From the NCBI GenBank assembly GCA_937981665.1, contig CALJOJ010000044.1, forward strand, positions 1-53,874: 53,874 nucleotides of DNA, given 5' to 3'. The notes under the pieces are model-generated. The model was not told the DNA's origin. It saw only the letters and a list, made by a program, of their open reading frames with translations, and searched no databases. The translations under genes and the position numbers were made by a program. Shown piece by piece: positions 1 to 53,874 of the stretch. This DNA is from an uncultured Rubritalea sp. Lineage in GTDB: Bacteria > Verrucomicrobiota > Verrucomicrobiia > Verrucomicrobiales > Akkermansiaceae. The first letter of the stretch is position 1; each line of letters starts with the position of its first letter.

Positions 1-138
1 TGCACCATACACTGGGATAAGCATGAGGACTTAGAAAGTGCGATCGAGGAGGTTCTCAAAGAATGGTGGAGCAAAGCGCAAGGCTTCCGCTCATTATTTA
101 GCAACTCGTATATTCGCTCTGAACTAAACGCTATTTAG
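1..138 (+). CDS. C-terminal fragment of a transposase-like protein (cut by window edge)
   Basis: The window opens inside a reading frame of 45 codons that ends at TAG 136-138. The tail has an acidic/Trp stretch (KEWWSKAQGF) followed by LFSNSYIRSELNAI. I read it as transposase-like for two reasons: the ending loosely resembles IS630-type C termini, and the last 14 codons plus the next 33 bp occur again, inverted, at 16101-16175. Repetition of a gene end together with its 3' flank is typical of an insertion sequence. The N terminus and catalytic domain lie outside the window, so the family is uncertain. It could also be another duplicated gene. Confidence 0.4.
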   Translation, partial: CTIHWDKHEDLESAIEEVLKEWWSKAQGFRSLFSNSYIRSELNAI

Positions 139-171
139 AAATTATTTAAGCCTTATTTCAAACTAGAAATG
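97..171 (+). repeat. Dispersed inverted repeat, copy 1 (3' end of transposase-like element)
   Basis: This 75-bp segment spans the last codons, the stop and about 33 bp of 3' flank of the left-edge reading frame. Its reverse complement is found at 16101-16175 with only a few differences, and the stretch from about 105 to 155 is nearly identical. Similarity stops at about 171, which may mark the end of the element. Confidence 0.8.
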
Positions 172-374
172 GTATTAGTTCGTTAAGCCTCCTCATGAGG
201 GTTTACCTCCTAAAATCACAGCCAAACAAGATAAAAAACACCTAAAGCAATCGAGAATAGACCAATTTATCAGATCAAACTCATTCCAAGTTGACCTGCT
301 CTTCATATTTTCTGTTAGAAAAATTAGAATTTAAGATTTACGAGAAAAACGCCACTTGGTGGAGGTTGCCTTTA
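172..374. other. Intergenic region, no gene seen
   Basis: This AT-rich spacer lies between the transposase-like tail and the terminator of the FKBP gene. Both strands are broken by frequent stops. Apart from a short hairpin around 186-201 (CCTCCTCATGAGG palindrome) nothing recognisable is present. Confidence 0.6.
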
Positions 375-410
375 GAAAAAAGCGTCTCCCTAAATTAAAG
401 GAAGACGCTT
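375..410 (-). terminator. Rho-independent terminator of the FKBP gene
   Basis: The arms AAGCGTCT (380-387) and AGACGCTT (403-410) form an 8-bp stem that can extend through CCT/AGG with one mismatch. Read on the minus strand, the stem is followed by a run of T (375-380). It lies about 20 bp past the stop of the leftward FKBP gene. Confidence 0.8.
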
Positions 411-429
411 ATTTATAAGAAAAAAGCAA

Positions 430-2484
430 TTATTTCTTCTCTTCAACCAACTCCACGTACTCGAAGTGATAGCAGAATGGACCTTTAGGAGCATCCGCTA
501 CTGGAGCATCACCTAGGAAATGCCTAGATGGTATCCAGAACTGGCGGATTTCACCTGGTTTCATGAGCATAAGAGCGGATTTAAGTGCTGGCGGCATTTG
601 CCCCGTGAGAGGAATAGGCATAGATTCACCAGAGTCTACTGAGCTGTCTAAAATATTACCTTCAGCGTCCCATAGCGTATAATTCACGAGCATTACGTCA
701 TTATCTTTAGCTAGCTCACCTGCTCCAGCCTTGAGCACCATAGACTTCACCTCACCTTCAGAAACAATTGCGTCTGCTGGGATATCGCTAATATTTTTAG
801 GAACCTCTGGCATCTGCGGCGCAGGACCAAACTCAATAAGCTCTACATCTAGGCAGAGCGGACCAACAGGTGCTCCCTGAGCATGCTGAGCCTCATCATA
901 AGCAAGTGCTTCCGGAATCCAAAAGCGGCGCTTCTCACCCACTACCATCAGCTGCATACCTTCTGACCAACCAGCCATTACAGCACTGAGCGGGAATGTA
1001 GCAGGAGTACCCACCATGATTGAACTGTTAAACATCTTACCTGTCTTATCCCAACCTGAGAAGTGAACGGTTACCTTATCAGTGGCCTTTGGCTTTTCAG
1101 ATCCTGTTCCTTTATTAAGAACCTTAGAAGCTAGTCCTGATGCCGTCTTCGCAGCATCAGCCGGAGCCGCTGCTACATCTGCAGGAACAGCAGGAGCTTT
1201 CTTAATAGTGAGAAGCTCTATATCGAAACAAAGGTCACCACCTGGAGCACCTTGAGCCTGAAGATCCTTACTATAAGCTAATGCCTCAGGAACCCAAAAG
1301 CGGCGTTTCTCACCTACTACCATTAATTGGATACCTTCCTCCCAGCCTTTGATCACCCCACCGAGCCTGAATGTTAACGGCTCACCGTCCATCACTGAAC
1401 TACCGAACATCTTTCCTGACTTATCCCAGCCAGTATAATGAATGCTAACCTCATCATTAACTGATAGACTTGCAGATTCAGTACCCTTTGTCAGAACCTT
1501 AGAAGCCAGCCCTGAAGCTGTCTTCACTGCATCAGCTGGAGCCTCTGCTACATCTTCTGGAACCTCAGGTGGCACAGGTGCTTTATCAATACTTAATAAT
1601 TCAACATCGAAGCAAAGCATACCACCTGGTCTACCTCCACCTGGATTTTCTCCATATGCTAGGTCTGCAGGGATCCAGAAGCGACGTTTCTCTCCTACTA
1701 CCATCAGCTGAAGACCTTCAGTCCAGCCTTTGATCACACCATTAAGTGGAAACGTAGCTGGCTGACCGCGCATCACTGAGCTATCAAACATTTCACCTGA
1801 CTTATCCCATCCTGAATAGTGCACAGTAACCTTATCAGCAGCTACTGGCTTCTCAGCACCCGTCCCCTTAGTGAGAATCTTAGACGCTAGACCTGACTCA
1901 GTCTTCACTGCATCAGCCGGAGCTGCTGCTACATCCGCAGGAACCTCAGGTAAATTAGGAGCATCTGCTGCATCCGTAACCTGAACCTTTTCTGTAACTT
2001 TAGCTGGCTTAGATTCTGCCTTTACCCCTTTGATACTTAATAGCTCAACATCAAAGCAAAGCATTCCACCTGGTCTACCTCCACCTGGAGACTCACCATA
2101 AGCAAGTTCTGCTGGGATCCAGAAACGACGCTTTTCACCCACTACCATGAGCTGAAGACCTTCAGTCCAGCCTTTGATCACACGGTTTAGCGGGAATGAT
2201 GATGGCTTACCACGCTTTACAGAGGAGTCGAACATCTTACCATCAAGCGTCCAGCCCGAATAATGCACAGTCACAGTATCAGTAGCACTTGGCTTCTGAG
2301 CTCCTGTTCCTTTCTGGAGAACTTTTGACATAAGGCCAGAAGCTGTCTTTTCAGCATCCGCTGGTGCTGCTGCCACATCTTTAGGTACAGCGACGTCTTG
2401 CGCACTGGTAATAGTCATCGCTCCGAAGGTAGCTACGCCTGCTACACCAGTCACGAGTGTCTTTTTAAATAGTTTATTTTTCAC
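430..2484 (-). CDS. Secreted protein with five tandem FKBP-type peptidyl-prolyl isomerase domains
   Basis: This 684-residue protein begins with a signal peptide (about residues 1-29, cleavage near SAQD) and should act outside the cytoplasmic membrane as a prolyl isomerase or chaperone. Five FKBP modules follow at about 46-152, 194-300, 321-428, 446-552 and 575-680. They are joined by Ala/Pro-rich linkers repeating VPADVAAAPADA. Modules 1-2 keep the FKBP pocket (VHYSGW, FDSS, VIKGW, LAYG). Module 3 has G361 and module 4 N486 in place of the pocket Asp. Module 5 keeps DSS but lacks the pocket Trp. FKBP proteins usually have one or two such domains. The start is GTG at 2484, preceded by AGGAG 11 nt upstream. 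The repeats are also visible as long direct repeats in the DNA, so copy number could vary by recombination. Fold assignment is firm; substrates are unknown. Confidence 0.93.
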   Translation of the reverse strand: MKNKLFKKTLVTGVAGVATFGAMTITSAQDVAVPKDVAAAPADAEKTASGLMSKVLQKGTGAQKPSATDTVTVHYSGWTLDGKMFDSSVKRGKPSSFPLNRVIKGWTEGLQLMVVGEKRRFWIPAELAYGESPGGGRPGGMLCFDVELLSIKGVKAESKPAKVTEKVQVTDAADAPNLPEVPADVAAAPADAVKTESGLASKILTKGTGAEKPVAADKVTVHYSGWDKSGEMFDSSVMRGQPATFPLNGVIKGWTEGLQLMVVGEKRRFWIPADLAYGENPGGGRPGGMLCFDVELLSIDKAPVPPEVPEDVAEAPADAVKTASGLASKVLTKGTESASLSVNDEVSIHYTGWDKSGKMFGSSVMDGEPLTFRLGGVIKGWEEGIQLMVVGEKRRFWVPEALAYSKDLQAQGAPGGDLCFDIELLTIKKAPAVPADVAAAPADAAKTASGLASKVLNKGTGSEKPKATDKVTVHFSGWDKTGKMFNSSIMVGTPATFPLSAVMAGWSEGMQLMVVGEKRRFWIPEALAYDEAQHAQGAPVGPLCLDVELIEFGPAPQMPEVPKNISDIPADAIVSEGEVKSMVLKAGAGELAKDNDVMLVNYTLWDAEGNILDSSVDSGESMPIPLTGQMPPALKSALMLMKPGEIRQFWIPSRHFLGDAPVADAPKGPFCYHFEYVELVEEKK

Positions 2485-2532
2485 GATGATTGAAACTCCT
2501 GTACAACAGTCCCTATGTCAAGAAGCCAAGCC

Positions 2533-2552
2533 GTGATTTACTAAATAATCAC
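2533..2552. promoter_or_regulatory. Dyad in the divergent FKBP / ruvX promoter region
   Basis: GTGATT (2533-2538) and AATCAC (2547-2552) form a 6-bp inverted repeat with an 8-bp AT-rich centre. It lies between the divergent FKBP gene and ruvX. The spacing suits a dimeric regulator, but no regulator is known, and the same sequence could form a weak hairpin. Confidence 0.35.
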
Positions 2553-2596
2553 AGTTTTACCTATATTTAACAACCATTTCATGCCTAATTAGCTAG

Positions 2597-3037
2597 GTGA
2601 ATGAAAAATTACAACACCCCATTCTGGGCATAGATCACGGCGAAGCACGCATCGGCCTAGCCATCACTGATCCAGTAGGCATCATGGCTCACCCTCTTGA
2701 AACCATTCAGGTCAAAACTACTAACCCTATCGAGCGAATCAAAGAACTCATTCAGACACGACAGGTAAAACAGATAGTCCTCGGTCTACCTATTAGAATG
2801 GATGGTACTGAAGGAACAGCTGCCGAAAAGATCCGTAAGTTCGGAGACGAGCTCATTAAGCAGATCGACCTCCCTCTCCACTATATAGACGAGAGTCTTA
2901 CCACAGTAGCAGCAGCGGAAAAACTACACCAAGCGGGAAAGAACGCTAAGAAACAGAAAAGCATCATTGACCAAGCAGCCGCAGTAGAAATCCTATCCAC
3001 CTGGCTCGCTCAAAATTCAACAGACCCCATCTTTTAA
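2597..3037 (+). CDS. ruvX: Putative pre-16S rRNA nuclease / Holliday junction resolvase-like RuvX (YqgF)
   Basis: This 146-residue protein has the usual YqgF length. It carries the RNase H-like fold signatures GIDHGEARIGLA (first acidic residue D13), VLGLP followed by DGTEG, and YIDESLTT. The family matures the 16S rRNA 5' end in E. coli, and some members cleave branched DNA. The GTG start at 2597 is the only start that fits the frame, and there is no evident Shine-Dalgarno sequence. Its stop overlaps the truA start by one base (TAATG), so the two genes are probably translationally coupled. Confidence 0.93.
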   Translation: MNEKLQHPILGIDHGEARIGLAITDPVGIMAHPLETIQVKTTNPIERIKELIQTRQVKQIVLGLPIRMDGTEGTAAEKIRKFGDELIKQIDLPLHYIDESLTTVAAAEKLHQAGKNAKKQKSIIDQAAAVEILSTWLAQNSTDPIF

Positions 3038-3804
3038 TGTCTAACAAAAAGCTAAAACTCACCATCGCGTACGACGGCAGAGACCTCTCAGGTTGGCAGT
3101 CCCAACCTAACGGTAATACTGTCCAGGACATCCTACATACTGCCATTTCTAAAATAGCAAAACAACCCGTCAAGATCCACGGCTCAGGAAGAACCGATGC
3201 TGGTGTCCATGCAGACGGTCAGATCGCCCACTTTGACTCCCCTACAGAAATAGATATGAACCCATACAATTGGGTGCCTGCGCTGAATACAAAACTCCCT
3301 CCAAACATACGCATCATGAACTGTGAGGAAGTATCAGAAGACTTCCACGCTCGCTTTTCAGCCACGGAAAAAACCTATATCTACGACCTCTGTCTCGCCC
3401 CCATCCTGCACCCCCACCTTCGTGGTCGAGTTTGGCACCTACCTTGTCAGTTAGACCCTCTCACACTCGAGCAAGCTCTCGCCCACTATGTCGGCGAACA
3501 TTGCTTCAAGGCATTCGCCGCAAACAGAGGAAACGAAACTGAATACACCGAGTACACACGGATCATCACACGCTCAGATTTCAAAATCCACCAAGACGGC
3601 TACCGTATTACCTTCACAGGAAATGGATTCATGTATAAGATGGTGCGCCTCCTAACAGGAGCCGCAGTTCAAGCAGCCAAAGGAAGACTAAGACTAGATG
3701 ACCACCTTGCATTATTAAATCAAACAGACGATCTCCCTCTCGGAAAATCCCCATATTGCGCACCAGCAGAAGGGCTTACTTTAACTAAGGTCAAATACAC
3801 TTAA
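3037..3804 (+). CDS. truA: tRNA pseudouridine(38-40) synthase TruA
   Basis: This 255-residue protein converts uridines 38-40 of the tRNA anticodon stem-loop to pseudouridine. The family signature GSGRTDAGVHA is intact and contains the catalytic Asp54. The C-terminal half carries the expected FTGNGFMYKMVR motif. It overlaps ruvX by one base and ends 9 bp before the convergent thioredoxin-like gene. A short stem (ACCAGC/GCTGGT) straddles that junction. Confidence 0.96.
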   Translation: MSNKKLKLTIAYDGRDLSGWQSQPNGNTVQDILHTAISKIAKQPVKIHGSGRTDAGVHADGQIAHFDSPTEIDMNPYNWVPALNTKLPPNIRIMNCEEVSEDFHARFSATEKTYIYDLCLAPILHPHLRGRVWHLPCQLDPLTLEQALAHYVGEHCFKAFAANRGNETEYTEYTRIITRSDFKIHQDGYRITFTGNGFMYKMVRLLTGAAVQAAKGRLRLDDHLALLNQTDDLPLGKSPYCAPAEGLTLTKVKYT

Positions 3805-3813
3805 CCAGCCAAC

Positions 3814-4905
3814 TTACTTAATAGCTGGTGACGGCACTGATGGAGACACGTATTTCGCAGCCAGTAAAGCATCTGCTGTCAGAGTAGCAAAAGAGCCCAT
3901 TGCACCAGAATACCCGATATCACCCTGCTTATCGATCACATAGCAATGTGGCGGTGCTTCTATACGGTAGTTTTTGAAAATAGCCTGTTGAGGATCTGAA
4001 ATATTGATCGTACTTGTCTGTCCCGCCTTTTCGAGTTCGCGTAGGTTTCCTATTTGATCTCTATTCACACCTACGACAATAAGATCTTTCCCAAGATAGT
4101 CCTTCTCAGTCTTGCGCATCATATCTAATAACTTCACTGTCTGCATCTCTGGCAAGTCATAACTAGACCAGAAAACAAGCATCACCACTTTACCTTTGAA
4201 ACTAGAAAGACTCACAGTCTTACCTGCACTATCCAATCCCAAAACAGCAGGAGCAGGACGGCCTTTAGATAAATTCTTCATCCGGTAAATCATCTCCATA
4301 GCTGTATCACCCACTGAAGTGCTTCCTACTTTCACTTCATTCGAGTCAATAATACCTTGTCTTATCAACTCAAGTCGACGCTGATTATTTCTTGGGTTAT
4401 CACCCATTTCACTGAGTATGATTGCTAGAGAAACAGCAGCTACTCCACGTTGCTTTTTATCTGCGATCGTTTTCATCGCCTTCTCTAAAAAAGCTTTCTT
4501 CACCTGTACAGGCTGGTTAGAAACAGAAACATTATAACAGAAATCACCTAGCTCGGGATTTTGCATATGAAACTTCTCAGCGTACTCCATAATAAATGCT
4601 GTATCCTTTTTCCCAACTGGCGTATTAGCGATCAACCAGCCAGAATACTTAAGAGTCCAAGCGTTTTTCAGCTCATTACCGACTACCTTTATCATTCGGT
4701 CACGATACTCCACCGTGTCAGGCTTCTGCTTCACAGCCATACGCATACCCTCCATAGATGTAGCACTAGCAAGTGTAGCCTCCCACTTTTTCATCTTAGC
4801 ACTGTATTCAGTGAAAATAACTTCTGCCTCACTAACAGTACCTGCTTGTGCTACTACCGATGTAAGCAACGCAAATAAAACAATCTTTAAGTATTTCATA
4901 CCCAT
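3814..4905 (-). CDS. Exported thioredoxin-fold (AhpC/TSA, TlpA-like) protein lacking the CXXC cysteines
   Basis: About 363 residues when started at ATG 4905 (MGMKYLKIV), which opens directly into a signal peptide ending near VAQA. ATG 4899 is an equally good alternative, and a longer upstream frame would bury the signal peptide. A helical N-terminal half of about 190 residues precedes a TlpA/AhpC-like domain beginning at PAPAVLGLDSAGKTVSLSSFKGK. The segment that should hold WCxxC reads FWSSYDLPEM, so both redox cysteines are replaced (Asp and Glu). The cis-Pro region (EAPPHCYVID) is present. The protein keeps a redox fold but probably not dithiol chemistry, so a binding or scaffold role is plausible. 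It converges on truA. Confidence 0.8.
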   Translation of the reverse strand: MGMKYLKIVLFALLTSVVAQAGTVSEAEVIFTEYSAKMKKWEATLASATSMEGMRMAVKQKPDTVEYRDRMIKVVGNELKNAWTLKYSGWLIANTPVGKKDTAFIMEYAEKFHMQNPELGDFCYNVSVSNQPVQVKKAFLEKAMKTIADKKQRGVAAVSLAIILSEMGDNPRNNQRRLELIRQGIIDSNEVKVGSTSVGDTAMEMIYRMKNLSKGRPAPAVLGLDSAGKTVSLSSFKGKVVMLVFWSSYDLPEMQTVKLLDMMRKTEKDYLGKDLIVVGVNRDQIGNLRELEKAGQTSTINISDPQQAIFKNYRIEAPPHCYVIDKQGDIGYSGAMGSFATLTADALLAAKYVSPSVPSPAIK

Positions 4906-5003
4906 AATTGAAAACTTACCCCTAGATTCTACAATGACAAGCACTGAGAACAGAAATGTAAACTAGTTGACTCTGCCCCATCGCACACTAAATTATTTCC
5001 GTC

Positions 5004-5453
5004 ATGGGATCTAACGTAAACAACACTAAAGAAGTATCAAAAATAACTAAAGCTAACAAAAAAAGAAGCGTTGCTCAGATCGTCGTAAGCATTCTAGGTT
5101 TTCTTCTTTTCTCCATGTTCTCTTCTTTGCAAGCCAATGACGTAAGTCAGTACGGCACTTCTGGATGGCTTACTGATACATGGCTTATGGGCTATGCAGC
5201 ATTGGCATTCATCTGTCTCTACAATGCGATCCGCCCGCTTCCTGCCAAAACCTTTCTCGCTCTCGCTGGTGTCACTCTAGCATTAGCTATTTTCCGTGGC
5301 TCACAGATTAACTGGGATAGCCCAATCTTCTGCTTCACCGCTCCAAAGGAATTTGCCGAGCGAAATCCTGCAGGAAACGAAACAGGAGGTCTCATCATCA
5401 TGACTATCTGGCTCCTGCTCCTATTTTGGCATAATAAGAAAAGAACAGCCTAA
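5004..5453 (+). CDS. Hypothetical membrane protein
   Basis: This 149-residue protein is not recognised. After a Lys-rich cytoplasmic N terminus (to about residue 22) there are about four hydrophobic segments: 24-42, 61-76, 82-96 and 128-143. The last is followed by a basic tail (HNKKRTA), which suggests both ends face the cytoplasm. It starts at ATG 5004, and the next 130 bp to yqgE hold no clear feature. Confidence 0.6.
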   Translation: MGSNVNNTKEVSKITKANKKRSVAQIVVSILGFLLFSMFSSLQANDVSQYGTSGWLTDTWLMGYAALAFICLYNAIRPLPAKTFLALAGVTLALAIFRGSQINWDSPIFCFTAPKEFAERNPAGNETGGLIIMTIWLLLLFWHNKKRTA

Positions 5454-5582
5454 AACATAGATTCCCCCTCTCTTCTATTACCAGCTTTACTAGCCACTAA
5501 AAAATAGCACACGATAACAAACTAACTACCCTCCTCATTACTATCACTTGACCTTGGCCACCGAGAGTTTTACAATTTCGTC

Positions 5583-6140
5583 GTGAAATCTCCTGCATAT
5601 TCATCAGACACCCCTCTCAGCGGTTCATTATTACTTTCTTCACCATCTCTTAAAGATGACGTCTTCGGTAACACTGTAATCCTCATACATAGTCATAATG
5701 GAAAAGGAGCTGAAGGACTCATCCTCAATAAGCCGCTAGGCAAGACGGTAGGAGACTTCATGTGCAGTGAACAGTTTCAAGAACTCAAGCATCTTCCTCT
5801 ATACTCAGGGGGCCCAGTAGCGAAAGATCAGCTCAGCTTCGCCAGCTTCAGATGGGCTAAAAATGGTGAACTTAAGTGTAAGCCCGCTATCTCCGCAGAA
5901 GAAGCAAAAGCCAGTATGAGTAAAAGCGGCACGATACTACGTGCCTACTTAGGATCTAGCACATGGACGAAAGGTCAGCTCGAAGATGAATTAGAGAATT
6001 TTTATTGGTTCCCTGCTCCAGCTATATCAAGCCTTCTCAGCATGCCCCAAGATAAGACGCTCTGGAAAAACATCCTACAGAGCCTTTCCCCTTTTCACCA
6101 CATAATTTCCCTCACCCCTGATGACCCATCTTTAAACTAA
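5583..6140 (+). CDS. YqgE/AlgH family protein (UPF0301)
   Basis: This 185-residue protein matches the family: GSLLLSSPSLKDDVFGNTVILI at the N terminus, EGLILNKPLG, and the central YSGGPV motif. YqgE/AlgH proteins are widespread. AlgH was linked to alginate regulation in Pseudomonas, but the biochemical role is unclear. The start is GTG 5583 (alternatives in frame would remove the conserved N terminus). It is the first gene of a run with dtd (6 bp downstream), an unknown gene and rarA. Confidence 0.9.
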   Translation: MKSPAYSSDTPLSGSLLLSSPSLKDDVFGNTVILIHSHNGKGAEGLILNKPLGKTVGDFMCSEQFQELKHLPLYSGGPVAKDQLSFASFRWAKNGELKCKPAISAEEAKASMSKSGTILRAYLGSSTWTKGQLEDELENFYWFPAPAISSLLSMPQDKTLWKNILQSLSPFHHIISLTPDDPSLN

Positions 6141-6146
6141 CAGACC

Positions 6147-6599
6147 ATGCGCGTAGTCATCCAGAGAGCTAGCTCTGCTCAAGTTACCATTACCGGTGAA
6201 ATCCACGGTAGCATTCAGCAAGGAGTCGTTATTCTAGTAGGTATAGAGCATGAGGACACAGCTGAAGATGCCGAGTGGCTGTGCAGAAAGATTACTAACT
6301 TACGTATTTTTGATGACGAAGAAGGAGTGATGAACTACTCATTGTCAGACATTAATGGAGAAGCACTCGTTATCTCACAATTCACTCTTCATGCTACCAC
6401 TAAAAAAGGTAACCGACCATCATACATGAAAGCTGCGCGGCCAGAAATTTCTATCCCACTGTACGAAAAATTCATCAGCATCCTCAATACCCACCTGAAG
6501 ACACCATGCCAGACAGGAAAATTTGGTGCAGATATGAAGGTCAGCTTGACCAATGATGGGCCTGTGACTATTCTCATAGATACTAAAATTAAAGAATAA
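6147..6599 (+). CDS. dtd: D-aminoacyl-tRNA deacylase
   Basis: This 150-residue protein hydrolyses D-amino acids (and glycine on tRNA-Ala) off mischarged tRNA. It has both family motifs: SQFTL (S77-L81, with Thr80 of the catalytic pocket) and the Gly-Pro motif GPVT (138-141). The N terminus MRVVIQRA is typical. Its stop overlaps the next start by one base (TAATG). Confidence 0.96.
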   Translation: MRVVIQRASSAQVTITGEIHGSIQQGVVILVGIEHEDTAEDAEWLCRKITNLRIFDDEEGVMNYSLSDINGEALVISQFTLHATTKKGNRPSYMKAARPEISIPLYEKFISILNTHLKTPCQTGKFGADMKVSLTNDGPVTILIDTKIKE

Positions 6600-7024
6600 T
6601 GTTAGATACAGACCCCATTTCCATCCAGTTCGATATCCCAGCCACTGACCACCTAGGTAAAAACCACGTGGAGGGAAAAGTACGCTTCATGGCTGATGAA
6701 GTAGAGATAGACTGGCGCGTCAAAGGTAATGTCTTTCGGGGCGGTAACGCAAAAGTGGAAACGGTGAAAATGCCATACAGCCAGATAGAACATGTAGAAC
6801 TAAGAAAAAAATGGTGGAAGATCCGTGATATCATCCTCCGTATATCAGACCCCTCATTAGTAGAAATGATACCAGGTGTTGAAATGGGAAAAATGACTCT
6901 CGTTATTGATGCGCGTTCTCGTGAAGAGGCTGAAAAGCTAGAATCTCTGATCGACTTCAAGCGCTCTATCTTCATCCTCGATGAGCAGACTAAGCGAATT
7001 GATAGATTAAAAGAAGAATCATAA
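6599..7024 (+). CDS. Conserved hypothetical protein, possibly PH-like fold
   Basis: This 141-residue soluble protein has no signal peptide or membrane segment. Alternating beta-like strands (GKVRFMADEVEIDW, VKMPYSQIEHVELRKKWW, GKMTLVIDARS) are followed by a helix rich in Glu and Lys. That layout resembles bacterial PH-like domains, but no specific family motif is visible. It is translationally coupled to dtd and lies 22 bp before rarA. Confidence 0.6.
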   Translation: MLDTDPISIQFDIPATDHLGKNHVEGKVRFMADEVEIDWRVKGNVFRGGNAKVETVKMPYSQIEHVELRKKWWKIRDIILRISDPSLVEMIPGVEMGKMTLVIDARSREEAEKLESLIDFKRSIFILDEQTKRIDRLKEES

Positions 7025-7046
7025 CTAGTCAGCTAATAAAAACTTC

Positions 7047-8420
7047 ATGAGCGAACTATTTCCAGAAGGTCCACCAGCATCAAACGGCGGTCCGTCAGCT
7101 AGTCATTCTACAAAGCCATCCTACGACCAACCACTCGCAGCCAGACTCAGACCTACATCGATAGACCAGATTGCAGGACAACAGCACATCCTGGGAGAAG
7201 GAAAGCTACTCCGCAGAGCGATAGAGGCAGATCGCTTCTCCTCACTCATCTTCTACGGACCACCTGGGACGGGTAAAACGACACTCGCTACCGTGATCGC
7301 AAAAACCACCAATTCACGCTTTGAAATGCTTAACGGAGTGGAATCCAACGTCAGCGAAATCCGTGATAAAATAGCCCAAGCTCGCACCTGGAAAGACCTC
7401 CGTCAGCAAACAACTATTCTCTTCATCGATGAGATCCACAGGTTCAACAAAGCCCAGCAAGACGTCCTGCTACCACACATTGAGCGGGGCACAGTCCGCT
7501 TCATTGGAGCTACCACGCACAATCCATACTACTACATCAATTCGCCGCTCACCTCTCGGTCACAGATTTTCCAGCTTGACCCAGTCTCGGTAGATGATCT
7601 CATCCCCGTATTAAAGAAAGCTCTAACAGACAAAGAACTAGGCCTAGGAAATGAAAACATCCTAGCAGATGAAGACGCACTTAAACATATCGCTGAAAAG
7701 GCAGATGGTGATGTACGAAAAGCTCTAACGGCTCTCGAACTAGCCGCCCTGACCACACCAGAAAATGATACAGCGAAGATCCATCTCACACTCGACATAG
7801 CCGCTGAGTCTATCCAGAAAAAAGCGATCATCTATGACGCCACTGGTGACACGCACTACGATACTATTTCCGCCTATATCAAGTCGATCCGCGGTTCAGA
7901 CCCCGATGCTGCAATATACTGGCTGGCTAAAATGTTAGTCGCCGGTGAAGACCCACGTTATATAGCCAGACGAATGGTAATATCAGCCAGTGAAGACATA
8001 GGATTAGCTGACTCAAATGGGCTCAGAATAGCGATGGATGCTCAACAAGCTTATGAACTGTTAGGCATGCCTGAAGGCCGTATCCCGCTGGCACATGCTA
8101 CTGTCTATCTCGCCACAGCACCTAAGTCTAACAGTGCATACGCAGCTCTGAATGCAGCTATGGATGATGTAGAAAATGGTAAAACACTCACTGTCCCAGC
8201 GCACCTTCGGACACCAACAAGAAAGAAACTAGCTGCTAGTTCAGGAACCAAGAACTCCGAGCTAGAATATCATTATTCGCATTCTTTTGCAGGAAACTAC
8301 GTTCCACAAGCTTATCTTCCTGAAGGTAGAAGATACTATACCCCAACAGAAAATGGATTAGAAAAACGAATCAAAGAACGCTTGGATTATTGGGCTAAAC
8401 AACATCAGTCACCAAGCTAA
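7047..8420 (+). CDS. rarA: Replication-associated recombination protein A (RarA/MgsA AAA+ ATPase)
   Basis: This 457-residue AAA+ ATPase, related to clamp-loader subunits, acts at stalled replication forks. Walker A is GPPGTGKTT (from G71), Walker B is ILFIDEIHRFNKAQQD, sensor 1 is FIGATTHNP, and an arginine-finger region contains SPLTSRSQIF. The C-terminal half has the RarA tetramerisation region (GSDPDAAIYWLAKML, RMVISASEDIGLAD, LAHATVYLA). Length is normal for the family. No Shine-Dalgarno sequence is seen before ATG 7047. Confidence 0.96.
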   Translation: MSELFPEGPPASNGGPSASHSTKPSYDQPLAARLRPTSIDQIAGQQHILGEGKLLRRAIEADRFSSLIFYGPPGTGKTTLATVIAKTTNSRFEMLNGVESNVSEIRDKIAQARTWKDLRQQTTILFIDEIHRFNKAQQDVLLPHIERGTVRFIGATTHNPYYYINSPLTSRSQIFQLDPVSVDDLIPVLKKALTDKELGLGNENILADEDALKHIAEKADGDVRKALTALELAALTTPENDTAKIHLTLDIAAESIQKKAIIYDATGDTHYDTISAYIKSIRGSDPDAAIYWLAKMLVAGEDPRYIARRMVISASEDIGLADSNGLRIAMDAQQAYELLGMPEGRIPLAHATVYLATAPKSNSAYAALNAAMDDVENGKTLTVPAHLRTPTRKKLAASSGTKNSELEYHYSHSFAGNYVPQAYLPEGRRYYTPTENGLEKRIKERLDYWAKQHQSPS

Positions 8421-8520
8421 ATCATACCCTCATTTACTTGCCACTGTCTAAGAAACCACAGCAGATAGCCCTAAAATTTACGCTCTAAAATAGGTTCGTA
8501 TTTTAGGTTAGATAACATCT

Positions 8521-9141
8521 CTATTTCACCCCTCTAAACCCAGCCTCACAGAATGCCACAGCACCACTGAGGTAGTCTTCTCTATTCAGAGTTTCTTTCT
8601 TATTAGTCGCTCGCTCAGCAAAGCCGGAAAAGGATCTATACATGAAGACAGCCCCCGTTGAAAAAACCAGTTTCTTTAATATTTCTTTAACAGGCATTTC
8701 AGGCAAGTGCGCATTGATCGCTAAGCCAAAGATCTGATACATATCGCCGAATGACTCAAAGATTTTATCCGGCACCTGATAAGTTTCATCAGTAAGATAT
8801 TTAGCGATTAGACGCGAAATTATCCCGTAATTACCATGATGTTCTTCAGGTATCACTACTGGTCTAACAAAGGACTCGATAACATCTTGTAAGCTTACAT
8901 TTTCAAGACCCTCAGCTCTTTCACCCGCTTCCTTTAAAAGCTTTACCCGCTGTTTATTAATAGGAATGAGAACCTGTAAAACCACCTCTTGGATCAAACC
9001 CGACTTACCACCAAAATGATAACTTACTGAGGCAAGGTTTACGCCCGCATCATTAGTAATATCTCTAACAGAGACATTTTCAAAACCATCTATCGCAAAT
9101 AGTTTCATCGCAGAGCTAAAGATTTTTTCTCGCGTGCTCAT
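8521..9141 (-). CDS. TetR family transcriptional regulator (CecR/YbiH-like)
   Basis: This 206-residue protein has an N-terminal TetR helix-turn-helix (residues 1-55; recognition region SVRDITNDAGVNLASVSYHF) and an all-helical ligand-binding C-terminal domain. The arrangement and the FVRPV segment resemble the CecR/YbiH group, which controls drug-efflux genes. It starts two bases after the stop of the upstream pRiA4b-like gene, so the two form an operon. No transporter is adjacent, so its target is probably its own promoter and distant genes. Confidence 0.88.
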   Translation of the reverse strand: MSTREKIFSSAMKLFAIDGFENVSVRDITNDAGVNLASVSYHFGGKSGLIQEVVLQVLIPINKQRVKLLKEAGERAEGLENVSLQDVIESFVRPVVIPEEHHGNYGIISRLIAKYLTDETYQVPDKIFESFGDMYQIFGLAINAHLPEMPVKEILKKLVFSTGAVFMYRSFSGFAERATNKKETLNREDYLSGAVAFCEAGFRGVK

Positions 9142-9143
9142 AT

Positions 9144-9686
9144 TTATTTTAAAATTATTTCTACAGATTCTGAGTTAAAAGACTCCGGTTCGTAACCATC
9201 ATCCATCCACTCTATATCTCCTCCTAGAGCACTCATATAGCCCCATGCTCCACCGCAGTCTTCGGGGGGGCAAGCACGCTCACCCTCTAGACAATAAGCT
9301 GTTACACTTTTAGACTCTGACGTCTCTTCTTTCTTCTCGATGACTACTTCATGCACCCAGTCTTCTAGAAAATCATATCGATACAGCATCCTAAAAGGTA
9401 ACTTTCTACGATTAAAAAACTCATCCAAAGTCAAGTCAGACTCTTCAGCAAAAGAACCCTCAGCGAGAATATCATTATCCTTTGAACCAATCACGTTAGT
9501 CAGATTTTTTCCTTTGCCATAGCGAAACTCATGCTGTTCCTTATCCTCCCAGCCCATTGCCTGTTGAATAGCCAAATGTAGGTCAGCAAATGTCGCATTC
9601 CCTGACACATTTAACCTTCTCCATATCTGTGGAGATATTTCATAGATAAAGATTTTTATAGTAAATTTCTGGGAACTATTTAACAT
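9144..9686 (-). CDS. Plasmid pRiA4b ORF-3-like family protein
   Basis: This 180-residue protein matches the pRiA4b ORF-3 / IS1096 TnpR-like family along its length. Characteristic segments are IYEISPQIWRRLNVSG, FADLHLAIQQAMGWED, YRYDFLEDWVHEVV and CLEGERACPPEDCGGAWGY. The function of the family is unknown. It often occurs near mobile elements, but here it is followed at once by a TetR regulator in the same transcription unit. The 110 bp upstream are very AT-rich and probably contain the promoter. Confidence 0.9.
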   Translation of the reverse strand: MLNSSQKFTIKIFIYEISPQIWRRLNVSGNATFADLHLAIQQAMGWEDKEQHEFRYGKGKNLTNVIGSKDNDILAEGSFAEESDLTLDEFFNRRKLPFRMLYRYDFLEDWVHEVVIEKKEETSESKSVTAYCLEGERACPPEDCGGAWGYMSALGGDIEWMDDGYEPESFNSESVEIILK

Positions 9687-9799
9687 TAAAACTATTTAAT
9701 AAGATGAAAAAAAATTGTTAAGTAAAATATAAGTTGTACGTCAGATTTTATTGTATCTCTATTTGATAGTTAGTTTAAAATATCATAACATACCAGCAG

Positions 9800-10588
9800 T
9801 TACATTTTACCCGTTTCTATATAACTTCTAACCATATTCATTACCACTGAATCGTTGGCTATAAATGTATGATCAGCATCCACCACTCTAAAACACTGAG
9901 TGCCTGATAATTTTCCTTTATCTACTGACACTATCCCGTCATTAGATATATTTAATAAGGTTCTAAAGAATGGCAAACTACTTTTCTTGCCCATAATAAC
10001 AGCAGCATCCAATCCTTGCCGAAGTACATCTCCCTGCTTAGCCATATTTTCTGTACTAAGAAATTTTCCAGCTGGCCCTAATAATCCTTTTAATGGTCTC
10101 ATAGTAGACTTCCCTAGCCAGTCTACAATCTCACTTCCCTGATGAGGCGGAGCTAACATGACAACTCGCCCTATCTGACTAAACGCCTCCTCGTCTAATA
10201 AGTCGACCAGCTTTTTCGCCACCACTCCACCTAGAGAATGTGTCACGATATGTATTTTATGTCCTTTATCTAGATACGGTTGGATCTCCTTAATAATACT
10301 CTGCGCGAGATTATCTAAATCATAGCGAAACGAGGCGTAAGGAAGGTTTACTGTCATGTAACCTTCCTCATTAAGGTGTAAAGCTAGTGGTTGCATCGCT
10401 CTTACAGATCTCCACAAGCCGTGTAGTAAAATAACCACCTCATCATTCTTCACTTCATCCACACTTTCATTAATAATAGGTTTATCCCAAGGAAGCGGTG
10501 GTGTTAGCACACAAGAACGACTCACTAGATGCTTTGCCTTTCCTGCTGCCGCCGGCTTATTTGTCAGATTCATACTGCGAGTATACAC
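9800..10588 (-). CDS. Alpha/beta hydrolase, lipase-like (PGAP1/esterase type)
   Basis: About 262 residues. The fold shows the oxyanion-hole motif LLHGLW, the nucleophile elbow THSLGG (catalytic Ser), a probable acid in NDGIVSVD and a catalytic His in DADHTF. Substrates are probably acyl esters, and no signal peptide is evident. I chose GTG 10588 because CAGGAG lies five bases upstream. The longer ATG 10609 would run through that site, and ATG 10555 is a shorter alternative. Confidence 0.85.
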   Translation of the reverse strand: MYTRSMNLTNKPAAAGKAKHLVSRSCVLTPPLPWDKPIINESVDEVKNDEVVILLHGLWRSVRAMQPLALHLNEEGYMTVNLPYASFRYDLDNLAQSIIKEIQPYLDKGHKIHIVTHSLGGVVAKKLVDLLDEEAFSQIGRVVMLAPPHQGSEIVDWLGKSTMRPLKGLLGPAGKFLSTENMAKQGDVLRQGLDAAVIMGKKSSLPFFRTLLNISNDGIVSVDKGKLSGTQCFRVVDADHTFIANDSVVMNMVRSYIETGKM

Positions 10589-10686
10589 GAAATCTCCTGC
10601 TTCATGCATCGAATAAAAATATAGCGGTATCGACTAAATCAATGAATAACTATTCTAACCAACGCTCTGAAGTATTACATCGGTTT

Positions 10687-11091
10687 CTAACCGGTCAGAA
10701 AATACACCAAACTACTATAATAAGGAATGAGTACATAGCAGATAGAAATGAGCGTCAACATTACAGTAACGAATCTCAATTTCCTTATTAAGAGTAGAAC
10801 TGGAAAACAAATCACTACTAACTGACTGGTGAAGACAATCCCATCGACTCCGTTAAATCGACTCAATACACTCTCTTTCTCTGCCTCACTGGCATCTCTA
10901 TACTCGTTAATAAAATCATAGCAAACAGCTACAGCCGTAATACCTGCAGTGAGTATAAATACGAGTACCAAGAAACGTAATAACTCAGGCTGAGCCAATG
11001 ATTTTCTAACCAAGCCAAAAACAGCTACCCAGGCAATGCCCCATGCTGCACCTATAGCAATAAATCTAACTACATCGATGAATACATCCAT
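10687..11091 (-). CDS. Hypothetical four-helix membrane protein
   Basis: About 134 residues from ATG 11091 (MDVFIDVVRF); a nine-codon extension would need a TTG start. Four hydrophobic segments are visible, two before and two after a charged loop (EYRDASEAEKESVLSRFNG). The family is not recognised. It sits between the hydrolase and rsfS, reading in the same direction. Confidence 0.6.
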   Translation of the reverse strand: MDVFIDVVRFIAIGAAWGIAWVAVFGLVRKSLAQPELLRFLVLVFILTAGITAVAVCYDFINEYRDASEAEKESVLSRFNGVDGIVFTSQLVVICFPVLLLIRKLRFVTVMLTLISICYVLIPYYSSLVYFLTG

Positions 11092-11147
11092 GCTGTAACA
11101 AGTCTTTTTAGTGAACAATGATTACCAATCTAAAAAACGAATTGGAC

Positions 11148-11498
11148 CTAGCTTGCCCAATCTACTTCTTTAGCTGCACCCCAGAGATCTTCTAGCGCGT
11201 ATAGTTCACGCATATCTTCTAGCATCACGTGAACCATCACATTTACGTAATCGAGGACCACCCAGCGTGCATTTGGATTACCATCTGAGCTATGTGGTTG
11301 TTCTTTGAGCTGCTCATTAACATTAATACCAATGTCACGCATGATAGCCTTAAGATGCGGCATCGAAGTACCCGAACACACTACTATGAAGTCTGTGATA
11401 GGAGAAACCCCAGTCAAGTCCAACACTCTGATGTTCTCTGCTTTGTTTTCGTCTGCTGCGAGCGCGCATGCTTTTGCCAATTCTAGTCCTGCTGCCAT
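11148..11498 (-). CDS. rsfS: Ribosomal silencing factor RsfS
   Basis: This 116-residue protein binds ribosomal protein L14 and blocks subunit joining when nutrients are scarce. It matches the RsfS/YbeB/Iojap family: LDLTGVSPITDFIVVCSGTS, then WVVLDYVNVMVHVMLEDMRELYALEDLWG. In many genomes it lies beside nadD, which is not here. Confidence 0.95.
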   Translation of the reverse strand: MAAGLELAKACALAADENKAENIRVLDLTGVSPITDFIVVCSGTSMPHLKAIMRDIGINVNEQLKEQPHSSDGNPNARWVVLDYVNVMVHVMLEDMRELYALEDLWGAAKEVDWAS

Positions 11499-11631
11499 CT
11501 TTATCTATTATAAGGGATTTGGTGTTAACAATCAGTGTAAAAAACTATAATGAGAACACTTATTGAAATTTCTTATCTAACTCACTTCCCCGATACCACC
11601 TACAACTAGTGGATTAGAAATAGAAATGAAG

Positions 11632-11707
11632 TGGTGGAGCATAGCGGAATCGAACCGCTGACCTCCTGCATGCCATGCAGGCGCTCTACCAATTGAGCTA
11701 ATGCCCC
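11632..11707 (-). tRNA. tRNA-Ala (GGC)
   Basis: A 76-nt cloverleaf read on the minus strand. The acceptor stem is GGGGCAT/ATGCTCC with one G-U pair, the D arm GCTC/GAGC, the anticodon stem CCTGC/GCAGG with loop ATGGCAT (anticodon GGC), and the T arm GCGGTTCGATTCCGC. The 3' CCA is encoded. Confidence 0.96.
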
Positions 11708-11942
11708 TCTTCACTGAACACCAAGTCCTTTTCCTAAAGGACTCAGAGTGTGCTAGATGCAGTTCGGAATTATCCCCTACTAACCAGCTTTGCAAGAATT
11801 TTCTAATAATATTTCTATTCAATTGACTGAGTAAGCACACCTATAAGCTTACCTCTCTGAACATTAAATCTATGCTTAGAAAAAGTCTCATTATCCATGT
11901 CTTTAGGCTTGCATAACGACATCTTTTAGAGTTGTCTCCTTC

Positions 11943-13397
11943 ATGGCAGAGATTTCTCTAGGACTTTCATTTGACGACGTTCTTCTCGTTCCCCAGCACA
12001 GTGCTGTTATCCCGAACGAGACGAAAATCACTTCATGGCTCACGAAGAACATTGGGCTCAATATCCCAGTTGTTTCAGCAGCGATGGACTCCGTATCCGA
12101 AGCTGAGCTAGCAATGGCGCTCGCTCGCGAAGGTGGCATTGGCGTGATTCACCGTAATAACACCATCGAGGAACAAGCTGCGATGGTGTCTAAAGTGAAG
12201 CGCTCAGAAAACGCAGTCATCCAGGACCCATACACAGTAACTAAAGACATGAACGTGGCGCAGATCCGCCAGATCATGAATGAAGAAGGTTTCGCTGGTT
12301 TCCCTGTAGTAAATGAAGGCAACGCGCTCGAGGGTATGGTCACTGAACGTGACGTGAGACACAGTGCTAACGAGACTCGTAAAGTCTCTGAGGTCATGAC
12401 TCCTCTTGAAAAGCTGGTGACTGCTCCAGCAAATACCACTATCGAAGAAGCACGCCGCATCTTATATGTAAACCGTATAGAAAAACTTCCACTCGTAAAT
12501 TCTGACGGCACACTCTCTGGACTCATCACTGGTGCGGACATTGAGAAACGTCTCCTATTCACTAGTGCAGCTAAAGACTCTAACGGCCAGCTCCGCTGTG
12601 GTGCTGCTGTAGGACCTGGACCAGAATGTGTAGCACGCGCTAAAGCTCTTATCGAATCTGGTGTAGACGCTCTCTTCATTGATGCCGCTACTGGTCACAC
12701 TAGCCGCGTCATGGATGTCATCACCACTCTTCGTGAGCTAGGCGACACTCCCATCGTCGCAGGAAATGTAGTCACTGCTAAGGGTGCTGAAGACCTCGTC
12801 AACGCTGGCGCATCTGCAGTTAAAGTAGGAGTTGGACCTGGCTCCATCTGCACTACACGAGTAGTCGCAGGTGTAGGAATGCCACAGTTCACAGCGATCC
12901 AGAATGTAGCAAGCTACTGCCGAGATAGAGGCGTAGCAGTCATCGCAGACGGTGGCATCCGCTATTCTGGTGACGTCGTAAAAGCGATGGCCGCTGGTGC
13001 AGACCTCGTCATGCTCGGCTCACTCCTCGCTGGCACACGTGAGTCACCTGGTAACATGGTTCACTCACAAGGCAGAAGATTTAAATCCTACCGTGGCATG
13101 GGCTCACTCGGAGCAATGAAAAAAGGCTCTAAAGACCGCTACAGCCAAAATGCTTCCGGCAAAATGGTAGCGGAAGGTGTAGAAGGACGTGTGCCATATA
13201 AAGGCCCACTTTCAGACGTTGTCTTCCAGCTCATGGGTGGACTCAAGTCTGGTCTAGGCTATGTCGGCGCAAACACGCTCGATGAACTTCGCGAGCGCGC
13301 TATCTTTACTCAGATCACCGCTGGTGGCCTCCGTGAATCGCACGCACACGATATCACCATCACCGAGGAACCAACCAACTATCAGCCACTCAGCTAA
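11943..13397 (+). CDS. guaB: Inosine-5'-monophosphate dehydrogenase
   Basis: This 484-residue enzyme oxidises IMP to XMP with NAD+, the first step toward GMP. The TIM-barrel start [10 protein letters not shown] is followed by a CBS-domain pair (about residues 90-205), the catalytic loop GSICTTR with Cys303, and the mobile flap region near RYSQNA...EG. The full family length is present. guaA follows 87 bp downstream but is separated by a strong terminator. The start has no evident Shine-Dalgarno sequence. Confidence 0.97.
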
Positions 13398-13420
13398 CTA
13401 ACACATCACTTTATACTAGC

Positions 13421-13464
13421 GGCTATGGCAATTCACATTGATTGCCATAGCCACTCTTTTTTTT
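13421..13464 (+). terminator. Strong rho-independent terminator after guaB
   Basis: A perfect 12-bp stem, GGCTATGGCAAT (13421-13432) with ATTGCCATAGCC (13441-13452), with an 8-nt loop is followed by a T run to 13464. It separates guaB from guaA, so guaA must rely on read-through or a promoter overlapping this region. Confidence 0.93.
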
Positions 13465-13484
13465 ACTAACACGCCTTATTTACT

Positions 13485-15008
13485 ATGCAGGAAATAAATC
13501 ACGTAGCCGTCCTCGACTTCGGCTCCCAATACACCCAACTCATCGTCCGCCGCGTTCGTGAACTCGGATGCTTTGCAAAACTCTATCAGCCAGAAAACCT
13601 CGCCGACATTGGCAAGCCCAACGCCATCATCCTATCCGGTGGACCATCATCCACTAGCGATGAAGACGCTCCTGACATCGACTTTGATATACTAAAATCA
13701 TACAACGTCCCAGTACTCGGAGTTTGTTACGGTATGCAACTACTCAACATAAAGTTCGGAGGTTCTGTAAAATCTAGTAATCACCGTGAGTATGGCCAGG
13801 CAAGTCTATTCCCTGTCGCTACCGAAGGTCTCTACGATGGCATTTCTGAAGAAAGTCAAGTCTGGATGAGCCACTCAGACACCGTCGATAACCTTCCAGA
13901 AAACTGCACCGTCATCGCCAAAAACCAGCACGGTACACCAGTTTCCCTAAAATGGGGCGAATCCTTCTACGGTATTCAGTACCACCCAGAAGTAACCCAC
14001 TCGCATGAAGGCACTCAGATCCTCAAGAACTTCCTTGATACCGCAGATGAACTAGCCGCATTTAAGATCGAAGATTTCAAGAAAGAACTCATCGATGGTA
14101 TCCGTGAGAAATGTGGGAACAAAAAAGTAGTCTGTGGTGTCTCAGGTGGCGTAGACTCAACAGTCCTCGCAGTACTTCTCAATGAAGCTGGCGTTAACGT
14201 TCAGGCGATCTACGTAGACCAAGGCCTCATGCGTAAGAACGAGACAGCTGAAGTAGAAGCCAACTTTAAACGCATGAACGTCCCAATCACTGTCGTTGAT
14301 GCTTCCGAAAGATTCCTGACAGCACTCGCTGGTGAGGCTGACCCAGAGAAAAAACGTAAGATCATAGGAAATCTATTCATCGATGTCTTCTGGGATGCCG
14401 TTGGTGATGCTGAAATGCTAGCTCAAGGCACACTCTACCCTGACGTCATTGAGTCAGCTTCTAACGAGAACTCAAAAGCATCTACCATCAAGACACACCA
14501 TAACCGCGTAGACCGCATCCTAGAAATGCAAAAACAAGGTAAAGTGTTAGAACCACTCGCGGAGCTCTTCAAAGACGAAGTCCGTGAACTAGGTGCGACC
14601 ATGGGAATAGACCAGGATATACTCAACCGTCACCCATTCCCTGGCCCAGGCCTCGCAGTACGGTGCCCAGGTGATATCACCAAGGAGAAGCTAGACATCA
14701 TCCGTGACTGTGATGCCATTTTCATCCAGGAGCTAAAGGAAAGCGGCTGGTACAACAAAACATGGCAAGCATACGCTGGACTCATTCCAGTGAAGACAGT
14801 CGGAGTCAAAGGCGACGAACGCAGCTATGAATTTGCAACTAATCTTCGAGCAGTCATTTCAGAAGATGCTATGACAGCAGACTGGGTAGACCTACCTACT
14901 CCACTCCTGAGAAAAGTATCTAGCCGTATTCTCAACGAAGTCGACGGTATCAACCGCGTCCTTTACGATATCTCAAGCAAACCACCAGCATCCATCGAGT
15001 GGGAGTAA
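13485..15008 (+). CDS. guaA: GMP synthase (glutamine-hydrolysing)
   Basis: This 507-residue enzyme aminates XMP to GMP. The N-terminal class I glutamine amidotransferase has GVCYGMQ (nucleophile Cys81) and the His-Glu pair in YHPEV. The ATP pyrophosphatase domain has SGGVDS (from S220). The C-terminal dimerisation domain ends in the family signature SSKPPASIEWE. It works directly after GuaB in the pathway. No Shine-Dalgarno sequence is seen, and only 20 bp separate it from the guaB terminator. Confidence 0.97.
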   Translation: MQEINHVAVLDFGSQYTQLIVRRVRELGCFAKLYQPENLADIGKPNAIILSGGPSSTSDEDAPDIDFDILKSYNVPVLGVCYGMQLLNIKFGGSVKSSNHREYGQASLFPVATEGLYDGISEESQVWMSHSDTVDNLPENCTVIAKNQHGTPVSLKWGESFYGIQYHPEVTHSHEGTQILKNFLDTADELAAFKIEDFKKELIDGIREKCGNKKVVCGVSGGVDSTVLAVLLNEAGVNVQAIYVDQGLMRKNETAEVEANFKRMNVPITVVDASERFLTALAGEADPEKKRKIIGNLFIDVFWDAVGDAEMLAQGTLYPDVIESASNENSKASTIKTHHNRVDRILEMQKQGKVLEPLAELFKDEVRELGATMGIDQDILNRHPFPGPGLAVRCPGDITKEKLDIIRDCDAIFIQELKESGWYNKTWQAYAGLIPVKTVGVKGDERSYEFATNLRAVISEDAMTADWVDLPTPLLRKVSSRILNEVDGINRVLYDISSKPPASIEWE

Positions 15009-15040
15009 TCCTCAAAGTGCTCTAATAAACAATTCTAATC

Positions 15041-15077
15041 ATTGGCATCTAACGCAAAGTTAGGTGCCAATTTTTTT
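15041..15077 (+). terminator. Rho-independent terminator after guaA
   Basis: ATTGGCATCTAAC (15041-15053) pairs with GTTAGGTGCCAAT (15059-15071) over 13 bp with one G-U pair and a 5-nt loop, followed by seven T. Confidence 0.92.
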
Positions 15078-15092
15078 GTCGGAGAGTAGTGA

Positions 15093-15401
15093 TTATAGCT
15101 CCGTCGAAGAAGGCTTCACATTCTTTTGACGGTATCCATCTACTGCAATAATTTGCACATAAAAAGTAATCTGTTCTCTAGCCTCAGCCGCATCCATCAG
15201 CTTAAAAATATCCTTCCAGTGGCAAGCCTTAGCCTCCTCCTTAGTATCACCGAACTTACATGCGAAGTCCCAGAAGTCCACACCTTCAGGTAGCTGCTTA
15301 CTACGTTCACGCTTGAGGTATTTATTGATCGTAGATTTTGTAGCCTCGATCTGGCGCGCTAACTTAACCTTAGGTTTATCAAGTGTGAATATAGTTCTCA
15401 T
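15093..15401 (-). CDS. DUF6172-like conserved protein
   Basis: About 102 residues from ATG 15401 (MRTIFTLDKPKVK). An open frame continues upstream, but it lacks the family pattern. The motif order (lysine-rich start, YLKRERSK, LPEGVDFWDFACKFG, and a C-terminal beta segment) fits what I recall of DUF6172, a short protein of unknown function. It is likely cytoplasmic. It converges on guaA, and the guaA terminator lies between them. Confidence 0.7.
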   Translation of the reverse strand: MRTIFTLDKPKVKLARQIEATKSTINKYLKRERSKQLPEGVDFWDFACKFGDTKEEAKACHWKDIFKLMDAAEAREQITFYVQIIAVDGYRQKNVKPSSTEL

Positions 15402-15555
15402 GAGTGTATTAGATAATCTACCTTTCAAAAGGCAGATCCACTGTCTACTCAGGTATCTACAGAAAGTCAACAACCTCCCCACCTCATATCCAGCATCAAA
15501 TAATAACAAAATCATAAACTCGGCTAGCCAATTAAATTATGCTACCCACTAAACA

Positions 15556-16050
15556 ATGAACAATAGCTTTGTAGCCATCGACTTTGAAACCGCTACCTTC
15601 TCGAGAAACAGCGCCTGCGCTGTGGGGATAGTTACCGTGGAAAATGGTATCATCACCGATCGCTACTACACGTTGATCAAGCCCCCTAACAACGAATATT
15701 TCGACAAATGTATCGCAGTACATGGTATTCGTCCTGCAGATACTCGAAACGCCCTAACATTCGAAGAAGTCTTCCCCGAGCTACTCAGTCGCCTAAAAGG
15801 AAAGATCATCGTAGCTCATAATGAACAGTTCGATCGATCCGTAATGAAAGCCTGCGTAAATGAGCTAAACCAGATACTCACCCCACTAGATCTAGACTCA
15901 CACTGGGAATGCACATTAAAAATATACAGAAAAAAAGGATACAAGCCCTGTAGATTAAGCGACTGCTGCAAGGCACTAGGCATTGAGCTAGATCATCACC
16001 AAGCCCTGTCCGATGCCGAAGCATGTGCAAAACTTTATCTGAGAAAGTAA
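15556..16050 (+). CDS. DEDD-family 3'-5' exonuclease (DnaQ/epsilon-like)
   Basis: This 164-residue, single-domain protein has ExoI DFET (aspartate and glutamate of the metal site), ExoII-like region VAHNEQFDRSV, and ExoIII HQALSDAEAC. These are the metal-binding residues of the DnaQ family. Being a free-standing domain, it may act in DNA repair or RNA turnover rather than as replicative proofreading subunit. Its 3' flank holds mobile-element debris. Confidence 0.9.
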   Translation: MNNSFVAIDFETATFSRNSACAVGIVTVENGIITDRYYTLIKPPNNEYFDKCIAVHGIRPADTRNALTFEEVFPELLSRLKGKIIVAHNEQFDRSVMKACVNELNQILTPLDLDSHWECTLKIYRKKGYKPCRLSDCCKALGIELDHHQALSDAEACAKLYLRK

Positions 16051-16100
16051 ATACCCTATGAATTAATTAGTCTTATTGAGATTCATAACGGCAGGCTATA

Positions 16101-16175
16101 CAATTTCTAGTTTAAAATAGGGCTTAAATAATTTCTAAATAGCGTTTAGTTCAGAGCGAATATACGAGTTACTAA
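16101..16175 (-). repeat. Dispersed inverted repeat, copy 2 (isolated transposase tail remnant)
   Basis: This is the reverse complement of 97-171 with a handful of mismatches. On the minus strand it still encodes SNSYIRSELNAI and a stop. Upstream transposase sequence is absent, so this is a relic rather than an intact insertion sequence. Confidence 0.8.
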
Positions 16176-16202
16176 CCCCCATATTTACTAACCCCCATAT
16201 TT
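16171..16202. repeat. Perfect 16-bp tandem duplication
   Basis: ACTAACCCCCATATTT occurs twice without a gap (16171-16186, 16187-16202), exactly where homology to the transposase tail ends. It looks like a deletion or repair scar. Confidence 0.85.
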
Positions 16203-16309
16203 CATCTTAAAAAATACGCTCGTTAGTTGGAACCTTTATTGCTAAAGGACGCGAAGTAGGTACACCAGCTTAAAGACTTTTGAAATAGTCTAACCTGTCT
16301 AGTCTATCA

Positions 16310-17281
16310 CTACCGCTCTATTTCCACCCCTACATGCTGGGTGTCAGGTAGAATATACTTCTCTATCTCGACTCTCACATTAGCTACAGAAAATTCTGTT
16401 AATACGACATTAGCAAGATCTTCTGCCAGCGTCTCGATGAGCTTACGTGGTCTCTCTAGCGCCACGGTCTTCAGCCTCAATGCGACTTGATAGTAATCTA
16501 CCCCGCCTGCTATCTCATCTGCTAATGCTCCAAAATTCACTTCTGGTATCATATCCACATGTACTTTGAGCACTTGTTGATCCGCACGCTCTTCATCCGG
16601 CACGCCAATCAATGTGGGCAGTTCTAGCCCACGAATTTTCACCGTATCTGGCTTCTGCACAGATAGCTTCAGCATCCCTTGCAGAACCGATAAATCCTTC
16701 ACCATTATATCTGGCTCAGAGCTGCCTAACAGCTCAGCGTGATTATATCCAGTAAGGACACCGATACTCATAACCCCTGCATGATGAGCAGTCTCTACGT
16801 CATGAGTCATATCACCCACAAAAACCGTATTCCCACGTCCCATTCCATGCTTATCCATCATCTCACCTATCACCTCACGCTTATCTAACACACCCGCGTA
16901 GGTTTCTTCAAAATAACGATCAAGACCAAGGATCTTCGCCTGCGCCTCAAACCCCTGCTCATCCATACTACTCAGAATATAAAGCTTACAGCCATTCGCC
17001 TTCAGCGCATCGAGAAATTCCTGAGCATACGGTAACACCGGCACCTTTATCCTTGAGTCAGCGAAGCCCTTACGGAAATGGTTCTCCACCTCTTCCATAG
17101 GCGCATCTGGTAAATAGCGCTTATAGAAGAGATCATACGGCAGTGTGAACTCCTTACGAAATGTTTCACGATCCATCGTAGGTTTACCATACTTCTTAAG
17201 CACATAGTTAGTCGCATCCAGCACGATGCCCATGTCATCCACCAAGGTACCAGACCAGTCAAAAATCCAATGCTTCTTCAT
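16310..17281 (-). CDS. Fusion of a HAD-type phosphatase and dihydroneopterin aldolase (FolB)
   Basis: This 323-residue protein has two enzymes. Residues 1-205 are a HAD hydrolase of the phosphoglycolate-phosphatase shape: motif I DWSGT (Asp8, with Ser10 where most have a second Asp), motif II LSS, a motif III Lys near 134, and motif IV GDMTHD (157-161). Residues 213-323 are a FolB domain (RGLELPTLIGVPDEER with the Glu, IEK with the Lys, GVEIER end), which splits dihydroneopterin to 6-hydroxymethyldihydropterin in folate synthesis. The folate pathway needs dephosphorylation of dihydroneopterin phosphate just before FolB, so the HAD half could supply that step; this is inference. Its start overlaps the stop of the DciA-like gene (ATGA). 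Confidence 0.9.
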   Translation of the reverse strand: MKKHWIFDWSGTLVDDMGIVLDATNYVLKKYGKPTMDRETFRKEFTLPYDLFYKRYLPDAPMEEVENHFRKGFADSRIKVPVLPYAQEFLDALKANGCKLYILSSMDEQGFEAQAKILGLDRYFEETYAGVLDKREVIGEMMDKHGMGRGNTVFVGDMTHDVETAHHAGVMSIGVLTGYNHAELLGSSEPDIMVKDLSVLQGMLKLSVQKPDTVKIRGLELPTLIGVPDEERADQQVLKVHVDMIPEVNFGALADEIAGGVDYYQVALRLKTVALERPRKLIETLAEDLANVVLTEFSVANVRVEIEKYILPDTQHVGVEIER

Positions 17282-17685
17282 ACTTTAAGAATAATACGTT
17301 TAATCACACCAGCACCTAGCTCAGCTTTAAAATTTTGCAACAACTTGCCCTTCATTTGCTCTAACTGAAACCTTAATGCTGGCTGCACCACACGCAGCAC
17401 GAGCACCCCACTCTTCAGTGACTCAGGCTTCGAGTTCTTCGAAATGAAATCTCCAGCCACCTTCGCCCACGCGTCCAGTAGCTGCTTTTCCTCTAGGGCA
17501 CCACTTGCGCCCACTTCTTCTAGCAGTCCAGCAAGAAACCTCCCCGCATGGTTGATGTTTCTTTTTGGATCCTTTACCGGATCCCCATGGCGCCACTGCC
17601 TGAGTGCCAAAGCTCGCAACCACTCCACGGAGTGCGAACCCTGATCTTTATGTTTTGAATAAGGTCTTCTGGATCTTTTATCCAT
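17278..17685 (-). CDS. DUF721 / DciA-like protein
   Basis: About 135 residues from ATG 17685 (MDKRSRRPYSK); a start five codons earlier is possible. The C-terminal part matches DUF721 (LLDAWAKVAGDFISKNSKPESLKSGVLVLRVVQPALRFQLEQ), the family of the DnaB helicase loader DciA. A basic N terminus is usual for DciA. It lies between ferredoxin and the HAD-FolB fusion with both junctions overlapping, so the three genes are translated together. Whether it truly loads helicase is unproven. Confidence 0.8.
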   Translation of the reverse strand: MDKRSRRPYSKHKDQGSHSVEWLRALALRQWRHGDPVKDPKRNINHAGRFLAGLLEEVGASGALEEKQLLDAWAKVAGDFISKNSKPESLKSGVLVLRVVQPALRFQLEQMKGKLLQNFKAELGAGVIKRIILKV

Positions 17686-17917
17686 CTTTACCGTCTTCAC
17701 CGATAGCCTCTACAGGGCAGCCTTCCATAGCCTCTACGCACTGCTCTCGCTCTTCATCATTCTCAGGTTGCTTCATCACATATGAATAACCTTCATCATC
17801 TTCACGAGTGAAGTTATTCGGTGCTGTCTCGCGACAGAGATCACAGTCAATGCACTGACTATCTACATAAAATTCACCTTTTACGTTTTCCGGATTCTTA
17901 TCTTCGTTATCTGCCAT
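17678..17917 (-). CDS. Ferredoxin, single [4Fe-4S] type
   Basis: This 79-residue acidic protein has CIDCDLC at the N-terminal half and a distant GCPVEAI cysteine, the four ligands of one [4Fe-4S] cluster. The remaining segment is loop, as in Thermotoga- and Streptomyces-type ferredoxins. It serves as a low-potential electron carrier. It opens the three-gene operon and overlaps the next start. Confidence 0.93.
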   Translation of the reverse strand: MADNEDKNPENVKGEFYVDSQCIDCDLCRETAPNNFTREDDEGYSYVMKQPENDEEREQCVEAMEGCPVEAIGEDGKDG

Positions 17918-18087
17918 AAATTCTCTTTGTTAGTTATGTTTGCCGCCCATTGATTCACTAGGATTATCATAGATGCAACTCATTTTACCAGCAAAGTGTG
18001 AATTTCTTAATCATTACACAGTTTTACCACTCGCCAAATTGATATTTCATCGCTACAAAGTGCTCAGCAACCAATAACATTCTATTT

Positions 18088-18843
18088 ATGTCCAGTCATC
18101 CTCAAGACCCTCAACTACCTGTAGACATTCGTCCTATTACTAACCTGTCCTCAGATGATCCAGACTTCTGGGATTTAGACAGCCACACTTCTGATCCAGG
18201 CATGGACTTCCAAGAAAAGGATGATCTTGAAAACAAGAGCGGAGCTGAAAAGCTAGATTCTGAGACTAAGGCTAAAAAAAGCGATAAATCAGCAATAGAG
18301 AAGGTCACTAGTATAATCTGCTATCTCACCATCATCGCACTCTTCGGCTACCTAGCTTACTACGCATCTAAGCAGCATAATTTTAACACCGCAAAAGGAT
18401 ACGAAACAAATGTCCCTGTCTCTGGTGAATACGCCAGCATTCAAAGCATTGAGACCTGGTGGAAAAAGCCAACTGGTAATCAAGCACAATACGGAGTCAC
18501 CCTTATCCCAGTGGCTAAGATCACTCTTAGCGACAGCTCCACATCGGGTAAAATCAGAGGAATATTTTTCACCTCTGCTAACCCTATCATCAGTAAAGAG
18601 GCATCTCGTAGCGGAGACTCTGCCAACCTCGAGTTTAAAAATGGTAAATTCACTAAGTCAGGTAGTAATGAGATCACCATCTACGGAACTGACGGATTTC
18701 GAGAGAGTGCTCACTTTATACACTACAGAAGCCAGATCGATGAACGCTGGACTATCCAACTCAGTGAATCTGCACCTAACCAGCACTCTAACGACCAATT
18801 TAAATATCTTGCAAAAGCTCCTATCGAGCCCTTAAGCAAGTAA
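18088..18843 (+). CDS. Hypothetical membrane-anchored protein
   Basis: This 251-residue protein is not recognised. It has an acidic, disordered N-terminal region (1-70), one membrane segment (about 75-93, SIICYLTIIALFGYLAYYA) and a periplasmic beta-rich C-terminal domain of about 150 residues. It precedes purL by 65 bp but need not be co-transcribed with it. Confidence 0.55.
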   Translation: MSSHPQDPQLPVDIRPITNLSSDDPDFWDLDSHTSDPGMDFQEKDDLENKSGAEKLDSETKAKKSDKSAIEKVTSIICYLTIIALFGYLAYYASKQHNFNTAKGYETNVPVSGEYASIQSIETWWKKPTGNQAQYGVTLIPVAKITLSDSSTSGKIRGIFFTSANPIISKEASRSGDSANLEFKNGKFTKSGSNEITIYGTDGFRESAHFIHYRSQIDERWTIQLSESAPNQHSNDQFKYLAKAPIEPLSK

Positions 18844-18908
18844 CCCTCCACTCCGAGGATCTCCCTTTCTTTTCCACTAATACTTATTCTCTAACAAAAG
18901 TTATACCT

Positions 18909-21900
18909 ATGCACCGTTTATTCGTTGAAAAACAATCTGAATTTAATGCTCAAGCTCGCTCGCTCTTTCATGACCTAAATGAAAATCTCAATCTCACTGG
19001 CCTCAAGAACGTACGCGTGATCCAGCGCTATGACATAGATGGCCTCAGTGATGAACAGTTCGCACTAGCATCTAAGCTCATCCTTTCTGAGCCACAGATA
19101 GCCACTATCTCAGACAGTCTAAACATTACTAATGATGAAACCGTTTTCGCAGTCGAGTACCTCCCTGGCCAGTACGACCAGCGCGCAGACTCAGCTGCCC
19201 AGTGTGTGCAGATCCTTACACAAGAGGCAAAACCACGCGTAACTACCGCCTCTGTCATCATTCTAGAAGGTGCAATTTCTGCTGAAGAACTATCAGCGAT
19301 CAAGGCATACTCCATCAATGCAGTCGACTCACGTGAAGCCTCTATGGACCAGCCACAGTCACTCGAACTCAAGGTGGAAGCACCTGCAGATGTAGAAGTG
19401 CTAGACTGGTTCATCACCTCATCTGATACAGACCTCGCAGCCAAGCGCAATGAGCTGAGCCTTGCCATGAGCACAAAAGACTTCCTCTTCACCCGCGACT
19501 ACTTCCGAGATGAAGAAATGCGTAACCCCTCCATCACCGAGATCAAGATGCTCGACACCTACTGGTCTGATCACTGTCGTCACACCACCTTCGCTACTAA
19601 GATCTGCAAGGTAGACTTCGATGACGGCACTGACGTGGTGAAAAATGCATACTTACGTTACCAACAGACACGCGAAGACGTCTACGAAGATAAGATCAGC
19701 ACACGCCCAGAGACCCTCATGGACATTGCCCTCATCGGCATGAAAGAGCTCCGCAAAACTGGCGAACTCGACAACGTAGAAATTTCCGAAGAGATCAACG
19801 CCGCTTCCATCGTCATCCCAGTAGATGTGGACGGCACAGACCAAGAGTGGCTCCTCATGTTTAAGAACGAGACGCATAATCACCCTACCGAGATCGAGCC
19901 ATTCGGTGGTGCGGCTACCTGTCTTGGTGGTTGTATCCGTGACCCACTTTCCGGTCGCTCATACGTCTTCCAGGCGATGCGTGTGACCGGTGCTGCTAAT
20001 CCTCTAACACCATTCTCCGAGACACTCGCAGGCAAGCTTCCACAGAGCGTTATCTGTAAGGGAGCAGCTGACGGATACTCATCCTATGGAAATCAAATAG
20101 GACTCGCTACTGGCCAAGTGGCAGAAGTTTACCACCCGAACTACGTGGCTAAGCGCATGGAAATAGGTGCCGTAGTCGCAGCTGCTCCTAAGAAAAATGT
20201 CTTTCGTGGTAGCCCAGCTAAAGGCGACGTCATCCTCCTCATCGGTGGCCGTACTGGCCGTGACGGTGTAGGCGGAGCTACTGGCTCATCGAAAGAGCAC
20301 ACAGACACTGCTCTCGAAAACTCAGCTGAAGTCCAGAAAGGCAATGCCCCTACTGAGCGCAAGGTTCAGCGCCTCTTCCGCAATCCAGAACTCGCACCTA
20401 AGATCAAGATCTGCAATGACTTCGGTGCTGGTGGTGTCTCTGTAGCTATCGGTGAGATCGCTCCATCACTCGATATCCGCCTCGATGATATACCTAAGAA
20501 GTATGACGGCCTCGACGGTACTGAGCTCGCCATATCCGAGTCACAAGAGCGCATGGCGATCTGTGTAGATCCATCCACGATCGACTACTTCAAGGCTGAG
20601 TGTGATAAGGAAAATCTTGAGTGCACCCACGTCGCAGACGTCACTGACACTGGACGACTCGTCATCTCCTACAAAGGCAAGAAGATCGTAGACTTCTCCC
20701 GCGCATTTCTTGAGACAAATGGTGTCCAGTTAGATACCTCTGTTAGAGTACTAGCTCCTACCACAGAGACACCACTTGGTAAGCCGATTGCTTCCGTAGC
20801 GTCTGCTAATAGCACACAGGAAAAATTCACCACCGCCCTCTCTGACCTAAATTCATGCTCTCAGAAAGGCCTCGGCGAAATGTTTGACTCCTCAGTTGGC
20901 GCAGGCACAGTCCTCCAGCCATTCGGAGGAAAAGACCAGCTCACACCTATCGATGCAATGGTGGCTAAGATCCCTCTACTAGAAGGTAACACAGACACAA
21001 CCTCCCACATGGCGTGGGGCTTTAATCCTAACATAGCCAGCTGGTCACCATACCACGGTGCGCTCTACGCCGTGACAGAATCCGTCTGCCGCATCGTCGC
21101 ATCTGGTGCACACATCGATGACATCCGCCTCACCCTGCAAGAATACTTCGAGAAGCTCGGTAATGACCCAGCACGCTGGGGCAAGCCATTCGCAGCACTA
21201 CTCGGAGCCTTCACAGCACAGAGCGAGCTTCGCCTCGGTGCCATTGGTGGAAAAGACTCCATGTCTGGTACCTTCAATGACATTGACGTGCCACCCACCC
21301 TAGTTTCCTTCGCAGTAGCTCCAGGTAAAGCATCACTCACCATCTCACCTGAATTTAAAGCAGTAGACAGTGACGTCTACCTCGTCACTGTACCTAGAGA
21401 TGCTGACCACTGCCCAGACTTCGAGATACTCAAGACCTACGCATCTGTCCTCTACGCGAGTAATGCAGAAGGCAAGATCAATGCCATCCACTCACTCGCT
21501 GAAGGCGGTATCGCAGTCGGTCTGTCCAAGATGACCTTCGGTAACAAGATCGGTGCTAACATCACAGCTCCTGAACTAGATCTCCACAGAGAACGCTACT
21601 TCCAATGGATCGTAGAAGTCAAAACCGACGAGACACTCCCAGCATCACTCAATGCAGAGAAACTAGGAACCACCCACGCTGACCAGACACTCATCGCCAA
21701 TGGTGAGACACTACAGATCACAGATCTTATCGCAGCATGGACTGGCACACTTGAGCCTATCTACCCGACCCAAGCCAAGGTAGCACACACCAAGCTAGAG
21801 ACATTCTCATTCGATGGTGAAGGCCGTAAAAAGTCAGCCAATATCGTTTCTGGTGCTAAGCCAAAGGTAATCGTCCCCTGCTTCCCTGGAACCAACTCAG

Positions 21901-22655
21901 AGTATGACTCCACCAAGATATTCAACGAAGCAGGAGCTGAAGCAAACACCTTCGTCTTCAGAAACCTTACATCCAAGCACGTTGAAGAATCTCTCGCTGA
22001 GCTAGCAGCACACATCCGCAGCTCACAGATCCTCATGATCCCCGGTGGATTCTCAGCTGGTGACGAGCCAGATGGCTCTGGTAAATTTATCGCCACCGTT
22101 CTGCGTAACCCACAGGTAGCAGATGCCGTCATGGATCTTATTCAAAGTCGCGACGGCCTCTTACTCGGTATCTGTAACGGCTTCCAAGCCCTCATTAAGA
22201 CCGGCCTCGTGCCATTCGGTGAGATCCGCGAGCCATCAGCGACTGACCCGACCCTCACGTTCAACGACATCGGCCGTCACATCGCCTGCTACGCCACCAC
22301 CCGCATCGCATCTACCAAGTCACCATGGTTAGCGAACGCAGCAGTTGGTGACCTGCACAACGTCCCATTCTCACACGGTGAAGGAAAGTTTATCGCCACA
22401 GAAGAAGACGTCCGCAAGCTAGCAGCCAACGGCCAGATCGCCACCCAGTACACAGACCTTACAGGCGCTCCATCCATGGACATCACCCACAACCCTAACG
22501 GCTCATTCTTCGCTATCGAAGGCATCACCAGCCCATGTGGCAGAGTCCTAGGTAAAATGGGCCACACAGAACGCCGCGGCAACCTAGTAGCCAAAAACCT
22601 CCCAGGAAACAAACACCAGCCACTCTTCAAAGCCGGCGTTGACTACTTCCTCTAA
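18909..22655 (+). CDS. purL: Phosphoribosylformylglycinamidine synthase, single-chain long form
   Basis: This 1248-residue enzyme makes FGAM from FGAR, glutamine and ATP in purine synthesis. The FGARAT core has HNHPTEIEPFGGAATCLGGCIRDP and GGRTGRDGVGGATGSS. The C-terminal class I glutaminase has CFPGTNSEYD, IPGGFSAGDEPDGSG and the nucleophile Cys1089 (GICNGFQ). The single-chain layout replaces separate PurS, PurL and PurQ. It is within the length range of the long single-chain form. Start ATG 18909 has no visible Shine-Dalgarno sequence. Many small antisense frames lie inside it; I regard them as spurious. Confidence 0.97.
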   Translation: MHRLFVEKQSEFNAQARSLFHDLNENLNLTGLKNVRVIQRYDIDGLSDEQFALASKLILSEPQIATISDSLNITNDETVFAVEYLPGQYDQRADSAAQCVQILTQEAKPRVTTASVIILEGAISAEELSAIKAYSINAVDSREASMDQPQSLELKVEAPADVEVLDWFITSSDTDLAAKRNELSLAMSTKDFLFTRDYFRDEEMRNPSITEIKMLDTYWSDHCRHTTFATKICKVDFDDGTDVVKNAYLRYQQTREDVYEDKISTRPETLMDIALIGMKELRKTGELDNVEISEEINAASIVIPVDVDGTDQEWLLMFKNETHNHPTEIEPFGGAATCLGGCIRDPLSGRSYVFQAMRVTGAANPLTPFSETLAGKLPQSVICKGAADGYSSYGNQIGLATGQVAEVYHPNYVAKRMEIGAVVAAAPKKNVFRGSPAKGDVILLIGGRTGRDGVGGATGSSKEHTDTALENSAEVQKGNAPTERKVQRLFRNPELAPKIKICNDFGAGGVSVAIGEIAPSLDIRLDDIPKKYDGLDGTELAISESQERMAICVDPSTIDYFKAECDKENLECTHVADVTDTGRLVISYKGKKIVDFSRAFLETNGVQLDTSVRVLAPTTETPLGKPIASVASANSTQEKFTTALSDLNSCSQKGLGEMFDSSVGAGTVLQPFGGKDQLTPIDAMVAKIPLLEGNTDTTSHMAWGFNPNIASWSPYHGALYAVTESVCRIVASGAHIDDIRLTLQEYFEKLGNDPARWGKPFAALLGAFTAQSELRLGAIGGKDSMSGTFNDIDVPPTLVSFAVAPGKASLTISPEFKAVDSDVYLVTVPRDADHCPDFEILKTYASVLYASNAEGKINAIHSLAEGGIAVGLSKMTFGNKIGANITAPELDLHRERYFQWIVEVKTDETLPASLNAEKLGTTHADQTLIANGETLQITDLIAAWTGTLEPIYPTQAKVAHTKLETFSFDGEGRKKSANIVSGAKPKVIVPCFPGTNSEYDSTKIFNEAGAEANTFVFRNLTSKHVEESLAELAAHIRSSQILMIPGGFSAGDEPDGSGKFIATVLRNPQVADAVMDLIQSRDGLLLGICNGFQALIKTGLVPFGEIREPSATDPTLTFNDIGRHIACYATTRIASTKSPWLANAAVGDLHNVPFSHGEGKFIATEEDVRKLAANGQIATQYTDLTGAPSMDITHNPNGSFFAIEGITSPCGRVLGKMGHTERRGNLVAKNLPGNKHQPLFKAGVDYFL

Positions 22656-22686
22656 GCTCTAACTACACACCTAATAAATCTCACCA

Positions 22687-22722
22687 AAGCCAGCCTCGTA
22701 CAAACGCGAGCCTGGCTTTTTT
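22687..22722 (+). terminator. Rho-independent terminator after purL
   Basis: AGCCAG-C-CTCG pairs with CGAG-C-CTGGCT around an 8-nt loop, with one internal mismatch, and is followed by T (22717-22722). A second short palindrome (GCTGGGCT/AGCCCCAGC) follows at about 22728-22747. Confidence 0.87.
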
Positions 22723-22904
22723 GTGTGCTGGGCTCTCAGCCCCAGCTAATCGCACATATTCTACAAAGCTACTCCAACGGAGACAAACACCCTAGCCCAG
22801 TCACGAGTACAATCAATTAGAGCCAACAACTGCATTGACAAAGATCCAGACACAAAAAAGCTCCACGAGGATGAACCTGTAGAGCATTTCTTATAGAAAC
22901 TGAG

Positions 22905-22981
22905 TGGCGAAGCGGACGGGAATCGAACCCGCAACCTCCGGCGTGACAGGCCGGTGCTCTAACCAATTGAGCTACCGCTCC
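22905..22981 (-). tRNA. tRNA-Asp (GTC), copy 1
   Basis: A 77-nt minus-strand cloverleaf. The acceptor stem is GGAGCGG/CCGCTTC with one G-U pair, the anticodon stem CCGGC/GCCGG with loop CTGTCAC (anticodon GTC), and the T arm GCGGGTTCGAATCCCGT. CCA is encoded. Confidence 0.96.
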
Positions 22982-23024
22982 ACTCAGTTATGTTGCTGTC
23001 GTTTAAAATATTTAGAATAAATGA

Positions 23025-23101
23025 TGGCGAAGCGGACGGGAATCGAACCCGCAACCTCCGGCGTGACAGGCCGGTGCTCTAACCAATTGAGCTACCGCTC
23101 C
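23025..23101 (-). tRNA. tRNA-Asp (GTC), copy 2
   Basis: Identical in sequence to the copy at 22905-22981, repeated 120 bp away on the same strand. The 43-bp spacer is not repeated. It is the upstream member of the pair and is probably co-transcribed with copy 1. Confidence 0.96.
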
Positions 23102-23443
23102 ATCACTCATTCCACAATCTCTTGTGACGGGCAGGAACCTAACTATTTTCTCCTGAGGTGCAAGCCCTTTTTTGCTAATTTTCACACTTTTATCACCGAC
23201 CCCTAAATGTCAGTGCTTTGTGCAAAACAAAAATTTAGTGCTCATATTTAGATCACTAAATCCATTGAGTGTAGATAAAATGGTAAATTAACATGAAATT
23301 AGTATTGCATTTTGGGCGTTCATCGGATTAATTCACGCCCTCGCGAGAAGTCAATCCAGTCGTAGGTCCTCTGAAGCAATGCTATGGTAGCGGCGCTTAT
23401 TAATCTCGCCAGAGCGGTAACCCGACTAAACACACAGACAACC
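23102..23443 (+). promoter_or_regulatory. Long leader of rpoA with two inverted repeats
   Basis: No gene is present in these 342 bp. Two dyads stand out: ATTTAGTG (23233-23240) with CACTAAAT (23254-23261), and GGGCGT (23314-23319) with ACGCCC (23335-23340). No known ribosomal-protein leader motif is recognised. The frame of rpoA is open upstream to 23384, but conserved RpoA sequence begins only after ATG 23444. Confidence 0.4.
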
Positions 23444-24580
23444 ATGTCAGAAGACACAACAAACGAAGAAGTAACAACCGAAGAAGTAGAAGAGACCAAG
23501 CCAATTCATCTTGATCGCTTCGAAATTCCTAACCGTCTAATTAAGGACGAGGACACTGAAACTGATACGTATGCACATTTCACAGCCGAGCCTTTCGAGC
23601 GTGGATTCGGTCACACTATTGGTAACTCACTCCGCCGCGTACTCCTCTCCTCTCTTGAGGGAGCAGCTATCACATCTGTGCGTATCGCAGGTGTTCAGCA
23701 CGAGTTCTCCAGCCTCGCTGGTGTGGTAGAAGATGTCACAGACATCATCCTTAACCTCAAGAAGGTAAAATTTAAGCACCATGATAAAGAGCCGCGCGTT
23801 CTTGTTCTTAAGGTAGAAAAAGAAGGCGTAGTCACTGCTGGCGACATCACAGATGATAACATCTATGAAGTAGTCAACAAAGACCAGATCATCTGTACTC
23901 TTGACCGTAAGACTAAGTTCGACTGTGAATTTGAAATCAAGGTAGGACGTGGATTCAACACGGGTGACGAGAACAAGCGCCCAGACATGCCAATCGGTGT
24001 GATCGCGATTGACTCTATCTTCTCACCTGTAACACGTGTGAAATACTCAGTAGGTCAGACTCGTGTCGGTCAGATGACAGATTTCGATAAGCTCGATCTC
24101 GACATCTGGACAGACGGTCGTATCGATCCAGCTGACGCGCTTCTGCAGGCATCATCTATCATGAGACATCACCTAGATGTGTTCGTGAACTACGATGACG
24201 ATGCAGTAGAATTTGAGAATGCAGCTCCTGAGCAATCAGAAGAGAACGCAGCTCTTAAGAAGCTTCTTAACATGAGCGTTAACGAGATCGAACTCTCAGT
24301 ACGTGCGGCAAACTGCCTAAACAATGCTAACATTACTAGCGTTGGTCAGCTTGCTCTCAAGTCAGAGGCTGAAATGCTCAAGTACCGTAACTTCGGTAAG
24401 AAATCACTTAATGAAATCAAAGACAAACTCCAGGAACTCGGACTCGGGCTCGGAATGTCACTTGATCCATCACTTCTCACAGGACCTATGCCATCATTAG
24501 TGGCTCCTCGTCTCAGCGCAGAAGAAGAAGCTCCGGTGGGTCTTGCTGACCTCATCGCACAAAACTTAAATGACGAGTAG
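23444..24580 (+). CDS. rpoA: DNA-directed RNA polymerase subunit alpha
   Basis: About 378 residues from ATG 23444 (MSEDTTNEE). The N-terminal domain carries the assembly motif GFGHTIGNSLRRVLLSSLEGAAITSVRI, and the C-terminal domain with helix-hairpin-helix (LSVRAANCLNNANITSVGQLALKSEAEMLKYRNFGKKSLNEI) binds UP elements and activators. An acidic N-terminal extension of about 23 residues precedes the conserved fold, and a C-terminal tail follows. rplQ is 44 bp downstream, as in most bacteria, but rpsM-rpsK-rpsD are not upstream. Confidence 0.97.
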   Translation: MSEDTTNEEVTTEEVEETKPIHLDRFEIPNRLIKDEDTETDTYAHFTAEPFERGFGHTIGNSLRRVLLSSLEGAAITSVRIAGVQHEFSSLAGVVEDVTDIILNLKKVKFKHHDKEPRVLVLKVEKEGVVTAGDITDDNIYEVVNKDQIICTLDRKTKFDCEFEIKVGRGFNTGDENKRPDMPIGVIAIDSIFSPVTRVKYSVGQTRVGQMTDFDKLDLDIWTDGRIDPADALLQASSIMRHHLDVFVNYDDDAVEFENAAPEQSEENAALKKLLNMSVNEIELSVRAANCLNNANITSVGQLALKSEAEMLKYRNFGKKSLNEIKDKLQELGLGLGMSLDPSLLTGPMPSLVAPRLSAEEEAPVGLADLIAQNLNDE

Positions 24581-24624
24581 TTTTAAGCTCGTTCTAACAA
24601 ACATTATAAAAAAAGAATAATACG

Positions 24625-25020
24625 ATGAGAAATCGCAAAAAGACAGTTAAACTAGGAAGAAGTGCAGCGCATAGACGCTCACTACTTGCAAACCTATCAT
24701 GCAGCCTTATCCAGCACGGTAAGATCCGCACCACACTTGGTAAAGCTAAAGCTCTCCGCCCTGTGGCAGAGAAAATGGTGACACTTGGTAAGCGCGGTGA
24801 TCTTCACGCACGCAGACAAGCTATCGCATTCCTTCGTCAGAAAGATGTAGTTAAGTCACTCTTCGAGGACGTAGCTCCAGCCAACAAAGACCGTCAAGGT
24901 GGATACTGCCGTATCGTTAAGCTCGGTGCTCGTGTCTCTGACTCAGCTCCAATGGCTCTTATTGAATGGGTAGACATGCCAGCTAATGCAGCAGAAGATG
25001 TTGAAGTAGTAGAAGCATAG
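24625..25020 (+). CDS. rplQ: 50S ribosomal protein L17
   Basis: This 131-residue protein has the L17 start MRNRKKTVKLGRSAAHRRSLLANLSCSLIQHGKI and the expected APANKDRQGGYCRIVKLGARVSDSAPMALIEW. An acidic C-terminal tail is added. It lies 44 bp downstream of rpoA and is followed by two hairpins. Confidence 0.97.
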   Translation: MRNRKKTVKLGRSAAHRRSLLANLSCSLIQHGKIRTTLGKAKALRPVAEKMVTLGKRGDLHARRQAIAFLRQKDVVKSLFEDVAPANKDRQGGYCRIVKLGARVSDSAPMALIEWVDMPANAAEDVEVVEA

Positions 25021-25024
25021 GTCT

Positions 25025-25049
25025 TCTAGAGTTAAAATCTAACTCTAGA
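25025..25049 (+). repeat. 10-bp perfect hairpin after rplQ
   Basis: TCTAGAGTTA and TAACTCTAGA form a perfect stem with a 5-nt loop. No T run follows. It may protect the rpoA-rplQ mRNA or aid termination at the next hairpin. Confidence 0.7.
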
Positions 25050-25065
25050 CTAACAACTTATTATA

Positions 25066-25109
25066 AGCGCACCTTTGATCGTATACCCTACGTTGAAGGT
25101 GCGCTTTTT
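25066..25109 (+). terminator. Rho-independent terminator after rplQ
   Basis: AGCGCACCTT (25066-25075) pairs perfectly with AAGGTGCGCT (25096-25105), followed by TTTT. The loop of about 20 nt is long but the stem is strong. Confidence 0.85.
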
Positions 25110-25174
25110 CATTCTCCGGTATTTTAAAATCACCTATCCCTCAATACCTCCTGTAACTTCATACCTATCGTAAC

Positions 25175-26299
25175 ATGAGCACAGACACTGCATCTATCAA
25201 GTCCACTACTCCACCCATCTCTCCTAGCCTATTTGGACTTACAAAAGATGATCTGGTAGAAATTTTCAAACAACACGATGAGAAGCCATATCGCGTGGAC
25301 CAAGTGCTAGAATGGATTTACAAACACCGTGCTGGCTCTATCGATGATATGCTGAACCTCTCACAGCCAATCCGTGAGAAGCTCAAACAGCAATTCAGAT
25401 TTAAAACACTTTCAAAAGTAACCATCCAAGGATCCGAGGACACCACACGTAAATATCTCTTCAAGCTTCACGATGGACGCTATGTGGAAACCGTGCTCAT
25501 CCCAGCTTCCAAAGGACTATATGGAGACAAAGCCGACCGCCTGACAGCATGCGTATCCTCACAGGTAGGCTGTGCATATGGTTGTAAATTCTGCGCATCG
25601 GGACTCGCCGGGCTCGCTCGTAACCTCACAGCAGATGAAATAGTAGGACAGCTAATGATGGTCGAAGAGCTATCTGGTCAGAAGGTCAACAACGTTGTAT
25701 TCATGGGCATGGGCGAGCCACTAGCCAACTTCAAAAACCTAGAGAAAGCGCTCGACATCATCACCGGTCAGTGGGGAATGAACATCGGAGCCAGACACAT
25801 TACCATCTCTACCTCCGGTCTCGCACCAGTGATTAAGAAACTCGCAGATCGCCCACAGCAGATCCGTCTCGCCATCTCCCTCCACGGAGCTACAGATGAC
25901 GTGCGTGACAAGATCATGCCAGTCAACTCCAAGTGGAACATCGAAGAACTCTTCAACTCACTTCACTACTACAAGGAAAAGAGCAACAAGCGTCTCACCC
26001 TAGAGTACATCCTCATCAAAGGAGTAAACGACTCCCTAGAACAAGCTCGCATCCTAGCGAAACGTGCCAAGGGCCTCAAAGCACTCGTCAATGTCATCCC
26101 CTACAACACCGTAGAAGGACTCGACTGGGAGCGCCCAGATGATGAGCACTGCTATAAATTCCGGAATACGGTGAGAGACACTGGCGTAGTGACAACCATG
26201 CGCATCGAGAAAGGACACGATATCGACGCTGCCTGCGGACAGCTCCGCCTCAAGCAAGAAAGCTCTGAAGGAATCATTAAAGCCCCAATCAAAGCCTAA
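25175..26299 (+). CDS. rlmN: Dual-specificity 23S rRNA / tRNA adenine-C2 methyltransferase RlmN
   Basis: This 374-residue radical SAM enzyme methylates A2503 of 23S rRNA and A37 of some tRNAs. The radical SAM motif is CxxxCxxC at C133, C137 and C140. The C-terminal catalytic Cys354 lies in AACGQL. Other family motifs include VFMGMGEPLANF and LAISLHGA. Full length; no partner gene adjoins. Confidence 0.96.
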   Translation: MSTDTASIKSTTPPISPSLFGLTKDDLVEIFKQHDEKPYRVDQVLEWIYKHRAGSIDDMLNLSQPIREKLKQQFRFKTLSKVTIQGSEDTTRKYLFKLHDGRYVETVLIPASKGLYGDKADRLTACVSSQVGCAYGCKFCASGLAGLARNLTADEIVGQLMMVEELSGQKVNNVVFMGMGEPLANFKNLEKALDIITGQWGMNIGARHITISTSGLAPVIKKLADRPQQIRLAISLHGATDDVRDKIMPVNSKWNIEELFNSLHYYKEKSNKRLTLEYILIKGVNDSLEQARILAKRAKGLKALVNVIPYNTVEGLDWERPDDEHCYKFRNTVRDTGVVTTMRIEKGHDIDAACGQLRLKQESSEGIIKAPIKA

Positions 26300-26420
26300 A
26301 GTATCCAGATACGAGTAAACACAAGCATAGCTTCCTGTGGGCTGAGCTCACCATCAGAGATTTCTAGAAATTTCTGCAGATCGTAATCAATATACTTAGA
26401 GAGAGCTCATGCTCTTCTCA

Positions 26421-26567
26421 TTACTCCACGCCTAATAACTGCTGCACTAGTTCAGTCAGCGGCATCATAGAAATAAACACATCCTCGAATGCTCCTGCTT
26501 TACCAGCAGATGACTCCACAGCACAGACTCGACCATCTTCATGGTAAATTTTTGTCAACGGCAGCAT
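26421..26567 (-). CDS. Small ORF, 48 residues, unknown
   Basis: An ATG frame of 48 codons (start 26567, stop 26421-26423), beginning MLPLTKIYHEDGRV and ending VQQLLGVE. An in-frame stop lies two codons upstream, so it is complete. A second open stretch of 36 sense codons between stops (26303-26413, containing IDYDLQKFLEISDGELSPQEA) follows on the same strand without an ATG start. Both look more coding-like than random, and could be one decayed gene or two short phage-type proteins. Confidence 0.35.
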   Translation of the reverse strand: MLPLTKIYHEDGRVCAVESSAGKAGAFEDVFISMMPLTELVQQLLGVE

Positions 26568-26735
26568 TACTCGTCACCGCACTACCTTGTTTTATCACTT
26601 TACCCCCCTAATCTACGAGATAACGCCTCACATCCAGTAGTAGCATAATGCAGAGTTTCAAATCTAAGCGCACCTTACTTCTCGTCTTTAAATTTTCCAA
26701 TTTTTAGGAAACCTAACAGATTAAGAAAAAGTCGA

Positions 26736-27068
26736 CTAAGCCTTTACTCCACACTGGACACAATAAGAAGCCTCAGATGTCCTTAATAAATGTCCACAGC
26801 TACTACACTCTGGTCCATAATTAGCTAGGCGATAATTCCATAGCGATAATGGATTCTGCTCTCCATACCCCGTGATCTCATTGTACTTCTCACAGGCCAT
26901 ATCTCGGAATGCATGAATTGCCTCTATAAAGCTCACACCATTTTCCTCACGGTATTCCCTTATATCAGGCCCCTTGATACTGAGTAATGGCTCAACTACT
27001 GCCCACTCTGCTTCATTCAGCATAGGTACAGGCTTCTCACGTCTCCAGCAGTGGTAGATCTCAGGCAT
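26736..27068 (-). CDS. Hypothetical protein with C-terminal zinc ribbon
   Basis: This 110-residue protein is not recognised by family. The C-terminal 25 residues hold two CxxC pairs (CSSCGHLLRTSEASYCVQCG), a likely Zn ribbon. The N-terminal part is helical, with a Trp-rich start. A role in nucleic-acid or protein binding is possible. It stands alone in a sparsely coding stretch. Confidence 0.6.
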   Translation of the reverse strand: MPEIYHCWRREKPVPMLNEAEWAVVEPLLSIKGPDIREYREENGVSFIEAIHAFRDMACEKYNEITGYGEQNPLSLWNYRLANYGPECSSCGHLLRTSEASYCVQCGVKA

Positions 27069-27202
27069 AGATCAAACTATGTGCTCATATCGAGCACACG
27101 ACAACTCTCAATTCTCACAATCAACTGCATTTTCATCACACACTCATTCATCACTGATTTAGAAAGAGATAGGAAAACCTCACCAACATCACGAACGCCG
27201 TA

Positions 27203-27448
27203 TTAAACATGCATAGTCACTACATTACGGAACTTTTGCCGATGCCTCTCCAGTATTTCATTAGAAAAAGTAACTCTTCCTGCACCATCCAGCCATAGTT
27301 CACAGTCACGAATCCCCTCTTGCTCGCAGAGGGCATTGATCTCACGCAACAGTTTCCCGGCAGACGTCAGCTTCCCCTTACTAACACTAGCCCTACCTCC
27401 GCGAACCTTTATCGCCTGTTTGGCAAGCATTCTGGACAAGATTTTCAT
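27203..27448 (-). CDS. Small basic hypothetical protein
   Basis: This 81-residue protein has a basic N terminus (KILSRMLAKQAIKVRGGRASVSKGK) followed by a helix (LLREINALCEQEGI) and a beta pair (CELWLDGAGRVTFS). No family is recognised. The start overlaps the stop of a 29-codon upstream frame (ATGA). Confidence 0.5.
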   Translation of the reverse strand: MKILSRMLAKQAIKVRGGRASVSKGKLTSAGKLLREINALCEQEGIRDCELWLDGAGRVTFSNEILERHRQKFRNVVTMHV

Positions 27449-27534
27449 ATACTTAGCTTATATTTCTTAGGACATGTAGACGGCTCCTCTACATTTACCT
27501 GAGGTGCTGCGTATACTCCATCGTCTTCATCCAT
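27445..27534 (-). CDS. 29-residue ORF coupled to the downstream basic protein
   Basis: ATG 27534 opens a frame of 29 residues (MDEDDGVYAAPQV...) ending in TGA that overlaps the next start. The overlap suggests translational coupling or a leader peptide. It is too short to judge further, and chance cannot be excluded. Confidence 0.3.
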   Translation of the reverse strand: MDEDDGVYAAPQVNVEEPSTCPKKYKLSI

Positions 27535-27667
27535 GCGTTATTATATTTGATCTCGTACGACATCGTCAAACCAATTTGATACATCCTGATTCACCAAGAA
27601 TGATCACATTCCACCTATTGACATCTAGAGCCAGACACCTACAATCTCGATTTCTATAACAAACATT

Positions 27668-28372
27668 ATGAACATCTGGTTATTACCTATCTTTGCTTTT
27701 TTACTGGGCTCTATCCCCTTTGGTTTACTTATTGCTAAATCTCAAGGGATCAATATCCGCGAGCACGGATCTGGTAACATTGGAGCTACCAATGTCTTAC
27801 GCATCGTCGGCAAGAAATATGGTATTTCCTGCTTCGTTCTAGATTTCTTTAAAGGCTTCATCCCAGCACTACTCGCCTATAATCTCTTCACATTCACTAA
27901 TGCGGATTCGACCATGGCTGTTGATTTCATCCGTCAGCACGCATTCGACTTCGGTGATGCGCAGTTTCAAGCACAAGGCATGAAAGTCCTGACTGGTCTG
28001 TGCGCTATTCTCGGCCACAACTACTCACCTTGGGTCAACTTTAAGGGTGGAAAAGGGATCGCTACTTCTGCAGGTGTACTCCTAGCATTCATGCCATTTG
28101 CGACACTTATCTTGATCGCTATTTTCATCATCACCTTCAAGGTCACGCGCTACATCTCTGTCGCCAGTATGGTCGCCGCAGGCTCACTGCCCTTCCTCGT
28201 TCTTTACGGCTCATGGTCACATGGTAAGATCCAAGCTGGAACATGGGATAAGCCACTCTTCATCTTTGCCGCATTCATTGGCGCTCTTGCCATCTGGAAA
28301 CACCGCTCTAACATCGTGAGCCTTCGTGCTGGCGAGGAGCATAAATTTGTCTCTAAAAAGAAATCTAAATAA
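27668..28372 (+). CDS. plsY: Acyl-phosphate:glycerol-3-phosphate acyltransferase PlsY
   Basis: This 234-residue membrane enzyme acylates glycerol-3-phosphate at position 1, the entry to phospholipid synthesis. The family motifs GSIPFG, HGSGNIGATN and KGGKGIATSAG are present, together with about five to seven membrane segments. gpsA begins three bases after its stop, so the two steps of substrate supply and use are co-transcribed. An insertion around residues 78-100 (FTNADSTMAVDFIRQ...) makes it somewhat longer than usual. Confidence 0.96.
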   Translation: MNIWLLPIFAFLLGSIPFGLLIAKSQGINIREHGSGNIGATNVLRIVGKKYGISCFVLDFFKGFIPALLAYNLFTFTNADSTMAVDFIRQHAFDFGDAQFQAQGMKVLTGLCAILGHNYSPWVNFKGGKGIATSAGVLLAFMPFATLILIAIFIITFKVTRYISVASMVAAGSLPFLVLYGSWSHGKIQAGTWDKPLFIFAAFIGALAIWKHRSNIVSLRAGEEHKFVSKKKSK

Positions 28373-28375
28373 TCC

Positions 28376-29377
28376 ATGTCATCACCTTCTAATAAAGCGG
28401 TAATATTGGGTTCAGGATCATGGGGAACGGCTCTATCTATGGTACTTGCTGAACACTTCACCGAGGTCTGCATCATTGGTAGATGCCCAGATCAAGCTGC
28501 AGAAATCTCTAGCCAACACACGAATTCACGCTATCTACCAAAGATCAGCTTAGCTGAAAATATCCACAGTACTAATGATCTCAGTGAAACCAAGACTGCC
28601 GACATTATCCTCTTTGTAGTCCCGACATCTGCCACCCGTGAGATTTCCCATCAGCTATCAGTAATAGACATTCCTGCGAGCACTCCACTCATCTCATGTG
28701 CCAAAGGCATCGAGCGTGGAACCGGCAGCAGAATGAGCGACATCATTCATGAAAATTTACCAAACAACCCGATCGCAGTCCTCTCGGGTCCTAACCACGC
28801 AGAAGAAGTAGCCCGCCATCTCGCCACTTGCACCGTCGTTGGCAGTATTGATAAGCAACTCTGCTCAGATCTCCAGAAATTCTTCTCTACTCAGAACTTC
28901 CGCACCTACACCACACAAGATGTAGCAGGCATGGAACTCGGTGGAGCACTCAAGAACGTCTTCGCCATCGCGGCTGGAATCGCAGCTGGCATTGGCCTTG
29001 GTGATAATGCCATTGCGGCACTCGTCACCCGCGGGCTCGCAGAGATGACGCGTCTCGGTATCGCACTCGGTGGTCAGCCAGACACATTCATGGGACTCTC
29101 AGGAATAGGCGATCTCATGACCACCTGCTATTCAGTTCATTCACGTAATAACCGCGTAGGCATGGCTCTCGGAAAGGGCCTCAGCCTCAAACAAGCATGT
29201 GATGAACTAGGCATGGTCGCTGAAGGCGTGCCAAACACTCTCTCCATCTATGAGGCAGCGCGTGAGACAGACGTCGAAACCCCCATCATCGATGCCGTCT
29301 ACAACGTACTCTATCACGGTAAGTCAGCGAGACAAGCCGTGCAAGAACTCCTCACACGTGACCCTAAAGCTGAATAA
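28376..29377 (+). CDS. gpsA: Glycerol-3-phosphate dehydrogenase [NAD(P)+]
   Basis: This 333-residue enzyme reduces dihydroxyacetone phosphate to sn-glycerol-3-phosphate. The Rossmann motif GSGSWGTALS, catalytic Lys region (ELGGALKNVFAIAAG) and GLSGIGDLMTTC are all present. It provides the substrate of PlsY, encoded immediately upstream. Confidence 0.96.
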   Translation: MSSPSNKAVILGSGSWGTALSMVLAEHFTEVCIIGRCPDQAAEISSQHTNSRYLPKISLAENIHSTNDLSETKTADIILFVVPTSATREISHQLSVIDIPASTPLISCAKGIERGTGSRMSDIIHENLPNNPIAVLSGPNHAEEVARHLATCTVVGSIDKQLCSDLQKFFSTQNFRTYTTQDVAGMELGGALKNVFAIAAGIAAGIGLGDNAIAALVTRGLAEMTRLGIALGGQPDTFMGLSGIGDLMTTCYSVHSRNNRVGMALGKGLSLKQACDELGMVAEGVPNTLSIYEAARETDVETPIIDAVYNVLYHGKSARQAVQELLTRDPKAE

Positions 29378-29421
29378 GCTACCATCATTTTTTAAACCAT
29401 TTACTATTTAAATAAAATATC

Positions 29422-31332
29422 ATGTCGTTTCTAATTCACGATTTCACAGGCATCTCCTTTGGCATCTATCTCACCATTATTTTAGGCCTAGGCATACTCG
29501 CTCAGTGGTCAGCTTGGCGCTTCAAACTTCCGTCCATCCTATTACTCCTCGCCTTTGGTTTCGGTGCGCAGTTACTCTTCAGCATCAGCATCAATGACTT
29601 CCTCACTGAGGAACTTGGTAATACCTTGCTACTACCCGTAGTCGGTCTCTCGGTAGCGCTCATCCTCTTCGAGGGTGGACTGACTTTAAAATTCTCCGAA
29701 CTCAAGGAAAGTGGCGCCCCTGTGTTTCGACTATGCACCATCGGTGTCCTGATCGCCTTTACCCTCACTACAGCCATTGGCATGTACCTTTTCCATTGGG
29801 ACTGGCGAGTTGCTACCATTTTAGGCTCTATCCTGGTGGTCACTGGTCCCACAGTCATCGCCCCGCTCATCAGGCATATTAAACCCTCACGTAAGGTTGG
29901 TTCTATTGTGAAATGGGAAGGCATCGTAGTCGACCCTATCGGAGCCATCATGGCCGTTCTTATGTTCCAAGCAGCCATTGCTGGTGATTGGGACTCTGCC
30001 CGAGCTGCCATCATCGAGTCCCTCATTAAGACCGTCATCGTCGGCCTCGTCTTCGCCTTCATTCTAGCAAAAGCCATTGAGTTCGCGCTCAAGAAGCACT
30101 ACATCCCAGACTTCCTTCACTCAGTCTTCATCATCTCCATGATTGCCATTGCTTACACAGCTTCTAATGCCGTGGTGCACGAGTCTGGACTACTCACCGT
30201 CACCGTGATGGGCATCGCCCTAGCGAACCAGAAATCAGTCTCGGTAAAGCACATCCTGGAGTTCAAGGAACACCTCAGAGTACTCATTATCTCACTCCTC
30301 TTCCTCGTCCTATCTGGTCGAGTAGAAACCGAGAAACTCACCACTGAGGTCCTCGAACAAGGACTCATTCTCCTAGCCCTACTCATCTTAGTGGTCCGCC
30401 CACTGACCATATTCGGAGCTAATTTATTTACCAAGAAAACGACGTTTAAAGAACAAGTCTTCCTAGCATCACTCGCACCACGAGGAATCGTCGCCGCAGC
30501 GGTCACCTCCATCTTCGCTCTCGAGCTATCACAAGCAGCTTCAGAAGGGAAAGTTACCCAAGAAGTAGCTCAGCAAGCAGAGAGCCTTGTCATGCTGACA
30601 TTCATCGTCATTGTCGGTACAGTCGCCTTTTACGGCTTACTCGCTGCCCCACTAGCGAACCGCCTAGGACTAGCTTCTAAAAACCCCCGCGGAGTCCTCT
30701 TCGCTGGAGCGAACATCTGGTGTAGACAGCTCGCTAAAGCTCTCCACGATGACGGCCATGATGTCCTCATGCTAGATACAAACTACGCTAACATAGCAGC
30801 CGCATCCATGGATGGTATCCCCGCCAAACGCGCGAACATCCTCTCAGAATATGTAGAAGAAGAGCTAGACCTCACCGGCATCGGTCAGCTCCTAGCGGGC
30901 ACTAATAATGACGAGGTAAACAGCCTCGCAGCGAGAGAATTTACCCACATTTTCGGCTCTGCAGAGATCTGGCAAGTCGCGCCCATGGATGATAATGCTC
31001 ACCACACAAATGCTGTAGCCTCTCACCAGCGTGGACGTATTCCATTCACAGGAAGACCTAATCGTAAAGAACTTGAAAGCCGTGTCCTCAATGGTGGCAT
31101 CATCAAGTCCACCACCATCTCTGAGCAGTTCACCTACGAAGACTTCTCAAAGGGAACCCCAGACCACATTATTCTCTTTCTAAACTCAGACGAACGCGGA
31201 CTCCGCCCCGCAGAAGAAGACCTTAAGAAAGTGAGTGCAGGTGTCACCATCTACACTCTTGTCCCCTGTGAAACTGCCACTGAGATCACTAAGAAGATCG
31301 AGATCAACAAGCTCAAAAACACGCAGTCATAG
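29422..31332 (+). CDS. Na+/H+ antiporter of the CPA1 group with a TrkA-N-like domain
   Basis: This 636-residue protein has about 12 membrane segments in residues 1-415, including the conserved VVTGPTVIAPL segment and ASLAPRGIVAAA, followed by a cytoplasmic Rossmann-like region (GVLFAGANIWCRQLAKALHDDGH) typical of TrkA-N regulatory domains. It probably exchanges Na+ or K+ for protons. It follows gpsA by 44 bp, and the following methyltransferase starts 34 bp after the stop. Confidence 0.88.
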   Translation: MSFLIHDFTGISFGIYLTIILGLGILAQWSAWRFKLPSILLLLAFGFGAQLLFSISINDFLTEELGNTLLLPVVGLSVALILFEGGLTLKFSELKESGAPVFRLCTIGVLIAFTLTTAIGMYLFHWDWRVATILGSILVVTGPTVIAPLIRHIKPSRKVGSIVKWEGIVVDPIGAIMAVLMFQAAIAGDWDSARAAIIESLIKTVIVGLVFAFILAKAIEFALKKHYIPDFLHSVFIISMIAIAYTASNAVVHESGLLTVTVMGIALANQKSVSVKHILEFKEHLRVLIISLLFLVLSGRVETEKLTTEVLEQGLILLALLILVVRPLTIFGANLFTKKTTFKEQVFLASLAPRGIVAAAVTSIFALELSQAASEGKVTQEVAQQAESLVMLTFIVIVGTVAFYGLLAAPLANRLGLASKNPRGVLFAGANIWCRQLAKALHDDGHDVLMLDTNYANIAAASMDGIPAKRANILSEYVEEELDLTGIGQLLAGTNNDEVNSLAAREFTHIFGSAEIWQVAPMDDNAHHTNAVASHQRGRIPFTGRPNRKELESRVLNGGIIKSTTISEQFTYEDFSKGTPDHIILFLNSDERGLRPAEEDLKKVSAGVTIYTLVPCETATEITKKIEINKLKNTQS

Positions 31333-31366
31333 CTACTTTTTCATACCTACCATACCTACCACTACC

Positions 31367-32158
31367 GTGTACACAGATCTAGAAGCTAAACTCCACGACA
31401 CATTCTGGGAACAAGAAGACATCATCTCTGAGCTTCCATTACTAGAGGAGTTTCATGATAAAAAGCTCAGTCTAGAAATAGGTTGTGGTTCAGGAAGGCT
31501 CTTGCTCCCTCTCCTCAGTGACGGCCATCCCATAGACGGAGTCGAGATCTCACCTGACATGGTAGACATCCTCCACACTAATGCTCAGAAACAAAACCTC
31601 ACCTCTAAGCTAGGCGAACAGGACATCCACACAGCAGACATCGTAGGACTCCCATTAGATAAGAAATACGAGCGTGTTTCCGTCCCAGCATTCACAGCTC
31701 AGCTACTCAGCCGTGACGGATTCCAAGACATGCTGAAGCAAGCACTCAGCTACACCAGCGATGACGCCCAGCTCTACCTCACCCTCTTCATCCCCTGGGC
31801 TGAGATAGCAGGTGAGCTTAGCGAAGGTGACTGGTACGTAGATCACGAGGCACCAGTCGGAGAAGATAAAGGCGCCAAGGCTGTCTGTAAGACAAAATTT
31901 ACCATCAACCGACTCACCCAGACACTATCTCGGAAGCACCAGTACACCGTCACCCACACCAACGGTAAAAAACAAGAACACCGCTCTAAGCAAGAAATCC
32001 AGTGGTACAGCTATCAAGAACTCAAGCTCCTATTAGCTTCCTGTGGCTGGAAAGAGCTATCACTCATCACTGACCTAGAGCCAGCATCCGCATCAGATCC
32101 TGACGTAGGACCAGATCCAGATGCACACATCATCACACTTATCGCTGAGAAAATTTGA
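31367..32158 (+). CDS. Class I SAM-dependent methyltransferase
   Basis: About 263 residues from GTG 31367 (VYTDLEAKLHDTFW). A longer frame from 31235 overlaps the antiporter by 98 bp and adds only Ser/Arg-rich sequence, so I reject it. Motif I is LEIGCGSGRLLLPLL, followed by the acidic residue in DGVEISP. The middle resembles methyltransferases with a glycine-type N-terminal Rossmann core. Substrate unknown. Confidence 0.82.
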   Translation: MYTDLEAKLHDTFWEQEDIISELPLLEEFHDKKLSLEIGCGSGRLLLPLLSDGHPIDGVEISPDMVDILHTNAQKQNLTSKLGEQDIHTADIVGLPLDKKYERVSVPAFTAQLLSRDGFQDMLKQALSYTSDDAQLYLTLFIPWAEIAGELSEGDWYVDHEAPVGEDKGAKAVCKTKFTINRLTQTLSRKHQYTVTHTNGKKQEHRSKQEIQWYSYQELKLLLASCGWKELSLITDLEPASASDPDVGPDPDAHIITLIAEKI

Positions 32159-32194
32159 ACAAGAACTAACACCTATTTACTATAGTTAGAAGTC

Positions 32195-32794
32195 ATGTCA
32201 GATCCCCCCATAAAAAAGCAACCTGCATTTCAAATAGATCCTAATGATGGAGCTGGCATCAGTAAGCGCATCTTCGGATCACCGCGTAAGGAAGTAGTAG
32301 AGCCTGAGAAAGAAGTCCGCTTCACCCGTTCATCTCAAGCCACCCTCTTCTTCTTCCTAGGTACCCTCTGCGTCATGATCTGCATCGGCACATTATTTAA
32401 TGAATTTATAAACTGGGGTCCGACCCACGCTGACTTTAAAGCCTACTGGTGGCTCAGTCTCACCCCCCTCATACCAGCCGCCCTCTTCTTCCGCATTGGC
32501 GTCCACTGCGTGCGCCACGCCTACATCATCTTCACTCCCATGGGCATCGAAATCTTCCCCTTCTGGAAACCTGAGAAAAACCTCCAAGTCGTCTTCTGGT
32601 CAGACATCCATCACGCAGACTTCGTAGTCAACCAAATGATCCTTCATTATAACGCAGAAGAAACCGGTGGCATAGTCACCAGCCTCTACCCCATCGGTAA
32701 GCGTAACTACCCGCTCCTAGAAAAGGCGATCAACGGCAGGATCAATACTACTCCTGATGTGAAGTCTAAGCATGAATCAAAATCCACTAACTAG
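32195..32794 (+). CDS. Hypothetical membrane protein
   Basis: This 199-residue protein is unrecognised. A cytoplasmic N-terminal region of about 45 residues is followed by two membrane segments (about 48-70 and 83-101) and a C-terminal region with beta character (HAYIIFTPMGIEIFPFW, QVVFWSDIHHADFV), a layout seen in small bacterial PH-domain membrane proteins. It is 36 bp downstream of the methyltransferase and 33 bp upstream of the dipeptidase. Confidence 0.6.
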   Translation: MSDPPIKKQPAFQIDPNDGAGISKRIFGSPRKEVVEPEKEVRFTRSSQATLFFFLGTLCVMICIGTLFNEFINWGPTHADFKAYWWLSLTPLIPAALFFRIGVHCVRHAYIIFTPMGIEIFPFWKPEKNLQVVFWSDIHHADFVVNQMILHYNAEETGGIVTSLYPIGKRNYPLLEKAINGRINTTPDVKSKHESKSTN

Positions 32795-32827
32795 CTCTAA
32801 CAACATTTCCTAAAAATCACCCTCCCC

Positions 32828-33544
32828 ATGAAAAACCTCATCACTCTAGGCCTTCCCCTCATCTGCTTCACCATCTGTTACTGCTCTCCCAGTGGATCAA
32901 CAGCATCATCGAAGCCTATCCCGACCAACGACAGATCAGCTCCGCCACAGTTCAAGAAACTCCCCGTGTCGAGTAATCCAAAATACGCGGCAGCTAACCT
33001 CGTTTCTATCCAGGAAATAGACCCCACTATCGTCATCGACCTCCAGTACACACGACCATCCATCGTAGCTAAGTCACCACTCTACCCCACTTCATTCCCC
33101 GCACTCTGTAGACCAGAAACAGCACTCAGACTGAAACATGCTAATGCAATAGTAAAAGAATTTGGCTGTCGCCTCAAGGTCTGGGACTCCTACCGCCCAC
33201 CATCAGCCCAGTGGAAACTCTACGAAGCATCAGGCAGAAATGATGACTTCGTGGCGAACCCTAGGAACTCTCCATCACAGCACTCATGTGGCACAGCAGT
33301 AGACATCACACTCGTTACAAAATCTGGCAAAGCCATCCCCATGCCCACTGGTTTCGATGCCTTCACCCCACAAGCCAGTTCATCCTTCCGTCACTCAGAC
33401 CCCACCGTTGCCAAAAACCTCAAGATCCTACAATACGCCATGCATAAGTCTGGCTTCTACCCACTCCCTCATGAGTGGTGGCACTACATCGATGTAAACT
33501 TCAAGAAATACCCAGACACGATTCCGCTCAGCAAGATTCAGTAA
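32828..33544 (+). CDS. D-alanyl-D-alanine dipeptidase (VanX/DdpX type, peptidase M15D)
   Basis: This 238-residue exported protein has a hydrophobic signal sequence (1-20; Cys17 and Cys19 make a lipoprotein possible, though the lipobox is poor). The zinc and catalytic residues are in place: SYRPP (R123), SQHSCGTAVDITL (H152, D159) and EWWHY (E216, H219). The family hydrolyses D-Ala-D-Ala dipeptide. Because no vanH or vanA ligase is present, a peptidoglycan-recycling role is more likely than vancomycin resistance. Confidence 0.92.
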   Translation: MKNLITLGLPLICFTICYCSPSGSTASSKPIPTNDRSAPPQFKKLPVSSNPKYAAANLVSIQEIDPTIVIDLQYTRPSIVAKSPLYPTSFPALCRPETALRLKHANAIVKEFGCRLKVWDSYRPPSAQWKLYEASGRNDDFVANPRNSPSQHSCGTAVDITLVTKSGKAIPMPTGFDAFTPQASSSFRHSDPTVAKNLKILQYAMHKSGFYPLPHEWWHYIDVNFKKYPDTIPLSKIQ

Positions 33545-33556
33545 GCAGCATCAGAA

Positions 33557-33594
33557 ACAAAAAAATCCCAGACGCCACATAAGCATCTGGGATT
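33557..33594 (-). terminator. Terminator of the leftward pyrH-frr-trxB cluster
   Basis: AATCCCAGACGC (33564-33575) pairs with GCATCTGGGATT (33583-33594), with a G-U pair on the minus strand. Read leftwards, it ends in a run of T (33557-33565). It may also stop the convergent dipeptidase transcript, though the plus side has fewer T. Confidence 0.85.
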
Positions 33595-33630
33595 ATCAAA
33601 TTTTCTTAGATCAGCTTCTCTACCTTCTAA

Positions 33631-34593
33631 CTAACCTTCCAAGTTAGCAATGTAATGCTCAGCTTCGAGAGACGCTGCACAGCCTTGACCAGCAGCAGTG
33701 ATACCCTGACGGTACACCGTATCAGCCACATCACCTGCAGCGAAGACGCCTGGTGTCTTAGTCGCTGTCTTACCCGGGATCTGGATCAGATAACCTGAGT
33801 CATCTTGATCCACGAGATCCTTACTAATGAAGCCCGTGTTAGGATTATGCCCGATAGCCATGAACACACCTTCTACAGCTAGCTCAGACTCTGTACCATC
33901 CACAGTATTCTTAAGCTTCACAGCCTTGATGCGCTTATTCTCATCCAGCACATAGCCAGTCACGCCGGAGTTCCACACTGGCTCCACTTTCTCATTAGCC
34001 AGCGCACGCGCAGCCATGATCTTAGAAGCGCGTAGCTCTTCACGACGGTGAATAAGGTACACCTTACTAGCAAACTTTGTCAGGAACGTAGCCTCCTCAG
34101 CAGCAGAGTCTCCACCACCGATCACACAGACAGGAACGTCTCTGTAGAATGCTCCATCACAGGTAGCACACGCAGTAAGACCAGCACCAGACTTCACTAG
34201 CTCTTCCTCACCTGGAAGACCTAAGTATCTAGCAGATGCTCCAGAAGCGATGATCACCGTCTTCGTCTGGTACACCTTCTTATCGTCTGGTGAGAACACA
34301 TTGTGCGCCTCGACAGTGAATGATTTATCAGCATTATGAATGACATTCGTCACCGCCACACCATTCTCCACACGAGCACCGAAGCGCTCTGCTTGCTGCT
34401 GCATCTTCTGCATCAGCTCAGGTCCCATGATCCCCTCTGGGAAACCAGGGAAGTTCTCCACATCAGTGGTCGTAGTCAGCTGACCTCCTGGCTGAGAACC
34501 AGTGAGGATGAGCGGGGCGAGATCTGCGCGAGCAGAGTAAATAGCTGCGGTATATCCAGCAGGGCCGGTTCCAATAATAATTACGTTTTCCAT
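33631..34593 (-). CDS. trxB: Thioredoxin reductase
   Basis: This 320-residue flavoenzyme reduces thioredoxin with NADPH. Features are the FAD motif [16 protein letters not shown], redox pair ACATC (C142, C145), NADPH motif [10 protein letters not shown], and the C-terminal FAD motif GVFAAGDV. Length is normal. It ends the pyrH-frr-trxB cluster. Confidence 0.97.
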
Positions 34594-34653
34594 GTCTTCT
34601 ATGAGTGAGTGATTGCTTAGTTATTCCAAAAATTTATATGCGATGACTATGCC

Positions 34654-35220
34654 TTAGACTGTCATCACTTCCTTCTCCTTAGCAATAGACTCTTCATCCA
34701 CCCTCTTGCTATATCCATTAGTGATCTCCTGCACCTCTGCTTCGAAGTCACGTAGTGAATCTTCCGTAAGAATATTATCACTCTTCATCTTCTTACCATT
34801 ATCCATTCCCTCTTTTCTGCATCCGCGAACACGCACCTTGATATCTTCACTGATCGTCTTCACGCGCTTCACCATTTCCTGACGTCGCTCTTCGTTCAGC
34901 TCAGGGATAGGCAGGCGGAGGAGCTTTCCTTCGTTCACCGGGTTGAAGCCCAGCTGAGCTTCTCGGATACCGCGGTCGATGTCATCCGCCGTACTCGGAT
35001 CATGCGGCTGGATGACGATCTGTCTTGGCTCAGGCGTGCTAATGATAGCCAGGTCACGCAGCTTCATACGCGTACCATATGCCTTCACATCGATCATGAC
35101 ATTTTCCACCAATGAAGGAGAAGCCTTACCCGTACGCACGGATGAGAACTCCTTATTCATATGCTCCATAGCTGACTCCATCGCCACCTTTAGTTCTGAT
35201 ATTACTTCTGTAGGTTCCAT
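34654..35220 (-). CDS. frr: Ribosome recycling factor
   Basis: This 188-residue protein splits post-termination ribosomes together with EF-G. The three-helix body and signatures are typical: EFSSVRTGKASPSLVENV, ISTPEPRQIVIQPHDPS, and LRLPIPELNEERRQEMVK. It lies 44 bp downstream of pyrH, the usual gene order. Confidence 0.97.
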   Translation of the reverse strand: MEPTEVISELKVAMESAMEHMNKEFSSVRTGKASPSLVENVMIDVKAYGTRMKLRDLAIISTPEPRQIVIQPHDPSTADDIDRGIREAQLGFNPVNEGKLLRLPIPELNEERRQEMVKRVKTISEDIKVRVRGCRKEGMDNGKKMKSDNILTEDSLRDFEAEVQEITNGYSKRVDEESIAKEKEVMTV

Positions 35221-35264
35221 TATACTTACTTATTCTATTGTTAAATTTTTACTGCTAGAAAATA

Positions 35265-35990
35265 TTAGCGGCTAACGATCGTGCCAATCTTCTCACCAAG
35301 AATTGCCTTAGTGATATTACCATTCACATTAAGGTCAAACACCATGATCGGGATATCATTATCCATGCAGAGCGAAAATGCAGTAGAATCCATCACCCCA
35401 AGCTGATCATTGATACAAGTCTCGAAGCTCACCGCCTCATAGCGAGTCGCCGTAGAGTCCTTCTTAGGGTCCGCCGTATAGACACCATCTACCATCGTTG
35501 CCTTTAGAATAGCATCTGCTCCCATCTCACTCGCTCTGAGTGCCGCTGTAGTATCTGTAGAGAAAAACGGGCTACCTGTTCCCGCAGCGAAAATCACCAC
35601 CGTTTTATGGCTCAGCTGCTTATTCGCCTTCCTGCGGATAAATGGCTCAGCTACATTCTTCATCTCGATAGCAGACTGTACCACGCAAGCCACACCTTCA
35701 GCCTCTATCGCAGACTGCACAGCAAGTGCATTCATCACCGTAGCCATCATCCCCACATAGTCAGCAGTAGCGCGGTCCATACCACGAGCAGAAGCACTAG
35801 CTCCTCTCCAGAAGTTCCCCCCGCCCACAACAATCGCAATCTCTACTCCCTTTGCATGAGCAGCTGCTATCTCCTTAGCGATGCGCTCTACTATCTCCGG
35901 AGAAATATTATCCTGACTGCCCACCTCGCGCAGAGCCTCTCCGCTCAGCTTGAGTACTACTCGTTTGAATGTGTTATTTGTGTCGCTCAT
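35265..35990 (-). CDS. pyrH: Uridylate kinase
   Basis: This 241-residue bacterial UMP kinase phosphorylates UMP to UDP. It has the amino-acid-kinase fold: VVLKLSGEAL, VVGGGNFWRG, and FAAGTGSPFFSTDTTAALRA. The gene usually sits downstream of rpsB-tsf; here the upstream neighbour is a HAD hydrolase 107 bp away. Confidence 0.97.
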   Translation of the reverse strand: MSDTNNTFKRVVLKLSGEALREVGSQDNISPEIVERIAKEIAAAHAKGVEIAIVVGGGNFWRGASASARGMDRATADYVGMMATVMNALAVQSAIEAEGVACVVQSAIEMKNVAEPFIRRKANKQLSHKTVVIFAAGTGSPFFSTDTTAALRASEMGADAILKATMVDGVYTADPKKDSTATRYEAVSFETCINDQLGVMDSTAFSLCMDNDIPIMVFDLNVNGNITKAILGEKIGTIVSR

Positions 35991-36097
35991 ACCGTCTTAA
36001 TGAGAGAAACATTTCAGCCACGCAAATGTGAAGTTAATTCGCGCTGCAGACAAAAATTTTTTTAACCGAACCTCAAGAGCACACTCGCCCAGTTCAC

Positions 36098-36901
36098 CTA
36101 GAGCGAAATGAAATGCTCCAACGCCTCGAGCGTACCTAAGCTAGCTAGCCCCTCAGCGATGTATCCGCCCTGCTCGCGCACATGCGCCTTCACCACATCA
36201 TCCGCATTCCCAGGACAAGCCAGCATCCCAGCGTATTTAGGATACAGCATATCCAGGTCATTATGCCCATCACCTATCGTAAATACCCTCTCAGCCCCCA
36301 CACCACAGCGACGCGCTATCTCCGCTAATGAAGTACCCTTATGATAGTCCTTATGACTAAAACGTAAATAAATCGTATTCCGCAAGTAGCCCAGATCCTT
36401 CTGCTCAGAAATGCCAGCATCGATGAACTCCAAGATCCCAGCCATCTCCTCGATAGAGTTCGCTACTATCCCCGCAGGGTCTCCCACCTCGCTCACCCAC
36501 TCAGCCCCCGTATCAGACTCCACGTGATCCTGCACCTGCTTTAGAAATTTCTTCGCCCTCTTATACACCTTCTTATGAGCCTTCTCAGAGCGCACATTCC
36601 ACTCCCTCACAGGCAGCCAACGGTTCATACTCCCAGGAGTATACAGCTCCCGCTCACGCGCCACCATAAAGTCCGGTAAAAACGGAAATCCCCCTTCCAA
36701 GAAACCATCTATCATCTGCGCCTGCGAGCGCCCAGTATTGATCCCCCACACCCAGCCATCTTCACGTAGCTCCTTGATCTTATCAAAGAACGCCGGCTCC
36801 AGCATCGGCTCAGAATCCGGACACACAAGCGTCCCATCGAAGTCAAACGACAACACACCAGTCGTCTTCTCTGGCATCGGTAAAGGCTGTAGCATTGGCA
36901 T
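36098..36901 (-). CDS. HAD superfamily hydrolase (Cof-like)
   Basis: This 267-residue protein has motif I FDFDGTL near residue 20, motif II INTGRS, and motif IV GDGHNDLDML. A cap domain lies between motifs II and III, as in Cof-type sugar phosphatases. The substrate is not predictable. It lies next to pyrH on the same strand. Confidence 0.87.
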   Translation of the reverse strand: MPMLQPLPMPEKTTGVLSFDFDGTLVCPDSEPMLEPAFFDKIKELREDGWVWGINTGRSQAQMIDGFLEGGFPFLPDFMVARERELYTPGSMNRWLPVREWNVRSEKAHKKVYKRAKKFLKQVQDHVESDTGAEWVSEVGDPAGIVANSIEEMAGILEFIDAGISEQKDLGYLRNTIYLRFSHKDYHKGTSLAEIARRCGVGAERVFTIGDGHNDLDMLYPKYAGMLACPGNADDVVKAHVREQGGYIAEGLASLGTLEALEHFISL

Positions 36902-36985
36902 ATTCCTAGCTCTACCCCCTCACCTCCATTTTAGCAAATACCAATCACAACCATAGCCCGTCAGAAACGCTTTACCCATTACCTC

Positions 36986-37236
36986 CCACCCCAGAGAAAC
37001 TGCGCTGAAGGCACAGCAGAAATGAATCAACATCAAATCTCCTGACAGAAGATCATCTGCAAAGTCTAGGGCTTCAGCCCTAGATAAACCACACCCACAA
37101 AAAACTGTGCTGAAGGCACAGCGGAAATGAACACAACATCAAATCTCCTGACAGGAGATCATCTGCAAAGTCTAGGGCTTCAGCCCTAGATACACCCCGC
37201 CCAGAAAAACTGTGCTGAAAGCACAGCGGAAATGAA
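36986..37236. repeat. 105-bp tandem repeat (about 2.4 copies) with hairpins
   Basis: The unit has an exact 105-bp period (first copy from about 36986, second from about 37091, partial third from about 37196). It contains three palindromes: TGTGCTGAAGGCACA, CTCCTGACAGGAG and CTAGGGCTTCAGCCCTAG. The copies differ at a few bases, and the third stops after the first palindrome. The hairpin-rich unit without coding potential looks like a REP/BIME-type element, though no RAYT transposase is in the window. Confidence 0.85.
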
Positions 37237-37479
37237 AGAAGCTCGCAACTCAACATCCCAAACTACCTAACATTACAGCTTAATATCTAAGCTCTGCCAA
37301 CCTCGCGTGATCTTAAATATTTGAACATTAACATTCAATCATCTCGATGAAGAATAAAGAAGAACTTGAACCCATTAACCGCTAATGGTTAAATAAAAAA
37401 ATGATCATTATTTGGGATTCTTTGATGACTTATAAAAATTTGGAATTCTCCTCATACAAACCAACTATCCACCACACTC

Positions 37480-38308
37480 ATGCTAAAGAAACATTTTTCT
37501 GATTACCTTTTAGAAGTAAATAGAGAAGGTAGTGGCAAAGCCAGTGCCTACATTAGGGCAATTGATTTCTCAGAAGCCCGTGAGCTTCGCTGACTGTCAA
37601 AATCTATGGAACCTTACCTCTATTACCAGAGTACAAGACCTCTATACATTCACTTTAGCAGAGAAAAAGAAAGGAGATCAGAGCATCTGGGCGCTAGAAG
37701 GTATACCAAAGAGCTACTTACGTGATGGATTCTGTTCCGCTGCCCTAAATGCTTACCAAGATTTTTTAATCCAATTCCAATACGAGAATATTCTACTCAC
37801 CAAATTTAAAAATCATCAAGGCAACGAAGATGAATTAACAAAGAAGCTATCGGTGGATATAAACTATCCTACTCACCTTTTAGAAGATTTAGATAACCTT
37901 ACTGGTAAAGAAGTAATTCGCTCAGTCAAAACAAGGAGTAACCAGAACGTCTTTCGTAAAATGATACTCCAGATCTATGACAACTCATGTTGTATCACTG
38001 GCTTAAACATCCCAGAAGTCAATCGAGCCAGCCACATCATCCCATGGTCAGCTGACGTAAGTAAAAGGCTAGACCCCAGAAACGGCCTCTGCCTGTCCGC
38101 TACCTATGACGCAGCATTCGACCGTCACCTCATCAGCCTAGATAACGACTATCGCATCATCCTATCCAAGGACATAAAAGACCATTACACTAGCCAAAGC
38201 GTCGATCAGTATTTCCTAAAAAAAGAAGGTGATAAGATTAATCTACCTGCTAAATACAAGCCCGAACTCACCTATCTAGAAACCCACAGAAAAGCGGGTA
38301 GTTTTTAA
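37480..38308 (+). pseudogene. HNH endonuclease, apparently frameshifted
   Basis: The main frame (from GTG 37532) encodes 258 residues ending in a type-2 HNH domain: CCITGLNIPEVNRASHIIPW (H168), NGLCLS (N184) and DAAFDRHL (H199). These nucleases cut DNA and often lie in defence islands. Conserved N-terminal family sequence (MLKKHFSDYLLEVNREGSG) is encoded from ATG 37480 in the previous frame and ends at a stop near 37593. The two frames join around 37560-37575, so one base gained (or two lost) would explain it. Either the gene is broken, or the shorter protein from GTG 37532 is made, or frameshifting occurs. Confidence 0.75.
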
Positions 38309-38383
38309 AATCAACTACGCCATGAGATTCTAATAATGGATAGCGCTTCATGTATCATTCGCCAAACTTTGATACGTGTTAGA

Positions 38384-38772
38384 TTACTTAGGGCTTCCTG
38401 AAAAAGTCTCACGCGACTATTTCATCAGTGCAGCAGAGTCGTTCTTTAATGATAAGAGCTCCGAAAGCAATTCTGCCAGAGAGCGCTGGAGTACCCATTT
38501 TAGTCTTCTTGAATCCTTTGGAGTAGAGGGTTTGGGCTTCATCCCAAGGGACTAGTTGGCTTAATTTAATCCATCTGTTAGAGATTGGTAATTTACCGCC
38601 AAAAGGGTGGATGAAGTCGGTAAATTCAGTTTAATTTGGTTGTTGTCTAATCATGTGAGGTGCACGCTTTTTCAAAGCTTATAATAACATATCCGTGCAC
38701 TTCTAGCTCTAATATCATCCCAAAAGTTGTGTCCTGCATGCTTTGAAATCTTTTTCAGAAAGCCCTAAATAA
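38384..38772 (-). mobile_element. IS5-like element remnant with terminal inverted repeats
   Basis: Two inverted repeats of about 22 bp with two mismatches (38384-38407 and 38749-38772; core TTAGGGCTT-x-CTGAAAAAG) flank 340 bp. Inside is the N-terminal part of an IS5-type transposase. It lies between the HNH gene and the restriction-modification operon. Having both ends but no catalytic domain, it resembles a MITE-like deletion derivative, movable only by a related transposase elsewhere. Confidence 0.8.
38409..38654 (-). pseudogene. IS5 family transposase, N-terminal relic
   Basis: From ATG 38654 the minus frame reads MIRQQPN, then a stop at codon 8, then about 73 codons starting TEFTDFIHPFGGKLPISNRW and continuing IKLSQLVPWDEAQTLYSKGF. 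The segment ...MGTPALSGRIAFGALIIKERL matches the N-terminal domain of IS5-type transposases. The frame ends at 38409, and the DDE catalytic core is missing. Confidence 0.8.
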
Positions 38773-38822
38773 GAAGTATTTAATTCAACTAATTTAGGTT
38801 GGCGCAGGTTACCTCATGTTAA

Positions 38823-39914
38823 TTATTGTGTAAATCTTATCTGTAAATTTAAATTGATGAAAACATTGTCGTTATCTTTGTAGATTTTTCCGTAATCATG
38901 TCTACTTGTCGAAGGACTCTCAAATTTAGTATTATTTAGTAGATAATCCTCAAATAAATTTTTTCTTAGAAGGTGGTAAGAAATTAATTCACCGTCACTT
39001 TTAACAACGATATAACCGCCTGTAGCGTGATGTTTACCTGACCATTCTGACGCGGGAATCATACCTAAAGCTGATTCCGAGAGATATCTTTTAAGTTTGA
39101 ACTCGTAGAATGAATTGCATTTACGAAGTGGATAACCTAAGGGGTTTTCTTTATCCAAAATATCACACATAACTTTCATAGAAGAATTAATCCCTGAGTA
39201 ATGGTGTAATAAACATTCGCTTAAAATTTTTGCTATATCTCGATCAATGAGTAGTAGATTATCAGTATAAACATCTCCAAGTGCTGACTCAAATTCTAGC
39301 TTTGCTCCTATCTCTTCAAGCTTTTCAATGCGATCTTTAACTTTTCTCCGAGTCTTTATTGAGTTGATAGTTGCAATTTGTTCAGCTGAAATATTGCCGT
39401 TTATCCTGTATCTGAAATTTGTGTTTTTTTGAGATGCATTGACAAGAGAGCTTGGTGAGCCGAGTTGAGATTTCACACTAAACCCAAGGTTTTGATTAGT
39501 GGATGTATAGTGATCATGTATTAGAACCTCAATATCGGCTTTTCTTTTTGAATCAGCTTTAACCGATTCTACGCTAATTATCTTGAGAAAATTTGCTAGA
39601 GAGTCCGATAAACTACATGATCCTGACATAGACGATATTTCCTCAAAGAAAGTCGAAACATGCTTAGAGAATTTCTCGATTGGGATATTGCTAATTAGTT
39701 CATCATTACAAATTATGGAAATATTGTCTCCTACTCGTTCATAAAGTTTGCTAATTATTTGTTTATCTACTTTCTCATGTCGAGAGAGACCTACAACATT
39801 ATATGGGGCTTCACAGGATACGGATTGATCAATAGTGCCCTGTTTAAGTTCCCCATCTGCTAATAGTTTGATTAGAACATATGGCTCAGACCATTCTCCT
39901 TTATTTCCTTTCAT
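38823..39914 (-). CDS. Type II restriction endonuclease, HpaII family
   Basis: This 363-residue protein matches the HpaII restriction-endonuclease family at the N terminus (MKGNKGEWSEPYVLIKLLADG) and in the probable nuclease core KADIEVLIHD ... GFSVKSQLGSPSSLVNAS. Family members cut CCGG; that specificity is inferred here. The start overlaps the methyltransferase stop by one base (TAATG), so synthesis depends on methylase translation. The DNA is visibly more AT-rich than the flanking housekeeping genes, and codon choice differs, as expected of a horizontally acquired gene. Confidence 0.85.
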   Translation of the reverse strand: MKGNKGEWSEPYVLIKLLADGELKQGTIDQSVSCEAPYNVVGLSRHEKVDKQIISKLYERVGDNISIICNDELISNIPIEKFSKHVSTFFEEISSMSGSCSLSDSLANFLKIISVESVKADSKRKADIEVLIHDHYTSTNQNLGFSVKSQLGSPSSLVNASQKNTNFRYRINGNISAEQIATINSIKTRRKVKDRIEKLEEIGAKLEFESALGDVYTDNLLLIDRDIAKILSECLLHHYSGINSSMKVMCDILDKENPLGYPLRKCNSFYEFKLKRYLSESALGMIPASEWSGKHHATGGYIVVKSDGELISYHLLRKNLFEDYLLNNTKFESPSTSRHDYGKIYKDNDNVFINLNLQIRFTQ

Positions 39915-41158
39915 TATTTTAAGAAAAGGGTGTTAATTATTTGTTTTGCTGTAGCAGCTATTGCGGGTACAGCCACGGAGTTACCAAATTGTTTATAAGC
40001 ATTAGCATCAGCAACTACTATTCTAAATTTTTCAGGGTATCCTTGCAGTCTTGCCCATTCTCGTGGAGTCATTTTACGAATCCCTTCCCTATTAACGACT
40101 CCTTTGATGTGAGTAATAGGTGTGTAATCTGACAACCTATGATCTATTACTAAATTACGTTCTCTTCCCATTCCTCCACATACTACTGAGTTTGCAATTC
40201 CGTCATCTGGAATAATTGCATAACCAAACCCATTACCTTTTGCTTCATGTCTAGCTCTGTGATCTCTTAGTGTCTGCAGATACACGGTTGACATAAAGTA
40301 CTTCACTGAAACCTCTTCTTCTTCTTTTACGTCTGCGAAAGTAACTACTTTCTTTTTCTTTTGAGGATATTCAAATTCTTTAATATTTTCTTCAGGGTGA
40401 AATCCTACAATAAAAATCCTCTCCCTGTTTTGAGGAACACCATAGTCCTTCGCGTTCAGAATCTGAGGATCTGGAACATAATAGCCTAGGTCCTCTCTGA
40501 GAGTTTTAAGAATAGTTTTCAGAGTTTGTCCGCTTTTGTGGCTAATTAAACCTTTAACATTTTCTAAAAAAAATGCTCTCGGTTGCTTCTCTTTAATAAT
40601 TCTAGCTACGTCAAAAAACAGAGTGCCTCTCGTGTCCTCAAAACCTCCACGCTTGCCTGCTATAGAAAATGCCTGACAAGGAAAACCAGCGCATAGAATA
40701 TCATGATCAGGTACATCTTTTTCGGAAATTTTTGTGATGTCCCCGTATGGATAATCTCCGTAGTTAGCCTCGTAGGTCTGTTTAGCTGATTTATCCCACT
40801 CACTTGAAAAGACACATTTACCTCCGAGTGCTTGAAAAGCTACTCTGAAACCACCAATACCAGCAAACAAGTCGATGAATTTAAATTTGGGATTATTGGG
40901 AGCAGGAAAAGGAACGTCATTATTGGTAAGCTTGAAGTGTAATTGGTCTTCGGCTCCTTCATAAACTAATCTAGTGTCTGTAGCTTCAATCCCTATAAGC
41001 CTACAAAGATCTTCATAGATAAAATGATTTATTCCCGCTGGTTTAATCTCAGGTGAATCTAGAAAATGGGTAGCTATAGCTCTTTCATTTTCGATATCTT
41101 TAATAAGACCGCTATTTAAGACTTCCTCTAGAGCTTGAGGGTATTTAATTTTAAGCAT
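39914..41158 (-). CDS. DNA (cytosine-5) methyltransferase
   Basis: This 414-residue enzyme has an additional N-terminal region of about 90 residues, then motif I FIDLFAGIGGFR, the catalytic motif IV GFPCQAFS (Cys161), motif VI ENV (199-201), motif VIII QNRERIFIVGF and motif X QFGNSVAVP. The methylase would protect host sites, presumably CCGG, against the cognate endonuclease that follows it. It overlaps the controller gene by 8 bp and the endonuclease gene by 1 bp, an unusually tight operon. Confidence 0.94.
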   Translation of the reverse strand: MLKIKYPQALEEVLNSGLIKDIENERAIATHFLDSPEIKPAGINHFIYEDLCRLIGIEATDTRLVYEGAEDQLHFKLTNNDVPFPAPNNPKFKFIDLFAGIGGFRVAFQALGGKCVFSSEWDKSAKQTYEANYGDYPYGDITKISEKDVPDHDILCAGFPCQAFSIAGKRGGFEDTRGTLFFDVARIIKEKQPRAFFLENVKGLISHKSGQTLKTILKTLREDLGYYVPDPQILNAKDYGVPQNRERIFIVGFHPEENIKEFEYPQKKKKVVTFADVKEEEEVSVKYFMSTVYLQTLRDHRARHEAKGNGFGYAIIPDDGIANSVVCGGMGRERNLVIDHRLSDYTPITHIKGVVNREGIRKMTPREWARLQGYPEKFRIVVADANAYKQFGNSVAVPAIAATAKQIINTLFLK

Positions 41159-41384
41159 TTTTAACCCCCTCAGTTAGTTTACTAAGCTCAACTTCAAGAG
41201 CAGAACAAATTTTCAAAGCGGAAAGTATCGTCAAGTTTCTCTCTCCTCTTTCAACCCCCCCGATGTATGTCCTATCTAAATCAGCTTTCTCAGCCAATTC
41301 TTCCTGAGAAATTTGTTGAGACTCTCGAATTGTCCTTATAGTTTCACCCAGTTTTACAAGTGCTAAAATCTTAGTCTTTTGCAT
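41151..41384 (-). CDS. XRE-type controller (C) protein of the restriction-modification system
   Basis: About 77 residues from ATG 41384 (MQKTKILALVK), a size typical of C proteins. The helix-turn-helix reads ISQEELAEKADLDRTYIGGVERGERNLTI. An in-frame TTG five codons earlier is possible. A C-box lies 20-45 bp upstream. C proteins delay the endonuclease until the methylase has acted, and activate or repress their own promoter. Here the order is C, M, R in one operon, so its timing logic may differ from systems where C precedes R. Confidence 0.88.
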   Translation of the reverse strand: MQKTKILALVKLGETIRTIRESQQISQEELAEKADLDRTYIGGVERGERNLTILSALKICSALEVELSKLTEGVKNA

Positions 41385-41406
41385 CCTGCAATAATGCAAG
41401 AATGAC

Positions 41407-41431
41407 GACTATTAGTCCACGGACTATAAGT
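41407..41431 (-). promoter_or_regulatory. C-box operator of the controller gene
   Basis: On the plus strand GACTATTAGTC (41407-41417), CACG, and GACTATAAGT (41422-41431) form two adjacent sites for a dimeric C protein. The half-sites GACT/AGTC and the four-base spacer follow the established C-box pattern of PvuII- and Esp1396I-type systems. The minus-strand TATAGT between them could double as a -10 element. The site lies just upstream of the controller start. Confidence 0.82.
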
Positions 41432-41451
41432 ATCTTTTTCAGTTCCTGTAG

Positions 41452-41598
41452 CACCATGAATACTATGAACTCAAGCAAGCTACATCTATTGATATTTACG
41501 ACATCGATGAGCTGCATAAGAAGAAACGAATGGATCGTAGTCGCTTCATGGCAGTCACCTGCACATGGAAAGAAATCCGCGAAAGCCGAAAACCCTAA
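41452..41598 (+). pseudogene. C-terminal fragment of an unknown gene
   Basis: A 48-codon frame without a start, bounded by a stop at 41449 and TAA 41596, reads HEYYELKQATSIDIYDID and ends TWKEIRESRKP. It looks coding (charged, Asp/Lys-rich) and is cut off at the controller promoter, suggesting that insertion of the restriction-modification genes removed the rest. The family is not recognised. Confidence 0.45.
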
Positions 41599-41607
41599 GC
41601 AACCTCC

Positions 41608-43083
41608 CTACTCCGCAGTTTCTAACCTGACCTTGAAGAACATTTTCGGGTCAGTTGCTGTTGCAGCATAGGTGTATGAGGTAGATCCATCTAGACCATC
41701 CATGTTAGCAGTCACCTCGGTCCAGCTACCTTGCTCCAACGTGCTTGATTTTAACAATGTATAGAGTCGGTTGCTTTCACTGTTCCAGGTGATGATGAAG
41801 TTTCCTCCCTCTTGAGTGATCGAGGAGATTACAAACTGTGACTGGTCATCAGTCGGGTCTGTACCGGCATCATATTCCTCGTGATTTAGCTGACCGTCAC
41901 CATCAGAATCCAGAAGATCTGCAGCTTCGTAATCATTATCCGTAACTAGTCCGTATTTAGCTAACCAGCTGTAGGGAGTGCCATTACTGGTAAGGATGCC
42001 ATCGAAAATCTCATTCATGAGGACAACTGTGTCTGTTCTGAGGATAGATTGACTATCTGTTACATCCACATTCCATGTCCATGCTCCACCGGCTTTAAGA
42101 CAACGTCCCAACCAGTCTGAACCTTGTTCTTGTGTCCACACAAGGTCACCAGAATTCCAAGTCTCCTGAATAGGTATAAACATATGCCCCAGTGATACTT
42201 CATTATCCGCCTCGAAGTACCCCTCAGCAGTATCCTCAATAGCCGTTAGCATCGGTAAATTTACAGCATCACTAGAATTTAATTGAGCTATCGGTGTAGG
42301 GTGGCCAAAGGTGTAGTCCTCGTAGCCTGGGTTGTTATTAATAAGCGGCACTTTCTGACCGTCGTTAAAGGCAAGTACCGCATCTGGGTTATACGTTTTT
42401 ACCGTGTCATGGAGCAGCGGTATATTTCCATTACTAGCATGGTCGAACAACCAGCCATCGATCAATGTGCCATAACGCTCAGCATACTCATCAATGATCA
42501 CCTCCGCATAAGCCGTCTTGTAGGTATCAATAGAGGTATCACCGTATTCTTGAGTAACATAGGCGGCCCAGTTATCCATCGCTTGAGAGGTGAAGTTTCC
42601 ATCTGCATCCTCTACTCCGTCATAAGCGTTTGCAGCACCATGCTTTAACATCGCGGGTCCTTGGGTAGCGCAATAAGCAATGACCTTGATCCCTCTAGCC
42701 TGAAATGCCACCGCCATATCCATAAACAGATCTCTACCATTCATCGGGTCATTATCCGGGCTCGTAGGTGTCGCTCCAGGCGTGAGTAGGCTCAGCACTG
42801 AGTGAGGCGCTACATAAGCATCTCCATGAGCTGCATCTGATAAATTAAAAATAACATATGTCACTCCAGGCATTTCAGCTATCTGATCTGCTAAAATGTC
42901 TGCATCCCAGGAGTCCATATCAGCCTTATCATCAGCTTTGAAACGAAACCCTACTCCCCAAGCGCCAGACATCCATTGCGCATTATGTTCTTGAGCATAG
43001 GTGCTAGTACCCGATAAGACTGATACAGCAACTAAAATTTTTGCTATCTTAATTAGTTTTCTGGTAAGAATTTGTTTCATCAT
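41608..43083 (-). CDS. Secreted glycoside hydrolase-like protein (possible GH29 relative) with dockerin-like repeat
   Basis: This 491-residue protein has a signal peptide (to about TYAQ, residue 30). Residues 31-380 resemble a TIM-barrel glycoside hydrolase of the alpha-L-fucosidase (GH29) type: DGWLFDHASNGN and the preceding YAERYG could hold the nucleophile. It is followed by a calcium-binding type-3-like segment DSDGDGQLNHEEYDAGTDPTD (about 394-414) and a C-terminal beta domain ending MFFKVRL, common in secreted Verrucomicrobiota proteins. Substrate and family are uncertain. Confidence 0.6.
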   Translation of the reverse strand: MMKQILTRKLIKIAKILVAVSVLSGTSTYAQEHNAQWMSGAWGVGFRFKADDKADMDSWDADILADQIAEMPGVTYVIFNLSDAAHGDAYVAPHSVLSLLTPGATPTSPDNDPMNGRDLFMDMAVAFQARGIKVIAYCATQGPAMLKHGAANAYDGVEDADGNFTSQAMDNWAAYVTQEYGDTSIDTYKTAYAEVIIDEYAERYGTLIDGWLFDHASNGNIPLLHDTVKTYNPDAVLAFNDGQKVPLINNNPGYEDYTFGHPTPIAQLNSSDAVNLPMLTAIEDTAEGYFEADNEVSLGHMFIPIQETWNSGDLVWTQEQGSDWLGRCLKAGGAWTWNVDVTDSQSILRTDTVVLMNEIFDGILTSNGTPYSWLAKYGLVTDNDYEAADLLDSDGDGQLNHEEYDAGTDPTDDQSQFVISSITQEGGNFIITWNSESNRLYTLLKSSTLEQGSWTEVTANMDGLDGSTSYTYAATATDPKMFFKVRLETAE

Positions 43084-43273
43084 TGAAGGGATATAATAAG
43101 ACTACCTCAAATTATTCCTCATTCTTGCCAATGAAAACACTTAAACAGCTCTAAATATAGAACACTCGTTAGTAATAGTCTAAGCTCTTGATAGATATTC
43201 TTGAATGAACGCACTTCACAACGGAGACATAGTCTCGCAGATAAATAGCACTCAAATTCAGTCAATAGTATTA

Positions 43274-43720
43274 ATGGAAACCAATCCCTACCAACCACCA
43301 AGTTCTGAAATCAGTAAAAACACTGAATCAATAAGACCCCTTGAGAAGACACATTTCAAATTAGCTATCCTAGCTTGCTGTCTATATATTGCTCCTCTTT
43401 TAGGCCAGCTTGCTTCCTCTGTATATCTCGAATTTACCTTGAGAATTCTTAACTATGACAATACCCCCATTAATGTAGATAACATTAGTACTAGATTATA
43501 CGAGATCATGTACTTCTTCATAGCTACTTTATTCCTTGGCTTTATAGGCATTATCTTCATGCTGCTCACTATCAAGAAGTCTCCACCAGCTTGGTTCTAT
43601 TGTTCCGGTATGTTAATCTCAGCGCTCTGGGCAGTCGTCATCTTCCCACTAGGTCTCATAGTAGGTGTCCCGATGTTCATCACCTTTTTAATCAAGCGTA
43701 AGAACAATCAGCTAAGCTAA
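43274..43720 (+). CDS. Hypothetical membrane protein with NPYQPP motif
   Basis: About 148 residues from ATG 43274 (METNPYQPPSSE). A longer frame to 43205 adds a non-conserved stretch. Three membrane segments (about residues 30-50, 75-97 and 110-140) follow. An N-terminal NPYxPP is a recurring start of membrane proteins in Planctomycetota and Verrucomicrobiota. Function unknown. Confidence 0.6.
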   Translation: METNPYQPPSSEISKNTESIRPLEKTHFKLAILACCLYIAPLLGQLASSVYLEFTLRILNYDNTPINVDNISTRLYEIMYFFIATLFLGFIGIIFMLLTIKKSPPAWFYCSGMLISALWAVVIFPLGLIVGVPMFITFLIKRKNNQLS

Positions 43721-43806
43721 CGGAAAACTCATTAAATCCTAACTATCCCATTCTTAAATATAGAAAATATTTGGCAAATGCTGATTTTCTACTAATCTAC
43801 CAATAT

Positions 43807-44745
43807 ATGGAAGCTACAGCTATTGACCTTAAAGAAGAAATCTTACGCCTCAAAAAAGAACGTAATGCAGTGATTCTTGCTCACAACTACCAAGATGGTG
43901 AGATCCAAGACATTGCTGATTACGTGGGTGATTCACTCGGTTTAGCATATAAAGCTCAGCAGACTCCAGCGGATGTCATCGTATTCTGCGGTGTCCACTT
44001 CATGGCTGAAACTGCAAAAATTCTTAATCCACAGAAGACAGTTATTCTTCCAGATAAAGACGCTGGTTGCTCACTTGAGGAGTCATGCCCAGCAGAAGAT
44101 CTCGAAGCATTTATCAAGGCTAATGCTGAGAAAAACTACTACGTCATCGCTTATATTAACTGCTCAGGTGGTGTCAAAGCGCTCTGTGACGTCATTGTTA
44201 CTTCTGGAAATGCTGTCAAAATTGTCAACCAAGCCCCAGCTGACCGCCCTATCCTTTTCGTACCTGATGCTAATCTAGGCGCTTGGGTCATGGAGCAGAC
44301 TGGCCGTAAAATGGATCTCTGGCAGGGATCATGCTACGTCCACGTTGAGTTCACACAGAGCTCTATCAATAAGATCAAGCAAAAGCACCCTGACGCTCTC
44401 GTAGTCGCTCACCCGGAGTGCACCACAGCAGTACGACTCCTCGCTGATGAGGTCTGCTCTACTGAGAAAATGGTAGACTACTGTAAGAACGCACCAGTGA
44501 AAGACATCATCGTGGTGACTGAAAGCGGCATGCTTCACAGACTTCAAAAGGAAGCTCCAGATAAGAACCTTATCCCTGGACCTACAGATCACTGTGCATG
44601 TAATGACTGCAAATTTATGAAAATGAATACCCTGCAGAAGCTTCATGACTGCCTCAAGGATCTCTCCCCGTCTGTAGAAATGCCCGAAGACATCCGAGCT
44701 CGCGCAGAAGCTCCGATCATTAAGATGCTAGAGCAGTCTAAGTAA
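43807..44745 (+). CDS. nadA: Quinolinate synthase A
   Basis: About 312 residues from ATG 43807; a TTG start 12 codons earlier is less likely. The enzyme condenses iminoaspartate with dihydroxyacetone phosphate to quinolinate for NAD synthesis. It has the YQDGEIQDIADYVGDSL motif and cysteine ligands of the [4Fe-4S] cluster, with a C-terminal HCACNDCKFM. The nadB and nadC partners are not adjacent. Confidence 0.95.
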   Translation: MEATAIDLKEEILRLKKERNAVILAHNYQDGEIQDIADYVGDSLGLAYKAQQTPADVIVFCGVHFMAETAKILNPQKTVILPDKDAGCSLEESCPAEDLEAFIKANAEKNYYVIAYINCSGGVKALCDVIVTSGNAVKIVNQAPADRPILFVPDANLGAWVMEQTGRKMDLWQGSCYVHVEFTQSSINKIKQKHPDALVVAHPECTTAVRLLADEVCSTEKMVDYCKNAPVKDIIVVTESGMLHRLQKEAPDKNLIPGPTDHCACNDCKFMKMNTLQKLHDCLKDLSPSVEMPEDIRARAEAPIIKMLEQSK

Positions 44746-44774
44746 GACTTATCCACTCTCATACTTTCCATATC

Positions 44775-45791
44775 ATGAAAAAAATTCTAGTCACTGGTGG
44801 TGCCGGTTACATTGGTTCCCACACATGTGTAGAACTGTTAGATTCTGGCTACGAAGTCGTCATCGTGGATGATCTCTCTAACTCAGAACTAGAGCCAATG
44901 AAGCGTATCAAAGCCCTCACCGGCAAGTCACTCAGCTTCCACCAGGTAAACATACTAGACAAAGACGCCCTCAATGCGGTCTTTGAGAAAGAAGGAAACA
45001 TCGATGCTGTCATCCACTTTGCAGCTCTCAAGGCTGTCGGCGAATCTGTCGAACAGCCACTTCGCTATTATCATAATAACATCACTGGCTCACTCACCCT
45101 CTTCGAGGTCATGCAAGATCATGCTGTCTCTAAGATAGTGTTCAGTTCTTCAGCCACTGTCTATGGTGATCCAGAGACTATCCCTCTCACCGAGAAAGCC
45201 CCTATTCAGGCTACGAATCCTTACGGCCAGACCAAGGCGATGATGGAGCAGATCCTCATGGACACAGGAGAAACATACGACTGGGACGTCATCATTCTAA
45301 GATATTTCAATCCCGTGGGAGCTCACCCATCTGGCGAAATAGGTGAAGACCCTAACTATCCTAATAACCTTCTCCCATTCGTCAGCCAGGTAGCCGTCGG
45401 CCTACGTGAGCACGTGACTATCTTTGGAGATGACTATGACACCCCAGACGGTACTGGCGTGCGCGACTATATTCACGTCGTTGACCTAGCTAAGGCACAT
45501 GTGAAATCGCTAGAAAAATTTGCTACTACAGATCAAGAAACTCTAGTTTATAATATAGGCACAGGCGTCGGCTACTCGGTAAAAGAAATGGTAGAGACCT
45601 TCCGCGAAGTCTCTGGTAAGGAAATAAAAACCGTGACGGGACCGCGACGCTCCGGTGACATCGCCACCTGCATCGCAGACTCATCTCTCGCGAATACAGA
45701 TCTAAAATGGACAGCTGAATACGATCTCAAGGCGATGATCGAGTCAGCGTGGAACTGGCAGTCTAAGTACCCTAATGGCTATAAAGGATAG
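44775..45791 (+). CDS. galE: UDP-glucose 4-epimerase
   Basis: This 338-residue short-chain dehydrogenase-type enzyme interconverts UDP-glucose and UDP-galactose. The NAD motif GGAGYIGSHT, catalytic SSSATVYGDP (Ser) and Tyr-x-x-x-Lys (YGQTK) are present. It supplies sugar nucleotides for cell-surface polysaccharide. Confidence 0.96.
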   Translation: MKKILVTGGAGYIGSHTCVELLDSGYEVVIVDDLSNSELEPMKRIKALTGKSLSFHQVNILDKDALNAVFEKEGNIDAVIHFAALKAVGESVEQPLRYYHNNITGSLTLFEVMQDHAVSKIVFSSSATVYGDPETIPLTEKAPIQATNPYGQTKAMMEQILMDTGETYDWDVIILRYFNPVGAHPSGEIGEDPNYPNNLLPFVSQVAVGLREHVTIFGDDYDTPDGTGVRDYIHVVDLAKAHVKSLEKFATTDQETLVYNIGTGVGYSVKEMVETFREVSGKEIKTVTGPRRSGDIATCIADSSLANTDLKWTAEYDLKAMIESAWNWQSKYPNGYKG

Positions 45792-45901
45792 CGCAAGCTA
45801 GGTTTTTAGTGCTAGTTTCTGACTAGAGATAGTCCTATCAGGTCGGGCTTTCAGATCTCTGACCGATGCCCTTGAAGCATCTCTCTATGGAAACAAAACA
45901 C

Positions 45902-45925
45902 CTCTAACAACAAACGTTGTTAGAG
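45902..45925 (-). terminator. Hairpin beyond the Dabb gene (possible terminator)
   Basis: CTCTAACAAC (45902-45911) and GTTGTTAGAG (45916-45925) are a perfect 10-bp inverted repeat with a 4-nt loop. On the minus strand a T-rich stretch follows, fitting termination of the leftward Dabb gene. Confidence 0.65.
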
Positions 45926-45962
45926 ATGTAAATATAATTTTGTTAGATAATGTTAGGCTAGC

Positions 45963-46262
45963 CTATTCCACATCCATGATAGTCACCTTTGACCAGAAGT
46001 CCTTGCAGTTATTTACAAAGACATCGTGATCTGGGTGCACCTGATAGGCGTTATGGTCTTCTACACTATCGAATGAAAGGTAGAGAGCATAGTCCCATGA
46101 CTTATCAGTTACTGGTCGCTCTGGAGTACCAGCTGAGACTCCCCAGCTTCCGCCGGATACACTTGGGACGTTCTTACAAAGCTCTAGGCCTTTAGTGAAT
46201 TCCGCGCGAGCTTCCTCTGTCTTCTTCTCTTCTTTGAGCCAGAAATATACGTGATGTTGCAT
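45963..46262 (-). CDS. Dabb (stress-responsive alpha/beta-barrel) domain protein
   Basis: This 99-residue protein matches the Dabb family: VYFWLKEE at the start, the YALYLSFDSVEDHNAYQVHPDHDVFV stretch, and a short dimeric barrel. The function of bacterial members is not well defined. It lies 57 bp downstream of fhs on the same strand. Confidence 0.87.
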   Translation of the reverse strand: MQHHVYFWLKEEKKTEEARAEFTKGLELCKNVPSVSGGSWGVSAGTPERPVTDKSWDYALYLSFDSVEDHNAYQVHPDHDVFVNNCKDFWSKVTIMDVE

Positions 46263-46319
46263 AATAGTTTATTGGTTTATTGATTAATTGGTTGTTGTTA
46301 GATTAAAATGCTAGAAGAC

Positions 46320-47993
46320 TTAGAATAGCCCGACGATCTTGCCGTCGTTATCAATGTCGATACGATTCGCAGCGGGTACCTTAGGTAAGCCAGGCATCGT
46401 CATGACATCACCACAGATGATGACTATAAATTCTGCTCCAGCTGAGAGTCTCACCTCACGGATACTCACAATGTGTCCCTCAGGAGCTCCGAGCTTATTC
46501 GGATCTGTAGAGAAGCTGTACTGTGTCTTCGCCACACAGATAGGATACTTTCCGTATCCATCAGCTTCTAGTCTCTGGATCTGGCTGCGAACTTTAGAGT
46601 CAGCTTCTATGCCATCTGCTCCGTATATCTTCTTCGCGACAGTCTCCATTTTCTCCCATAAAGGAGCAGAGTCTTCATAGAGTAATTTAAAGTCAGCCGG
46701 CTGTGTATCCAGCGTCTCGACCACCTCGAGAGCTAGATCTTCGGCCCCTGCTCCACCGTTAGCCCAGTGGTCAGCTAGCACTACCTTCACCTCTAGCTTA
46801 GCGAGCTCGTTAGTCACTAGGTCTATCTCAGCTTGAGTATCATAGGTGAACTTATTGATCGCCACGATGCATGGCAGACCGAAATTCTCGCTCATATTAC
46901 GCACGTGCCGCTCTAGGTTCTTCAAGCCTGTTTTAAGTGCTTTTAGGTTCTCATTCTCTAGAGTATCTAGCTCTGCACCACCGTGATACTTTAGCGCCTT
47001 GATCGTAGCTACGACCACAGATGCATCTGGCTTCAGCCCTGACTTACGACACTTGATGTTGACAAATTTTTCCGCACCAAGATCCGCGCCAAAGCCCGCT
47101 TCAGTCACCACATAGTCCGCCATCTTGAGAGCCGCCTTAGTAGAGATAACCGTGTTACATCCATGCGCAATGTTGGCAAATGGTCCACCGTGGACGAATG
47201 CAATATTACCTTCCAGCGTCTGCACGATATTTGGCTTAAAGGCATCCTTGAGAAGCACCGTCATAGCTCCGTGAGCTTCCAGATCACGCGCATGGATAGC
47301 CTTACGATCTCGAGTATATGCCACTACTACATTTCCGAGCTTCTCCTTCATTTCCTCCACACTATTAGACAGGCAGAAAATAGCCATCACTTCACTAGCC
47401 ACCACGATGTCGAAGCCATCGGATCTAGGGTAGCCATTCCCCACGCCACCGAGAGCTACAGTAATGTCACGAAGAGAGCGGTCATTCATATCTACCACGC
47501 GCTTCCAGACCACGCGTCGGACATCGATGCCTAGATCATTACCGTGGTGGATGTGGTTATCCACGAGTGCTGCTAAAAGATTATTCGCCAGACCTATCGC
47601 ATGGAAGTCACCCGTGAAGTGGAGATTTATATCCTCCATAGGTACCACCTGTGCATAGCCACCGCCAGCGGCTCCACCCTTCATCCCGAAACATGGTCCT
47701 AGTGACGGTTCACGCAGACAGACCACCGCTTTTTTACCGATCTTATTCAGGCCATCTGTCAGACCTACCGAGGTAGTCGTCTTCCCCTCACCTGCAGGCG
47801 TGGGGCTTACAGCTGTGACCAGGATGAGTTTACCGTTAGGCCTGTCCTTCAGGGTCTCTATATACTCCAGCGATAGCTTAGCTTTGTAATGGCCAAACGG
47901 CTCAAGATGCTGGTCCTCTATACCCAGTTTTTCGTGAGCTAAAGGCGTGATACGCTGCATGATGGCTTTCTGAGCAATCTCGATGTCGGTCAT
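46320..47993 (-). CDS. fhs: Formate--tetrahydrofolate ligase
   Basis: About 557 residues from ATG 47993 ([10 protein letters not shown]). A longer frame to 48053 would add 20 residues of no family similarity. The enzyme activates formate on tetrahydrofolate with ATP, feeding one-carbon units into purines and other products. ATP-binding loop: [14 protein letters not shown]. Other motifs: [28 protein letters not shown] and [13 protein letters not shown]. Confidence 0.96.
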
Positions 47994-48114
47994 GAGATTA
48001 GTACTAGTATTTTTATTTGCTTCAAAAAAGACAAAATTGCCAGAGATAGACATAAATCGTATTTTTATGATGTTATCTTAATGAGTTTGAGGCACACTCC
48101 AGCCACTAACACGC

Positions 48115-49170
48115 ATGCAGCACTTATCCACTATAACATTCCCATTTGATCTCTCTGATTATTCAGAAATCATCGATGTGCGCTCACCCGCAGAATATCA
48201 GCTAGACCACATCCCCGGAGCTATAAACCTGCCGGTCTTAGATGATCTGCAGCGTGTCGAAGTGGGCGCACTCTATAAGGATAACACCTTTGAAGCGCGC
48301 AGACTAGGTGCCTCACTGATCTCAGCAAATGTCTCCAAGCACATCCAGGAAAAGATGATGGAGCACGGATCAGACTACACCCCCCTGCTCTACTGCTGGC
48401 GCGGCGGCATGCGCTCTCGTTCATTCACTTTTATTTTAAAATCTATCGGCTGGGATGCTACTGTCATTAGCGGTGGTTACCGTGCTTTTAGAAAACACAT
48501 CGTCAGTGATACCGAGACGCTCTTTCAAGACAAGGAGCTCAATCTACAAGTCCTCTCTGGCCTCACAGGGGTAGGGAAAACTCGCTTACTCAAAGCCATC
48601 GAAGCCCAAGGCGGTCAGATCTTAGACCTCGAGGGACTGGCTAACCACAAAGGCTCACTACTAGGAGCCACACCAGAGTCACCTCAGCCGACTCAGAAAA
48701 AATTTGAGACCATACTCTGGCACACCATGCAGCAGCTCGACTTCAGCAAGCCTATCTTCACCGAAGCTGAGAGTAACCGCATCGGAAGCATCCACTGCCC
48801 AAGCTCACTCTGGGCAGCACTCAAGCGCTCAGCAGTCATCAATGTAAAGCTCTCCGTCGCGGAACGCATCAAGGTACTCCGTGAAGACTACCCGCATTTC
48901 CAAGAACAATCCTCAGAGCTCAAGTACCTCCTAAGTAAGCTCACCCCTCTTCGCGGCAAAGAACAAGTCGAGCAATGGGATGCTCTCATAGACGCTCAAG
49001 ACTGGGATAACTTCACCCAATCTGTACTAGAAAACCACTACGACCTCTGCTACCGCGCACCAGGCGACGAGGACTCTAACTACCAGAAACCAAACTCAGA
49101 CATCACCATCCCCGACTCCTCCGAACAAGGCTTCATCACCGCTGCAGCAGAAGCGATCGCTAATTCATAA
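48115..49170 (+). CDS. mnmH: tRNA 2-selenouridine synthase
   Basis: This 351-residue protein (also called SelU/YbbB) converts 2-thiouridine-34 of tRNA to 2-selenouridine using selenophosphate. The N-terminal rhodanese domain has Cys94 in YCWRGGMRS. The P-loop domain GLTGVGKT is at about 149-156. It implies selenophosphate supply (selD), which is not in this window. Confidence 0.93.
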   Translation: MQHLSTITFPFDLSDYSEIIDVRSPAEYQLDHIPGAINLPVLDDLQRVEVGALYKDNTFEARRLGASLISANVSKHIQEKMMEHGSDYTPLLYCWRGGMRSRSFTFILKSIGWDATVISGGYRAFRKHIVSDTETLFQDKELNLQVLSGLTGVGKTRLLKAIEAQGGQILDLEGLANHKGSLLGATPESPQPTQKKFETILWHTMQQLDFSKPIFTEAESNRIGSIHCPSSLWAALKRSAVINVKLSVAERIKVLREDYPHFQEQSSELKYLLSKLTPLRGKEQVEQWDALIDAQDWDNFTQSVLENHYDLCYRAPGDEDSNYQKPNSDITIPDSSEQGFITAAAEAIANS

Positions 49171-49197
49171 AGCTAACGATACCTTTTACCCACAACT

Positions 49198-50058
49198 ATG
49201 GCTGAGCAGATCATCCCCATCCTCCTACCGCTTTCTTTGATCCTTGTCATGACCGGTGTCGGCATGAGCCTTGAGTTAAAGGACTTTAAGCAAGTTGCTA
49301 AATTCCCCAAAGCCTTTCTGCTCGGTGCTGCCTGCCAGCTCATTCTTCTTCCCTTACTCGCCGTTGGCGTCATCTCACTATTCCAGCTCAGTGGAGCACT
49401 CGCCATCGGCTTGATCATCATTTCTCTCTGCCCTGGTGGAGTCACTTCTAATCTCTTCACCTATCTAGCTAAAGGCGACGTCAGCCTCTCGGTCTCACTC
49501 ACCGCCGTGATCGGCTTCATCACTCCATTCACCATTCCTATCGCCCTCGGCTGGGCGCTCGCTTGGCAAGGCATCAGCTCAGAAGACGTCAGCTTACCAG
49601 TAGGCTCTACCATCACTAAGCTCTTCATCATTTCCGTCCTACCCATCCTCATCGGCATGGGACTCAGACGCATCTTAAAGGAGCAGATATCCAAGAAGGC
49701 AGAACCTTGGGTAAGAAATATTTCTATAGCAGTACTCGCGCTCGTCATCATCGCCCTCTACCTTAAGCTCGGTGCGGAGACAGTAAATCATTACGCCATT
49801 CTCTCCGGCCCAGCTTGTATTTCCCTAAACATCATCGGCATGGCACTCGGCTTCGGACTCGCTAAAATAAGCCAACTCAACACCGCGCAGCAAACCTGCA
49901 TCACCATGGAAGTAGGTCTACAAAATGGAACCATCGCACTACTCATCGCTGCAGATATTTTACAGAATGACACCATGAGCATCGCACCCTGCATCTACAG
50001 CCTCTGGATGCTCATCCCAGCTACTGCTGTTGTCTTGTACCGCAAGAAGGTTATCTAA
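49198..50058 (+). CDS. Bile acid:sodium symporter family transporter
   Basis: This 286-residue membrane protein has about 9-10 hydrophobic segments. It matches the BASS family (SLILVMTGVGMSLELKDFKQVAKFPK, CPGGVTSNLFTYLAKGDVSLSVSLTAV, TCITMEVGLQNGTIALLIA). Members move organic anions with Na+. The substrate is not predictable. It starts 27 bp after mnmH. Confidence 0.9.
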   Translation: MAEQIIPILLPLSLILVMTGVGMSLELKDFKQVAKFPKAFLLGAACQLILLPLLAVGVISLFQLSGALAIGLIIISLCPGGVTSNLFTYLAKGDVSLSVSLTAVIGFITPFTIPIALGWALAWQGISSEDVSLPVGSTITKLFIISVLPILIGMGLRRILKEQISKKAEPWVRNISIAVLALVIIALYLKLGAETVNHYAILSGPACISLNIIGMALGFGLAKISQLNTAQQTCITMEVGLQNGTIALLIAADILQNDTMSIAPCIYSLWMLIPATAVVLYRKKVI

Positions 50059-50184
50059 CTGGTTACGCATGACTTAGGCGTTTTAAATTAAATCCTAAAG
50101 CTATCTTAAATATCGACATTTCTTGAGAACTAAGCTATTTTTCGAGCATATCGACGCGATCGTCGGTTTGAACCTGAGTAGATC

Positions 50185-51270
50185 ATGCCAGCCCAGAAAG
50201 CCAAAAAGTCAGCAACTAGTGCCAGAACCAATAGCCGCACAGCACCACCTCGCAAGAGACCGATAGCTGGTGCCAGCGTAAAAGCCCGTACTACGAAAAG
50301 TGCACGCGCCAGTGCAAAAGCTCGTGGGAAAGCAAAGACTCAAGCTAGAGCCAAGAGCTCAGCAGTCACAGCAGCTAAGCCTACTACAGCTAGACGCAGA
50401 ACAAGAACACAGACATCCAGCCAAGCGACTCACTCTGGCTTCATGGGCTTCTTCACAGCAGCCAGCACACGTGCTCATCAGCGCACGAACCAGCGCAACT
50501 ACCGCTCACGTAATCTAAAGTCACTCAACGCAGCCATCGCGCAAGAAGCAGATGATGAATACACACTGCCCACAGTTCAGCTCATTTTCCGCACGCTCGT
50601 TGCCATCATCCTCATCTTCCCCTGCTTCATCTCTACAGCAGCTATTTTTGAGATAAATACTGCCTATGCTGAGTCCGATGTCTGGAGCCAGCTTCTCGCT
50701 AGCCGCGAGTTCCGCTTCTTCAGCATCGGAGGAGTCATGATGCTTGGGCTTTTCTTCACTCAGTTAGCCTGGGATCGCTTTCTCTTCTTCTACGTGCTTG
50801 GTCACGAGCTGACCCACGCCTTTTTCATCTTCCTCTGTGGCGGTAAGGTCTCAGGATTCAAAGTCACCCAAGAGGGCGGCTATGTCATCACCAATAAAAC
50901 CAATATCTTAATCGCCCTGTCTCCCTATTTCGTCCCCTTCTGGAGTGTCATCGCACTTGGGCTATCCTACCTACTCAGACTCGCAGTAGACATTCCATTC
51001 CACACTGAGGTCCTATATTACATGATCGGCTTCAGCTGGACATTCCACCTAGTATGGACTCTCTGGATGATCCCACGCGACCAACCAGACCTGAAGGAAA
51101 ACGGCTCATTTTTCTCACTCACCATCATTTATCTGGCGAATATACTGCTACTCGCGCTATTACTCTGCCTATCCCCATCCGGGATTACTTTAAAAGAGTA
51201 TTGCTACCAATGGGTCAATCTCTGCCTAGAAAACGGTCTAGACTTAATCAGCTTCTTTAAAAGTCTTTAG
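50185..51270 (+). CDS. Membrane zinc metalloprotease (M50-like) with a basic histone-H1-like tail
   Basis: This 361-residue protein has three parts. Residues 1-85 are low-complexity Ala/Lys/Arg/Ser/Thr sequence resembling histone H1 or AlgP tails. Five to six membrane segments follow, from about 128. The metalloprotease motif HELTH (207-211) lies in the segment FFYVLGHELTHAFFIF, and the pattern GGYVITNKTNILIALSPYFVPFWS resembles M50 family enzymes, including their second-ligand region. It may cleave membrane proteins. The basic tail should sit in the cytoplasm and could contact nucleic acids, an unusual combination. Confidence 0.75.
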   Translation: MPAQKAKKSATSARTNSRTAPPRKRPIAGASVKARTTKSARASAKARGKAKTQARAKSSAVTAAKPTTARRRTRTQTSSQATHSGFMGFFTAASTRAHQRTNQRNYRSRNLKSLNAAIAQEADDEYTLPTVQLIFRTLVAIILIFPCFISTAAIFEINTAYAESDVWSQLLASREFRFFSIGGVMMLGLFFTQLAWDRFLFFYVLGHELTHAFFIFLCGGKVSGFKVTQEGGYVITNKTNILIALSPYFVPFWSVIALGLSYLLRLAVDIPFHTEVLYYMIGFSWTFHLVWTLWMIPRDQPDLKENGSFFSLTIIYLANILLLALLLCLSPSGITLKEYCYQWVNLCLENGLDLISFFKSL

Positions 51271-51282
51271 GGAACTTCTGAA

Positions 51283-51327
51283 AACAACTTGAGCGGGTTA
51301 TCCGCCTTCAGATAACCCGCCGTTGTT
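51283..51327 (+). terminator. Hairpin after the metalloprotease gene
   Basis: GCGGGTTATC (51293-51302) and GATAACCCGC (51311-51320) form a perfect 10-bp stem with an 8-nt loop, extendable by AACAAC and GTTGTT. The T run is weak. Confidence 0.65.
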
Positions 51328-51597
51328 CACACACGCACGGTTAATTATAAAGCAGCAGGTTGACGTACCAACTCACACATGTCTTCCGTACCTACTATGT
51401 ATTAGCCTTATAGAACTGGTTCAGCGTTTCACAACTCCCCCAGTTAACCTTGAGTGACTGTAGAATAATGGCAAAGATCACATTCCCGCTATTACAACAA
51501 ACGGCCCGCTTTATACCGCAGACAAAACATCTAAACACCTAGCAACTCACCATCAATAAGTTACCTCTAAAAAGTTATCGAATCTAGGCAAAAAGAA
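51328..51597. other. Intergenic region, no gene seen
   Basis: About 270 bp between the metalloprotease hairpin and the terminator of the small regulator. Stops occur frequently in all frames, and no RNA gene or repeat was recognised. Confidence 0.5.
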
Positions 51598-51623
51598 ACC
51601 CTAGGTAATACCTTACCTAGGGT
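51590..51623 (-). terminator. Terminator of the yidC-linked small regulator gene
   Basis: ACCCTAGGTAA (51598-51608) and TTACCTAGGGT (51613-51623) form a perfect 11-bp stem with a 4-nt loop. Read leftwards, it is followed by a T-rich tract (51590-51597). It lies 34 bp past the stop of the small regulator gene. Confidence 0.88.
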
Positions 51624-51657
51624 GAAAATTTCAGCTCAAATGAAGTCTAGCTGAGAG

Positions 51658-52029
51658 CTAAAGGCCGATCTCCTTCTTGAAGTCTGCGCGTAGTTCACGT
51701 TCTTCAAGCGTACCATACAGTGACTTATTCTCATCTGCTAAATCTTTATCATACGCTTTCGAGTAATTAAAGAGATGCTTCGGGAAGTACTCAGTATAAG
51801 CTGCACGCTCTTCATCAGTGAGCCTTCCCCAGACAGCGAAATTTAGCGTCCTCGCTATCTTCATCATCATCTTAAGTGTGAGCCTTCTTCCAGATCTAGC
51901 GCGAGCTAGCTGCTTGTGAGTAAGCTGCTCTGGTGAGGCTGCTGCGACGTCTTGATTATCCAGCTGCCAGCCATTAAGGATAGCATCGAGTGGCTGTACG
52001 CCTAGATCTCTTTCTTCTGTCTTGCTCAT
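51658..52029 (-). CDS. Putative small helix-turn-helix protein
   Basis: About 123 residues from ATG 52029 (MSKTEERDLGVQPLDAIL); three extra codons would need a TTG start. The region LTHKQLARARSGRRLTLKMMMKIARTLNFAVWGRL resembles a Cro/XRE-like DNA-binding turn. The C-terminal part is acidic and Tyr-rich. It starts 27 bp after the yidC stop and is probably co-transcribed. A regulator of the membrane-insertion locus is speculative. Confidence 0.6.
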   Translation of the reverse strand: MSKTEERDLGVQPLDAILNGWQLDNQDVAAASPEQLTHKQLARARSGRRLTLKMMMKIARTLNFAVWGRLTDEERAAYTEYFPKHLFNYSKAYDKDLADENKSLYGTLEERELRADFKKEIGL

Positions 52030-52055
52030 GGTAATCAATAGTTTATGTGGTTGAA

Positions 52056-53874
52056 TTAGCCTCCAGTTTTAGGAGTACGCTTCTTCGCTTTTTTCTCTGG
52101 AAGCTGGCCAGGTTCTTTCTTCTTCATCGCTGGAGCTTTACCTGCTGCGATGTCACGTTGATTCTGCGCCTCTTCTAGCTTCTCAGCCATACGCTCCATG
52201 AAGCCCTTCTTACGGGGCTTACCATCGTCCACCACCTCAGTAGTACCTCTAGGTGGCTTACCTTCACGCTTCTCTAGCTCTGGCTCCGGCATACGCTGAG
52301 TGAGCCATGTCTGACCGATAGATACAATGTTCTGAGTAGACCAGTACAGAGCAAGTGCTGCTGCATAGTTATAACAGAAGAAGAAGAACATGAGAGGCAT
52401 CAGCATGAAGATTCTACGCTGTAGCTTGTCCCCAGTCTGTGGAGTCATACGCATTTGCAGAACCATCGTCACCGCCATCACGATAGGTAGAATGTTGATT
52501 GGTAAGCCTAAGATGTAACCGATCGTGTCCGGCTGAGAAAGGTCATCCACCCAGAGAAATGGCTGGCCACGGAGCTCTACCGCAGCATTGATCATATTGA
52601 AGACACCGAAGAAGATAGGGATCTGCACGAGCATTGGTAGACATCCTCCCATTGGATTCACACCGTATTCACGGTACAGCTTCATCGTCTCTTGATTCAG
52701 CTTCTGAGGGTTATCCTTATGCTTCTCACGCAGACCTTTCATGATAGGCTGAAGCTTGCTCATACGCTTCATAGTACGAGTCGACTTATTGTGCAGCGGC
52801 CAGATAACCACACGGATAAGGAATGTGAGGATCATGATAGCTAGTCCCCAGCTCCAAGCTGCCCCCTCAGGGAACCACTCATGGATCCAGTTAAGCGCAG
52901 AGTTCATGCCTCCAGATATCCACCCGAAGATAGAAAACATACTGAAGTTCATGATGTCGTCAGAATTTGTACTCAAGTCACTAATAGCAGCCATCTGCTT
53001 ATGCTTCTTAGAACCTACGAAAATGTCATAGCTCAGAGAAGTAGTCTGCCCAGCACCCATTGACTTTGATGGTAAATTAAGCCCCACCACATACTGCCAG
53101 CGCTTACCTGTCTTGCCGCCTTTGATCTTATCACCATCGACAATCTCTATCTCTTTACCTGCTGCCCAGAGCGTGGTGCTCTTCGCATCAGAATGTGGGA
53201 AAATAGCAGTCCCGAAAAACTGGCTATTCACACCGAAATACTCGAGTGCTTCCACGGTGATCTCAGTCACAGGCTTAGCGTCTGAAAAGAAACCACCAGT
53301 GAAATCACCATGGTCTTCATTTTCATAATCACCATCTGCATAGTAGAACCAACCTGCAAGATTAACCTGCTCTTTCACGAACACAGGAAGTGCGGAACCA
53401 GAAGTAATAGAATACTGACCAAGGTCAAATATCTTGCCTGCCGCAGTAGTGAAGCTCACCGTTAGCTTAAGCATTGGCGCCTTATCCGCTGTACCCTCTT
53501 CGAGGATCCATGTCTTAGTCACCGCAACACCGTCTTGTAGCTCACCAGTATATGTGAGTGAATTCCCCGTCTTAGCGGACAGAGTATAGAATGTCTTCTC
53601 TATCTTTTTATAATCTTTAGCAAGAGCTCCGATAACATTGTCACCATATTCATTAATGGTTACCTTCTCATCTTCGAAGACTTTTTCCTCATTGAGCATC
53701 TCAGCAGTCTTGATACCACCTCCGATGTTAGAAAATGTGTACTTGATCACTTGCTCACCATCAGTCACAGCGATAAGCTCAGCTATCTCTTCCTGCTGAG
53801 CTTGCTCGGCAGCCACTGCATTCTCAGAAGTAACCGCAGCATCACCCGCTTCAGCAGCTTTTGCAGCTTTTGCA
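52056..53874 (-). CDS. yidC: Membrane protein insertase YidC (N terminus beyond window)
   Basis: At least 605 residues; the reading frame is open to the window edge, with an Ala/Glu-rich segment there, so the N terminus is missing. The periplasmic beta-domain (about the first 300 residues seen) is followed by the insertase core: KSTRTMKRMSKLQPIMKGLREKH, YREYGVNPMGGCLPMLVQIPIFFGVF and a final membrane segment YNYAAALALYWSTQNI. A basic tail follows, as is usual. It inserts proteins with or without SecYEG. A small HTH gene follows on the same strand. Confidence 0.96.
   Translation of the reverse strand, partial: AKAAKAAEAGDAAVTSENAVAAEQAQQEEIAELIAVTDGEQVIKYTFSNIGGGIKTAEMLNEEKVFEDEKVTINEYGDNVIGALAKDYKKIEKTFYTLSAKTGNSLTYTGELQDGVAVTKTWILEEGTADKAPMLKLTVSFTTAAGKIFDLGQYSITSGSALPVFVKEQVNLAGWFYYADGDYENEDHGDFTGGFFSDAKPVTEITVEALEYFGVNSQFFGTAIFPHSDAKSTTLWAAGKEIEIVDGDKIKGGKTGKRWQYVVGLNLPSKSMGAGQTTSLSYDIFVGSKKHKQMAAISDLSTNSDDIMNFSMFSIFGWISGGMNSALNWIHEWFPEGAAWSWGLAIMILTFLIRVVIWPLHNKSTRTMKRMSKLQPIMKGLREKHKDNPQKLNQETMKLYREYGVNPMGGCLPMLVQIPIFFGVFNMINAAVELRGQPFLWVDDLSQPDTIGYILGLPINILPIVMAVTMVLQMRMTPQTGDKLQRRIFMLMPLMFFFFCYNYAAALALYWSTQNIVSIGQTWLTQRMPEPELEKREGKPPRGTTEVVDDGKPRKKGFMERMAEKLEEAQNQRDIAAGKAPAMKKKEPGQLPEKKAKKRTPKTGG

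What the first reader, a model, noticed from the sequence alone, without database searches (positions are those of the whole stretch)
41151..41431. Compact C-M-R restriction-modification operon with a textbook C-box
Seen: a GACT/AGTC operator pair immediately before a controller gene, which overlaps a C5 methyltransferase gene by 8 bp, which overlaps an HpaII-family endonuclease gene by 1 bp. In well-studied systems C usually precedes R on its own transcript and M is separate. Here all three are coupled, so the delay of the nuclease cannot rely on separate promoters. Translational coupling or internal starts may set the timing. This is an unusual regulatory architecture for a CCGG-type system.
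Basis: partly seen in the sequence, partly recalled or inferred. Interest (0 to 1): 0.85.

Follow-up and report, generated by a model that had tools for sequence, protein, structure and literature searches.

The report
Regulator-first restriction-modification operon with swappable nuclease
This is a bacterial DNA-cutting defence system in which one small regulator gene, its protective enzyme and its cutting enzyme sit in a single overlapping row behind one control switch, and a close relative keeps the same switch, regulator and front of the protective enzyme but carries a different cutter.

Summary
On the minus strand, tandem C-boxes (41432-41407) precede controller gene C (41384-41151). C overlaps a C5 methyltransferase M (41158-39914) by 8 bp; M overlaps an RE_HpaII endonuclease R (39914-38823) by 1 bp. 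The operator matches that of Esp1396I and is unique in the window; C keeps the five DNA-contact residues compared.

M-R overlap is ordinary in this endonuclease family (19 of 30 loci). C in front is rare: 6 of 30, one weak. C-M-R occurs in 5 of 12 same-genus genomes. In one (G004) the 33-bp operator is identical, C is 74% identical and the front of M is related, but the back of M differs and R is an MvaI/BcnI-family enzyme. The regulatory front looks like a reusable chassis.

If M and R share one transcript, C cannot delay R relative to M; their ratio must be set after transcription. M has a strong Shine-Dalgarno, which only 2 of 34 window ORFs have; R has none. Binding, transcription and cut site are untested. 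C systems described in the papers seen mostly place C with R and M apart, but C-headed rows and C-methylase pairs exist elsewhere. Verdict: new variant of a known kind.

The parts
41422..41432 (-). C-box OL (distal), TACTTATAGTC; proposed high-affinity activating site
   Evidence: same letters in L028, L029 and L123
41407..41417 (-). C-box OR (proximal), GACTAATAGTC; proposed repressing site overlapping the -35 element
   Evidence: spacer CGTG at 41418-41421
41391..41419 (-). Proposed weak promoter: TGGACT (41419-41414), 17 nt, CATTAT (41396-41391); start expected at about 41384, the A of the C start codon (leaderless)
   Evidence: inference from the sequence; 4 of 6 matches in each hexamer, below the scan threshold; same -10 letters at the same place in the Esp1396I alignment
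41151..41384 (-). Controller protein C, 77 aa from ATG 41384 (a TTG at 41399 would add 5 aa)
41165..41171 (-). Strong Shine-Dalgarno GAGGGGG of M, inside the end of C (-11.9 kcal/mol)
39914..41158 (-). C5 cytosine methyltransferase M, 414 aa; overlaps C by 8 bp
38823..39914 (-). HpaII-family endonuclease R, 363 aa; overlaps M by 1 bp (TAATG), no Shine-Dalgarno (+1.7)

Best explanation
A C-controlled Type II restriction-modification operon of order C-M-R driven from one autoregulated promoter. C dimers fill OL and activate a weak promoter; at higher level they also fill OR, over the -35 element, and repress it. The transcript starts at or next to the C start codon and reads C, M and R. M is started afresh at a strong Shine-Dalgarno inside the end of C; R is started mainly by ribosomes that have just finished M, at TAATG. 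M and R therefore rise together, and a new host is protected by more M than R per transcript and by a low, self-limited operon level, not by a delayed R. Shown: genes, overlaps, operator, conservation, contact residues, the M Shine-Dalgarno. Inferred: binding, activation then repression, the single transcript, the leaderless start, reinitiation at R, and CCGG as target. The operator, C and the front of M act as a regulatory chassis behind which the specificity half of M and the endonuclease can be exchanged (inferred from one relative, G004).
For: Operator unique in the window; 30 of 33 letters the same in L028 and in L029 (read) and 33 of 33 in L123. The C's best matches among solved structures are C.AhdI, C.BclI and 3clc, the C.Esp1396I complex. 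Residues aligned with R35, T36, Y37, R46 and S52 of C.Esp1396I are kept in the window, L028 and L029, while L030 has H for Y37 and T for S52 together with a changed operator (contacts from passages of PMC4041747). C-M-R in 5 of 12 genus genomes: four with RE_HpaII and G004 with MvaI_BcnI. Shine-Dalgarno of M: -11.9, -12.8, -7.9, -7.5, -12.4 in window, L028, L029, L030, L123; of R: +1.7, -6.0, +1.8, +0.9, -3.7. Only 2 of 34 window ORFs reach -7.5, and M is one. No C-box ahead of M, promoter-like sites at chance level, no minus-strand terminator-like site. None of 8 junction stretches folds markedly better than shuffles (z -1.3 to 1.2).
Against: No transcript, binding or methylome data. The promoter hexamers are weak matches. 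Two minus-strand promoter-like sites lie in or near the way, 40920-40892 inside M (9 of 12) and 39783-39754 inside R (10 of 12); the set is at chance level, but the first could feed R alone. That R lacks a Shine-Dalgarno is ordinary here (22 of 34 window ORFs score 0 or above), and whether ribosomes of this host use the Shine-Dalgarno is unknown; relatives such as Akkermansia are listed as SD-scarce (PMC10783764, passages). L028 R has a moderate Shine-Dalgarno. In PvuII the overlap of C and R did not couple translation, although in Esp1396I C and R are reported as coupled (PMC2997769, passages). The clade tests for a mosaic M were not significant. In L030 the operator and two contact residues differ.
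Confidence: 0.6

Rival explanations
1. M (and R) have a weak C-independent promoter inside the C gene, which gives early M; C only adds to it or caps the main promoter.
For: In Mycoplasma gallisepticum the hsdC-hsdMSR operon has a second weak promoter inside hsdC that reads the downstream genes (PMC5282649, parts 1 and 2 of 3 read). PvuII has a weak C-independent promoter upstream of C (PMC2997769 passages).
Against: No promoter-like site was found on the minus strand inside C, and 11 sites against 12.0 expected for the whole stretch. The scan is a weak test in this phylum.
Confidence: 0.25
2. C is only a repressor of the whole operon, as proposed for the type I HsdC, so M and R are both made at once on entry and then damped.
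For: Same position of C ahead of all genes; hsdC promoter activity about two orders of magnitude below expectation (PMC5282649).
Against: The operator here is the two-box OL/OR type for which Esp1396I-like activation then repression is described (PMC4041747 passages), and the promoter hexamers are weak, as expected for an activated promoter.
Confidence: 0.2
3. The C gene is a passenger: M-R works as in relatives without C and C has no essential role.
For: 24 of 30 M-R loci have no C-like gene found in front (counted).
Against: In 4 of 5 genus loci (window, L028, L029, L123) the operator, the contact residues, the 8-bp C/M overlap and a strong M Shine-Dalgarno are kept although C is only 60-78% identical to the window's; the fifth, L030 (C 47%), keeps the M Shine-Dalgarno and, if M starts at GTG, the 8-bp overlap, but has a different operator and two changed contacts.
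Confidence: 0.08

Closest known systems
Esp1396I (C-R with convergent M; plasmid pEsp1396, L106)
   Same: Operator 26 of 35 letters, same CGTG spacer and box spacing, CATTAT at the same place, the five C contact residues compared; the gene behind C overlaps it by 8 bp
   Different: There the gene behind C is R, and M lies on the other strand; here M is behind C and R comes last
HpaII-family M-R gene pairs without C (Lactococcus petauri plasmid L047, Verrucomicrobiales L007, Flavobacteriaceae L011 and others)
   Same: C5 methyltransferase ahead of an RE_HpaII endonuclease on one strand, often overlapping
   Different: No C-like gene found ahead of M in 24 of 30 loci
Mycoplasma gallisepticum hsdC-hsdMSR (type I), and C homologs beside or fused to type II methylases in other mycoplasmas
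   Same: Controller gene ahead of, or joined to, modification genes (PMC5282649, parts 1 and 2 of 3 read)
   Different: Type I enzymes in the studied case, different binding motif (direct repeats), reported as repressor; the type II cases are listed there without functional tests in the parts that I read
Marinobacter salarius plasmid locus L107
   Same: C overlaps an M gene by 8 bp, then a Type II endonuclease-like gene on the same strand
   Different: N6/N4 methyltransferase, different endonuclease-like gene, plus a second methyltransferase gene on the other strand
C-(small ORF)-C5 M rows in E. coli MB07011 (L121) and a Photobacterium plasmid (L122)
   Same: Similar operator (29 bases: 93.1% in E. 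coli, 86.2% in Photobacterium), all three genes on one strand, 8-bp overlap behind C
   Different: The unknown small ORF, perhaps R, lies before M; its only family hit is weak (PADLOC 0.012 in L121, none in L122)

Membership tests
C-protein-controlled Type II RM systems (Esp1396I/AhdI kind) | Small HTH controller related to C.AhdI/C.Esp1396I with its DNA-contact residues | tested here: met
C-protein-controlled Type II RM systems (Esp1396I/AhdI kind) | Tandem OL/OR C-boxes directly upstream of C | tested here: met
C-protein-controlled Type II RM systems (Esp1396I/AhdI kind) | C directly precedes R | tested here: not met
   M lies between C and R
C-protein-controlled Type II RM systems (Esp1396I/AhdI kind) | M transcribed from its own promoter | tested here: inconclusive
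   M on the same strand between C and R; promoter-like sites at chance level, no transcript data
C-protein-controlled Type II RM systems (Esp1396I/AhdI kind) | C binds the operator and activates, then represses | not testable with these tools
   needs binding and reporter assays
HpaII endonuclease family (PF09561) | Match over the whole profile above the curated cut-off | tested here: met
   342 bits, positions 1-359 of 359, cut-off 25. 26 columns are invariant over 23 aligned sequences, but the window is one of them, so this is not an independent test
HpaII endonuclease family (PF09561) | Cleaves CCGG | not testable with these tools
   CCGG observed/expected is 0.70 in the window, but GGCC is lower at 0.62
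C5 cytosine methyltransferase | DNA_methylase profile with catalytic motif | tested here: met
   343 bits; GFPCQ motif in the alignment; M.HhaI is the best solved relative
Linear RM systems (genes in a row, no C, as worded in PMC5333194) | M and R in a row on one strand | tested here: met
Linear RM systems (genes in a row, no C, as worded in PMC5333194) | No C protein encoded | tested here: not met

The most novel reading that the evidence does not exclude
In this genus a fixed regulatory front (operator, C and the first part of M with its ribosome-binding site) serves as a chassis behind which the specificity half of M and the endonuclease are exchanged as a block. Because C controls M and R together, the system dispenses with a transcriptional delay of R: a linear, C-controlled class of Type II systems that establishes itself by a translational M:R ratio.
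Probability: 0.35. Interest if true: 0.65.

Novelty: new variant of a known kind. Interest (0 to 1): 0.5.

Why it matters
The accepted purpose of C proteins is to delay R behind M. A conserved system in which one C-controlled transcript appears to carry both would separate two roles of C: timing, and level-setting. It would also give a natural case in which only the translational ratio can protect the host. The G004 relative suggests how specificities can change without disturbing regulation: the change-over lies inside M, so control and protection stay in step.

Tried and rejected
Single-box search: GACTNNNAGTC with up to one mismatch is no more frequent than chance (12 against 24 expected); replaced by whole-operator scoring. 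Hairpins hiding the R or M start: none of 8 junction stretches folds markedly better than shuffles. Phage or plasmid carriage of this system: the nearest R is 37.0% identical on plasmids (7 records) and 36.6% on phage records (6); the M front (91 aa) has no plasmid match; one operator pattern has no match in viral contigs; of 13 viral contigs with a C relative, L126 and L127 have an unknown ORF behind C and an N6/N4-methyltransferase-like gene on the other strand (motif-based only). Fold of R: confident model (pLDDT 90.7) but no PDB match at E <= 0.001; HinP1I is the nearest restriction enzyme in the rows shown, at E 0.4, so no fold class is claimed. CCGG avoidance: 0.70 observed/expected, not specific. 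Formal topology tests of the M mosaic: L029+L123 as a clade in the front part has support 73/82, the alternative is not rejected (p 0.10), and the back part is undecided because L123 is a long branch; the mosaic claim rests on the identity contrast and on the different endonuclease. Toy model: in the first run the C loop had not switched on by 600 min and methylation was not complete, so its lower hazards with C (for example 265.7 against 3084.3 for a dimeric R) are cut short; one search replaced it. Parameters are arbitrary.

L013's C-like ORF (E 3e-7, 107 bp from M, no C-box found) is counted among the 6 of 30 but is doubtful. L091's C overlaps M by 4 bp but has no GACT-type operator (best 20 of 35, at background). 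L095 was left out of the 30 because its R is broken; its pieces were searched apart, not mended. Also left out: one duplicate (L090), four loci with M cut by the contig end (L009, L014, L040, L093), and R loci without an adjacent M on the same strand. Of the R hits, 4 of 7 plasmid records and 0 of 6 phage records were fetched, and fragments listed were not.

Literature limits: searches listed no paper that describes a type II C-M-R operon by title or abstract; only passages or parts of nine papers were read. The systematic C-protein survey (Sorokin 2009) is not held and REBASE was not available, so annotated or unread cases may well exist.

Full report
What is there. On the minus strand of 41436-38823 lie a tandem C-box operator, a controller gene C, a C5 methyltransferase M and an HpaII-family endonuclease R. 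C and M overlap by 8 bp, M and R by 1 bp. The operator scores 41.1 bits with a matrix made from six operators outside the window, next best 6.8 in the window and at most 21.9 in 200 local shuffles.

C and its operator. The best matches among solved proteins are C.AhdI, C.BclI and C.Esp1396I. Aligned to C.Esp1396I, the window, L028 and L029 keep R35, T36, Y37, R46 and S52, residues at the DNA interface in the passages of PMC4041747 that I read. L030, whose operator differs, has H and T at positions 37 and 52. Operator and contacts thus change together, in one case only. The proposed promoter (TGGACT, 17 nt, CATTAT) overlaps OR and puts the start at the C ATG; the Esp1396I sequence has CATTAT at the same place. 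This is my reading; neither promoter was checked against mapped starts. A leaderless C-dependent transcript is reported for PvuII (PMC2997769 passages).

How common is C-M-R? RE_HpaII was sought in 98 near relatives (5 with a match), 387 genomes of the phylum (12), the 12 genomes of the genus (4), 395 of the class of a Tenacibaculum relative (20), 369 of the class of an Alteromonadaceae relative (4) and 299 of the class of a Bacillaceae relative (3). The centre genome is included in each count and the sets overlap in part. Ten more loci came from genome contigs and four from plasmids. Among 30 loci with a whole R and, on the same strand in front of it, an M that does not run off the contig (listed), 6 have a C-like gene before M: the window, L028, L029, L030, L091 and, weakly, L013. 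M and R overlap in 19 of the 30. L095, with a broken R, has Vsr, C, M, HNH and R in a row and a GACT-type operator. In trees of 34 M and R rows the four genus members form one group (support 93 in M, 97 in R) and the C label needs three changes; L013 is one of them and three changes may also be a gain and losses, so repeated gain of C is likely but not shown.

The swapped relative. A search of the genus with M led to G004:C67 (L123). It has C (57 of 77 identical), the identical 33-bp operator, an 8-bp C/M overlap, a strong M Shine-Dalgarno (-12.4), and behind M an MvaI_BcnI endonuclease (137.7 bits), while RE_HpaII has no match in G004. C plus M up to GFPCQ is 187 of 234 identical between L029 and L123, more than between window and L029 (167 of 234). 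From GFPCQ on, M is 108 of 237 identical between L029 and L123 and 225 of 257 between window and L029 (Fisher p 1.1e-14 for the L029-L123 contrast). Pairs with the same endonuclease show the opposite contrast, a faster-changing front (p 9.4e-6 for window-L029, 1.6e-6 for window-L028). Tree tests of the two halves were not significant. The simplest reading is a kept regulatory front with exchanged specificity; gradual change of the back of M with replacement of R alone is not excluded.

Translation signals. Few ORFs here have a Shine-Dalgarno: median +0.4 kcal/mol over 34 window ORFs, 2 of 34 at -7.5 or below, M being one (the other is the HAD-type gene at 36098); M is likewise among the few in L028 (2 of 10) and L029 (1 of 6), while L117, L118 and L120 have none of 12, 8 and 9 (ORF starts chosen mechanically). 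R has none in the window, L029 and L030, a moderate one in L028 and a weak one in L123. The exceptional feature is the strong signal at M, not its absence at R. Akkermansia is listed among SD-scarce bacteria in PMC10783764 (passages).

Mechanism. With one transcript, M and R rise in proportion. In a toy model with arbitrary parameters the self-cutting hazard for a monomeric R equals the R:M synthesis ratio divided by the methylation rate constant, whatever the C ramp; for a dimeric R the ramp lowers it by 7-12%. So C cannot do here what it is credited with in C-R systems, unless M has an extra promoter. The most likely scheme is a C-set operon level with protection by the translational ratio. 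The rival of an internal promoter is real: it exists in the type I hsdC operon (PMC5282649).

Surroundings. The block between a HAD-type hydrolase (36098-36901) and nadA (from 43771) holds 6.9 kb in the window, whereas in same-genus G006 (L118) the matched parts of these genes lie about 145 bp apart. The system therefore sits at a variable site, in line with gain by transfer.

Known or new. Passages of PMC5333194 divide C systems into convergent and divergent, with C-R together and M apart, and say that linear systems do not encode C. [quoted passage not shown] PMC3850674 says that in the great majority C is upstream of R in the same orientation. [quoted passage not shown] C-M-R here, C-M-R-like in Marinobacter (L107) and C-ORF-M rows in E. 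coli and Photobacterium (L121, L122) show that C-headed rows exist. Verdict: new variant of a known kind; the chassis with exchanged endonuclease is the most interesting part.

Noticed in passing
37532-38308 (+): HNH_2 gene convergent with R. Its HNH domain is 45% identical to an HNH gene inside the C-M-HNH-R row of L095 and 35% to one beside R in L044; perhaps a recurrent partner of HpaII-family systems.
   Followed up: partly
36902-43770: Variable site: 6.9 kb here between a HAD-type hydrolase and nadA, about 145 bp between the matched parts in same-genus G006 (L118).
   Followed up: partly
38409-38630 (-): Open stretch that resembles the start of a transposase (IS1182-like by recall; no Pfam match) between the HNH gene and R.
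   Followed up: partly
41452-41598 (+): Coding-like remnant without a start directly upstream of the operator; no family match above cut-off and no copy in the loci fetched.
   Followed up: partly
L123 1249-4791: G004: identical operator with C, M and an MvaI/BcnI-family endonuclease, next to a NERD-domain gene.
   Followed up: yes
L121 3569-5522; L122 3066-5024: Rows of C, a small ORF without Pfam match and a C5 methyltransferase behind a similar operator; the small ORF may be an undescribed endonuclease.
   Followed up: partly
38823-39914 (R): The RE_HpaII model (pLDDT 90.7) has no Foldseek match in the PDB at E <= 0.001, and no solved relative by sequence up to E 1.
   Followed up: partly
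G000:C39 (L124 2731-3825 and 3822-4808): A second C5 methyltransferase-like gene in the same genome with an overlapping 328-aa ORF of unknown function that may be its endonuclease, between two large ORFs.
   Followed up: no
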